From the NCBI GenBank assembly GCA_903827245.1, contig CAIKHO010000024.1:1-41450 (forward strand): a stretch of 41,450 nucleotides of DNA. Direction: 5' to 3'. Below are positions 1 to 41,450 of the stretch, one piece after another (positions within the stretch are counted from its first letter, which is position 1; each line of letters begins with the position of its first letter). A model generated the notes under the pieces. It made no database searches, was not told where the DNA came from, and worked only from the letters and a program-made list of their open reading frames with translations. A program made the translations under genes and the position numbers. Source of the DNA: an uncultured Opitutia bacterium (GTDB lineage Bacteria > Verrucomicrobiota > Verrucomicrobiia > Opitutales > Opitutaceae).

Positions 1-76
1 GGTCGATCCCCTTCAGGGCATCAAGACCAACCTGGGCTTTGAACTGGGCACTGTGCTGACGTCGTTTCTTGGACAT
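1..76 (-). CDS. IS3-family transposase OrfA, N-terminal fragment (cut by window edge)
   Basis: Starting from the ATG at 76, the visible protein begins MSKKRRQHSAQFKAQVGLDA and continues off the window. The basic start followed by a KFKAxVALxAL-like helix is the typical beginning of the OrfA (InsE/IS911-like) helix-turn-helix protein of IS3 elements, which together with OrfB forms the transposase by programmed frameshifting. Only 25 residues are visible, so the subgroup cannot be named. The start lies just inside the terminal repeat, as expected for IS3 elements. Confidence 0.7.
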   Translation of the reverse strand, partial: MSKKRRQHSAQFKAQVGLDALKGID

Positions 77-134
77 GGATCGTATTGTTCGGGTTTGGAC
101 TTAACGATCCGTCCTGTCCAACTTTTGGGGTCCA
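1..134 (-). mobile_element. IS3-family element, left end (runs off the window)
   Basis: Read on the minus strand, the element starts at position 134 with TGGACCCCAAAAGTTGGAC, which looks like the terminal inverted repeat of an IS3-family element. It is followed 58 bases later by the start of an OrfA-type reading frame. It interrupts an ISXO2-type transposase: that reading frame runs cleanly up to the terminal repeat and then turns into nonsense. Only the first 134 bases are visible, so the other end and the target duplication cannot be seen. Confidence 0.75.
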
Positions 135-470
135 CCTCACCGCGCCTTGCAGCGTCGCGGCGGTGGTATCGGCTACCGGATGAGCTACTGTCCTTCCGCC
201 CCGCTCGCGCATTCCAACAACGGCAATCTTTCCAACAGTGCCGCGGCCGGCATGGAGTTTTTTCTTCCCATGCTTGTTCTTCTCTTTGCCGCCGATGTAG
301 GTCTCGTCAATTTCCACGATTCCTTTAAGAACCGTGGGGTCGTTACCGCAAGCCTCACGGATGCGGTGCAGGACAAACCAAGCAGATTTTTGGGTGATCC
401 CGATTTCCTTAGAAAGTTGGAGCGAGGAAATGCCCTTGCGGGATGTGAACAGCAGGTACATCTCAGGGTA
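135..470 (-). pseudogene. ISXO2/IS1595-family transposase remnant
   Basis: The frame gives YLLFTSRKGISSLQLSKEIG followed by VEIDETYIGGKEKNKHGKKK. These are the recognition helix-turn-helix and the first catalytic Asp (DET) of the DDE domain of ISXO2-type transposases. The N-terminal zinc-ribbon part is missing at the right-hand junction near 465-472. The C-terminal half, with the remaining catalytic residues, is missing because an IS3 element begins at 134. The fragment cannot be an active transposase. No terminal repeat of its own is recognisable, so the remnant is old or was created by rearrangement. Confidence 0.8.
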
Positions 471-767
471 TTTCAGTCACGGATCGTGCCCGGCGGCCTC
501 TATCTCATCGATGAACCTGAGGCCGCCCTCTCGCCCCACTCCCAACTCGCGTTCCTCTATCAGGTGAGGCGCGCCATCGACCAGGGGTCGCAATTTATCA
601 TTGCGACGCACTCCCCGATCGTCGCCAGCTACCCCGATGCCCAGATCCTGGGCTTTGATCAGGGCCGGATCGAGCAGGTCGCCTACGACGATCTCGAGAG
701 CGTCGGCCTGTATCGCAATTTCCTGAAGAATCCCAAGAGCTACCTTGAACGGCTTTTTCGCGAGTGA
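471..767 (+). pseudogene. AAA-family ATPase, C-terminal remnant
   Basis: From 471 the plus strand reads FQSRIVPGGLYLIDEPEAAL and continues to a stop at 767. It contains a Walker B/D-loop stretch (LIDEPEAALSP) and an H-loop (IIATHSP), followed by a C-terminus ending in YLERLFRE. These belong to the COG3910-like group of stand-alone ABC-type/AAA_21 ATPases. The Walker A and ABC signature are absent because the gene is cut off at its junction with the ISXO2 remnant. Reading upstream of 471 in this frame gives transposon antisense, not ATPase. About 99 codons remain. It is a pseudogene produced by the insertions to its left. Confidence 0.75.
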
Positions 768-846
768 GGATCCAATCGCCGGCTTGACGGGACGGCCCCA
801 CGACCCGCTTGCGCACTGCTCCGCGACGCCTACGCTCCGCCGAAGC

Positions 847-1962
847 ATGAAGTTCACTCCCGCCAAGCCGCCGCTCACCGGCGAGACCCTTGACTCGCTC
901 ACCGCCCGCCTGCGGGAGAATGGCGAGCCGGCGTTCCGTGCGAAGCAGATCCTCGCCTGGCTCTACAAGAAGCGTGTCCGCTCCTGGGATGAGATGACCA
1001 ACCTGTCCAAATCGCTGCGCACCTGGCTGGCCGACACCTTCGAGCTCATGCCCGCCGCGCTCGTGCTCAACAAGCAGTCGGAGGACGTCACCGACAAACT
1101 CCTCCTCGAGCTGGGCGACCGCTCGCTCATTGAAACCGTTATCATCCGCGTCCCGCAGGAGGGCGTCGGCGTCGATCACTCGCGCAAGACCATCTGCATC
1201 TCCACGCAGGTCGGCTGCGCCATGGGCTGCGTGTTCTGCGCCTCTGGGCTGGCCGGACTCAAGCGCGACCTCAATGCCGGCGAGATCGTCGCCCAGCTGC
1301 TGCAGGTCTGCTACCGCGAGGACGAACGCACGCCGCGCGCGCATATGGAACTGGCGTCCTTCGACAATATCGTCGTCATGGGCATGGGCGAGCCGCTGGC
1401 CAACTACGACCATCTCATCCGCGCCCTCACCATCCTGAATGCCGACTGGGGCCTCGGCTTCGGCGCGCGCCGGATCACGATTTCCACCAGCGGGCTCGTG
1501 CCCAAGATTCTCCGCCTCGCCGAGGAACCGCTCGGCTTCCGGCTCGCGATCTCGCTCCATGGCGCAACCGACGAGGTGCGCGAGCAGATCATGCCGGTGA
1601 ACAAGGCCTTTCCCCTCGCGAAGCTCCTGCCTGCCGTGAAGGCGTTTTCCGAGCAGCACGGCCGCATGGTCACGCTCGAGTTCATCCTCATCGCGGACGT
1701 GAACGATTCGCTCGAGCAGGCCCGGAAACTTCGCGACATCGCCCTCGACCTCCATGCCCACGTCAATCTCATCCCCTACAACACCGTCGAAGGCCTGCCT
1801 TGGAAACGCCCCAGCCTCACCCGGCAGGAGCGCTTCGCCGATATCCTGCGTGCCGCCCGCATCTCCGTGACGCTCCGGCGCGAAAAGGGCCACGACATCG
1901 CCGCCGCCTGCGGCCAGCTCCGGCTCAAGACCGAGAAGGAACGGGAGCTCGCAGCGGTTTGA
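847..1962 (+). CDS. rlmN: Dual-specificity 23S rRNA A2503 / tRNA A37 C2-methyltransferase RlmN
   Basis: This 371-aa radical SAM enzyme methylates C2 of adenine 2503 in 23S rRNA and A37 in some tRNAs, which tunes decoding accuracy. The 4Fe-4S cluster motif CxxxCxxC is present as Cys124, Cys128 and Cys131 (GCAMGCVFCAS). The C-terminal Cys355, in AAACGQLR, matches the mono-methylated catalytic cysteine of the family. The GEPL SAM-binding motif follows in MGMGEPLANY. The length is normal. The ATG at 847 is chosen because it gives the family N-terminus; the longer frame from 745 adds 34 residues of no recognisable content. There is no clear ribosome binding site. The gene is preceded by insertion debris and followed by a 229-base gap, so it is probably transcribed alone. 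Confidence 0.95.
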   Translation: MKFTPAKPPLTGETLDSLTARLRENGEPAFRAKQILAWLYKKRVRSWDEMTNLSKSLRTWLADTFELMPAALVLNKQSEDVTDKLLLELGDRSLIETVIIRVPQEGVGVDHSRKTICISTQVGCAMGCVFCASGLAGLKRDLNAGEIVAQLLQVCYREDERTPRAHMELASFDNIVVMGMGEPLANYDHLIRALTILNADWGLGFGARRITISTSGLVPKILRLAEEPLGFRLAISLHGATDEVREQIMPVNKAFPLAKLLPAVKAFSEQHGRMVTLEFILIADVNDSLEQARKLRDIALDLHAHVNLIPYNTVEGLPWKRPSLTRQERFADILRAARISVTLRREKGHDIAAACGQLRLKTEKERELAAV

Positions 1963-2082
1963 CCGTAACGTTCCGCCACCGGCATCGTCATTCCGCTCGC
2001 CGACATGTTACCCACGATCTCCCTCCGCCACCCTGGGATTGAAGGCGCCCGGGGCTCCGAGGTGGCCGCCGATTATTTCCGC

Positions 2083-2110
2083 TTGAGGGTTTCGTCATGA
2101 TTTTTATGCC
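2083..2110 (+). promoter_or_regulatory. Possible sigma-70-like promoter for the ABC cluster
   Basis: In the 229-base gap after rlmN, TTGAGG (2083-2088) lies 16 bases before TATGCC (2105-2110), about 80 bases upstream of the first ABC gene. The -35 box matches well and the -10 box only weakly. The surrounding 2083-2165 stretch is clearly more A+T-rich than the genes. This is a suggestion only. Confidence 0.25.
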
Positions 2111-2191
2111 GTCATTTCTTCCGATGCATACCGGCGGAACATTTTTTATCCGCTGGTTTTCTCACGCTTTCTCCCCCTCCCTTCAACCGCT

Positions 2192-2914
2192 ATGATCGAA
2201 GTCAAAGGCTTGGTTAAAACCTACGGTACCAAACGGGCCGTGGACGGCATTTCATTCACCGTGCGCCGCGGCGAGATCCTCGGCTTCCTCGGCCCGAACG
2301 GCGCCGGCAAGTCGACCACGATGAAGATGATCACCGGCTTCCTCCGGCCCGACGCCGGCTCCGCCCTGGTCGACGGCATCGATGTCACCACCGACCCCGT
2401 CGCCGTCAAACGCAGGCTCGGCTATCTCCCGGAAAGCGCGCCCGCTTATCCCGAGATGACCGTTGGCGAGTTTCTCGGCTTCATCGCCGAGGTGCGCGGC
2501 TTCCGTACCGCCGCCGCCCGCCGCGCCCAGGTCGACCGCGCCGTGGCGCTCACCCATCTCGAGTCCGTCCGGCATCAGACCATCGAGACGCTTTCCAAGG
2601 GCTACAAGCAGCGCGTCGGCTTCGCCCAGGCCCTGCTGCACGATCCGCCCGCCCTGATCCTCGACGAACCCACCGACGGCCTCGATCCGAACCAGAAGAA
2701 CGAGGTGCGCTCCCTGATCAAGAGCATGGCGGCCGCCAAGGCCGTAATCCTGTCGACGCACATCCTCGAGGAGGTCGAGGCCATCTGCACGCGTGTCATC
2801 ATCATCTCGCAGGGCCGCGTGGTCGCCGATGAAACACCCGCCCAGCTCCAGGCCCGCCAGCCCGGCGCGCGGCTCGACGCCATCTTCCGCAGCCTCACGC
2901 AATCGGACCTCTGA
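2192..2914 (+). CDS. ABC-2 type exporter, ATP-binding protein (GldA-like)
   Basis: This 240-aa cytoplasmic ATPase would drive the membrane permease encoded just downstream. Walker A is GPNGAGKS at residues 34-41, the signature is a divergent LSKGYKQRVG, Walker B is ALILDEPTDGLDP and the H-loop is LSTH. The single-domain form with an LSKGYKQR signature is typical of the COG1131 group that includes GldA. The following genes encode an ABC-2 permease, a GldG-like protein and a DUF4340 protein, a conserved set found in many Gram-negative phyla. The substrate is unknown. In Bacteroidetes the homologous GldAFG set is needed for gliding, but that role should not be assumed here. The start follows a pyrimidine-rich leader without a Shine-Dalgarno sequence. 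Confidence 0.9.
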   Translation: MIEVKGLVKTYGTKRAVDGISFTVRRGEILGFLGPNGAGKSTTMKMITGFLRPDAGSALVDGIDVTTDPVAVKRRLGYLPESAPAYPEMTVGEFLGFIAEVRGFRTAAARRAQVDRAVALTHLESVRHQTIETLSKGYKQRVGFAQALLHDPPALILDEPTDGLDPNQKNEVRSLIKSMAAAKAVILSTHILEEVEAICTRVIIISQGRVVADETPAQLQARQPGARLDAIFRSLTQSDL

Positions 2915-2924
2915 CCCTCCCCTT

Positions 2925-2980
2925 GTAGGAGCCTGCTTGCAGGCGATCTCCCAACCATCGCGAGCAAGCTCGCTCCTGCC
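2925..2980 (+). repeat. REP doublet (BIME) between ATPase and permease genes
   Basis: The element begins GTAGGAGCCTGCTTGCAGGC followed by GAT. After an 8-base spacer it continues with ATC and a second, inverted unit, GCGAGCAAGCTCGCTCC. Each half has its own hairpin and the two halves face each other. The GTAG head plus hairpin is the hallmark of REP elements mobilised by RAYT (TnpA-REP) transposases. It lies 11 bases after the ATPase stop and inside what should be one operon, so it could modulate transcript stability or relative expression. Confidence 0.8.
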
Positions 2981-2996
2981 TTCTAAAACTCCCGCC

Positions 2997-3719
2997 ATGT
3001 CCCAGATCCCCCCTCTCTTCAAACGCGAGCTCCTCGGCTACTTCCGTTCGCCCGTGGCCTATGTCTTTCTCGTCGTCTTCCTGCTCGCCAGCGTCGGCCT
3101 CGCCTTCTTCCTCAGCGGGTTCTTCAAGTCCAACGTGGCCAGCATGGAGAGCTTCTTCTTCTGGCATCCCTGGCTCTTCCTTTTTCTCGTGCCCGCCGCC
3201 GGCATGCGGCTGTGGTCCGAGGAAAAGCGTTCCGGCACCGTGGAGCTCCTGTTCACCCTGCCCGTGACCACCCTCGAGGCCGTGCTGGGGAAATTTCTCG
3301 CCGCCTGGGCCTTCCTCGCCCTCGCCATCCTCCTCAGCTTCCCGATGGTGCTCACCCTCGCCTACCTCGGCGATCCCGACTGGGGCGTCGTCGCCAACAG
3401 CTACCTCGGCAGCATCCTCATGGCCGGCGCCTACCTGGGCGTGTGCGTCTTCATCTCGGCCCTGACCAAGAACCAGGTGATCAGCTTCGTGCTCAGCGTG
3501 ATGGTCTGCTTCGTCCTGGCCCTGCTCGGGTACAGCGTGTTCACTGAGTTTCTTTCCGGATTTCTCCCGGTGCCGCTCGTGGACGTGATCTCCAATTTCG
3601 GCTTCACCACCCATTTCGACGGCTTCACCAAGGGCATCATCGACCCGAAGGACGTGATGTTCTTCCTCTCGCTCATCGGCTTCACCCTGTTCCTCAACGT
3701 CGTCGCCCTCGAACGCTAA
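2997..3719 (+). CDS. ABC-2 type transporter permease (GldF-like)
   Basis: This 240-aa integral membrane protein has about six hydrophobic segments: near residues 17-40, 55-70, 100-125, 135-165, 170-190 and 215-235. An amphipathic N-terminus (LFKRELLGYFRSPVAY) is typical of ABC-2 permeases of the GldF/NosY group. The conserved cytoplasmic motif WSEEKRSGTVELL follows the second segment. It pairs with the ATPase upstream, separated by an 82-base gap that holds a REP doublet, and ends 17 bases before the GldG-like gene. The ATG at 2997 is chosen because the longer frame from 2793 overlaps the ATPase gene. The transported substrate cannot be read from the sequence. Confidence 0.88.
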   Translation: MSQIPPLFKRELLGYFRSPVAYVFLVVFLLASVGLAFFLSGFFKSNVASMESFFFWHPWLFLFLVPAAGMRLWSEEKRSGTVELLFTLPVTTLEAVLGKFLAAWAFLALAILLSFPMVLTLAYLGDPDWGVVANSYLGSILMAGAYLGVCVFISALTKNQVISFVLSVMVCFVLALLGYSVFTEFLSGFLPVPLVDVISNFGFTTHFDGFTKGIIDPKDVMFFLSLIGFTLFLNVVALER

Positions 3720-3736
3720 CCTGCGATCCGCCTCCC

Positions 3737-5671
3737 ATGAAATCCGGCAGCAAAGCCCTCGCCATCGCGCTCCTTTTCGTCGGCCTCGTCCTGGTCAACT
3801 ACCTGGCCTCGTCACTCCCCGTGCGCCTCGATGCCACCGCCGAGCAGATCTACACGCTTTCACCGGGCACCAAGGCCCTGCTCGGCAAGATCGAGGAACC
3901 CATCACGCTCGATTTTTATTTTTCCAAGAGCACCGCCGGCCTGCCGATCACCTACAAGAATTATGCCGGCCGTGTGCAGGAGATGCTCCGCCAGTATGTC
4001 CGCGCCGCCCGTGGCAAGCTCACCCTCAATGTCATCGACCCGCGGCCCGACACCCCCGAGGAGGAACGCGCCACCGCCGCCGGCCTCGAGCCGCAGGCCC
4101 TGCCGTCCGGCGAGCAGATCCAGTTCGGCCTCGTCGCCACCCAGGCCGACCAGCAGAAGACGATCACCGCCCTCAATCCCCAGCGCGAACAGTTCCTCGA
4201 GTACGACCTCTCGCAGCTCATCTATAGTGTCGAGCAATTCGACAAGAAGAAGCTCGGCCTGATCACCAGCCTGCCGCTCCAGGCCGGCCAGGCCGACATG
4301 CAGATGATGATGATGCGCCAGCAGCCCCCGCCCGGACAGTACGTCGCCAGCGAGTGGGAGCGCACCTTCCAGATCGTCCCCGTCGATGGCGCCGCCACCG
4401 ACCTGCCGTCCGGCCTCGATGCGCTCGCCGTCATCCACCCGGAAAATCTTTCGCCCAAGCTCCAGTTCGCCATCGACCAGTTCCTGCTCGGCGGTAAGCC
4501 TGTCTTCCTCGCCGTCGACCCGTCGTCGCAGTATTTCAAGCGGCAGGGCGGCCAGCAGGCCATGATGATGGGCGGACCGCCCCCCAATGTCTCCAGCGAT
4601 CTGCCCCAGTTGCTCGCGGCCTATGGCGTGAGCTATGACCCGCAGAAGATCGTCGGTGACTTGGAAAACGCCACCCAGGTGCAGTCCGGCTCCGGCAATA
4701 TCGTGCGCTATCCCGTCTGGCTCAATCTCCAGCACGAAAATTTCAACGCCAAGTCGCTCCCCACCGCCCAGCTCAACTCCGCGCTCTTCATCGAGCCCGG
4801 CTCGCTCGCCGCGAAACCCGGTAGCGGGCTCAGTTTCACGCCGCTCGTCGAGTCCTCGGACCAATCCGGCGATGTCCCGATCGCGGCGCTCCAGTTCGCC
4901 CAGCCCGACGAGATCACCCGCCAGATCAAGCCCTCGGGCAAAAAGACCATCGCCGCCCTTGTGACGGGCAAGTTCAAGAGCGCGTTCCCCGAGGGTGCGC
5001 CCAAGGACACTCCGCCGGCCGACCCGTCCGCCGAAGCCGCGGCAAAGGCGGATGCCGACAAGAAGGACGACAAGCCTGCCGAGGCCAAGAAAGAGGAGCC
5101 CAAGGGCCCGCCCACCCTGAAGGAATCGACCGCCACCTCGACGCTCATCGTCGTCGCCGACACCGACTGGCTCTTCGACGACTACAGCGTGCGCAAGATG
5201 AACTTCTTCGGCCAGACCGCCGCCGAACCGATCAACGATAACCTCGCCTTCGCCGCCAACTGCCTCGAGTTCCTCTCCGGCTCGCAGGACCTCATCTCCA
5301 TCCGCGGCAAGGGCAGCTCGCTCCACCCCTTCAAGGTCGTCCAGGCCATGGAGGTCGAGGCGAACAAGAAGTACGAGGACAAGCTCACCGCCCTCGAGGC
5401 ACGCCTCACCCAGGTGCAGGCCAAGCTGGGCGAACTGCAGGGCAAGAAGACCGAGGGCAGCCGCCTCGTCGCTTCGCCCGAGGTCGCCAAGGCCATCGAG
5501 GATTTCCAGAAGCAGCAGGCCGCCATGCGCGGCGAGCGCCGCGACATCCGCCGCGCACTCCGCGAGGACATCGACGCCCTCGGCAACCGCCTGCTCGTCG
5601 TCAACCTCCTCGCCACGCCGCTCCTCGTCTGCGGCTTCGGCGTCTGGTTCTACCGCTCCCGCCGCAAGTAA
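3737..5671 (+). CDS. GldG-like ABC exporter accessory protein (COG3225)
   Basis: The protein is 644 aa with one N-terminal membrane segment (about residues 7-25), a large extracytoplasmic region and a C-terminal membrane segment (about 618-638) ending in a basic tail (YRSRRK). This is the architecture of the GldG/ABC_transp_aux family, which works with GldA/GldF-type transporters. The first periplasmic part (about 30-330) carries the family's IFT52-like fold signature, with YTLSPGTKALLGKIEEPITL near the start. Unusual features are methionine-rich patches (QMMMMRQQ, QAMMMGG), a Lys/Ala/Glu/Pro-rich low-complexity linker near 420-460, and a predicted coiled coil near 545-600. It is 13 bases from the next gene, so co-transcription is likely. 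The function is unknown beyond membership of this exporter. Confidence 0.82.
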   Translation: MKSGSKALAIALLFVGLVLVNYLASSLPVRLDATAEQIYTLSPGTKALLGKIEEPITLDFYFSKSTAGLPITYKNYAGRVQEMLRQYVRAARGKLTLNVIDPRPDTPEEERATAAGLEPQALPSGEQIQFGLVATQADQQKTITALNPQREQFLEYDLSQLIYSVEQFDKKKLGLITSLPLQAGQADMQMMMMRQQPPPGQYVASEWERTFQIVPVDGAATDLPSGLDALAVIHPENLSPKLQFAIDQFLLGGKPVFLAVDPSSQYFKRQGGQQAMMMGGPPPNVSSDLPQLLAAYGVSYDPQKIVGDLENATQVQSGSGNIVRYPVWLNLQHENFNAKSLPTAQLNSALFIEPGSLAAKPGSGLSFTPLVESSDQSGDVPIAALQFAQPDEITRQIKPSGKKTIAALVTGKFKSAFPEGAPKDTPPADPSAEAAAKADADKKDDKPAEAKKEEPKGPPTLKESTATSTLIVVADTDWLFDDYSVRKMNFFGQTAAEPINDNLAFAANCLEFLSGSQDLISIRGKGSSLHPFKVVQAMEVEANKKYEDKLTALEARLTQVQAKLGELQGKKTEGSRLVASPEVAKAIEDFQKQQAAMRGERRDIRRALREDIDALGNRLLVVNLLATPLLVCGFGVWFYRSRRK

Positions 5672-5684
5672 TTTCATTCCTCCG

Positions 5685-6821
5685 ATGAAGCTGAAAACCC
5701 TTGCCCTCGCCGTCGCCATCCTCGCGGTTCTGTCCGCCATCACGTTCATCGTGCAGCGGCCCGCCCCGCCGCCCTCGGCCGACGCCCGCATCGGCCAGCC
5801 ACTGGCCCCCGCCGCCACCCTCGAGCAGGCCGCGCACGTCCGTCTCACCGACCAGGGCAAGGTCGTCCTGCTGGTCAGGCAGTCCGACGGCACTTGGCGC
5901 GTGCCGGGCTATTACGACCTGGCCGCGGATTTCGCCAAGCTCACCAAGCTCGTCAGCGACCTGACCGGCGCGAAACTCCAGCGCCTCGTCACCTCCAATC
6001 CGGAACGCATCGCCCGCCTGGAATTCAAGGATACCCAGATCGCCTTCCTCGATGCCAGCGACAAGGAACTCTGGTCCGTCACCCTCGGCCGGACTGCCGA
6101 GAACGGCGGCCGCTTCGTGCGCTTCGGCCCGGAACAGAAGGCCTACCTCGCCAACCTGAATACGGAGGTCGACGCCGACGCCAAGAACTGGGCCGACACC
6201 CAGCTGCTGAACCTGAAGTCCGATGACATTGCCAGGATCGAGCTTTCCTTCCCCGACGACGGAGGCGGCACACTCATCGCCACCCGCGCCAAGAAGGACG
6301 ACGCGTTCGCTGCGGAAAAAGCGCCCGATGGCCGGAAGCTAAAGTCCGACAGCGTGACCAACCTCCTCGGCTCCGTCACCACCCTCCGCTTCTCCGATAC
6401 CTCCGAGCCGGCCGATCCGAACGCGGTCGCCGCGAAGGCGCATGCGCGCATGCTCAAGCTCACCACCTTCGACGGCAAGGCCGTGACGATCCTCATCGGT
6501 CGCAAGCCCGAGGAGAAAATCGTGAAGGCTCCCGCTCCGGCCGCCGACGCGGCCAAAAGCGGGCCCGCCGCCATCCTCGACACGGACAAAAAGGACGCCG
6601 GCCCGGCCAAGACCCTCGAGGCCGCCACGGAAACCGTTCCCGCCGGCCCGGTCTTCGCCTTCATCACCCATTCGGATGCAACCGCGCCCATCAACGCCCT
6701 GATGCAAAGGCGCGCCTTCCAGGTCGCCGAGTTCGCCTTCACCAGCCTGCCTCAAAAATTCGACGAGCTCTTTGAGGCCGCCCCTATAGTGGTCCAGCCC
6801 GAAGAGAAAAAATCCCCCTAG
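5685..6821 (+). CDS. DUF4340 domain protein of the ABC exporter cluster
   Basis: This 378-aa protein has a short cytoplasmic start and one N-terminal hydrophobic anchor (about residues 5-23), with the rest predicted to be periplasmic. The repeated pattern of beta-rich segments, such as VTLGRTAENGGRFVRFG and VTILIGRKPEEKIV, fits the DUF4340 family. These proteins sit directly after GldG-like genes in many phyla and probably form part of the same envelope complex. An Ala/Pro/Lys-rich insertion near 280-310 is low complexity. It is the last gene of the cluster; a 284-base gap with a palindromic repeat follows. No catalytic motif is visible. Confidence 0.8.
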   Translation: MKLKTLALAVAILAVLSAITFIVQRPAPPPSADARIGQPLAPAATLEQAAHVRLTDQGKVVLLVRQSDGTWRVPGYYDLAADFAKLTKLVSDLTGAKLQRLVTSNPERIARLEFKDTQIAFLDASDKELWSVTLGRTAENGGRFVRFGPEQKAYLANLNTEVDADAKNWADTQLLNLKSDDIARIELSFPDDGGGTLIATRAKKDDAFAAEKAPDGRKLKSDSVTNLLGSVTTLRFSDTSEPADPNAVAAKAHARMLKLTTFDGKAVTILIGRKPEEKIVKAPAPAADAAKSGPAAILDTDKKDAGPAKTLEAATETVPAGPVFAFITHSDATAPINALMQRRAFQVAEFAFTSLPQKFDELFEAAPIVVQPEEKKSP

Positions 6822-6977
6822 AGTCGCATACTCGCCCCCGCGACATCGCCGGCGGCCCGACCGGCAACAATCGCCGCGAGGGCACCCGCAACGCCAGGGT
6901 CCCACCGCCGAACTCAGCGTTGCCTACCCATGGCACGTTGATCATCCCGCCGCTGAGCCGTACTCATGCAGATACCT

Positions 6978-7047
6978 GTAGCAGTCGAGGTGAGGAGGCT
7001 GGTTTGAGGTGAGTCGCCAAACCCAGCCTCGTGACCTCGGCTGCTAC
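6978..7047. repeat. 70-bp GTAG...CTAC palindromic repeat, copy 1
   Basis: The element starts GTAGCAGTCGAGGTG and ends ACCTCGGCTGCTAC, so the whole 70 bases fold into one long imperfect hairpin. Two further copies lie at 28691-28761 and 36044-36113. The copy at 36044 in inverse orientation differs by only about four bases. It fills much of the 284-base gap 6822-7105, in which no gene is seen. The longer reading frame that begins at 7031 starts inside this repeat and is not a credible gene start. Confidence 0.85.
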
Positions 7048-7105
7048 ATGCCCTAGCCGTTTCAACGGCATGAACCCGGCCCGCCACCTGCTACTTGCTG
7101 CCACG

Positions 7106-7513
7106 ATGCTCATCGTCAACGACTCTGCAGTCATCGCCAAGATCGCCGCGCTTCACGACGCCTACGAACGCGCCCTCGTCGCGAATGACATTCCCGCGCT
7201 CAACGGCTTCTTCTGGGACTCACCCCATACCGTGCGTTACGGCGTGAACGAGCATCTCTACGGGGCCGAGGCCATCGCCGCCTACCGCCAGGGTAACACG
7301 CCGGCGTTCACCGAGCGAAAGCTTCTCCGCCGCACCATCCTCTCACTCGGCCCGGAGGTCGCCTCGGTGATGTCGGAGATCTCGCAGAAAATCGCCGGCC
7401 AGCCGCGCCACTGCCGCCAGTCCCAAGTCTGGATCCACCAGCCCGGTGCCGGCTGGAAAATCGTCGCCGCCCACGTTTCCAACGCTCTGACCGTGCCGCC
7501 TGCCAGCGGATAG
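7106..7513 (+). CDS. DUF3225 / AtzH-like (HpxZ-type) SnoaL-fold protein
   Basis: The 135-aa protein begins MLIVNDSAVIAKIAALHDAY and contains DIPALNGFFWDSPHTVRYG and, near the C-terminus, WKIVAAHVS. These match the DUF3225/AtzH-like family, a small NTF2/SnoaL-like fold that includes HpxZ of oxalurate catabolism. Family members accompany amidase-type enzymes, but no amidase or purine gene is adjacent, so the specific role is open. The start is set at ATG 7106 because family members begin with a short MxIND-type N-terminus. The upstream extension to 7031 is encoded by a palindromic repeat. It stands alone between two repeat-bearing gaps. Confidence 0.75.
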   Translation: MLIVNDSAVIAKIAALHDAYERALVANDIPALNGFFWDSPHTVRYGVNEHLYGAEAIAAYRQGNTPAFTERKLLRRTILSLGPEVASVMSEISQKIAGQPRHCRQSQVWIHQPGAGWKIVAAHVSNALTVPPASG

Positions 7514-7637
7514 AGGGATGCCTAAGCCAAAAGACTCATGCAGTTGGAGGTCTGTTTTACGGTGAAACTGCCGAACTGAAAGGTGGCCGCCGACGCGCCA
7601 GAGGCGCCCAAGCCCCCCGACGGCTTCGCCTCATGCA

Positions 7638-7675
7638 CCGATCAAAGTGTCACGTCGTACTGACCTTTTGATCGG
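7638..7675 (+). other. Hairpin in the metF leader
   Basis: CCGATCAAAG (7638-7647) and CTTTTGATCGG (7665-7675) form a 10-bp stem with one bulge and a 17-base loop, about 90 bases upstream of metF. There is no T-run. It does not resemble a SAM or SAH riboswitch that I can recognise. It could be a control element or another palindromic repeat. The rest of the 7514-7766 gap shows nothing clear. Confidence 0.4.
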
Positions 7676-7766
7676 GGTCCCATGTGGTCCCGCAGGGGTG
7701 GTCCATCCTCATATGCCACATTCGCCGCTTTACGACGCGCCGGCTTTTCCCTTGCGTCATCCCTCC

Positions 7767-8645
7767 ATGACGCCCGACCGGCCGATTTCCGAACTCTTTG
7801 CCCACAAGCGCCCCTTGCGTTCGCTGGAATTTTTTCCGCCCAGGGACGACGCCGGCACCGAGGCCCTGCGCCAGACGGCCACTGTGCTCCAGCGTATCTC
7901 TCCCGATTTTGTGTCCGTGACCTACGGCGCCGGCGGCAGCACGCGCGAGCGCACCGCGCAGATCTGCGATTTCCTCAAGCGCGACTTCGGCTTCACCGTC
8001 ATGCCGCACCTCACCTGCGTGGGTCACACGCGCGCCGAGTTGTCGGAAGTCGCCGACCGGATTTATGCCGGCGGCTTTCGCAACATCATGACACTCCGCG
8101 GCGACCCGCCGAAGGGCGAAACGACCTTCACCCCCTACAAGGACGGCCTGCGCTACGCCAACGACCTCGTCACGCTGCTCAAGGCGCGCCATGCCGACTT
8201 CTGCCTGGGTGTCGGCGGCTATCCCGAAAAGCACCCCGAGGCGCCCGACGCAGCCGCCGATCTCGTCAACCTCAAGCGCAAGGTCGACGCCGGTGCGGCA
8301 TTCGTCACCACGCAGCTTTTCTTCGACAACGCCGTTTACTACCGCTTCGTGGACAAATGCCGCGCCGCCGGCATCACCGTGCCCATCGTGCCCGGGATCA
8401 TGCCGGTGCTTTCGCTCAAGCAGATCCAGCGCTTCACCACGATGTGCGGCGCCTCCCTGCCCGCCCAGCTCGTCAAGCGCCTCGAGGCCGCCGGCGACCA
8501 GGCCGAGGTGATGGAAACCGTCGGCATCGACTGGGCCCTCACCCAGATCCGCGACCTTTTCGCCCACGGCGCCCCGGGCTACCATCTCTACATCCTGAAC
8601 CGCGCCAAAAGCGCGCTTGCGCTCGCCGCCGGCTTGGCGGCATAG
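7767..8645 (+). CDS. metF: 5,10-methylenetetrahydrofolate reductase
   Basis: The 292-aa flavoenzyme reduces methylene-THF to methyl-THF, the methyl donor for methionine synthesis. The opening SLEFFPPRDD carries the conserved catalytic Glu, followed by VSVTYGAGGSTR, MPHLTCVG and NIMTLRGDPP. The FAD/folate region FVTTQLFFDN and the PGIMP segment come later. Its length matches bacterial MetF. The ATG at 7767 is chosen because it places the family N-terminus correctly and follows a pyrimidine-rich leader; the longer frame from 7647 adds 40 residues with no homology signal. No other methionine gene is adjacent. Confidence 0.94.
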   Translation: MTPDRPISELFAHKRPLRSLEFFPPRDDAGTEALRQTATVLQRISPDFVSVTYGAGGSTRERTAQICDFLKRDFGFTVMPHLTCVGHTRAELSEVADRIYAGGFRNIMTLRGDPPKGETTFTPYKDGLRYANDLVTLLKARHADFCLGVGGYPEKHPEAPDAAADLVNLKRKVDAGAAFVTTQLFFDNAVYYRFVDKCRAAGITVPIVPGIMPVLSLKQIQRFTTMCGASLPAQLVKRLEAAGDQAEVMETVGIDWALTQIRDLFAHGAPGYHLYILNRAKSALALAAGLAA

Positions 8646-8712
8646 ACCGCACGTTTTACTTCCGCTCGGCGCCTTTGCGCCTCTGCGCGAAACTCATCGG
8701 TCCGAATCAGTC

Positions 8713-9120
8713 CTACCCACCCGCGAACACCGGCCGGAATCCCGCTTCCGTCAGAATCCTCGCCACCGTCTCGCGCTGGTCCCCCTGAATCTCGATCCGG
8801 CCCTCCTTGACGGTGCCGCCGCAGCCGCAGGCGGCGCGCATTTTCTTCGCGAGTTGCTCCTTCTCGGGCAGTCCGATCCCCGTGAAGCCGGTCACAACCG
8901 TCACGGTCTTGCCGCCCCGGTTGCCCGTTTCACGCAGGATGTCCACACGCCCTCGGTTCCGGGCGGGCGGACTTGCCGGCTTGGCGGCGACAGCCGCCCT
9001 GCGGTCCGTCACTCCGTCAACTTTGCCCACCGCCGGCAGCCCGGCGGCATTGAGCGCACCAAAGGGATTCTGGCCCAGCCCCTGCCCACCATCGGTTGGA
9101 ATTTTGCCGTCCAGCGCCAT
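8713..9120 (-). CDS. SUI1/YciH-type translation initiation factor
   Basis: This 135-aa protein has a low-complexity N-terminal half (Ala/Pro/Gly-rich) and a C-terminal SUI1 domain with VTVVTGFTGIG, KKMRAACGCGGTVKEGRIEI and GDQRETVARIL. The pattern xCGCGGTVKxGxIxIQGD is typical of bacterial YciH/eIF1-like proteins, which bind the small ribosomal subunit and can discriminate start sites. The ATG at 9120 is preceded by AAAGGGTGA, one of the few convincing Shine-Dalgarno sequences in this window. A GTG at 9126 overlapping the upstream stop is the alternative. It follows the small gene at 9123-9365 with essentially no gap, so the two are co-translated. Confidence 0.88.
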   Translation of the reverse strand: MALDGKIPTDGGQGLGQNPFGALNAAGLPAVGKVDGVTDRRAAVAAKPASPPARNRGRVDILRETGNRGGKTVTVVTGFTGIGLPEKEQLAKKMRAACGCGGTVKEGRIEIQGDQRETVARILTEAGFRPVFAGG

Positions 9121-9122
9121 AT

Positions 9123-9365
9123 TCACCCTTTGGCCGGACGCGCGCCGCAGGCTCCGGCAGGGATATCCGTGTCGCCGCCCAGGAACATCAATGCTTTGGC
9201 ATAGCTCCGCCGCTCAAGGAAATGCGTCAGTTGCGGATGCAGTCCCGCCCGGCCCCGCTCGAGGAAATCGTCCAGCCGGGCCATCTCCGCGGCAATCACC
9301 GGCCCGTCCGAACGCTTGATGGCCGCAAGGAGCGTGTTCAGGGAGTCTTTGATCTGGGATTCCAT
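9123..9365 (-). CDS. Small helical protein upstream of SUI1 factor, unknown function
   Basis: The predicted 80-aa protein begins MESQIKDSLNTLLAAIKRSD and reads as mostly alpha-helical, with a Gly/Pro/Ala-rich tail. I do not recognise the family. A central amphipathic pattern (EMARLDDFLERGR, QLTHFLERRSYAKAL) suggests a helical bundle. The stop codon lies two bases before the ATG of the SUI1 gene, so translational coupling and a related ribosomal role are plausible inferences. The ATG at 9365 is preferred to the frame opening at 9419 because the extra 18 residues look like leader sequence. The 194-base gap to sucA is divergent and must hold promoters for both directions, though none is clear. 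Confidence 0.65.
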   Translation of the reverse strand: MESQIKDSLNTLLAAIKRSDGPVIAAEMARLDDFLERGRAGLHPQLTHFLERRSYAKALMFLGGDTDIPAGACGARPAKG

Positions 9366-9559
9366 AGCAGGGGTGGAAGAAACTAATCCCGCTGTTACCC
9401 AGCTTAAGGGGGATTGCAATCTCCGTCCCGTGACACCGGGAACTTGCCTCGCCGAAAATCCCGTGCTGTGTTTGTCCCTTCAAACCTTTTCCCACGCCCA
9501 GCGTCTACCTGACACTGCGTTCCACTCTGGCGTGCTGCCTTAACTTTTCCTGACATTCA

Positions 9560-12334
9560 ATGAAATCCATGACTTTCCCAACCGGCGCCAACGCCGATGT
9601 GATCGAGGCGGCCTACCGCTCGTGGCTGGACAATCCCGACTCGGTGGACCCGACCTGGCGTGCCTTCTTTCAAGGTTTTACCCTCGGCAGCAATGGCACC
9701 ACCCCGCTCAGCGCCGGCGCCGTGGGCGAGCATGCCGCCAACGCCGGGGTCGCGATCCTCGATTCGTTCAAGCAGCTCCAGGTCCATCGCCTCATCAATG
9801 CCTACCGCTCCCACGGCCATTTGCAGTCGCATCTCGATCCCATCGGCGAACCCCCGCCGGCCGATCCCCACCTCGATATCTCGGCCTTCGGCCTGGCGGA
9901 AGGCGACCTGAACGAGTCGTTCGAGGTCGGGCATTACAAGCAGGGCGGGCAGATGAAGCTTTCCGCCTTGATCAGTTCGCTCCGCACCACCTACTGCGGC
10001 CACGTCGGCGTCGAGTACATGCACATCCAGGACCGCGACGCGCGCGAGTGGCTGCGGGAACGCATGGAGAGTCATGACAACCAGCCCCAGTTCGAGAAGG
10101 TGCAGAAGGTCCGCATCCTCCGCCGCCTGCACAAGGCCGAGCTGTTCGAGAAATTCCTTCACACCAAGTACGTCGGCCAGAAGCGCTTTTCCCTTGAGGG
10201 CGGCGAGACTTTCATCGCCGCGCTCGACGCCATCGTCGAGCACTGCCCGAACGCCGGCGTCGACGAGATCGTCATGGGCATGGCCCACCGCGGCCGCCTC
10301 AACGTCCTCACCAGCATCCTCCGCAAGCCCTTCGAGCTCCTGTTCGAGCAATTCTCCGAGAACTACCTGCCCGATGCCGTCGGCGGTGATGGCGACGTCA
10401 AGTATCACCTCGGCTACGAGGCCGTGCTCGACACCACGGGCGGCCGCAAGGTCGAGTTCCGCCTCGCCTCCAATCCTTCCCACCTCGAGATCGTCAACCC
10501 GGTGGTCGAGGGCCGCGTCCGTGCGCGCCAGCGCATTCGCGGCGACGTTGAGCGCCGCCGTGTCCTCCCGATCCTGACGCACGGCGACGCCGCGGTCGCC
10601 GGCCAGGGCGTGGTCGCCGAGACCCTCAATTTTTCCCAGCTGCCCGGCTATCGGACCGGCGGCTCCCTGCACTTCGTCATTAACAACCAGATCGGCTTCA
10701 CCACCCTGCCCGCCGATGCCCGCTCCACGCGGTATTGCACCGATGTCGCGAAGATGATCGAGGCGCCGATCTTCCATGTGAACGGCGACGACCCCGCGGC
10801 CGTCTGCATGGTCGCCCAGCTCGCGCTCGATTTCCGCGAGAAATTCCAGCGCGATGTCTTCATCGACATGTATTGCTACCGCAAGCATGGCCACAACGAG
10901 ACCGACGAGCCCGCGTTCACCCAGCCGACCCTCTACCGCAAGATCGCCGTGCACCCGCAGGTGTCCGCCATCTACACCGAGAAGTTGATCGCCGAGGGCA
11001 GCATCACCGCCGGGGAGGCCGACGCCATCAAGGCCGAGTACACCGCCGCCCTCGAGGCCAACCTCGCCAAGGCGAAGGAAACCGAGGCCAATAAGTCCGC
11101 CCGGCGCGCCGCGGCCAACCCCACGGACATTTTCAAGGGCTCCACGGCCGTTTTCCAGCCGCGGTACACCCACACCCCCGTGACCACCGCCGTCCCGGCC
11201 GCGCTCATCGACCAGTGCGTGGCCGGCCTCACGCGCGTCCCCGCCAATTTCCGCATCAATCCCAAGATCAAGCGCTTTCTCGAGAACCGCGCCCAGGCCC
11301 ACCGCGACGGCGGCCCGGTCGACTGGGGCTTCGGCGAGGCGTTGGCCTTCGGCACCCTCCTGCTCGAGGGCACCCCTGTGCGGCTCAGCGGCCAGGATTG
11401 CAAGCGCGGCACGTTCAGCCACCGCCACGCCGTGCTCTACGATTCCGAGACCCGCGAGCGCTACACGCCGCTCCTCAACCTCGGTGAAAAACAGGCGACG
11501 TTCTGCGTCTACAACTCCCTGCTCTCCGAGGCCGCCGTCCTCGGTTTCGATTACGGCTACTCGCTCGATTATCCCCAAATGCTCTGCATCTGGGAGGCCC
11601 AGTTCGGCGACTTCGCCAACGGCGCCCAGGTCGTGATCGACCAGTTCATCAGCAGCGGCGAGTCCAAGTGGCAGCGCAACAGCGGCATCGTGCTGCTCCT
11701 GCCCCATGGCTACGAGGGCCAGGGGCCCGAGCATTCGTCCGCGCGCCTTGAGCGTTTCCTCCAGCTCTGCGCCGAGGACAACATCCAGGTGGCCAACATC
11801 ACCACGCCCGCCAACTTCTTCCACCTGCTCCGGCGCCAGATGAAGCGCGACTTCCGCAAGCCGCTCATCGTCATGTCGCCCAAGTCCCTTCTGCGCCACC
11901 CCGCGGCCGTGTCGCGCATCGGCGATTTCACCAGCGGCAATTTCCAGGAGATCATCGACGACCCGGCCGCACCGCCCAAGGCCGCGCGCGTCATCCTTTG
12001 CTCCGGCAAGGTCTACTACGACCTCGTCGATTACCGCGCCAGGCAGCAGATCGCCGACACTTCCATCGTGCGCATCGAGCAACTCTACCCGCTCCACCGC
12101 AACCGCCTCGCCGAGCTGTTCGACAGCTACGGCCATGGTACGCGCCTCGTCTGGTGCCAGGAGGAACCCAAGAACATGGGCGCCTGGACGTGGATCGCCC
12201 CCCAGATCGAGGAAATCTTCGGGCACAAGCCGATCTACGTCGGCCGCGATGCCGCCGCCTCACCCGCCGTCGGCGCCCTGGCCTTGCATAAGCTGCAACT
12301 CGCCGCCTTCCTGCAAACCGCGTTCAGCGCCTGA
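9560..12334 (+). CDS. sucA: 2-Oxoglutarate dehydrogenase E1 component
   Basis: The 924-aa thiamine-diphosphate enzyme decarboxylates 2-oxoglutarate and passes the succinyl group to the lipoyl domain of E2. The N-terminal E2-binding segment is present ([20 protein letters not shown]). Further diagnostic stretches are [25 protein letters not shown], the Mg/ThDP region [20 protein letters not shown]-like [12 protein letters not shown], and the C-terminal FEAQFGDF-like [13 protein letters not shown]. Its length is close to that of E. coli SucA (933). It is the first gene of sucA-sucB-lpdA, with 38 bases to sucB. An alternative ATG three codons in (9569) is possible. Confidence 0.96.
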
Positions 12335-12372
12335 TTTTCCCCGGACTTTTTCCAACCTTCTTCTCCCTTTTC

Positions 12373-13587
<1,215 letters not shown>

Positions 13588-13596
13588 GTTCCGCCC

Positions 13597-13688
13597 ATCT
13601 TTCTCTTTCCTCTTTATCTTTCTTCTTTCTCCCAAAGCGGATCGAAGAGGGAGGGAGTAAGAGAAAAATAAAGAGGAAAGAGAAAGAT
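13597..13688. repeat. Long purine/pyrimidine hairpin between sucB and lpdA
   Basis: The left arm 13597-13633 is almost pure pyrimidine (ATCTTTCTCTTTCCTC...). The right arm 13653-13688 is its nearly perfect purine-rich complement (...AGAGGAAAGAGAAAGAT). A 19-base spacer separates them. The structure fills the gap between the two genes and ends five bases before the lpdA ATG, so the only purine-rich, Shine-Dalgarno-like bases for lpdA are inside the stem. Confidence 0.9.
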
Positions 13689-13693
13689 TTATT

Positions 13694-15106
<1,413 letters not shown>

Positions 15107-15109
15107 TTC

Positions 15110-15140
15110 GTACGGGCGTTCCTCGCGGACGCCCTCCGAT
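15110..15140 (+). repeat. REP-like hairpin between convergent lpdA and the epimerase gene
   Basis: GTACGGGCGTTCCTCGCGG followed by ACGCCC forms a hairpin in the 41-base gap between the two convergent stop codons. It belongs to the same family as GTAGGGGCGTTCC elements at 20217, 31919 and 36434 (minus strand). Its position suggests use as a bidirectional transcription barrier, although there is no T-run. Confidence 0.7.
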
Positions 15141-15147
15141 AAAAACC

Positions 15148-17001
15148 TCAGCGACTGATATCGCCCAGCATCGCCTCGAGCGTCGCGTACCCCGCCAGCA
15201 ATTTGCTCGCCCCCGCGCAGCGCTCCTTCGAGGCCAGCCCGGTGTTTTCCGCGAGGAAGACGATGTAGGCCGCCACGTTCTTCGAGTAATTGAGCCGGCC
15301 TTCTGCACTGACCGCGTAGAACCGCGCGCGCTGCCCATACCCGGCCGGCGAATGGTCGCCGAGCGCCGCCTTCTCCGCCTTGCCGCCCGCCGCGAGCACG
15401 TAGAGGAAATTGTATTCGAACCAGAACATGTGCTCCGGGCTCGGCGTCAGCGCCCCGATCGCCGCGCGCACCTTGCCTTCATCGCCGAACACCTCCGTCG
15501 GCTTGCCCGACTTCGCCAGCGCGTCGGCCACGAAGCTCCGCGCCATCTTCTGCTCGGTCGCATCGCTGCTGAAGCTCCCCTTGAGCGCCAGCTCGACCGT
15601 AAACTTGTACCAGTCCTTCCACAGCGCCTGGTCCGCGGCGTTCTTCGAGGCGAACAGCGCGCGCCCCATCTCATAGGTGTAGCGGCCGCTGGTCTTGATC
15701 TCCAGCCGGCTGCCAGTCACCGCGCCCATCACCTGATAGTTCTCGGCCGACTTGCCCGAGCCCGAGTGAAAACCGATGCTCGCGCCGAATTTCTGGCATA
15801 CGCCCCACTGCTTCTCGATCAGGCCGCGCAGCGCGGCGTTGTCGGGATACGGCATGTTCTTCTGGAAGCCGAACGCCGGGGCCACGAAATGAATCTTCAT
15901 CCCGAGCACCTCGCAGAGCGCCAGCATGATGGCCGTCGTCTCCGGCGTGGTCAGGCCCGGTAGCTCGTCGATCGACAGCTCGCGCAGATACTCGCGGCCC
16001 ACGGCGGTCGTGAAAAGCTTCGCCCGCGCCGCACGATACTTTTCGTCGCGCTGCTTCATTTTCTTCAGCGATGGCCAGACGTAGGCCAGCAGCTTCGTGA
16101 ACTCGGCCTCATGTAGCGTGAGCCCGGCCGAGGACACCCTGGTCTTGACCTGCAGCACGACCACCGGGTCGACGTTCGCCTTCACCCAGGTTGCGGCATC
16201 GTCCGGCACCTTCGTCTGCGCCAGCTCCGGGGAAAGGTCGAAGGTGATGTAGCTCGCCAGCACGCAGCCGGTGACCAGCTGGTCCTCGCGGACATCGAAC
16301 TTGCCGCCAATGGGCTGGTGGTCGGCGTTGAAGCTCCACGCAATGCCACGGCGGTGGAAGCCGGTCTTGAGCTTCGAGAGCACGCAACCATGGCTCATGC
16401 CCTCGACACTCTGGCCCTGGTGCCCCTCGGGCACGTTGGTCCCGATGAAGGGGAACGGCACGGTGTCGAGCTGCCCGGCGAGCATCGCCTTCACGTCGTA
16501 CACCAGCTCGCGCGGGATGGAGTTCTGGTTTGCGGTGAGACCGATTTCCAGGGCGCTCATCGCCCATTCCACCGCCGGCCAGTGCAGGGTGGTGAAACGC
16601 GCGCCGATGCCGAGGGTGCTCTGGCCCAGCTTCTGCGCCGCCGACGGAAAGATCGTGGAGGCCGGATGATGCGCCTGCACCAGGTTTTTCAAGGCCAGCA
16701 GATTGGACCAGCTCGCCGGAAACACCGTCGTGCCGTCGCCGAGACCAAGCCCTTCCTCCAGCGCCCCCGGCACTCGCGCCGCCAGCCGCCAGGCGCAGTC
16801 GCCCGTGACCGTGTCTTCCAGCAGTGTCCATTCTCCAGCGGCCGTCGCGAAGCGGCTTTTCTCGTAAACTTTTATCCCCGCGGCGCCGGCGCGGAGCTTC
16901 GCGCTGAGCGCCGGCCAGTCGAGACAGAAGTCCGGACTCACGCATGGGTTGGTCGCGATGCGAAGATTGTGCTGCAGGAGGAAGTCATTGATGGGCGACA
17001 T
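15148..17001 (-). CDS. UxaE-like (tagaturonate epimerase family) protein
   Basis: This 617-aa soluble protein contains stretches I associate with the UxaE family (tagaturonate/fructuronate epimerase): SFNADHQPIGGKFDVREDQL, HFVAPAFGFQKNMPYPD and IGFHSGSGKSAENY, rich in His/Asp/Lys as in a metal-dependent, TIM-barrel-like epimerase. If correct, it interconverts C4 epimers of ketohexuronates in pectin breakdown. It is longer than the ~480-aa Thermotoga enzyme. No other uronate gene is nearby, so the assignment rests on remembered motifs. ATG 17001 (MSPINDFLLQHN) is chosen because the 65 residues before it read as repeat-derived leader. It converges on lpdA. Confidence 0.55.
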   Translation of the reverse strand: MSPINDFLLQHNLRIATNPCVSPDFCLDWPALSAKLRAGAAGIKVYEKSRFATAAGEWTLLEDTVTGDCAWRLAARVPGALEEGLGLGDGTTVFPASWSNLLALKNLVQAHHPASTIFPSAAQKLGQSTLGIGARFTTLHWPAVEWAMSALEIGLTANQNSIPRELVYDVKAMLAGQLDTVPFPFIGTNVPEGHQGQSVEGMSHGCVLSKLKTGFHRRGIAWSFNADHQPIGGKFDVREDQLVTGCVLASYITFDLSPELAQTKVPDDAATWVKANVDPVVVLQVKTRVSSAGLTLHEAEFTKLLAYVWPSLKKMKQRDEKYRAARAKLFTTAVGREYLRELSIDELPGLTTPETTAIMLALCEVLGMKIHFVAPAFGFQKNMPYPDNAALRGLIEKQWGVCQKFGASIGFHSGSGKSAENYQVMGAVTGSRLEIKTSGRYTYEMGRALFASKNAADQALWKDWYKFTVELALKGSFSSDATEQKMARSFVADALAKSGKPTEVFGDEGKVRAAIGALTPSPEHMFWFEYNFLYVLAAGGKAEKAALGDHSPAGYGQRARFYAVSAEGRLNYSKNVAAYIVFLAENTGLASKERCAGASKLLAGYATLEAMLGDISR

Positions 17002-17087
17002 GGGAGGCCCAGCGAAGCACAGGCCACCGGTCGCGGGCGAGGCGAAATTGCGGCGGCCTCCCCGACAGGGCGCGACGCCATCTGATT

Positions 17088-17196
17088 TTGCCACAAAAGG
17101 CACAAAGCATCCAAGGCTCCAGAGGTCTCCGTTGCGCCTATAGGCGCGCGGGCCAGCCGTTCGCAGTCCAGGACGCTTCGTGCTTCTTCGTGGCAA
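17088..17196. repeat. Inverted repeat in the leader of the epimerase gene
   Basis: TTGCCACAAAAGGCACAAAG (17088-17107) is matched, in inverse orientation, by a stretch ending CGTGCTTCTTCGTGGCAA (17179-17196). The arms are about 24 bases with several mismatches. The gap 17002-17223 otherwise shows no gene. This is another palindromic repeat family; no second copy is visible in the window. Confidence 0.6.
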
Positions 17197-17223
17197 CCCT
17201 CCGGCGGTTCCCCTGCATCCGGA

Positions 17224-17679
17224 TCAATTCAACTTCGCCACCGTGCCGTCCTTCTCCGTCGCGATGACCTTGTCGCCCTTGAAGACCACGCTGAACCGCT
17301 CGCGTTCGCGGCGAGTGGGATAATTCAGGTAGAAAGGATAGAGCGGGTTGCCCGCCACGTAGAAGCGGTGGTAGAGCCCCCGGTAAAGTGGCCGGCCTTC
17401 CGCGCTTTCGTAGTTCGCGTAGGTCCAGACCTCATTGCTGTCCCCCGCCGTGGCCCGCATGGCCACCCGGTCGGGTTCGCCGAGGGCCAGCCGGACCATT
17501 TCCATGTCGAAACCAGGCTCAACGCGGCCTTTTTTGATCAGGTCGAGCTGCGGCGGCGCGATCTTCGCCACGATTTCCGGATGAGTGCGGATCCGGGTTT
17601 CCGGTGTCGCGCACCCCATCAGGCTCAAGGCTCCCGCAACGGCAGCGGTCAGGAGGAAAATGTGGGTCGTGGGCTTCAT
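17224..17679 (-). CDS. Lipoprotein, BamE/SmpA-like, paralogue of the gene at 18527
   Basis: A 151-aa lipoprotein whose signal sequence ends in the lipobox LMGC, with Cys23 as the lipidation site. The mature part contains VEPGFDMEMVRLALGEPDRV followed by EVWTY, a pattern (G+hydrophobic turn, VxxxLGxPD, W-Y) like BamE/SmpA-type outer-membrane small lipoproteins. The same pattern occurs in the lipoprotein at 18527-18958, so the two are paralogues. ATG 17679 is chosen because it begins the signal peptide; the longer frame from 17709 adds ten residues. A role in envelope assembly is only an inference from the fold pattern. Confidence 0.75.
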   Translation of the reverse strand: MKPTTHIFLLTAAVAGALSLMGCATPETRIRTHPEIVAKIAPPQLDLIKKGRVEPGFDMEMVRLALGEPDRVAMRATAGDSNEVWTYANYESAEGRPLYRGLYHRFYVAGNPLYPFYLNYPTRRERERFSVVFKGDKVIATEKDGTVAKLN

Positions 17680-17742
17680 CGGGGGAAAAAATAAATCGCT
17701 TTCCTGCACTGACGGACCCGCATTGGATGCCGTGGTTTCATC

Positions 17743-18423
17743 ATGACAACACTTTTGCTCTGGGACATCGACGGCACATTGATCAACTCAGGCGGGGCCG
17801 GCATGCGCGCCCTGCGCACTGCGTTGAAAAATTGCTTCAGCATCGAGGGCTCGCTGGATGACATTGATTTTGCCGGGCGGACCGATCGCTGGATCATGCG
17901 GCGGGTCTTTGCCAAGTTCGACCTGCCCGCCACCGAGGAAAATTTCGCCCGTTACCTCGAGGTTTACCTGGCTGCCCTGCCCACGGAACTTGCCGGGCCG
18001 GGCGCGCATGTGCTCCCGGGCGTTCGAAACCTGCTCCTCGCCGCCGCCGCGCGCGCCGACCTCACCCAGGGGCTGCTGACCGGCAACATGCGCCGTGGCG
18101 CCGAGATCAAGCTGGGGTTCCACGGACTCTGGACCCATTTCCCATTCGGCGCCTTCGCGGATGACGGCGAATGGCGCAATGACCTCGGCCCCCATGCCTT
18201 GCGCCGGGCCCGGGAGCACACGGGCCGGGAATTTTCCCCAGAGCGCATCTGGGTAATTGGCGATACGCCGCATGACATCGCCTGCGGCCGGGCCATTGGC
18301 GCCCGCACGCTCGCCCTCGCCACCGGTTCGCATTCCGCCAGCGATCTGGCCACGCATCAGCCCAGCGCGGTTCTCGCCGATCTGGCTGACGCCGCCGCCT
18401 TCTGGCAGATTCTCGGCGACTGA
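17743..18423 (+). CDS. HAD-superfamily hydrolase, phosphoglycolate-phosphatase-like
   Basis: The 226-aa protein carries the HAD nucleophile motif DIDGT (Asp8 and Asp10 near the N-terminus), a helical cap region (about residues 18-85), motif II LLTGN, and motifs III/IV VIGDTPHDIACGRA. This arrangement is typical of subfamily IA phosphatases (Gph/PGP-like). The cap sequence does not let me name a substrate. It is divergent from the lipoprotein on its left (64 bases between starts) and is followed immediately by a palindromic repeat and a convergent lipoprotein gene. Confidence 0.85.
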   Translation: MTTLLLWDIDGTLINSGGAGMRALRTALKNCFSIEGSLDDIDFAGRTDRWIMRRVFAKFDLPATEENFARYLEVYLAALPTELAGPGAHVLPGVRNLLLAAAARADLTQGLLTGNMRRGAEIKLGFHGLWTHFPFGAFADDGEWRNDLGPHALRRAREHTGREFSPERIWVIGDTPHDIACGRAIGARTLALATGSHSASDLATHQPSAVLADLADAAAFWQILGD

Positions 18424-18480
18424 GTTGGAACCGAGACGTCCTCGTCGTGTGCGGACCGCGACCCGGAGGTCGTGGCTCCA
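18424..18480. repeat. GTTGGA-type palindromic repeat, copy 1
   Basis: GTTGGAACCGAGACG (18424 onward) is mirrored by a right arm ending GGAGGTCGTGGCTCCA (18465-18480). A related element, GTTGGAGCAGCGACCTCC, lies at 36138-36191. It begins one base after the HAD stop codon and occupies the gap between two convergent genes, where it may act as a transcription or decay barrier. Confidence 0.7.
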
Positions 18481-18526
18481 TCGGCGCAAGTCCGGCGCCC
18501 GCCTAAAAGCCGACCTGGCGTGGCCG

Positions 18527-18958
18527 CTACTTGCTCCGCACAGCCGATTCGACCGCCGAAACCGTCCCGCCCTCAAACACCACGCGCTTTGACTCGTCCG
18601 GCCCGAGGGGCCAGTCCCCGGAGCGCAAACCGACACCGACCGCCGTGTTGCCGCTGAAGGAGCCCAGCCCGAGTCCGAAGCCGATCCGCGGCGCGCGGTC
18701 GCGGTAAATCCAAGCCTCCGACTCGCCTCCCGCCGTCGTGCGGGTCGCAATTCGATCCGGTTCGCCCAGCGCCACCCTCACCTGTTCCGGCGTGAATCCG
18801 GGCTGCACCTGTCCGGCGGCCACTTTTTCCCTCACCGCCAGCGGCCAGGTTTCGTAGTCGGCGCGGTTCTTGGCGATGCGCGAACTGACGGTCGAGCAGC
18901 CCGCTACCAGCATGAGCAGGACGGCGGTCAGGACGGGAAAATGTGACCGGGATTTCAT
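18527..18958 (-). CDS. Lipoprotein, BamE/SmpA-like, paralogue of the gene at 17224
   Basis: This 143-aa lipoprotein has a signal peptide ending in the lipobox VAGC (Cys21). The mature part contains VQPGFTPEQVRVALGEPDRI followed by EAWIY, closely matching the gene at 17224-17679. The centre includes a Gly-rich stretch (GFGLGLGSFSGN) not found in the paralogue. The pattern resembles small BamE-type outer-membrane lipoproteins. The two copies bracket a HAD phosphatase, so they look like a local duplication. The substrate or partner is unknown. Confidence 0.75.
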   Translation of the reverse strand: MKSRSHFPVLTAVLLMLVAGCSTVSSRIAKNRADYETWPLAVREKVAAGQVQPGFTPEQVRVALGEPDRIATRTTAGGESEAWIYRDRAPRIGFGLGLGSFSGNTAVGVGLRSGDWPLGPDESKRVVFEGGTVSAVESAVRSK

Positions 18959-19037
18959 GTGTGATTAGAATTGCCGCGGCAAGGCCGGCCCCGGTATCGA
19001 CAGATCCAATCCCTTCAGGTTCATTTCCCCTTCCGCC

Positions 19038-19481
19038 ATGCCCCATCTCTTTACCATCGCCATCGGTTCAGACCACGCGGGTTTCGCCTACAAGGAGGCC
19101 ATCAAGGCCATGCTGCTCGCCGAGGGGCACACGGTGCGCGATTTGGGCACGTACTCGGACGCGCCCTGCGATTATCCCGATTTCATCCGCCCCGTCGCGG
19201 AGGCCGTGGCCCGGGGCGAATATGAGCGCGGCATCGTGCTCGGCGGCTCGGGCAACGGCGAGGCCATCGTCGCCAACCGGGTGCGCGGCGTACGTTGCGG
19301 CCTGTGCTGGAACGAGCAGGTCGCCATCTGGAACCGCTCGCACAACGACGGCAATGTGCTCTCCCTCGGCCAGCGCACCGTCAGCGAGGCCGAGGCGCTC
19401 AAGATCGTCCGGGTCTGGCTCGCCACCGAGTTTGAGGGCGGCCGCCACCTGGCCCGGATCAGGAAAATTGACGGGGCGTGA
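19038..19481 (+). CDS. rpiB: Ribose-5-phosphate isomerase B
   Basis: A 147-aa RpiB/LacAB-family sugar-phosphate isomerase of the pentose phosphate pathway. Asp12-His13 occur in the phosphate/ring-opening segment AIGSDHAGF. The active-site loop reads VLGGSGNGEAIVANRV: the catalytic Cys of the E. coli type is replaced by Gly, and Glu75 is in the position used as base in the mycobacterial type. The conserved RCGLCWNE and HNDGNVLSLGQR motifs follow. The length is normal. The start at 19038 follows the pyrimidine-rich leader CCCCTTCCGCC. Confidence 0.92.
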   Translation: MPHLFTIAIGSDHAGFAYKEAIKAMLLAEGHTVRDLGTYSDAPCDYPDFIRPVAEAVARGEYERGIVLGGSGNGEAIVANRVRGVRCGLCWNEQVAIWNRSHNDGNVLSLGQRTVSEAEALKIVRVWLATEFEGGRHLARIRKIDGA

Positions 19482-19557
19482 ATGGCGGGTAATGTCTGCC
19501 TTCCCTTGGTGGTGCGAACCGCCGGACCGGAAACCCATCTCCTCCCACCTCCCCGGC

Positions 19558-20046
19558 ATGTCTGCGAACAAAGGATTACGGCTCATCGCCTTCTTCGAGG
19601 CCCTCAAGGGCTCGTTCGCGCTGCTGCTCGGTATTGGTGCGCTGCTGCTCCCGCAGCATGACCTCCAGCAGTTTGTGATGCGCGTGGTCGATGCCCTCCG
19701 CCTCGATCCGGCGGCCCACTACACCAGCCGGTTCATCGAGGAGGCCAGCTTGGTCACGGCCAAGGACCTCGGCTGGGTGGCCGCCGGCGCGTTTGCCTAC
19801 GGCCTCTTCCGATTCGGCGAAGCCTACGGCCTCTGGTGCGAACTACCCTGGGCCGAATGGCTGGCCGTGGTCAGCGGCTCGATTTATATCCCGGTGGAAA
19901 TCTACGCCCTTTACCGGAAGCCCGGCTGGTTGAAGCTCGCCGTGCTCGTGATCAACCTGCTCGTGGTGCTCTACGTGGCCTTGACCCTCTCCCGCTCCGG
20001 AAAGGGCGGGATCGCCACAGCCAAGAAACCCGCACCCGCCGGATAG
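19558..20046 (+). CDS. DUF2127 membrane protein
   Basis: The 162-aa protein starts MSANKGLRLIAFFEALKGSF and has about four hydrophobic segments, near residues 7-27, 70-90, 98-115 and 123-143. The opening KGLRLIAxFEAxKG and the loop YGLFRFGEAYGLW are typical of the DUF2127 family of small membrane proteins. The C-terminal tail is basic and short. The function of the family is unknown. It is 76 bases after rpiB with no terminator between, so it may be co-transcribed. The start is set by the family N-terminus; the frame is open far upstream through rpiB in another frame. Confidence 0.75.
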   Translation: MSANKGLRLIAFFEALKGSFALLLGIGALLLPQHDLQQFVMRVVDALRLDPAAHYTSRFIEEASLVTAKDLGWVAAGAFAYGLFRFGEAYGLWCELPWAEWLAVVSGSIYIPVEIYALYRKPGWLKLAVLVINLLVVLYVALTLSRSGKGGIATAKKPAPAG

Positions 20047-20077
20047 CTGATAGTGGCTCGTTGCCCATGGTCGCCCT

Positions 20078-20102
20078 GTAGGAGCGGCTTCATGCCGCGA
20101 TG
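20078..20102 (+). repeat. REP element, GTAGGAGC family
   Basis: GTAGGAGCGGCTTCATGCCG followed by CGAT: a GTAG head, then a GCGGC/GCCGC stem around a five-base loop. It belongs to the same family as the doublets at 2925 and 29756, which share GTAGGAGC and the closing GAT. Confidence 0.7.
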
Positions 20103-20210
20103 ATTGGGCCTTCGGGACTCGCGATCATGGTGTAAAACGCTCCCGCAGCGCCTCAGCCGGACTCATGCCGTACCTGGTGAACACACCTATGAATCAGGCA
20201 AAACTGAACA

Positions 20211-20290
20211 TTGAATGTAGGGGCGTTCCTTGCGGACGCCCTGCTTGACGACCGCAAACCGGGCGTCCGCAAGGAACGCCCCTATATTCA
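20211..20290. repeat. REP doublet (BIME), GTAGGGGCG family
   Basis: TTGAATGTAGGGGCGTTCCT and its exact inverse, ending in TATATTCAA, enclose the hairpin units GGGCGTTCC...GGACGCCC and GGGCGTCC...GGAACGCCC. The two arms of about 31 bases are almost perfectly complementary, so the region can also fold as one long stem. It is the best-preserved doublet in the window and therefore perhaps the youngest. Confidence 0.85.
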
Positions 20291-20469
20291 ACGGCCTGAG
20301 GCTGAGAGCGCGAGCAAGCTCGGCGGCCTATGAAAACCGCAAACTGACCCACGACCAGCAGCTCCAAACCATGCCGCTGCCACCCAGCCGCGTCGTTTGA
20401 CAGCCGCACGGTCACAGGCTTGGTGTTGCAGGCCCAAAGACACGTCCTGCCACGACCACCCGGTCTCCC

Positions 20470-21087
20470 ATGTCCTCCCTTTCCTATCAGCACCTCTTCC
20501 AGCCGGGCACTGATCCCGCCGCCCAGCCTTTGCTCCTGCTGCATGGCACCGGCGGGACTGAGCGCGACCTGCTGCCTCTGGCCCGGACGCTTTCGCCCGG
20601 TTCGTCGGTGCTCAGCCCGCTTGGCAAGGTGAGCGAGGGCGGCGCAGCCCGCTTCTTCGCCCGCCTCGCCGAGGGCGTGTTCGATCCCGCCGAGGTCACC
20701 CGTCGCACGCATGAACTCGCCGATTTCATCGCCGCCGCGGCCAGTCACTATGGCTTCGATGCCGGGCGCCTGGTCGCTGTCGGTTTCTCGAACGGAGCCA
20801 ACATCGCCGCCACGCTCCTGTTGTTGCGTCCAGAGTCATTGGCCGGCGCCGTGTTGCTGCGCTCCATGGTCGTGCTCGACCAGGCCGCCGCGCCCGGCTC
20901 CCTCGCCGGTAAACGCGCCCTGCTCACCAACGGCACGGTCGATCCCATCGTTCCACCGGACCAGCCGCCCCGCCTCGCCGCCCTCCTCCGCGCCGGCGGC
21001 GCCGATGTCACCCAGCAGATGCTGCGCGCCGGCCACGGCCTCACCCCAGCCGACATGACCGCCGCCCAAGCGTGGTTCGGAAAGTAG
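20470..21087 (+). CDS. Alpha/beta-hydrolase, phospholipase/carboxylesterase family
   Basis: The 205-aa protein has the LLLLHGTGGTERDLLPLA oxyanion-hole region and a catalytic triad read as Ser107 (GFSNGANIA), Asp158 (GTVDPIVP) and His189 (AGHGLTPAD). The arrangement fits the small abhydrolase_2/YpfH-like carboxylesterases. Members hydrolyse short acyl esters; the physiological substrate is unknown. The protein is cytoplasmic (no signal peptide). The stop codon TAG (21085-21087) is part of a GTAG-headed REP element, so the present C-terminus (AWFGK) may have been defined by the repeat. Confidence 0.83.
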   Translation: MSSLSYQHLFQPGTDPAAQPLLLLHGTGGTERDLLPLARTLSPGSSVLSPLGKVSEGGAARFFARLAEGVFDPAEVTRRTHELADFIAAAASHYGFDAGRLVAVGFSNGANIAATLLLLRPESLAGAVLLRSMVVLDQAAAPGSLAGKRALLTNGTVDPIVPPDQPPRLAALLRAGGADVTQQMLRAGHGLTPADMTAAQAWFGK

Positions 21088-21108
21088 GGCGGGTCTCGGA
21101 CCCGTCCA
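21084..21108 (+). repeat. REP element overlapping the esterase stop codon
   Basis: GTAGGGCGGGTCTCGGACCC followed by GTCC, with the head GTAG beginning at 21084. The TAG of this head is the esterase stop codon. A close relative, read on the minus strand, forms the stop of the gene at 32016 (31999-32018), and a GTGG-headed one is at 31799-31820. Confidence 0.65.
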
Positions 21109-21116
21109 TGCGGACA

Positions 21117-21211
21117 GATCGGATTTTTAGCCACGGATTACACCGATCGGCACAAATGGCAGATGCCGTCATCTGTGCCCATCAGTCTAATCTGTGGCCA
21201 AAAATCGGATC
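21117..21211. repeat. Long palindrome of the CACCGATGGGCACA family, copy 1
   Basis: The arms begin GATCGGATTTTTAGCCACGG and end GGCCAAAAATCGGATC. The whole 95 bases fold into one imperfect stem. Inside are ACACCGATCGGCACAAAT and its inverse, ATCTGTGCCCATCAGT. Related copies occupy 31834-31912 and 32551-32630. It fills the gap before the aldo/keto reductase gene. Confidence 0.8.
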
Positions 21212-21332
21212 GAACGAAACGGACGGACCCAGTCCGACCCTGCTTCCAACCCATATTTGAGTTTTCCCGCGATTTGCGTCTGCTTCCTCAGCACGGCGGA
21301 TTTCCCCGTCCCATCACCTCCTGCTCCCTCCC

Positions 21333-22322
21333 ATGACCATGCTCTACCGCCCGCTCGGCAAATCCGGCCTCCAAGTCAGCGCGCTTTCCTTTGGCGCGTG
21401 GGTCACCTTCGGCAAGCAGATCGGCGATCCCGTCGCCCGTCGTCTGCTGCACACCGCCTATGATGCCGGCATCAATTTCTTCGACAACGCCGAGGCCTAC
21501 GCCGATGGCCAGGCCGAGATCGTGATGGGGGCCATCCTGAAGAAAAGCGGCTGGCGGCGCAGCAGCTATCTGGTCTCGAGCAAGGTTTTCTTCGGCTGGG
21601 AGGATGACAAACCCAACCAATCCGGACTCTCGCGCAAGCACGTGGTCGAGGGCTGCCACGACGCCCTTCGCCGGCTCCAGGTCGATTATCTCGATCTCTA
21701 TTACTGCCACCGTCCCGATCCCGCCGTGCCGGTCGAGGAGACGGCGCGCGCGATGCACGATCTCATCGTCCAGGGCAAGGTCCTCTACTGGGGCACCAGC
21801 GAGTGGAGTCCCGCCCAGCTCAAGGCCGCGCACGCCGTCTGCACCCGTCTCGGCCTGCATGCGCCCATCGTGGAGCAGCCGCAGTACAATCTCTTCCACC
21901 GCTCCCGGGTCGAAAAGGAGTACGCGCCGTTGTACAAGTCGCCCGGCCTCGGCACCACGATCTGGTCCCCGCTCGCCTCCGGCCTGCTCACCGGCAAGTA
22001 CAACGCCGGCGTGCCCAAGGGCTCCCGCCTCAACGCGTCCGGCATGGAATGGCTGCGCGACATGATTCTGCAGCAGCCCGGCATCGAGAAGAAGCTCGCC
22101 GCCGTGCCCAAGCTCGCCGCGATCGCCGAGGGACTCGGCACCTCGCTCCCGCGCCTTGCCATCGCCTGGTGCCTGAAAAACCCGCACGTCAGCACCGTCA
22201 TCCTCGGCGCCTCGCGCGTGGAGCAACTGCAGGAAAACCTCGGCGCCCTCGACCTGTTGGGCCGCCTTACGCCGGCGGTGATGCAGAAGCTGGAGGCTAT
22301 ATCCGGCCCCGTGGCCGACTAG
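21333..22322 (+). CDS. Aldo/keto reductase, Kv-beta-like subfamily
   Basis: The 329-aa NADPH-dependent oxidoreductase has the aldo/keto reductase tetrad visible as Asp51 and Tyr56 (FFDNAEAY), Lys84 (VSSKVF) and His126 (YYCHRPD). The start MTMLYRPLGKSGLQVSALSF, the FNLFHR-like QYNLFHRSRVEKEY and SPLASGLLTGKY place it in the group related to potassium-channel beta subunits and bacterial YghZ. The C-terminal NADPH motif is TVILGASRVEQLQENLGAL. It has a normal length. The substrate is unknown. The leader CCTGCTCCCTCCC before the ATG is purely pyrimidine plus one G. It is 36 bases from the next gene and probably co-transcribed with it. Confidence 0.9.
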   Translation: MTMLYRPLGKSGLQVSALSFGAWVTFGKQIGDPVARRLLHTAYDAGINFFDNAEAYADGQAEIVMGAILKKSGWRRSSYLVSSKVFFGWEDDKPNQSGLSRKHVVEGCHDALRRLQVDYLDLYYCHRPDPAVPVEETARAMHDLIVQGKVLYWGTSEWSPAQLKAAHAVCTRLGLHAPIVEQPQYNLFHRSRVEKEYAPLYKSPGLGTTIWSPLASGLLTGKYNAGVPKGSRLNASGMEWLRDMILQQPGIEKKLAAVPKLAAIAEGLGTSLPRLAIAWCLKNPHVSTVILGASRVEQLQENLGALDLLGRLTPAVMQKLEAISGPVAD

Positions 22323-22358
22323 CGCGAAACACCCGTTGATTGTTTTTCGGCCTGCCGC

Positions 22359-23042
22359 ATGCGCCTGACTTACTTCGGTCATTCGTGTTTTTTGCTCCAA
22401 ACCGAAGGAGCACGAATGGTCCTTGATCCCTATCTTCGGGAAAATCCCCACGGCTCGGTGGATCCGGCCGCGGTTCCATGCGATTTCGTTCTCTGTTCCC
22501 ACGCGCACGACGATCACATCGCTGACGCCCTTAACCTAGCCCGGCTCCATAAGGCCGTGATCGTGGCCCCATATGAACTTGCCCTGCATTTCGCTTCCCA
22601 GGGTGCAGACGTCCTCGACTTGATGCCCGGCGGCAGTGTGAGTCTTCCTTGGGGTCGCATCCAGATGACGCCGGCCGTGCATAGTTCGGCCCTTGAACTG
22701 CCCGGTGGTGAAACCAAGTCAATGGGGGTCGCCGCCGGCTATGTCATTCATGCTGACGGTCGCACGGTCTATCATGCGGGTGACACCGCGCTTTTCGGCG
22801 ACATGCAGCTGATCGGCCGCGGCGGACTCGACCTCGCGCTCCTGCCCATCGGCGATTTCTACACGATGGGAGCCGACGACGCCGTCGAGGCGCTGAAGCT
22901 GCTGCACCCCCGTCTAGCCGTGCCGATGCACTACAATACCAGTGAGCGCATCAAAGCCGACCCGCACGCCTTCGTCTCCGCCGCCGCTCGCGCCGGCCAC
23001 ACCGCGCGCGTGATGTCCGCCGGCGAGTCGATCGGAATCTAG
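22359..23042 (+). CDS. UPF0173 metal-dependent hydrolase
   Basis: This 227-aa metallo-beta-lactamase-fold protein starts MRLTYFGHSCFLLQTEG. It has the metal site HxHxDH in CSHAHDDHIAD, the later metal ligands in YHAGDTALFGDM, and the C-terminal VPMHYNTSERIKADP. This is the layout of the UPF0173 (YtkL-like) family, whose substrates are not established. It is cytoplasmic and of normal length. It follows the aldo/keto reductase by 36 bases. A strong hairpin (23083-23129) lies downstream. Confidence 0.9.
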   Translation: MRLTYFGHSCFLLQTEGARMVLDPYLRENPHGSVDPAAVPCDFVLCSHAHDDHIADALNLARLHKAVIVAPYELALHFASQGADVLDLMPGGSVSLPWGRIQMTPAVHSSALELPGGETKSMGVAAGYVIHADGRTVYHAGDTALFGDMQLIGRGGLDLALLPIGDFYTMGADDAVEALKLLHPRLAVPMHYNTSERIKADPHAFVSAAARAGHTARVMSAGESIGI

Positions 23043-23082
23043 ATCCCCCGCGCCCCCTCAGCTCCCCTCTCCCCCACCCGGC

Positions 23083-23129
23083 CGGCAAAATGGTAGTGTC
23101 AACTAATAGCTGACACTACCGTTTTGCCG
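23083..23129. repeat. 19-bp hairpin after the UPF0173 gene
   Basis: CGGCAAAATGGTAGTGTCA (23083-23101) and TGACACTACCGTTTTGCCG (23111-23129) form a 19-bp stem with one G-T pair and a nine-base loop. The stem contains A and T runs on both sides but there is no terminal T-run, so it is either an unusual terminator or a palindromic repeat. The same sequence is not seen elsewhere in the window. Confidence 0.75.
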
Positions 23130-23221
23130 AGGCCATGTCCGGGAGGATCGGCTGAGGCACGGCGGCTCAAAATCTCTCGCTTGCCCACGCCTTGCGGGCT
23201 GCTCAGCGTCGGGCCTTGGAC

Positions 23222-25255
23222 ATGGCTTTTCCCAAACCTCCCGCCATCCTCGCGGAACGCGACCTGCGCGTCGCGGAGCTCGAGCAACCTTCCCCTGACG
23301 CCCTTCTGCGCCTCCATGCCTGGATGCACCTCGCACGCACGGCCGACAACCGCATCCTCGAGCTGTTCCGCCAGGGCCTGCTCCGCGGGACGGTCACCGG
23401 CGGCCAGGGCAACGAGGGCCTGATCATCCCCCTCGCCCTGCTGGCCGACAAGGCCCTCGACGTGGTGTCGTTCACCCACCGCGGGCTCGGCGGCCATCTC
23501 ATCTGGAGCGGGCACCTGGTCGAGCACCTCAACCAGTATTTCGCCAACGCCGGCAGCCCGACCAAGTCCCGCGAGGGCAACATCCATCACGGCGACCCGG
23601 CCCACCGCTCGCTGCCGATGATCAGCCACCTCGGCACCATGCTGTCCAACGTGGCCGGCTCGACCGATTCCCAGCGCCGGCTCGGCCGCCCTGCCGTGGG
23701 TTTTGCCTTCTTTGGCGACGGCGGCTCGAGCACGGGCGACATCCATGAGTCGCTCAACCTCGCGTCCCTGCTTTCTCTGCCCGTGGTGTTCGTGATCGAG
23801 AATAACGGCTACGCCTATTCCACGCCCGTGAGCGAACAGTTCGCCGCCGGTTCCGAGCTCTGGCGCCGTGCCGCCGGCTACGGCATGGAGGGCCTCGTGC
23901 TCGATGCCACGGATATCGAGGGCACCGCCCGCACCCTGGCCGCCGCGATCGACCGGGTCAGGCAGACGTCCCGTCCGATTCTCATCGAGGCGCGCACGCT
24001 GCGCCTTCGCGGGCATGCCGCCTACGACACCTGCGACTACCTGCTCCCCGGCGAGAGCGAGGGATTCTTTGCCCGGGATCCACTCCCGAAGTTCCGCGCC
24101 CGGGTCGCAGCCGCCGTCGGAGCCCAGCGTGTCGAGGCCGTCGAGGCCGAGCTCGACGCCTTCCTTGAGGCCTGCATCAAGATCGCCATCGCCACGCCGC
24201 GGCCGACGCCGGACGGCATGGAGGCCGACCTGTTCGCCCCGCCGTCGCCGCCGCTGCCGTGGAAACCCGAGCCCGCCGCGCCCGAAAGCCTCAACGCCGC
24301 GCAGGCCCTCAACCGCGGCCTGCGCAAGATCCTCACCGAGCGCCCGGAGTCGCTCGTGCTCGGGCAGGACATCGGCACCTACGGCGGTGCGTTCAAGGTC
24401 ACCGAGGGCCTGCTGGCCGACTTCGGCCGGCCCCGCGTGCTGAACACGCCGCTCGCCGAAAGCGCCTGCACCGGCTACGCCATCGGCCTCGCCCTCAACG
24501 GCCACCGGCCCATCGAGGAATTCCAGTTCGCCGACTTCTCCACCGAGGCGGCCACGCAGATCACGCTCAACGCCGCGACCATGCACTTCCGCTCCGGCGC
24601 GGCCTGCCCGCTCGTGCTGCGCCTGCCCTGCGGCGGCGGGCTCACCTTCGGGTCTTTTCATTCCCAGGAGCTCGAGTCGTTCTTCCTTTCGATGCCCGGC
24701 CTCAAGGCCCTCTATCCCAGCACGCCGCAGGACGCCTTCAACGCCCTCCTCGCCGCCTACGAGGACAACAACCCCGTGCTGCTCTTCGAGCACAAGGGCC
24801 TCTACCGCCGCAGCAAACATCCGGTCGCCTGGGACCCGAACTACCGCGACGTGTGGTCGCCGCGCGCCGTCCGCACGGGCGGGTTCGCCACGTTCGTCAC
24901 CTACGGGGAAATGGTCCATCTCGCCACCGAAGTTTGCGACTACTTCGCCGCCGAATACGACACGGCCTTCGACCTGTTCGACCTGCGTGCCCTCGCCCCA
25001 CTCCGGCTCGAAGCCATCAAAGCCTCGCTCGCGCGCACCGGCCGGCTCGTCGTGCTGCATGAGGGCCGGCGCACGCACGGCTTCGGCGCCGAGCTGGTGG
25101 CGCGGCTCACCGAGGAGCATTTCGCCGCGCTCAAGACTGCACCGCTCCGCATCGGCGCGCTGGACCTGCCCGTACCCTTCGCGCCCGAGCTCGAGCAGGC
25201 CTACCGGCCGACGAAGGAAAAGCTCATCGACCAGCTTACCGCCTGGATCGGCTGA
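23222..25255 (+). CDS. 2-Oxoacid dehydrogenase E1, fused alpha and beta subunits
   Basis: The 677-aa thiamine-diphosphate enzyme has an alpha-like half (about 1-340) with the ThDP motif GDGGSSTGDIHE...VFVIENN near residues 165-193. A beta-like half (about 355-677) opens SLNAAQALNRGLRKIL and contains VLNTPLAESACTGYAIGLAL and EEFQFADF. Such fusions are annotated as branched-chain 2-oxoacid or acetoin/pyruvate dehydrogenase E1. The substrate is not clear. No E2 or E3 gene is adjacent: the only E2 and E3 in the window are sucB and lpdA 10 kb upstream. ATG 23222 is chosen; the longer frame from 23192 adds ten residues. The stop is two bases before kdsC. Confidence 0.88.
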   Translation: MAFPKPPAILAERDLRVAELEQPSPDALLRLHAWMHLARTADNRILELFRQGLLRGTVTGGQGNEGLIIPLALLADKALDVVSFTHRGLGGHLIWSGHLVEHLNQYFANAGSPTKSREGNIHHGDPAHRSLPMISHLGTMLSNVAGSTDSQRRLGRPAVGFAFFGDGGSSTGDIHESLNLASLLSLPVVFVIENNGYAYSTPVSEQFAAGSELWRRAAGYGMEGLVLDATDIEGTARTLAAAIDRVRQTSRPILIEARTLRLRGHAAYDTCDYLLPGESEGFFARDPLPKFRARVAAAVGAQRVEAVEAELDAFLEACIKIAIATPRPTPDGMEADLFAPPSPPLPWKPEPAAPESLNAAQALNRGLRKILTERPESLVLGQDIGTYGGAFKVTEGLLADFGRPRVLNTPLAESACTGYAIGLALNGHRPIEEFQFADFSTEAATQITLNAATMHFRSGAACPLVLRLPCGGGLTFGSFHSQELESFFLSMPGLKALYPSTPQDAFNALLAAYEDNNPVLLFEHKGLYRRSKHPVAWDPNYRDVWSPRAVRTGGFATFVTYGEMVHLATEVCDYFAAEYDTAFDLFDLRALAPLRLEAIKASLARTGRLVVLHEGRRTHGFGAELVARLTEEHFAALKTAPLRIGALDLPVPFAPELEQAYRPTKEKLIDQLTAWIG

Positions 25256-25257
25256 CC

Positions 25258-25776
25258 ATGGGCGCCCCCTCTTCCATTCCGCCCGCGCGCTGGGCTGCCG
25301 TGCGGCTCTTCGCCATGGATGTCGATGGCATCCTCACTGACGGCACCGTGCGGATTTCCTCCGACGGCTCCGAGGCCAAGGTCTTCTCGGTGCTCGACGG
25401 CATGGGCCTCACCCGCCTGAACAAGGCCGGCATCGCCGTCGCCTGGATCAGCGGCCGCCCTTCCGGCGCCACAACCTTGCGCGCCGCCGAGTTGAAGGTC
25501 CCGCATCTGATCCAGGGACGCACCGACAAGCTCGCCGCCCTGCAGGAACTCGCGGCGGTGCTCAAGCTGGCTCCCGCGCAGTGCGTTTACATGGGCGACG
25601 ATGACATCGATGCCCCCGCCGTCCAGTGGGCCGGCATCGGCGCCACGGTGCCCGGCGCCATGCCGGCAGCACTCGCCGCCGCCGACTACGTGACCATGCG
25701 GGCCGCCGGTCACGGCGCCGTGCGCGAAATCTGCGAACATCTCCTGGCCGCCCGGGTCCATGCGCCACCCTCGTGA
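25258..25776 (+). CDS. kdsC: 3-Deoxy-D-manno-octulosonate-8-phosphate phosphatase
   Basis: The 172-aa HAD phosphatase without a cap domain releases KDO from KDO-8-phosphate for LPS inner-core synthesis. The nucleophile motif is AMDVDGILTDG (Asp21, Asp23), followed by the KdsC signature VFSVLDGMGL, motif II WISGRPS, and motif IV VYMGDDDIDAPA. Its length is typical. It is the first gene of a compact LPS block: its TGA overlaps the GTG start of the lptC-like gene. The order kdsC-lptC-lptA-lptB is the same as in proteobacteria, which strongly supports the assignments of the smaller genes. Confidence 0.93.
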   Translation: MGAPSSIPPARWAAVRLFAMDVDGILTDGTVRISSDGSEAKVFSVLDGMGLTRLNKAGIAVAWISGRPSGATTLRAAELKVPHLIQGRTDKLAALQELAAVLKLAPAQCVYMGDDDIDAPAVQWAGIGATVPGAMPAALAAADYVTMRAAGHGAVREICEHLLAARVHAPPS

Positions 25777-26216
25777 GAATCGCCCTCACCCTTGCCCCGC
25801 TGGTGCTTTTTGCCGCCACCCCGGCCGCGCCCCCTTCCACTCCGTCAGCCGCCCCCGGCCTCGCGGCCGTGAACCAGTCCACCTTGCAGACCTTCACCAA
25901 GGAAGGTTTCCGCGCCCTGCTGCTGCGGGCCTCCGCCATGAACGTGGCCCGGGAACGCGTGGACCTGACCGACATGAATCTCAGCGTTTTTTCCGGTGAT
26001 GCCGCCGAGCACATCGAGACGATCCTCCTCAGCCCGGAGGCGACCTTCCTGCCCGACACCAGTGTCGCACATGGCGAGAAAACCGTGCGCTTCATCCGGG
26101 ACGACCTTGAGGCGTCGGGCACGAAGTGGACCTACGATCACAAGGAAAAAAGCATTTCCCTCGATGGAAACGTCCGGGTAGTTTTTCACGCCCAACTGAA
26201 GGATATCCTGCAATGA
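25773..26216 (+). CDS. lptC: LptC-like LPS export protein
   Basis: This 147-aa protein starts at GTG 25773, which overlaps the kdsC stop as GTGA. The N-terminus is a hydrophobic signal or anchor (RIALTLAPLVLFAAT) followed by a Pro/Ala/Ser linker. The rest shows the LptC-type beta-jellyroll pattern, with MNVARERVDLTDMNLSVF, ILLSPEATFLPD and ISLDGNVRVVF. LptC links the inner-membrane LptBFG ATPase to the periplasmic LptA bridge. The sequence is divergent, so the call depends on the position between kdsC and lptA and on the Gly-Asn-Val ending of the fold. An alternative in-frame start lies far upstream at 25626 inside kdsC and is not credible. Confidence 0.72.
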   Translation: MRIALTLAPLVLFAATPAAPPSTPSAAPGLAAVNQSTLQTFTKEGFRALLLRASAMNVARERVDLTDMNLSVFSGDAAEHIETILLSPEATFLPDTSVAHGEKTVRFIRDDLEASGTKWTYDHKEKSISLDGNVRVVFHAQLKDILQ

Positions 26217-26769
26217 AACACCTCCGCTGCCTCGCGCTTTTCGCCGCCCTCATGTCCGCCCGGTCCCTCTTCGCCGGCGATGCCACCCCGCAGCGCACCG
26301 AGCTGAACGGCGACCACCTCGACATGTGGAGCGTGGGCAACGAAACCCACGCCATCTGCACCGGCTCGGTCACCCTCACCGGCACCAATCTCCGGATCAT
26401 CTGCGACCGGCTCGAGATCATCGCCGAGGGCGTCGGGGACAAGACCTCGCTCGCGCCCGTCCTCGAAAAATTCAAGTACCTTCTCGCCACCGGCCACGTG
26501 CGCATCGTCCAGGGCGACCGCGAGGCCACCTGCGGGCGCGCCGAGGTCTTGCCCCGCGAGGACAAGGTCGTCCTGACGCAGAACCCCGTCGTCATCGACA
26601 ACGGCGCGGGCTTCGTCAACGCCGGCGAGACCATCACCCTCCTGCGCGGCGAGCGCCGGATCCTCGTGGACAAGCCGCGGACCTCCGCTCCCGACATCAA
26701 GGATCTCGGCTACGACAAGTCCAAGCCCGTGCCAGCCGGGGACGGCACTCTGAAACCCGGCGAGGCGAA

Positions 26770-26773
<4 letters not shown>
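26213..26773 (+). CDS. lptA: LptA-like periplasmic LPS transport protein
   Basis: The 186-aa protein has a cleavable signal peptide ending in SLFAGDA. The OstA/LptA core pattern comes next: LNGDHLDMWSVGNETHAICT, GSVTLTGTNLRIICDRLEI, LATGHVRIVQGDREATCGRA and PVVIDNGAGFVNAGETI. LptA forms the filament that carries LPS across the periplasm. The ATG overlaps the lptC stop (ATGA). A weak Shine-Dalgarno-like AAGGAT precedes it. The tail beyond residue 160 is basic and proline-rich. It overlaps lptB by four bases, so the three lpt genes are coupled in translation. Confidence 0.88.
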
Positions 26774-27540
<767 letters not shown>

Positions 27541-27666
27541 CGCCGGGCTCAAGGACAAATTCTCGCTCCCCGGGATGTTCGCGACCGGTCGGCCGGTCCG
27601 CAGCCCAAGCTCGCATTTTTCCCCGTCTCCTGTCTCCTGTCTCCCGGTTACTGTCCACCGCCGCCC

Positions 27667-28671
27667 ATGCAAAAAGCCATCCACGGAATCACGGTTGCCC
27701 ACTTCCTCGAGACCTATCGCGAGAAGCTCATGCTCGAGGTGGTCACCGGCGAAGGCGGCATGCATCGGCTGATTCGGGAGGGCAGCATCAACCGCCCCGC
27801 GCTCGCGCTCACCGGTTTCTTCAAATATTTCGCCAACAAACGCATCCAGGTCCTCGGCGCGGCCGAGATGACCTACCTCAAGACGCTCTCGCAGCGCGCC
27901 CAGATCGAGATTTTTCAGCAGATGGTGAAAAAAGGCATTCCCTGCCTCGTGCTCACGCGCAACTTCAACAGCACTCACCCGCTGATGGTCGTGGCCTCCG
28001 AGATGAAGCTGCCCCTGTTCCGCACGCCAATGATCACGATGAACTTCGTGAACCTCGCCACGCTGTGCATCGACAACGAGTTCGCCCCGCGCTCCACCGA
28101 GCATGCGACCACTCTCGACGTGAAGGGCGTCGGCGTGATGCTGCGCGGCGATTCCGGTGTCGGCAAAAGCGAGTGCGCGCTGGCTCTGATCGAGCGCGGC
28201 CATTCCCTCGTCGCCGACGACCTGACGCTCGTGAAGCTGCTCGACGAGCGCGAGCTCATGGCCTCGAGCCGCCCGCTCAACCGCGGGTACATGGAATGCC
28301 GCGGCATCGGCATCATCAACATCGCCGAGATGTTCGGCGTCAAATGCGTGCGGCTGGAGAAGCGCATCGACATGGTGGTCTCCCTGCGCGAATGGACGCC
28401 CGAGGTCGTCGAGGAGCGGACCGGGCTGGAGGAGAATTTCTACGAGATCCTCGGCATGAAGGTGCCGCACATCGAGCTGTACGTCCGCCCCGGCCGCGAC
28501 ATTGCCCGGCTCGTCGAGGTCGCGGCGCTCACCCAGGCGTTGAAGAAAATGGGCCACGACCCGGCGAAGGATTTCAACGAGCGCCTGATCTCCTTCATGA
28601 ACCAGCAGGCCGGCCAGACGACCACGAGCATCAAGCCCGTCGAGCGCGAGGAACGCGCCCCGGGATCCTGA
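27667..28671 (+). CDS. hprK: HPr kinase/phosphorylase
   Basis: The 334-aa bifunctional enzyme phosphorylates and dephosphorylates HPr on Ser46 in response to energy state. The N-terminal domain (about 1-130) is followed by the kinase P-loop GDSGVGKSECAL (from residue 161), LVADDLTLV and the HprK signature GYMECRGIGIINI; the C-terminus is acidic. In this Gram-negative setting HprK would control a regulatory PTS rather than sugar uptake, which is inferred from family context. No HPr gene is in the window. The leader carries direct pyrimidine-rich repeats (GTCTCCTGTCTCCTGTCTCC) about 40 bases before the ATG. Confidence 0.93.
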   Translation: MQKAIHGITVAHFLETYREKLMLEVVTGEGGMHRLIREGSINRPALALTGFFKYFANKRIQVLGAAEMTYLKTLSQRAQIEIFQQMVKKGIPCLVLTRNFNSTHPLMVVASEMKLPLFRTPMITMNFVNLATLCIDNEFAPRSTEHATTLDVKGVGVMLRGDSGVGKSECALALIERGHSLVADDLTLVKLLDERELMASSRPLNRGYMECRGIGIINIAEMFGVKCVRLEKRIDMVVSLREWTPEVVEERTGLEENFYEILGMKVPHIELYVRPGRDIARLVEVAALTQALKKMGHDPAKDFNERLISFMNQQAGQTTTSIKPVEREERAPGS

Positions 28672-28690
28672 GCCGGATCACGATTTGAAC

Positions 28691-28761
28691 GTAGCAGCCG
28701 AGGTCACGAGGCTGGATTGAGGTACGGCGCCCAAACCCAGCCTCGTGACCTCGTCTGCTAC
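28691..28761. repeat. 70-bp GTAG...CTAC palindromic repeat, copy 2
   Basis: It begins GTAGCAGCCGAGGTCACGAG and ends CTCGTGACCTCGTCTGCTAC. The two arms are nearly complementary over 25 bases. Compared with copies 1 and 3 the centre is different. It lies 20 bases after the hprK stop, in the gap 28672-28961, which holds no gene. Confidence 0.85.
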
Positions 28762-28810
28762 CTCACGGAAGCGACTGCACGGGGTGGGTTCTGATATCCT
28801 CTTCCGTCAT

Positions 28811-28858
28811 TCGGATTGTCTCCTGTAAAATTCCGATCCGGAACCCTTCCACAGGAGG
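28811..28858. repeat. TCGGATTGTCTCCTGT repeat, decayed copy
   Basis: TCGGATTGTCTCCTGT (28811-28826) also occurs at 36282-36297. Here the right arm is reduced to ACAGGAGG (28851-28858), so the hairpin is partly lost. Directly after it lies a tRNA-T-arm-like string, discussed as rejected. Nothing else in 28762-28961 is recognisable. Confidence 0.55.
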
Positions 28859-28961
28859 AATACCAAGGTCGCACCGAGGACGGATTCGAACCTCCGGCCC
28901 GTTCACCGGTCGCAATATTTTCGGTGTGGCGGTCGCCCTGTCCACCCTTACCGTCGCCCGC

Positions 28962-29714
28962 ATGTCATCTCCCGCTCCCCGCGTCGACGGCCGCAAGGCC
29001 GATCAGCTCCGCCCCATCACCTTCGAAGCCAATATCGCGCCCTATGCCACCGGCTCCGTGCTGGTGTCCTTCGGGCTCACCCGCGTGATCTGCGCCGCGA
29101 CCATCGAGCCCAAGGTGCCGTCCTGGATGCGCCAGCAGGGCGTGAAGGGCGGCTGGCTCACCGCGGAGTATTCCATGCTGCCCTACTCCACCCTAGACCG
29201 GAAGCAGCGCGACATCTCGAAGGGCAAGCTCGACGGCCGCACCGTGGAAATCCAGCGCCTCATCGGACGTTCCCTCCGCGCAGTCATCGATCTCCAGAAG
29301 CTGGGAGACAACACGCTCTGGATCGATTGCGACGTGCTGCAGGCCGACGGCGGCACCCGCACCGCCTCGATCACCGGCGCCTACCTCGCCGCCCGCCTCG
29401 CCGTGCAGAAGTTGATCGACGCCAAGAAGCTCGCCGCGAATCCGCTCAGCGACTCCGTCGCCGCCGTCAGCGTGGGCGTCTTCGCGGGCCGCGAGCTGCT
29501 CGACCTCAACTACGTCGAGGACAAGGACGCCGAGGTCGACTTCAACATCGTGATGACCGGCCAGGGCCAGTTCGTCGAGGTGCAGGGCTCCGGCGAAGAG
29601 GCCACCTTCACCCATGCCCAGCTGCAGAGCCTCATCGGCCTGGCCCAGAACGGCCTCAAGGAGCTGGCGTCTTTGCAGACCGCGTTCATGACAAAGCATC
29701 TGCTGAAGCTCTAG
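28962..29714 (+). CDS. rph: Ribonuclease PH
   Basis: The 250-aa phosphorolytic 3'-5' exonuclease trims tRNA 3' ends. It begins MSSPAPRVDGRKADQLRPIT, where RVDGRKADQLRPI is the typical RNase PH start. Further landmarks are GSVLVSFGLTRVICAATIE, GWLTAEYSMLPYSTL, RQRDISKGKLDGRTVEIQRLIGRSLRA-like segments, and IWIDCDVLQADGGTRTASI. Its length is normal. ATG 28962 fits the family; the frame is open 12 codons further upstream. The last segment, KHLLKL, is typical. It is flanked by repeats on both sides and is likely to be a single-gene unit. Confidence 0.95.
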   Translation: MSSPAPRVDGRKADQLRPITFEANIAPYATGSVLVSFGLTRVICAATIEPKVPSWMRQQGVKGGWLTAEYSMLPYSTLDRKQRDISKGKLDGRTVEIQRLIGRSLRAVIDLQKLGDNTLWIDCDVLQADGGTRTASITGAYLAARLAVQKLIDAKKLAANPLSDSVAAVSVGVFAGRELLDLNYVEDKDAEVDFNIVMTGQGQFVEVQGSGEEATFTHAQLQSLIGLAQNGLKELASLQTAFMTKHLLKL

Positions 29715-29755
29715 GCGCGTAGGATGGGGATATGGGTGCTTTCTTCTTTCTCCCT

Positions 29756-29823
29756 GTAGGAGCCTGCTTGCAGGCGATGAGCCGCGTGGCCCAATCTAAA
29801 AATCACCTGCAAGCAGGCTCCTA
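29756..29823. repeat. REP doublet (BIME) after rph
   Basis: GTAGGAGCCTGCTTGCAGGC plus GAT (from 29756) and its inverse, ATCACCTGCAAGCAGGC ending CTCCTA (29802-29823), form 22-bp arms with one mismatch. The first 20 bases are identical to the left unit of the doublet at 2925. It separates rph from the cyclase gene. Confidence 0.85.
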
Positions 29824-29897
29824 TCACGGCATGAGGCCAGCCAAGCTTGGAACTCCCCGTCTCGCCGGGCGCGACTGACCCGTTTGCCCGTCCGGTC

Positions 29898-31787
29898 ATG
29901 CCCCAGCTTGAGCAACATTTCCACTGGATCTGGGAGTTCGATTCCCCGCCGGAGGCGCTCTGGCCGCTCGTCTCCAACACCGACCGCTTCAATCGCGACT
30001 GCGGCTATCCGCCGGTGACCGTCGTCCCCCCGGCTCCTGGCGACAAACCGCACGTGACCAATGCGCGCCGCCTCCGGGCCAATGCCGGCGGGGTCGTGAT
30101 CGAATGGGACGAACTGGCCTTCGAATGGCTCGCGCCGCGGCGGTACGCGGTTGAGCGAATCTACTACCGCGGACCGGTGGCAAAGATGCTGATGACCTGC
30201 GAGCTCACCCCGCGAACCGGCGGCGGGACCACACTCGTTTACGATATGCGGCTCACGCCCGCCGGGCTCCTCGGCCGCCTGACCCTGCCGCTGGTCATCG
30301 GCCGCAAGGCGCGGGCCACCACCGAGCGGGTTTTCCGCCGCTATGACGAGTTCGCCCGGCAAGGCCTGCGCACCTCACTGCTGGCCCAAAGGCCTTCGCT
30401 CGCCACGGGCGGGGCCGAGCGTCTCTCCGGCATTCGCCAAGTCCTTGTGACTGAGGCAGGGCAGTCCGAACCTCTCGTGGCCCGGCTCGCCGACTTCATC
30501 GCCACGTCGGACGACCTCGCCGCCACGCGCATCCGGCCGTATGCCCTCGCGGCCCAGTGGGGCACTGGCCGTCTTGAGATCCTGAAGCTCTTCCTGCACG
30601 CGACCCGCGCCGGGCTCCTCGATTTCAGCTGGGATCTTGTCTGTCCCCATTGCCGCGGTGCGAAAGTGACCACGCCTTCGCTCAGCAGCGTCACGCCGGA
30701 GGCCCATTGCGACTCCTGCAACGTCGATTTCACCGCCAACTTCGACCAGTCGGTCGAGCTCACCTTCATGCCCAACGCCGCCATCCGCCCGGTGACCCGC
30801 GCCGACTATTGCGTGGGCGGCCCGCAGGTGACGCCGCACATCGTGGCGCAGCAGGTCCTGCCGCCGCACGGGCAGCGGGTTCTTCCACTCGCGCTCAATC
30901 CCGGACGATACCGCGTGCGCGCCCCCGGCCTGGCCCGGCAGCACGCGTTCCGCGTGGAGGCCGGCGGCCCCGTCGCCCTGGGTATCGATCTGGGCACGTC
31001 CCCGCTCGCCGAGCCCGTCGTCGCTTCCGCCGGTGAGCTCACGCTTACAAACACCAGCGGCGACGAACACCTCGCCATCGTCGAACACGTCGCCTGGAGC
31101 GACCAGGCGACGACGGCAGCCGAGGTCACATCGCTCCAGCTTTTCCGCGACTTGTTTTCGCGCGAGGTGCTGCGGCCGGGCGAGCAAATCTCGGTCGGTT
31201 CCATGACCATCGTCTTCACCGACCTGAAGAACTCGACCCAACTCTACAAGGACATCGGCGATGCCCCCGCCTTCGGCCGCGTGCTCACGCATTTTGAAAT
31301 CCTCAAGGCTGCGGTCGCCGCCGAGAATGGCGCCATCGTCAAGACGATGGGCGACGCCATCATGGCCGTCTTTCCCCGGCCGCTCGCCGCACTCCGGGCC
31401 GTGCTGCACGCCCAGCACTGGCTTGCCCGCCCGCAGGACTACACCCTGCCGCCGGGCGTGAACGTGCCGGCGTCCTCCCTCCGGCCGCTCGCCCTGAAGG
31501 CCGGCCTCCACTGCGGCCCCTGCCTGGTCATCAACCAGAACGAGCGGCTCGATTATTTCGGCACCACCGTGAACATCGGCGCCCGGCTCTGCAGCCTTTG
31601 CACGGGCTCCGACCTCGTCCTCTCCAGCGCGGTGCGCCAGGACCCGGAGGTCGCCGCCTGGCTGGCCCGGCCCGGCCATGAAATCGCCGCGGAGGAGGAG
31701 CGCGCCCGACTCAAGGGCTTTGGCGACGAAACGTTCACCGTGTCGCGCGTGCGTCTCCACCTCGGTTTTTCCAAGCGGCCGTTCTGA
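29898..31787 (+). CDS. Class III nucleotidyl cyclase with SRPBCC and zinc-ribbon domains
   Basis: The 629-aa cytoplasmic protein has three parts. Residues about 1-165 look like a SRPBCC/START-like ligand-binding fold (SPPEALWPLVSNTDRFNRDC). Residues about 200-420 form a DUF5939-like region with a probable zinc ribbon, Cys249-x2-Cys252 and Cys271-x2-Cys274. Residues about 430-620 are a class III cyclase domain with metal-binding Asp442 (VFTDLKNST) and Asp486 (MGDAIMAVF), and transition-state Asn559 and Arg563 (VNIGARL). The purine-selecting pair reads Lys482 and Thr556, as in CyaC-type adenylyl cyclases, so cAMP is the likelier product. ATG 29898 is preferred to TTG 29847. No cAMP receptor gene is nearby. 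Confidence 0.83.
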   Translation: MPQLEQHFHWIWEFDSPPEALWPLVSNTDRFNRDCGYPPVTVVPPAPGDKPHVTNARRLRANAGGVVIEWDELAFEWLAPRRYAVERIYYRGPVAKMLMTCELTPRTGGGTTLVYDMRLTPAGLLGRLTLPLVIGRKARATTERVFRRYDEFARQGLRTSLLAQRPSLATGGAERLSGIRQVLVTEAGQSEPLVARLADFIATSDDLAATRIRPYALAAQWGTGRLEILKLFLHATRAGLLDFSWDLVCPHCRGAKVTTPSLSSVTPEAHCDSCNVDFTANFDQSVELTFMPNAAIRPVTRADYCVGGPQVTPHIVAQQVLPPHGQRVLPLALNPGRYRVRAPGLARQHAFRVEAGGPVALGIDLGTSPLAEPVVASAGELTLTNTSGDEHLAIVEHVAWSDQATTAAEVTSLQLFRDLFSREVLRPGEQISVGSMTIVFTDLKNSTQLYKDIGDAPAFGRVLTHFEILKAAVAAENGAIVKTMGDAIMAVFPRPLAALRAVLHAQHWLARPQDYTLPPGVNVPASSLRPLALKAGLHCGPCLVINQNERLDYFGTTVNIGARLCSLCTGSDLVLSSAVRQDPEVAAWLARPGHEIAAEEERARLKGFGDETFTVSRVRLHLGFSKRPF

Positions 31788-31798
31788 ACAAAGACGGT

Positions 31799-31820
31799 GG
31801 GGCGGGTCTTCGCCCGCCCT
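31799..31820 (+). repeat. REP-like hairpin after the cyclase gene
   Basis: GTGGGGCGGGTCTTCGCCCG followed by CC: a GTGG head and a GGCGGG/CCCGCC stem, starting 12 bases after the cyclase stop. It is of the same type as the GGCGGG elements at 21084 and 31999. Confidence 0.6.
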
Positions 31821-31833
31821 TTGCAACCCGGAG

Positions 31834-31912
31834 GATTTTTGGCCACAGATTTCACCGATGGGCACAAATAACGTGCGCCATCATCTGTACCCATCGGTGC
31901 AACCGTGGCTGA
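31834..31912. repeat. Long palindrome of the CACCGATGGGCACA family, copy 2
   Basis: TTTTTGGCCACAGATTTCAC (from 31836) continues to GATGGGCACAAATA. The inverse arm carries ATCTGTACCCATCGGTG and ends CCGTGGCTGAC. It shares ACAGATTTCACCGATGGGCA with copy 3 at 32551. It lies in the 228-base gap 31788-32015, which is filled by repeats and contains no gene. Confidence 0.8.
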
Positions 31913-31918
31913 CAAGCC

Positions 31919-31945
31919 GTAGGGGCGTTCCTCGCGAGCGCCCGG
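31919..31945 (+). repeat. REP element, GTAGGGGCG family
   Basis: GTAGGGGCGTTCCTCGCGAG followed by CGCCCGG. The GTAG head is at 31919 and the hairpin GGGCG.../...CGCCC follows; the flanks AAGCCG and CGGCTT extend the stem. It is the closest relative of the elements at 15110 and 20217. Confidence 0.7.
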
Positions 31946-31998
31946 CTTTATAATCGCAGGTCGGGTGACAACGAGGAACACCCCCGCTTTCCAAGCGA

Positions 31999-32018
31999 GG
32001 ACGGGTTGTCCCGCCCTA
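31999..32018 (-). repeat. REP element providing the stop codon of the CII-like gene
   Basis: On the minus strand TAGGGCGGGACAACCCGTCC starts at 32018. Its first three bases are the TAG stop of the gene at 32016-32486. It matches the TAGGGCGGGTCTCGGACCCG element that supplies the esterase stop at 21085. Confidence 0.6.
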
Positions 32019-32486
32019 TTTCTTGTCCGGCTCGTTCGGTGGCCCGAAGTTTCCGCTCTCCGCCGCCTTGACGAAGCCCTCGGTCACGCTCTTCAGCTCC
32101 TCCCAGCGCGCCCGGATGGTTTTCGCCTCGTCCCTGGTGATTACGTTGTCGGAAGAAGACGTTGCGATCGTCGACAGCATGTCGGCAAATTCATGCACGA
32201 TGTCGTTCGTGATGGGGATCAGCGGCTTCAGCCGCGGCAGGTGCTGCGGATTGCGGATGTAAAAACCGCCCGCCCGCTCGCTCACCCACTGGGCAATGCG
32301 CGTATCGCCCGTGGTGCGGACCAGCTGTCCCACACGGTCGAGCGGGTTGTTTGCCCCGCTGCCACTGTCGTCCTCCGGCGGCTCGGCCCATTTGTAAATC
32401 AGCGACAGCGAAAGCCCCAGCTCCGCGGCAATCTGCTTCGCGCTCGTCCGTTTCAAGACCTCCTTCATCACCTCGTGCGATTCCAT
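32016..32486 (-). CDS. Phage-CII-like DNA-binding regulator
   Basis: The 156-aa protein starts MESHEVMKEVLKRTSAKQIA. A helix-turn-helix of lambda-CII type follows (SAKQIAAELGLSLSLIYKWAE, about residues 14-34), then NPLDRVGQLVRTTGDTRIAQ and WVSERAGGFYIRNPQHL, stretches I associate with the 'phage regulatory CII' family found in several Gram-negative phyla. The C-terminal half is helical (DIVHEFADMLSTIATSSS). It has no phage genes beside it, so it may be a domesticated regulator. ATG 32486 is chosen because the upstream part of the frame runs into a palindromic repeat. The stop codon belongs to a REP element. Confidence 0.7.
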   Translation of the reverse strand: MESHEVMKEVLKRTSAKQIAAELGLSLSLIYKWAEPPEDDSGSGANNPLDRVGQLVRTTGDTRIAQWVSERAGGFYIRNPQHLPRLKPLIPITNDIVHEFADMLSTIATSSSDNVITRDEAKTIRARWEELKSVTEGFVKAAESGNFGPPNEPDKK

Positions 32487-32550
32487 GGCCGGGTGATGCT
32501 GCCGGGGCCGGCCCGAAACGCAATCCCGAGCCTCCCGAAGGCAATCCTGA

Positions 32551-32630
32551 TTTTGGCGACAGATTTCACCGATGGGCACAGATAAACACACCCGCTATTT
32601 GTGCCCATCGGTGTAATCCGTGGCCAAAAA
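32551..32630. repeat. Long palindrome of the CACCGATGGGCACA family, copy 3
   Basis: TTTTGGCGACAGATTTCACC (from 32551) continues to GATGGGCACAGATA. The right arm reads TATTTGTGCCCATCGGTGTA and ends CCGTGGCCAAAA. About 34 bases pair on each side around an 11-base loop. It fills the divergent gap between the CII-like regulator and sucC, so any promoters for both genes must lie at or beside it. Confidence 0.85.
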
Positions 32631-32724
32631 TTCCGAGTTTCGTTCGCTGGCCACAATAATCTCCCGCCCCATTGCTTTTTTGCGTGCCTCCGCCCGCCGC
32701 TTTCTGGCAGACATGACGTCCCGC

Positions 32725-33909
32725 ATGAACATTCACGAGTATCAGGCCAAGGCGCTCTTTGAAAAATTCGGCGTGCCCGTCCCCCAGGGCGCATCCGCGA
32801 AGTCCGCCGCCGAGTTCGACGCCGCGCTCGCCTCCCTGCCGGAGGGTCCGACCATGGTGAAATCCCAGATCCACGCCGGCGGCCGCGGCAAGGGCACCTT
32901 CACCGACGGCTTCAAGGGCGGCGTCAAGTTCTGCAAGACCAAGGCCGACGCCAAGGAAATCGCCGGCAAGATGATCAACAACACCCTCGTCACCGTCCAG
33001 ACCGGCCCCGCTGGCCGCAAGGTCCAGACGATCTACTTCACCGTCGCGAGCGATATCAAAAAGGAATATTACCTCGCCATCCTCCTCGACCGCGCCTCGT
33101 CCAAGCCGGTCATCGTCGGCTCGACCGAGGGCGGCGTGGAGATCGAGAAGGTTGCCCACGACACGCCCGAGAAGCTGTTCAAGATTCTCGTCGACCCCGC
33201 CTACGGACTCGCCGATTTCCAGGTGCGGGAGCTCATCTTCAAGCTCGGCTTCACCGGTGCCGAGGCGAAGAACGCCGCCAAGCTCATCCGCAACCTCTAT
33301 AATGCCTATTGGGCCACCGATGCGGCCATGATCGAGGTCAACCCGCTCATCACCACGCCCACCGGCGATGTGCTCGCGCTCGATGCCAAGGTCTCCTTCG
33401 ACGACAACGCTCTTTTCCGCCACCCCGAGATCGTCGCCCTGCGCGACCTTAACGAGGAGGACCCGAAGGAGATCGAGGCCTCAAAGTTTTCGCTCAGCTA
33501 CATCGCGCTCGACGGCAACATCGCCTGCCTCGTCAATGGCGCCGGTCTCGCCATGAGCACGATGGACATCATCCAGCATTTCGGCGGGACCCCGGCCAAC
33601 TTCCTCGATGTCGGCGGCGGCGCCTCGAAGGACCAGGTCGTCGCGGCCTTCAAGATCATCCTCGGCGACCCGAACGTGAAGGGCATCCTCGTGAACATCT
33701 TCGGCGGCATCATGGACTGCAACGTGATCGCCACCGGCATCGTCGAGGCGGTCAAGGAGGTCGGGCTCAAGCTTCCGCTCGTCGTCCGCCTCGAGGGCAA
33801 CAACGTCGCCGCCGGCAAGGCCACGCTTGCCGCCTCCGGCCTCAAGCTCGTGTCCGGCGACACCATGGCCGACGCCGCCCAGAAGATCGTCAAGCTGGTG
33901 GCCGCATAA
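32725..33909 (+). CDS. sucC: Succinyl-CoA synthetase (succinate-CoA ligase), beta subunit
   Basis: The 394-aa ATP-grasp subunit carries nucleotide and CoA-binding functions of the TCA enzyme that makes ATP or GTP from succinyl-CoA. It begins MNIHEYQAKALFEKFGVPVP and has VKSQIHAGGRGKG in the ATP-grasp region. EVNPLI in MIEVNPLITT and NGAGLAMSTMD follow, then the C-terminal NIFGGIMDCNVIA. Its length is typical (E. coli 388). ATG 32725 is chosen to match the invariant MNIHEYQ start; ATG 32713 (MTSRMNIHEYQ) is an alternative. A VOC gene is inserted between sucC and sucD, which are usually adjacent. Confidence 0.96.
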   Translation: MNIHEYQAKALFEKFGVPVPQGASAKSAAEFDAALASLPEGPTMVKSQIHAGGRGKGTFTDGFKGGVKFCKTKADAKEIAGKMINNTLVTVQTGPAGRKVQTIYFTVASDIKKEYYLAILLDRASSKPVIVGSTEGGVEIEKVAHDTPEKLFKILVDPAYGLADFQVRELIFKLGFTGAEAKNAAKLIRNLYNAYWATDAAMIEVNPLITTPTGDVLALDAKVSFDDNALFRHPEIVALRDLNEEDPKEIEASKFSLSYIALDGNIACLVNGAGLAMSTMDIIQHFGGTPANFLDVGGGASKDQVVAAFKIILGDPNVKGILVNIFGGIMDCNVIATGIVEAVKEVGLKLPLVVRLEGNNVAAGKATLAASGLKLVSGDTMADAAQKIVKLVAA

Positions 33910-33917
33910 GCCCGGCT

Positions 33918-34003
33918 GAGAGCCAAGAGCTAAGAGTCCAGAGCCAGCCAACCCGATCATCCCGCCCAACCGCTACACACTCTCGACTCTAGACTCTCCG
34001 CTT
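33918..34003. repeat. Leader repeat in front of the VOC gene
   Basis: The purine-rich left arm GAGAGCCAAGAGCTAAGAGT (from 33918) and the pyrimidine-rich right arm CTCTCGACTCTAGACTCTCC (from 33980) are imperfect inverse copies. The right arm ends a few bases before the ATG at 34012. A sister element with the same layout precedes sucD (34383-34467). Confidence 0.75.
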
Positions 34004-34011
34004 TCCCTTCC

Positions 34012-34377
34012 ATGCCCATCCAAATCAAGGAACTCGCCTTCGTCTTCCACCCCGTCACCGACGTGGCGCGCGCCCGGAAGTTTTACGAGGGCCTGCTCGG
34101 CCTGAAGACCGGCGTGCAGATCGAGTTCGCGCCCGGCCAGTGGTGGATCGAGTACGACATCGCCGGACAGGCCCTCGCGATTTCCAACGCCATGCCCGGC
34201 ACGCCGTCCGCCAGCCTGACCCTCGAAGTCGCCAACCTCGACGAGTCCCTCGCCGCCGCGCGCGCGGCCGGCGCCACCATCGCCTTCGAGGTGATGGAAT
34301 TCCCTCCCTGCCGCCTCTTCGCCATTAAGGACCCCGATGGCAACCAGATCGGACTCCACCAGCGCAAAGCCGGCTGA
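34012..34377 (+). CDS. VOC-superfamily (glyoxalase-like) protein between sucC and sucD
   Basis: The 121-aa protein consists of two betaalphabetabetabeta modules. The first reads [20 protein letters not shown] and the second [20 protein letters not shown], ending in the typical [14 protein letters not shown]. The possible metal ligands are His13, Glu and the Glu/His in the C-terminal GNQIGLHQ, but the usual full ligand set is not certain. VOC proteins include glyoxalase I, dioxygenases and methylmalonyl-CoA epimerase; this short form cannot be assigned a substrate. It sits between sucC and sucD with similar inverted repeats on both sides, which suggests that it was inserted there or that its expression is tied to the operon. 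Confidence 0.8.
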
Positions 34378-34382
34378 AAAGT

Positions 34383-34467
34383 CCATAGTCGAGAGCCAAG
34401 AGTCCAGAGCTCTCGATCCGGAAACCACTCCTCTCCTGCTCCAGACTTTCAGCTCTCGACTCTCAGC
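34383..34467. repeat. Leader repeat in front of sucD
   Basis: GTCGAGAGCCAAGAGTCCAG (from 34389) is mirrored by the right arm CAGACTTTCAGCTCTCGACT (ending about 34461). The right arm stops 11 bases before the sucD ATG and the leader then reads TTTCCTTCCC. It shares GAGAGCCAAGAG and CTCTCGACTCT with the element at 33918. Confidence 0.75.
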
Positions 34468-34477
34468 TTTCCTTCCC

Positions 34478-35401
34478 ATGTCCATCCTCGTCACTCCTGA
34501 AACCAAGATCCTCATCCAAGGCATCACCGGCGACTTCGGCGGCCGTCACGCGAAGCTCTCGCTCGACTACGGCACCAAGGTCGTCGCCGGCGTCACGCCC
34601 GGCAAGGGCGGGCAGTTCTTCGAGCATGGCACGCACAAGGTGCCGATCTTCAATTCCGTCGCCGAGGCCGCGGCTGCGACCGGCGCCACCGTCTCCGCCA
34701 TCTTCGTGCCGCCGCCGTTTGCGGGTGACGCCATCCTCGAATGCGTGGACGCCGGCCTCGACCTCGCGGTCGCCATCACGGAGGGCATCCCGGTCAAGGA
34801 TATGGTCCGCGTGAAGCGCGCCATGCAGGGCAAGAAAACCCGCCTGCTCGGCCCGAACTGCCCCGGGGTCGTCACGCCCGGCACGGGCAAGGACTCCTTC
34901 GGCGGCTGCCGCATCGGCATCGCCCCGGGCTACATTCACAAGAAAGGCCACGTCGGCGTGGTCTCCCGCTCCGGGACGCTGACCTACGAGGCGGTGTTCC
35001 AGCTCACGTCGAAGAACATCGGCCAGACCACCTGCGTCGGCATCGGCGGCGACCCGGTCAACGGCACCTCGCACCTCGATGTGATCAAGCTCTTCAACGC
35101 CGACCCCGAGACGCACGGCATGATCCTGATCGGCGAGATCGGCGGCAACGCCGAGGTCGAGGCCGCGCGCTGGATCAAGGCCAACTGCAAAAAGCCGGTC
35201 GCCGGCTTCATCGCCGGCGCTACCGCCCCCGCCGGACGCCGCATGGGCCACGCCGGCGCGATCGTCGGCGGCGCCGAGGATACCGCCGCCGCCAAGATCG
35301 CCGTCTTCAAGGAATGCGGCATCGAGGTAGCGTCCACACCCTCCGACATGGCCGACGCCCTCCTGCGCGCCGCCAAGGCCAAAGGTGTGACACTCTCCTG
35401 A
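34478..35401 (+). CDS. sucD: Succinyl-CoA synthetase (succinate-CoA ligase), alpha subunit
   Basis: The 307-aa subunit carries the phosphorylated histidine. It starts [20 protein letters not shown], with the CoA-binding Rossmann region [19 protein letters not shown]. The power-helix signature [19 protein letters not shown] follows, then the active-site His258 in [12 protein letters not shown]. The length is slightly above E. coli SucD (289). ATG 34478 is chosen because the sequence before it is a leader repeat. It is separated from sucC by the VOC gene. No terminator is seen directly after the stop, but a palindrome lies at 35434-35462. Confidence 0.96.
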
Positions 35402-35433
35402 AATCCGGGCATACGGGCGGTCTCCGATCTTTT

Positions 35434-35462
35434 ATGGGGCCCATGAGTCTCATGGGCCCCAT
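35434..35462. repeat. Perfect 14-bp palindrome after sucD
   Basis: ATGGGGCCCATGAG, one base (T), then CTCATGGGCCCCAT: a perfect 14-bp inverted repeat with a single central base, 32 bases after the sucD stop. It is followed by TTGGTCCCATAAT, a partial repeat of the motif. It lacks a T-run, so it is not a classical terminator. Confidence 0.75.
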
Positions 35463-35550
35463 TGGTCCCATAATCAGCCTCCGTCTTATGACATAGTTTG
35501 CGCTGGCCAAGCGCCACCCCGGCGGTTTTCTTCACCCCCGCATCAGGAAC

Positions 35551-35673
35551 GAACCGGCCCTCCACAAGCCGGTTCTGCCAACCGGGCCGGGAGCGGCCAC
35601 GGTGGATCGGGGGAGACCCCGGATGTGCGCAGCCCGCAAGGGAGGCGAACCAAGAAACGCTCCCGAAGACGAT
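35551..35673 (+). ncRNA. Structured non-coding stretch before a terminator (unassigned RNA candidate)
   Basis: Between sucD and the small integrase-like gene lies a 343-base gap with no credible gene. From 35551 it shows three stems in a row: GAACCGGC/GCCGGTTC (35551-35575), CGGGG-GAGA-CCCCG with a GNRA tetraloop (35608-35621), and GGGAGGCG/CGCTCCC (about 35640-35664). A strong intrinsic terminator follows directly. This layout fits a small RNA or a leader RNA. I could not match it to a known class: RNase P, tmRNA, SRP and common riboswitch signatures are not evident. Weak cobalamin-riboswitch-like strings (CCCGCAAGG, CCCGAAGAC) occur but are not convincing. Confidence 0.35.
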
Positions 35674-35706
35674 ACCGACCTGATGCCCAGGTCGGTTTTT
35701 TGTTTT
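35674..35706 (+). terminator. Strong Rho-independent terminator
   Basis: ACCGACCTG (35674-35682) and CAGGTCGGT (35688-35696) form a perfect 9-bp stem with a five-base loop, followed by TTTTTTGTTTT. It is the only textbook intrinsic terminator recognised in this window. It ends either sucD transcription or a separate small RNA, and lies 38 bases before the ATG of the small gene at 35745. Confidence 0.85.
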
Positions 35707-35744
35707 CATCACCCTGGTGCGCGAACCTCAACCCTTCACGCATC

Positions 35745-36002
35745 ATGTCCACGACCACCACCCTCCCAGCCACCGCCACTCCCGCCCTCCGCGTCCGCGC
35801 GGAGAACCCGAATCACCATCTCTGGAACAACCACGGCACGTGGTTCCTGCACTACACCGTGCATCCCACGCCCTTCACCAAGGAGCGCCTGCGGCGCACC
35901 CTCGGGACGAAGGATGTGCGCGTCGCCCGCACGCGCCGGGATATATTCTTCGCGCACCTCACGGGACAGACCACAGCCCTCTCCCCGGAGGTCGCCGCGT
36001 GA
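35745..36002 (+). CDS. Orphan small protein resembling a tyrosine-recombinase N-terminal (arm-binding) domain
   Basis: The predicted 85-aa protein has a Thr/Ala/Pro start, then NHHLWNNHGTWFLHYTVH and ERLRRTLGTKDVRVARTRRD. The order 'short beta strands - R-R-x-L-G-T-x-D - helix' is typical of the AP2-like arm-type DNA-binding domain at the start of tyrosine recombinases (xLYxRxGxWYxRxxxxGKRxRxSLGTxDxxEAxxR). No core-binding or catalytic recombinase domain follows; the frame stops at 36002 and the next sequence is repeats. It may be a free-standing regulator of recombination or the remnant of an integrase. A terminator and structured RNA candidate lie just upstream. Confidence 0.55.
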   Translation: MSTTTTLPATATPALRVRAENPNHHLWNNHGTWFLHYTVHPTPFTKERLRRTLGTKDVRVARTRRDIFFAHLTGQTTALSPEVAA

Positions 36003-36043
36003 ATGCCAAGCCGGAACGATGCCGTTGAAACGTAGCGATCGGT

Positions 36044-36113
36044 GTAGCAGCCGAGGTCACGAGGCAGGGTTTGGTGACTCACCTCAAACCAGCCTCCTCA
36101 CGTCGGCTGCTAC
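36044..36113. repeat. 70-bp GTAG...CTAC palindromic repeat, copy 3
   Basis: GTAGCAGCCGAGGTCACGAG begins it and GTCGGCTGCTAC ends it. Read in reverse it differs from copy 1 (6978-7047) at about four of 70 positions, although the two lie 29 kb apart, so they moved or were copied recently. Confidence 0.85.
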
Positions 36114-36137
36114 CGGCGACTGCATCGTTCCGCCTGA

Positions 36138-36191
36138 GTTGGAGCAGCGACCTCCCGGTCGCTGTCCGAATGCGAACGGGAGGTCGCATCC
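36138..36191. repeat. GTTGGA-type palindromic repeat, copy 2
   Basis: GTTGGAGCAGCGACCTCCCG with a local GCGACC/GGTCGC hairpin is followed by the inverse partner AACGGGAGGTCGCATCCCC. It is better preserved than copy 1 at 18424. Confidence 0.7.
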
Positions 36192-36266
36192 CCAGCCGGG
36201 CAATTTCGCGGCATAGAGTGAAGCCATCACCCGTAGCAGCCAACGTCAGGGACCATGGATTTCTCC

Positions 36267-36348
36267 CACCTCGGCTCCCTCTCGGATTGTCTCCTGTGAA
36301 AATAGGAGGGGACGCTTACAGGAGACAAACCGAGGGGAAGCCGAGGTG
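36267..36348. repeat. Hairpin with 31-bp arms, TCGGATTGTCTCCTGT family
   Basis: The left arm 36267-36297 (CACCTCGGCT...GTCTCCTGT) pairs with the right arm 36318-36348 (ACAGGAGAC...AGCCGAGGTG) over 31 positions with about five mismatches, around a 20-base loop. The left arm shares 16 identical bases with the decayed copy at 28811. Confidence 0.8.
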
Positions 36349-36409
36349 CCGCCGTGGCAGGCGTCGCAGGGGCGTCGATTGACGGCGCCCGGGATTGCCC
36401 GCTTCCGGA

Positions 36410-36434
36410 GGGCGCACGCGAGGTGCGCCCCTAC
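36410..36434 (-). repeat. REP element, minus strand, just after the coiled-coil gene
   Basis: Read on the minus strand: GTAGGGGCGCACCTCGCGTG followed by CGCCC, with GTAG at 36434. It belongs to the GTAGGGGCG family and lies eight bases beyond the stop codon of the LysM-ending gene. Confidence 0.7.
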
Positions 36435-36442
36435 CCCGGAGA

Positions 36443-37132
36443 TCACGGGATCTTCAGCCGCTGGCCGGGACGCAGCGCGTTCTCACCCTTCAGGACGTCG
36501 CGGTTCGCGTCGTAGATTTCCTGCCAGCGGTTCGGCGTGCCGTAGTAACGGAGGCTGATGCGTGTCAGTGAATCGCCTTCGGCCACGGTGTGAATGCGGT
36601 CCGGCGCGGGCGCCGGGGCCGGGGCGGCCGGAATTGAGGAGGGTGCGGTGGTTCCGCCAAAGTTCGCGGACGCGCCGTTGATGATCCGGGCGGCCGACGC
36701 GATCTGGTCCAGCGTGCCCTGGGCTTGGCGCAGGCGGGCGCTGATGGCGTTGTTGTCCTGCTGCAATTGCGCGATCCGCGTGGTGCGGTCGCGGTCGATG
36801 GCCTGCACGGTGTCGTTCAGCCGGGCATTCTCGTCGCGAAGACCGGCCAAGTCACGCTGGGTGCGGGCCAGCTGTGCGTTGACCGAATCCAAGCTTGCTG
36901 CGCGCTGCTCCGCCTCCTGCCGCGCCTGTTCGCTCTGGACCAGGCGCGTGCTGTCGGAGCGAAGCGCGGCCAGCTGGGTGTATAAGCCGTCGATCTGGGC
37001 CTGCAGGTTCTTGTTGTCGGTGGTGAGCTTCTGGTTCGCCCCGGTCAGCTCGGCCACGCTGGAACCATGTTCCTCGGCGGCCTTTTCGCTTTCGGCGAGC
37101 TTGGCTTTCAGACCGGTGAGTTCATCGGTCAC
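36443..37132 (-). CDS. C-terminal piece of the coiled-coil gene, with LysM domain
   Basis: This 229-aa frame from GTG 37132 continues the coiled coil (LKAKLAESEKAAEEHGSSVA) and ends in a LysM peptidoglycan-binding domain (HTVAEGDSLTRISLRYYGTP ... NALRPGQRLKIP). A Pro/Ala linker separates the two. In the same frame, coding character continues upstream of 37132 (QTVALAAANDQLQAQLKG), so this is the tail of the larger protein and GTG 37132 is not a natural start. LysM suggests attachment to peptidoglycan. Confidence 0.6.
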   Translation of the reverse strand: MTDELTGLKAKLAESEKAAEEHGSSVAELTGANQKLTTDNKNLQAQIDGLYTQLAALRSDSTRLVQSEQARQEAEQRAASLDSVNAQLARTQRDLAGLRDENARLNDTVQAIDRDRTTRIAQLQQDNNAISARLRQAQGTLDQIASAARIINGASANFGGTTAPSSIPAAPAPAPAPDRIHTVAEGDSLTRISLRYYGTPNRWQEIYDANRDVLKGENALRPGQRLKIP

Positions 37133-37136
37133 GCCC

Positions 37137-39920
37137 TTAAGCTGAGCCTGAAGCTGGTCGTTGGCCGCGGCCAGCGCGACGGTTTGCCGCGGCGCGGTCG
37201 CTGGAGGTATTCCGGACCTTCAGCTCGGCGATGTCGGCCTGCGCCCGGTCAGCCGCGGTCTTCATCTGCCCGAGCTGCGCCTGCAGCGTGGCCTTGTCAT
37301 CCGTGAGCTTCTGGTTGACGCCGGTCAGTTCGGCCACCGCGCCATTGTTCGTTTCCACCGCCTTGTCGGACTCGGCCAGCTTGGCCTTCAGGGCGGCCAG
37401 TTCGGTCTGGGAGTTCTGCGCCTGGGTACGGGCGGTCTCCGACTCGGACTTGAGCTGGGTCAGGCTGCGCTCGGCATTGGAAAGCTTGGTGAACATGTCC
37501 TCCACCTGCGTGCGCAGGTTGTCCCGCTCCTGGGTCCAGCCGGCGGGCGCCCGGGCCGCGCTGCGGGCGGCATCGAGGTCGGCCGCCTGGGCCTTGAGCT
37601 GGTCGGACAGCCGCTGCTGGTCCGCCTTCAACTTGTCGTTGGCCGCGGTCAGGTCGCGCACCCGCGCGCCGAGCTGGTCAAAATCCGCCTTGGTCGTGGA
37701 ATCATCCGCGCCCTTGGCCTCCATCAGGGCGCGGTTGGCCTCGGCGAGAGCGCGATTGGCCTCGCGGGATTTCTGCAACTGGGTGGCGAGCGAGGAGAGT
37801 TCCTGCGCGGCATTCTTGCGGTCGTCGTCCTGCTGGGTTTCCAGCGAACGCACCTGGCCCTGCAAGGTCTGCATCTCGAGCCTCATCGCGTCGTTCGGCG
37901 CGGCCCGGGCCGTCGCCGCCTGGGCGGCGAGCGCGGCGGCGGCACTCTGCTTCGACACCTCCAGGTCCTTTTCCAGCTCCTGATTTTTTCCCTGGAGATC
38001 GGCGATGGATTTCCCGGCGGAGTCGAGCTGGGCGTTGAGTTTTTCCACCATGTCGTGGTCGGCGGCCTGCGTTTTTTGGGCCGCAGCCAGCGCCGTCTGA
38101 AGCTGGCCAAGCTGGGCCGCCTGATCGGAGCCGGTTCGCGACGCCGCGGCCAGGCGCTGGTTGTCCGCCGCCAACCGGTCGTTTTGCGCCGTCAGGTCGC
38201 CGTTGGCCTGCTGGAGTTTTTCAACCGCTGACTTCGCCTCGGCCAGCTGCTGCTGGGCCTGGGCCCCGTTGCCCCGGCTGGCTTCAAGCGCGACAATCTG
38301 GGCGGAGAGCTTCTGGTTTTCCGCCGCCAACCCGGCGTTCGCCTCCTCCTGTTTCTGGCCGGCGGATTTGAGCTCGGCCAGCTGCCCGCGCATCGCCTGC
38401 TCGTCCGCTATTTGTGCGGACAGGGTTGAGATCTGGTTTTTCGATTCGGCCAGCTGGGTGCGCAAGGTGGCCAGCTCACGGTCGGCGGTGGTGCGGGTAT
38501 CGGCCAGCTGCTGTTGGGCCACCGTGGCGGCCCGGGCCTCGGCCTGGGCCTTCGCGGCCGCGGACTGCGCAGCCGCCAGCTGCTGGGTGAGAGCTTCGAC
38601 ATCGGCCGAGCCCTTCGCATTTTGCGCCTCGGCGTTCCTGGCCTCGCTCAGCTGCGTCGTCATCCGGGTGATCGTGTCCTTCGATGTCGCCTGCTCGCGC
38701 TGGGCGGCGTCGAGCGCAGCCTTCAGGTCCGCGGCCTGGCTGCCACTGCGCCGGCTGACCTCAAGATCAGCCGCCAGCTTCTGATTTTGGGCCACAAGTT
38801 CATCGTTCTTCGAGGCCAGCGTTTTGGCGGAATCGGCCGACGCCTGCGCCGCCGCGAGCTGCTTGGTGAGGGTCTCCACATCGGCTGCGCTCCTGGCGGA
38901 TTGCGTCTGGGCCTTTTTTGCATCGGCCAGCTGGCTCGTAAGCTGGGCGATCGCATCCTTCGACGCGGCCTGCTCGCGACGGGCGGTCTCAAGCGCCGCC
39001 TGCAGGTCTGCGGCCCCGCTTGCGCCGCGGCGGCTGGTGGCCAGGTCCGTCCCCAGCTTTTGATTTTGCGTGCCGAGTTCTTCGTTCTTCGCGGCCAAGG
39101 CCTTGTTCGCGTCGGCCAGCGCGCGGGTGTCAGCCAGGGCCTTCGTCGCGGCGGACTGTGCGGCCTCGGTGTCGCGGCGGGACGCGGCAAGGTCGGTCTC
39201 AAGCTGGCCGAGTCGCGTCGCGTCGGCCGGATTGGCCTTCGGGGTGGCGGAAGCTTGCGCCAGCTTTTGCTCGGCTGCGCTCAGGGCTGTCTGGGATTTT
39301 TCCAGGGCTGCGGCCTGTTCCTGCAGGCGGGATCGAAGCTGCGCGGCCTCGGCGGCCGTCACCGCCGACGAACCGGCGGTGGCAAGGCGCTGGTTTTCCT
39401 GGGTCAGGCGCTGGTTGGCCGCACGCAGATCCTCCACGGTGCGGTTGAGTTCGGCGAGCTGGGCGTTGTCCGCCGGTAGCGCGCCGGTGGCGGGCCTGGC
39501 ATTGTCCGTACCGGCCAGTTTATCCTGCGCCTGGCGCAATTGGCGGTCGATCGAGGCCAGCTGGATCGTGGAACGCTTCACCTCGTTGTTGAGCCGGGTA
39601 TTGTCGGCCAGCGCCGAGGCGAGCCGCGCCTGCAGGTCCTCGGTGGTGGCGTCGGGCTTGGCGCCCTCGGCCGCAGCCGGCGTGGTAGGCGCGGCTTTCG
39701 GCTGGCTCGCGCGGGCGTCAGTCAATTGCGCCGAGAGATCGGTCACCCGTTGCACGCTCGCATCCCGTTCCGCGCGCAGGGCCGTCAATTCGCCCTGCAG
39801 GCGGGTGATTTGCGCCTGCAAGCCGGCGGCAGCGGGATCAGGCACGGTCTGGGGCGGGGCGGATTTGAGCCGGGTGTTGGCTTCCGCGAGCTGGGCGGCC
39901 GAGTCGCGCGCCTGCTGCAA
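37137..39920 (-). CDS. Central coiled-coil piece of the interrupted gene
   Basis: The open frame after the TAG at 40320 continues without interruption to the frameshift. The piece from ATG 39920 is 927 aa, almost entirely heptad-like and rich in Ala, Gln, Leu and Lys. Internal repeats are visible: a block with NQKLGTDLATSRRG...LTKQLAAAQASADSA recurs as NQKLAADLEVSRRS...LTQQLAAAQSAAAKA. It ends in out-of-frame residues (NRRAGRGQRPASGSA) caused by the shift near 37190. No signal peptide is present, so on its own this piece would not be exported. Confidence 0.5.
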   Translation of the reverse strand: MQQARDSAAQLAEANTRLKSAPPQTVPDPAAAGLQAQITRLQGELTALRAERDASVQRVTDLSAQLTDARASQPKAAPTTPAAAEGAKPDATTEDLQARLASALADNTRLNNEVKRSTIQLASIDRQLRQAQDKLAGTDNARPATGALPADNAQLAELNRTVEDLRAANQRLTQENQRLATAGSSAVTAAEAAQLRSRLQEQAAALEKSQTALSAAEQKLAQASATPKANPADATRLGQLETDLAASRRDTEAAQSAATKALADTRALADANKALAAKNEELGTQNQKLGTDLATSRRGASGAADLQAALETARREQAASKDAIAQLTSQLADAKKAQTQSARSAADVETLTKQLAAAQASADSAKTLASKNDELVAQNQKLAADLEVSRRSGSQAADLKAALDAAQREQATSKDTITRMTTQLSEARNAEAQNAKGSADVEALTQQLAAAQSAAAKAQAEARAATVAQQQLADTRTTADRELATLRTQLAESKNQISTLSAQIADEQAMRGQLAELKSAGQKQEEANAGLAAENQKLSAQIVALEASRGNGAQAQQQLAEAKSAVEKLQQANGDLTAQNDRLAADNQRLAAASRTGSDQAAQLGQLQTALAAAQKTQAADHDMVEKLNAQLDSAGKSIADLQGKNQELEKDLEVSKQSAAAALAAQAATARAAPNDAMRLEMQTLQGQVRSLETQQDDDRKNAAQELSSLATQLQKSREANRALAEANRALMEAKGADDSTTKADFDQLGARVRDLTAANDKLKADQQRLSDQLKAQAADLDAARSAARAPAGWTQERDNLRTQVEDMFTKLSNAERSLTQLKSESETARTQAQNSQTELAALKAKLAESDKAVETNNGAVAELTGVNQKLTDDKATLQAQLGQMKTAADRAQADIAELKVRNTSSDRAAANRRAGRGQRPASGSA

Positions 39921-40583
39921 GGCGGCCTGCAGGTCGGAAATCTGGCGGGCCGCCGTCTGATTTTGGCTCTGCGCGGCGGCCAGGTCCTGCGCGAGTTTTT
40001 CGGCCCGGCCTCGGGCGTCGGCCTCGGCCTTGGCCAGGGCCTGCGCGGTGGTGGCGGCCTTGGCGGAGGCATCCCCGGCAGCGGCGGCGGTGCGCGCACG
40101 TTGCTCGAGATCGGCCTTGTCCCGCTGCAGCTGTTGGTTGGCCTCGGCCAGCTGGGACTGGGCCGCGCGCAGTTTTTCCGCCTCGGCCTGGGCGGTGGCG
40201 AGACGGGCGTTCAGCGCGGTGACATCGGCGGCGGAGACCGGCGGTGCCGACGCGGCGGAATCGCGGGCCTGCTTGAGCGATGCCTGCAGGTCGGAAATCT
40301 GGCGGGCCGCTGCCTGGTTCTAGCGCTGCGCGGCGGCCAGGTCCTGCGCGAGTTTTTCGGCGCGAGCCCGGGCCTCGGCCTCGCCCTTGGCGAGAGCATC
40401 GGCTGCGGACGCAGCCTTGGCCGAAACATCGGCCGCCGTGGCGGCGGCGCGGGCGCGCTGTTCCAGATCCGTCTTGTCCCGCTGCAGCTGCTGATTGGCT
40501 TCCGCCAGCTGGGTCTGGTTCGCACGAAGTTTTTCAAGCTCGGCCTGGGCGGCGGTCAGCCGGGAATTCAACGCGGCAACATC
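39870..40583 (-). repeat. Tandem 357-bp (119-codon) duplication in the coiled-coil gene
   Basis: The stretch DVAALNSRLTAAQAELEKLR...AEKLAQDLAAAQ...RQISDLQ (from about 40583) is repeated as DVTALNARLATAQAEAEKLR...AEKLAQDLAAAQSQNQTAARQISDLQ (from about 40226). At the DNA level long stretches are identical, for example GGCCAGGTCCTGCGCGAGTT at both sites. The premature stop lies in the first unit. The high identity shows a recent duplication and makes this stretch prone to recombination and assembly errors. Confidence 0.8.
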
Positions 40584-41447
40584 GGCCGCCGGAGCCGGAG
40601 GCGCCGAGGGCACCGGCGGAGACGCGGCCGGCACGGCTTTCGGGGCCGGAGCCGCCGCGACGGAAACGGGCGGAGGTGCAGGGCGGGCGGCAACCGGGGC
40701 GGCCGTGGTTGCGGTGGTCGAAGGAGCAGCGGGCGTGACAGCGGCCACCACAGGGGCCGCCGGCGTCTCGGATTTAGCCCCGGCCGGCACCGGGCTGGCA
40801 ACGGCTGCGGCCAGTTGCGTATGGAGCGCCGTGTACCGGGTCTTGGCCTGGGCGAGATCAGGCGGCTGAAGTCTCTGGGCGACAAGATCGCGACCGACCG
40901 GTTTGGCGCCGTTGTCGACGGCGAGTGCCAGCCAGGCATAGGCCTCGACCAGGCTCGCGGTCAGTCCGCCCCGCCCCTCGGCCAGCATGATGCCGTAATT
41001 ATTCTGCGCGGGCCCGAAGCTCTGCTCGGCGGCGGCGCGATACAAACGGGCCGCCTCGGGCTCGTCGACGGCCGAGCCGCGCCCTTCCTCCAGCATGAGC
41101 GCAAGATTGTACCGGGCGCGCGCATAGCCGCGGTCCGCGGCCAGGCGGTACCATTTCTGTGCCTGGGTCTCGTCCTTGCTGACCCCGCGGCCGAGCTCGT
41201 AGGCGAGGGCCAGGTTGTACTGGGCCTCGGGCACGCCGCGGTCGGCGGCCTGACGGAACCAGAGCGCGGCCTCGAAGTAATCGCGCACCACGCCGAAGCC
41301 GTTGGCGTACATGGTTAGCGCCGGCAGGTCGATCTGCGCCGCCGCGCGCGATCCCATCGAGCCGAGGGCCACAACCGCGGCAAAAAGAATCGCACACGGA
41401 TGCCCTGGAGAGGCGGGCTTGCGGTATGACGCTGCGGAATTACGCAC
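40320..41447 (-). CDS. N-terminal piece: signal peptide and Sel1 repeats
   Basis: From GTG 41447 (the frame is open to the window edge, so the true start may lie outside) the 375-aa piece has a signal peptide (CAILFAAVVALGSMGSRAAAQ). About four Sel1-like repeats follow (AALWFRQAADRGVPEAQYNL, QKWYRLAADRGYARARYNLA, ARLYRAAAEQSFGPAQNNYG), then a Pro/Ala/Val-rich linker and the first coiled-coil segment. Sel1 repeats are TPR-like protein-interaction solenoids. The frame stops at TAG 40320-40322 where the repeat in the next piece has Gln. A truncated secreted Sel1 protein could still be made. Confidence 0.65.
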   Translation of the reverse strand: MRNSAASYRKPASPGHPCAILFAAVVALGSMGSRAAAQIDLPALTMYANGFGVVRDYFEAALWFRQAADRGVPEAQYNLALAYELGRGVSKDETQAQKWYRLAADRGYARARYNLALMLEEGRGSAVDEPEAARLYRAAAEQSFGPAQNNYGIMLAEGRGGLTASLVEAYAWLALAVDNGAKPVGRDLVAQRLQPPDLAQAKTRYTALHTQLAAAVASPVPAGAKSETPAAPVVAAVTPAAPSTTATTAAPVAARPAPPPVSVAAAPAPKAVPAASPPVPSAPPAPAADVAALNSRLTAAQAELEKLRANQTQLAEANQQLQRDKTDLEQRARAAATAADVSAKAASAADALAKGEAEARARAEKLAQDLAAAQR

Positions 41448-41450
41448 AGA

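Follow-up and report, generated by a model that had tools for sequence, protein, structure and literature searches.

Riboswitches of the SAM-I type that use a terminator as expression platform are off-switches in which helix P1 competes with an antiterminator. SAM riboswitches are known mainly for the direct control of enzymes and transporters. In the excerpted descriptions of the SAM-I/IV class, a single P2 helix without an internal loop and the presence of both P4 and P5 are given as hallmarks (PMC2864571; PMC6890682). For SAM-I, the ligand pocket comprises positions 6-8, 11-12, 44-47, 57-59, and 87, according to the excerpted text of one of these sources (PMC6890682).

Here, an RNA is described that resembles this sensor family and precedes a protein similar to the piece with which tyrosine recombinases grip DNA, which suggests a metabolite sensor that switches a DNA-binding regulator. 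On balance, we favor a SAM-I/IV riboswitch that controls a small, probably DNA-binding protein of the methionine/SAM regulon and thereby relays low SAM levels. Homology, covariation, complementarity, and gene association were observed; from these, we infer SAM as the ligand, the way in which it switches the gene, and that the protein binds DNA and acts as a regulator.

Organization of the locus

The locus lies in the window, i.e., the whole 41,450-nt stretch of DNA that was analyzed, which is contig C24 of a 3.55-Mb host genome. Here, the region from sucD to a convergent LysM gene contains an inverted repeat with 14-bp arms, the structured leader, a strong terminator, and an ORF of 85 aa, which is the only gene that the aptamer precedes. 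The features are:

35434-35462: inverted repeat ATGGGGCCCATGAG-T-CTCATGGGCCCCAT, 14-bp arms with a 1-nt center
35486-35493, plus strand: recurrent motif TTATGACA, 53 nt before the aptamer; a weak, putative element
35538-35664, plus strand: SAM-I/IV-type riboswitch aptamer (RF01725 match, model R1, covariation)
35540-35544/35622-35626, plus strand: P1, GCATC paired with GATGT
35540-35547, plus strand: GCATCAGG, 5' strand of P1 and putative antiterminator strand, with an 8-bp match to 35679-35686
35551-35575, plus strand: P2, a single helix without an internal loop
35577-35605, plus strand: P3
35589-35595, plus strand: 5' strand of the pseudoknot in the P3 loop, GGGAGCG, pairing with 35658-35664
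35608-35621, plus strand: P4 with a GAGA loop
35628-35647, plus strand: P5
35658-35664, plus strand: 3' strand of the pseudoknot, CGCTCCC, pairing with 35589-35595
35674-35702, plus strand: intrinsic terminator with T-run (hairpin 35674-35696; 9 pairs, 6 of them G-C)
35679-35686, plus strand: putative antiterminator partner CCTGATGC inside the terminator, complementary to GCATCAGG
35713-35724, plus strand: second copy CCTGGTGCGCGA past the terminator, complementary to the aptamer 5' strand in a 9-nt run
35736-35747, plus strand: start-codon segment TCACGCATCATG, predicted to pair with 35715-35724 with one G-U pair and one mismatch
35745-36002, plus strand: 85-aa ORF of an orphan recombinase-arm-binding-like protein, predicted beta-beta-beta-alpha

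The perfect 14-bp palindrome after sucD, which had been noticed in an earlier sequence-only reading of this DNA, is present. It was rejected as a part of the module on the grounds that it exists as a single copy in the host genome and that its arm is absent from all fetched loci other than the records of the window itself; perhaps it forms a hairpin at the sucD end.

A sigma-70 consensus promoter was not found between 34000 and 37500. Of 89 distinct regions upstream of the aptamer, 30 contain the sequence TATGACA, compared with 0.7% of shuffled ones; it mostly lies 53-68 nt before the aptamer, and in two cases at 96 and 120 nt. By eye, it was also seen upstream of metK in two loci, one from a genome with and one from a genome without the 85-aa protein (L258 and L284). 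TTATGACA is a possible promoter or regulator site.

Directly 3' of the 85-aa gene starts an interspersed palindromic repeat of approximately 130 bp (36010-36138). As a self-complementary unit it was counted on both strands, and the 40 candidates scored out of 175 gave at least 81 match rows in the host genome; it looks like a REP/MITE-type family. Further downstream on the minus strand (36443-39920), the LysM ORF and a 927-aa coiled-coil ORF resemble, by eye, one gene split by a frame change near 37130-37200.

Identity of the RNA

At the gathering threshold, Rfam yielded no match in the window, and neither a tRNA nor a tmRNA was found there. A riboswitch appeared on a permissive scan: the best match of the window RNA is RF01725 (SAM-I/IV) with 28.9 bits (E = 0.0082), which is below the cut-off of 41.1. 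The comparison with Rfam that had been proposed earlier thus named a riboswitch family, albeit under threshold. The same reading had assumed an RNA gene with three clear stems; P2, P4 with its GAGA loop, and P5 are indeed present, but P3 had been overlooked, and rather than being a gene, the RNA serves as 5' leader to the 85-aa ORF and is of the SAM-I/IV riboswitch type by Rfam. Our own covariance model R1, whose training set includes the window, scores the RNA at 114.8 bits.

Among 38 genomes, RF01725 matches 14 at E <= 0.1 and only one over the cut-off, so that annotation at the cut-off would overlook most near-relative aptamers. Fourteen of the 17 RF01725 matches in these genomes lie directly upstream of a homologue of the 85-aa protein. 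In control genomes, two of 14 match, both under the cut-off. When 20 loci with homologous aptamers were compared with RF01725, 17 matched at E <= 0.1 (all except L148, L165, and L014) and seven exceeded the cut-off, five of which stand beside the protein. Rfam was also searched with 40 loci that have the protein but lack an R1 aptamer; the first 20 showed no match at E <= 0.05, and two of the second 20 (L205 and L236) carry RF01725 aptamers over the cut-off that model R1 had missed. SAM-I itself (RF00162) was dropped as the identity of the RNA, as 37 of 38 genomes were without a match and the remaining one gave a weak match.

The SAM-I/IV anatomy is found in the window, i.e., a single P2, P4, P5, and a pseudoknot between the P3 loop and a 3' strand. 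For mapping of the pocket onto the window RNA, a numbered sequence was used that we take to be that of SAM-I. By eye, 12 of the 13 pocket positions named in the excerpt are identical to this sequence, and position 59 is altered together with its pairing partner. The window RNA is very probably a diverged SAM-I/IV riboswitch aptamer and would belong to a class that is already known; SAM would be its ligand.

A SAM-clan fold with a shifted ligand preference, e.g., for SAH or another SAM-derived metabolite, would fit a regulated gene that is unusual for SAM riboswitches, and one pocket base pair and a neighboring position differ from the SAM-I sequence used here. However, metH-like genes and metK operons are found behind sister aptamers, and the pocket agrees with SAM-I in all positions but the one that changed with its partner (positions as excerpted from PMC6890682). 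Such a shift is considered improbable.

Folding and covariation

For the leader (35538-35702), the folding energy is -77.9 kcal/mol, compared to a mean of -62.7 kcal/mol in shuffled sequences (sd 4.5, z -3.4), and none of 200 shuffles reached so low a value, in line with the structured RNA proposed from the sequence. Across 16 chosen diverse sequences, 84.9% of cells are paired (shuffled, 74.3%; slid, 35.0-43.5%) and 21 of 38 pairs show double-sided changes. In an alignment of 58 distinct rows, which was fitted to the model and is therefore biased toward the structure, pairing amounts to 92.4% vs. 68.7% in shuffled and 33.9-45.0% in slid controls; double-sided changes affect 23 pairs vs. 19.9 in shuffles, a number that 10 of 500 shuffles also reached.

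Covariation in relatives, one of the checks suggested earlier, is hence positive. It extends over P2-P5, with double changes in P2, P4, and P5. In the pseudoknot of the P3 loop, four of six counted pairs change on both sides and 80% of cells are paired (16 sequences). P1 is nearly invariant and shows no double change in either alignment.

Terminator and switching

By our own reading of the lists, the hairpin at 35674-35696 is the best among the terminator sites listed for positions 1-40000, where two scans returned 20 and 24 sites vs. 14.1 and 13.6 in shuffles; the textbook terminator described before can thus be retained. A T-run pattern 3' of the aptamer was found in 99 of 110 locus records (duplicates included; several misses are short records), although a T-run alone does not prove a terminator.

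GCATCAGG in P1 and CCTGATGC within the terminator form an 8-bp match. When the RNA is folded before the 3' arm of the terminator exists, the antiterminator pairing is present (-70.5 kcal/mol, for nested pairs of the ligand-free RNA). With the 3' arm, P1 plus terminator reach -76.7 kcal/mol vs. -71.8 kcal/mol for the antiterminator, approximately 5 kcal/mol apart. An unconstrained fold without P1 (-76.9 kcal/mol) equals the P1-containing fold, and a leader fold one base off contains P1.

Among 58 diverse loci, the aptamer 5' strand is more complementary to the next 75 nt than expected from shuffles in 39 (p <= 0.05), and the mean run is 8.7 nt; these loci are related, and one record that ends at the aptamer (L212) was counted as a miss. 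In a recount, 57 loci were testable, 46 of them with a T-run. Runs of at least 6 nt are present on both sides of the T-run start in 40 of these 46 loci. The longest run is located after the T-run in 38 and before or in the T-run in seven, while one locus lacks any 6-nt run. In the window, the runs measure 9 nt after and 8 nt in the terminator. The partner copy after the terminator changes along with the aptamer strand, for example in L229, L014, L018, and L034, the latter without a T-run. L188 and L189, whose leaders precede metH-like genes, show a start region of similar arrangement ahead of the first ORF.

Since the longest run follows the T-run in most loci, the copy past the terminator, near the start codon, is the better-supported partner; for the antiterminator, the support comes from the 8-bp match and from the recurrence of this match, because the longest run lies before or in the T-run in so few. 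The switch might therefore act mainly or only on translation, with the aptamer 5' strand pairing with the copy before the start codon and the terminator being leaky or secondary, and the position of the window's own 9-nt run agrees with this. However, the window terminator is strong and holds a perfect 8-nt partner, and most T-run loci carry runs on both sides, so that an exclusively or mainly translational switch is regarded as unlikely.

SAM-dependent termination is the likely outcome. As GCATCAGG is complementary to CCTGATGC and to the second copy, SAM probably turns the 85-aa gene off. Both complementary copies would be in use, at transcription and translation, and the start-codon segment TCACGCATCATG possibly gives the translational layer.

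Co-occurrence of RNA and protein

The 85-aa protein was found in 16 of the 38 genomes searched, including the host genome, and at phylum level in 42 of 194 genomes at E <= 1e-5. A scan of genome contigs gave 271 relatives, of which 80 were kept. The aptamer pattern occurs in all 80 kept loci and in 110 of 117 locus records overall (duplicates included). The misses are L012, L015, L018, L033, L034, L035, and L117; the L015 record starts too near the gene for a complete aptamer.

In 286 genomes of the class, model R1 under stricter filters detected 69 RNAs in 60 genomes, and the protein profile yielded 136 matches from 105 genomes, including a few spurious ones. In 52 genomes, a total of 57 of the 69 RNAs are followed on the same strand by a protein match, at a distance of 38-230 nt (median 105). 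Twelve RNAs and 79 protein matches are unpaired, the latter under stricter filters and including spurious matches. A mostly sub-threshold group of SAM-I/IV aptamers hence stands chiefly before a tiny conserved protein, and the strong co-occurrence that the sequence-only reading had called for bears out its idea of a compact regulatory module.

The strong terminator 3' of the RNA and the co-occurrence itself would also fit an independent, trans-acting RNA gene that ends at the terminator and has the protein as its partner. Against this, Rfam places the RNA in a cis-regulatory family, one of its strands has complements in the terminator and in the start region, it lies upstream on the coding strand in all 57 paired cases, and a homocysteine-methyltransferase gene can replace the protein. 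A separate RNA gene is thus highly improbable.

Further arrangements were observed. Second aptamer copies occur in two relatives (L034 in G002 and L033 in G019). The L034 aptamer precedes an ORF and, behind it, a metK-like reading without a continuous frame, and the L033 gene is truncated by the contig end. Another locus (L217) carries two aptamers on the minus strand (396-525 and 974-1105) within a 2.5-kb stretch. In G204, a homologue without an aptamer has a different, terminator-bearing leader by eye (L195).

The 85-aa protein

The likeness to the N-terminal arm-binding domain of tyrosine recombinases, which had been noticed from the sequence, is real but distant. The window protein matches DUF6538 at E = 0.011 with 15.9 bits. 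As the Pfam gathering threshold is 27, it is named arm-binding-like and is not assigned to DUF6538. Within the family, all 17 sequences reach E <= 1 against DUF6538 (lowest value, 6.6e-5), and hhalign aligns the family with the N-terminus of a recombinase (L288) at a probability of 93.1; this N-terminus itself matches DUF6538 at E 0.015. Four weak matches of the protein profile A2 were examined. Two are recombinase N-termini with Phage_integrase behind (L288 and L289; E 2.2e-4 and 6.3e-4), and they are no stronger than the two chance matches in unrelated proteins (L290 and L291; E 4.5e-4 and 2.4e-4).

The predicted structure consists of three strands (25-29, 32-42, and 45-52) and a helix (58-79) at medium confidence (pLDDT 72.6). 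For this model, Foldseek found no significant match among solved folds, VIA Z was at most 4.8, and a PDB sequence search returned nothing below E 0.25. None of the 17 members matches NCBIfam, and PHROGs gave 0 matches for the window protein. In sequence terms, the protein resembles a stand-alone, distant relative of recombinase arm-binding domains. DNA binding appears likely because of the weak DUF6538 matches, the hhalign alignment to L288, and the predicted three strands plus helix.

The absence of a catalytic domain, also part of the sequence-only reading, holds in the window: tblastn with two integrase pieces found no such domain there and one in 170 loci. The same search showed no integrase pseudogene downstream of 36002. 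In 82 Opitutaceae loci, viewed with flanks of at most 4 kb, sucD lies upstream in 29, a convergent LysM coiled-coil gene lies downstream in 43, both are present in 16, and neither in 26; in one locus (L063), sucD and the LysM gene are in reversed arrangement.

These data do not support the mobile module or integrated-element remnant that had been considered. A truncated integrase with its leader would match the likeness to a recombinase N-terminal domain and one homologue in a phage-like contig (L117, by eye). The near absence of integrase domains, a protein profile that matches 105 of 286 genomes, and a neighborhood common to part of the Opitutaceae loci stand against it, and a remnant can be given hardly any credence. 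Two IMG/VR contigs were viewed by eye: in L117 (1277-1519), the homologue lies between ParB/methylase-like and terminase-like ORFs and the aptamer pattern was not found, and in L116 (66-498), aptamer and homologue lie near a cytosine-methyltransferase-like ORF.

Gene neighborhoods and the link to methionine

Eight of the 12 unpaired RNAs were examined, of which three were readable and five ambiguous or cut. One aptamer directly precedes a homocysteine S-methyltransferase gene (L187; PF02574, Pfam E 4.9e-67), and two are followed by a short ORF and then, by eye, a homocysteine-methyltransferase-like reading (L188 and L189). In a relative (L018), the aptamer also stands before a homocysteine-methyltransferase gene (PF02574, Pfam E 3.5e-33).

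The order RNA-protein-metK is present in L016, L017, and L232. In L016 and L017, the stop codon of the protein gene overlaps the metK start, and both genomes have another metK elsewhere. Among 68 loci, metK is the next gene after the protein gene in two (L215 and L232). In L206, RNA and protein are followed by a Cys_Met_Meta_PP gene, i.e., a Cys/Met PLP enzyme. In 11 of the 68 loci, the protein gene is preceded at 94-303 nt by a same-strand gene that falls into this BLAST group. Pfam analysis covers one of these 11 loci plus L206, L215, L232, and L016. The remaining loci among the 68 have other or ambiguous neighbors. In family f21 (L176-L179, possibly Akkermansia-like), an L28-like reading precedes the protein gene by eye.

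The nearby or co-regulated metK, Cys/Met PLP enzyme, and metH-like genes place the 85-aa protein in the methionine/SAM regulon. That it is a DNA-binding regulator of methionine/SAM genes appears plausible to us, with the chances about even. Alternatively, with the riboswitch acting as described, the protein might tune SAM synthesis directly by binding to RNA (its own leader) or to a partner protein, for example MetK. The overlap with metK in L016 and L017 suggests co-expression, the fold model matches no solved DNA-binding structure, and the recombinase likeness is distant. However, DUF6538 is weakly matched by all 17 members and by a recombinase N-terminus, hhalign aligns the two, and metK follows in only two of 68 loci. 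An RNA- or MetK-binding protein is therefore a minority reading, to which we assign a rather low probability.

Two candidate routes to metK or to a regulon were also followed. Direct control of metK by the aptamer was rejected for the host genome, where R1 gave one match under E 0.01 (and three weaker ones, E 0.04 to 9) and the metK leader carries another motif. By eye, 14 of 20 metK leaders (L257-L284) share ATCA, approximately 17 nt, and TTGAT; this motif was seen in eight of 10 genomes with and six of 10 without the 85-aa protein, and is possibly an ArsR/SahR-like operator. As a private operator, the inverted repeat of the leader yielded scattered sites in 38 genomes, none tied to methionine genes among the sites inspected, and no regulon.

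Proposed mechanism

In the relay that we favor, plentiful SAM would bind the aptamer and keep GCATC in P1, upon which the terminator at 35674-35696 would form and the 85-aa gene would be off. When SAM is scarce, GCATCAGG would pair with CCTGATGC in the 5' arm and loop of the terminator, allowing the polymerase to read through and the 85-aa protein to be made. Between terminator and start codon, the other complementary copy shows conservation that is at least as clear; it probably contributes control at translation or, in some relatives, serves as the principal partner. Most likely, the protein would then act as a small DNA-binding regulator that relays the low-SAM signal to other promoters. 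Against this model stand the sub-threshold score of the window RNA, the sub-threshold matches in control genomes, the invariance of P1, the equally good fold without it, the unpaired RNAs and protein matches, the metK motif that is shared irrespective of the protein, and the scattered sites of the leader's inverted repeat.

A wider version of this model is put forward tentatively and with less than even odds. Here, the SAM riboswitch, acting on both termination and the start codon, would be the sensor half of a metabolite-to-promoter relay, and a domesticated recombinase DNA-binding domain would serve as a widespread methionine/SAM regulator in Verrucomicrobiota. Such a relay could account for the coordination of many methionine genes in a genome that has just one aptamer. 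In addition, an uncharacterized protein family gains a testable physiological role, and a DNA-binding piece of recombinases may have been recruited into regulation.

Comparison with known systems

Among open-access full texts, judged by titles and the openings of abstracts, a SAM riboswitch paired with this protein was not found, nor were reports of the regulated gene, a wide RNA-protein pairing, or a two-copy platform. In open-access full texts, a SAM riboswitch in Verrucomicrobia and DUF6538 were likewise not found.

The closest described RNA is the SAM-I/IV riboswitch (RF01725), with which the window RNA shares, as far as the excerpted description goes, the core sequence, the P1-P5 layout, P2 without an internal loop, and the P3-loop pseudoknot (Weinberg et al., 2010; PMC2864571). 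Methionine genes behind sister copies are a further common trait. The window RNA differs in its score below the Rfam cut-off, in the orphan arm-binding-like gene that it would control, and in the two downstream copies complementary to the 5' strand of P1. With the SAM-I riboswitch (RF00162), it would share the off-switch logic of P1 vs. antiterminator, whereas its P2 is without a kink-turn loop and an extra pseudoknot is present.

On the protein side, the weak profile similarity and the predicted three-strand sheet plus helix are shared with the N-terminal arm-binding domains of tyrosine recombinases (DUF6538/Arm-DNA-bind_3). In contrast to these, the 85-aa protein stands alone, without a core-binding or catalytic domain, and would be under metabolite control. 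By role alone, it may be likened to MetJ, SahR, and SamR, as described in the excerpted source (PMC4239095), in that it would likewise regulate methionine/SAM genes; here, however, the signal would be sensed by an RNA in the regulator's own leader and not by the protein.
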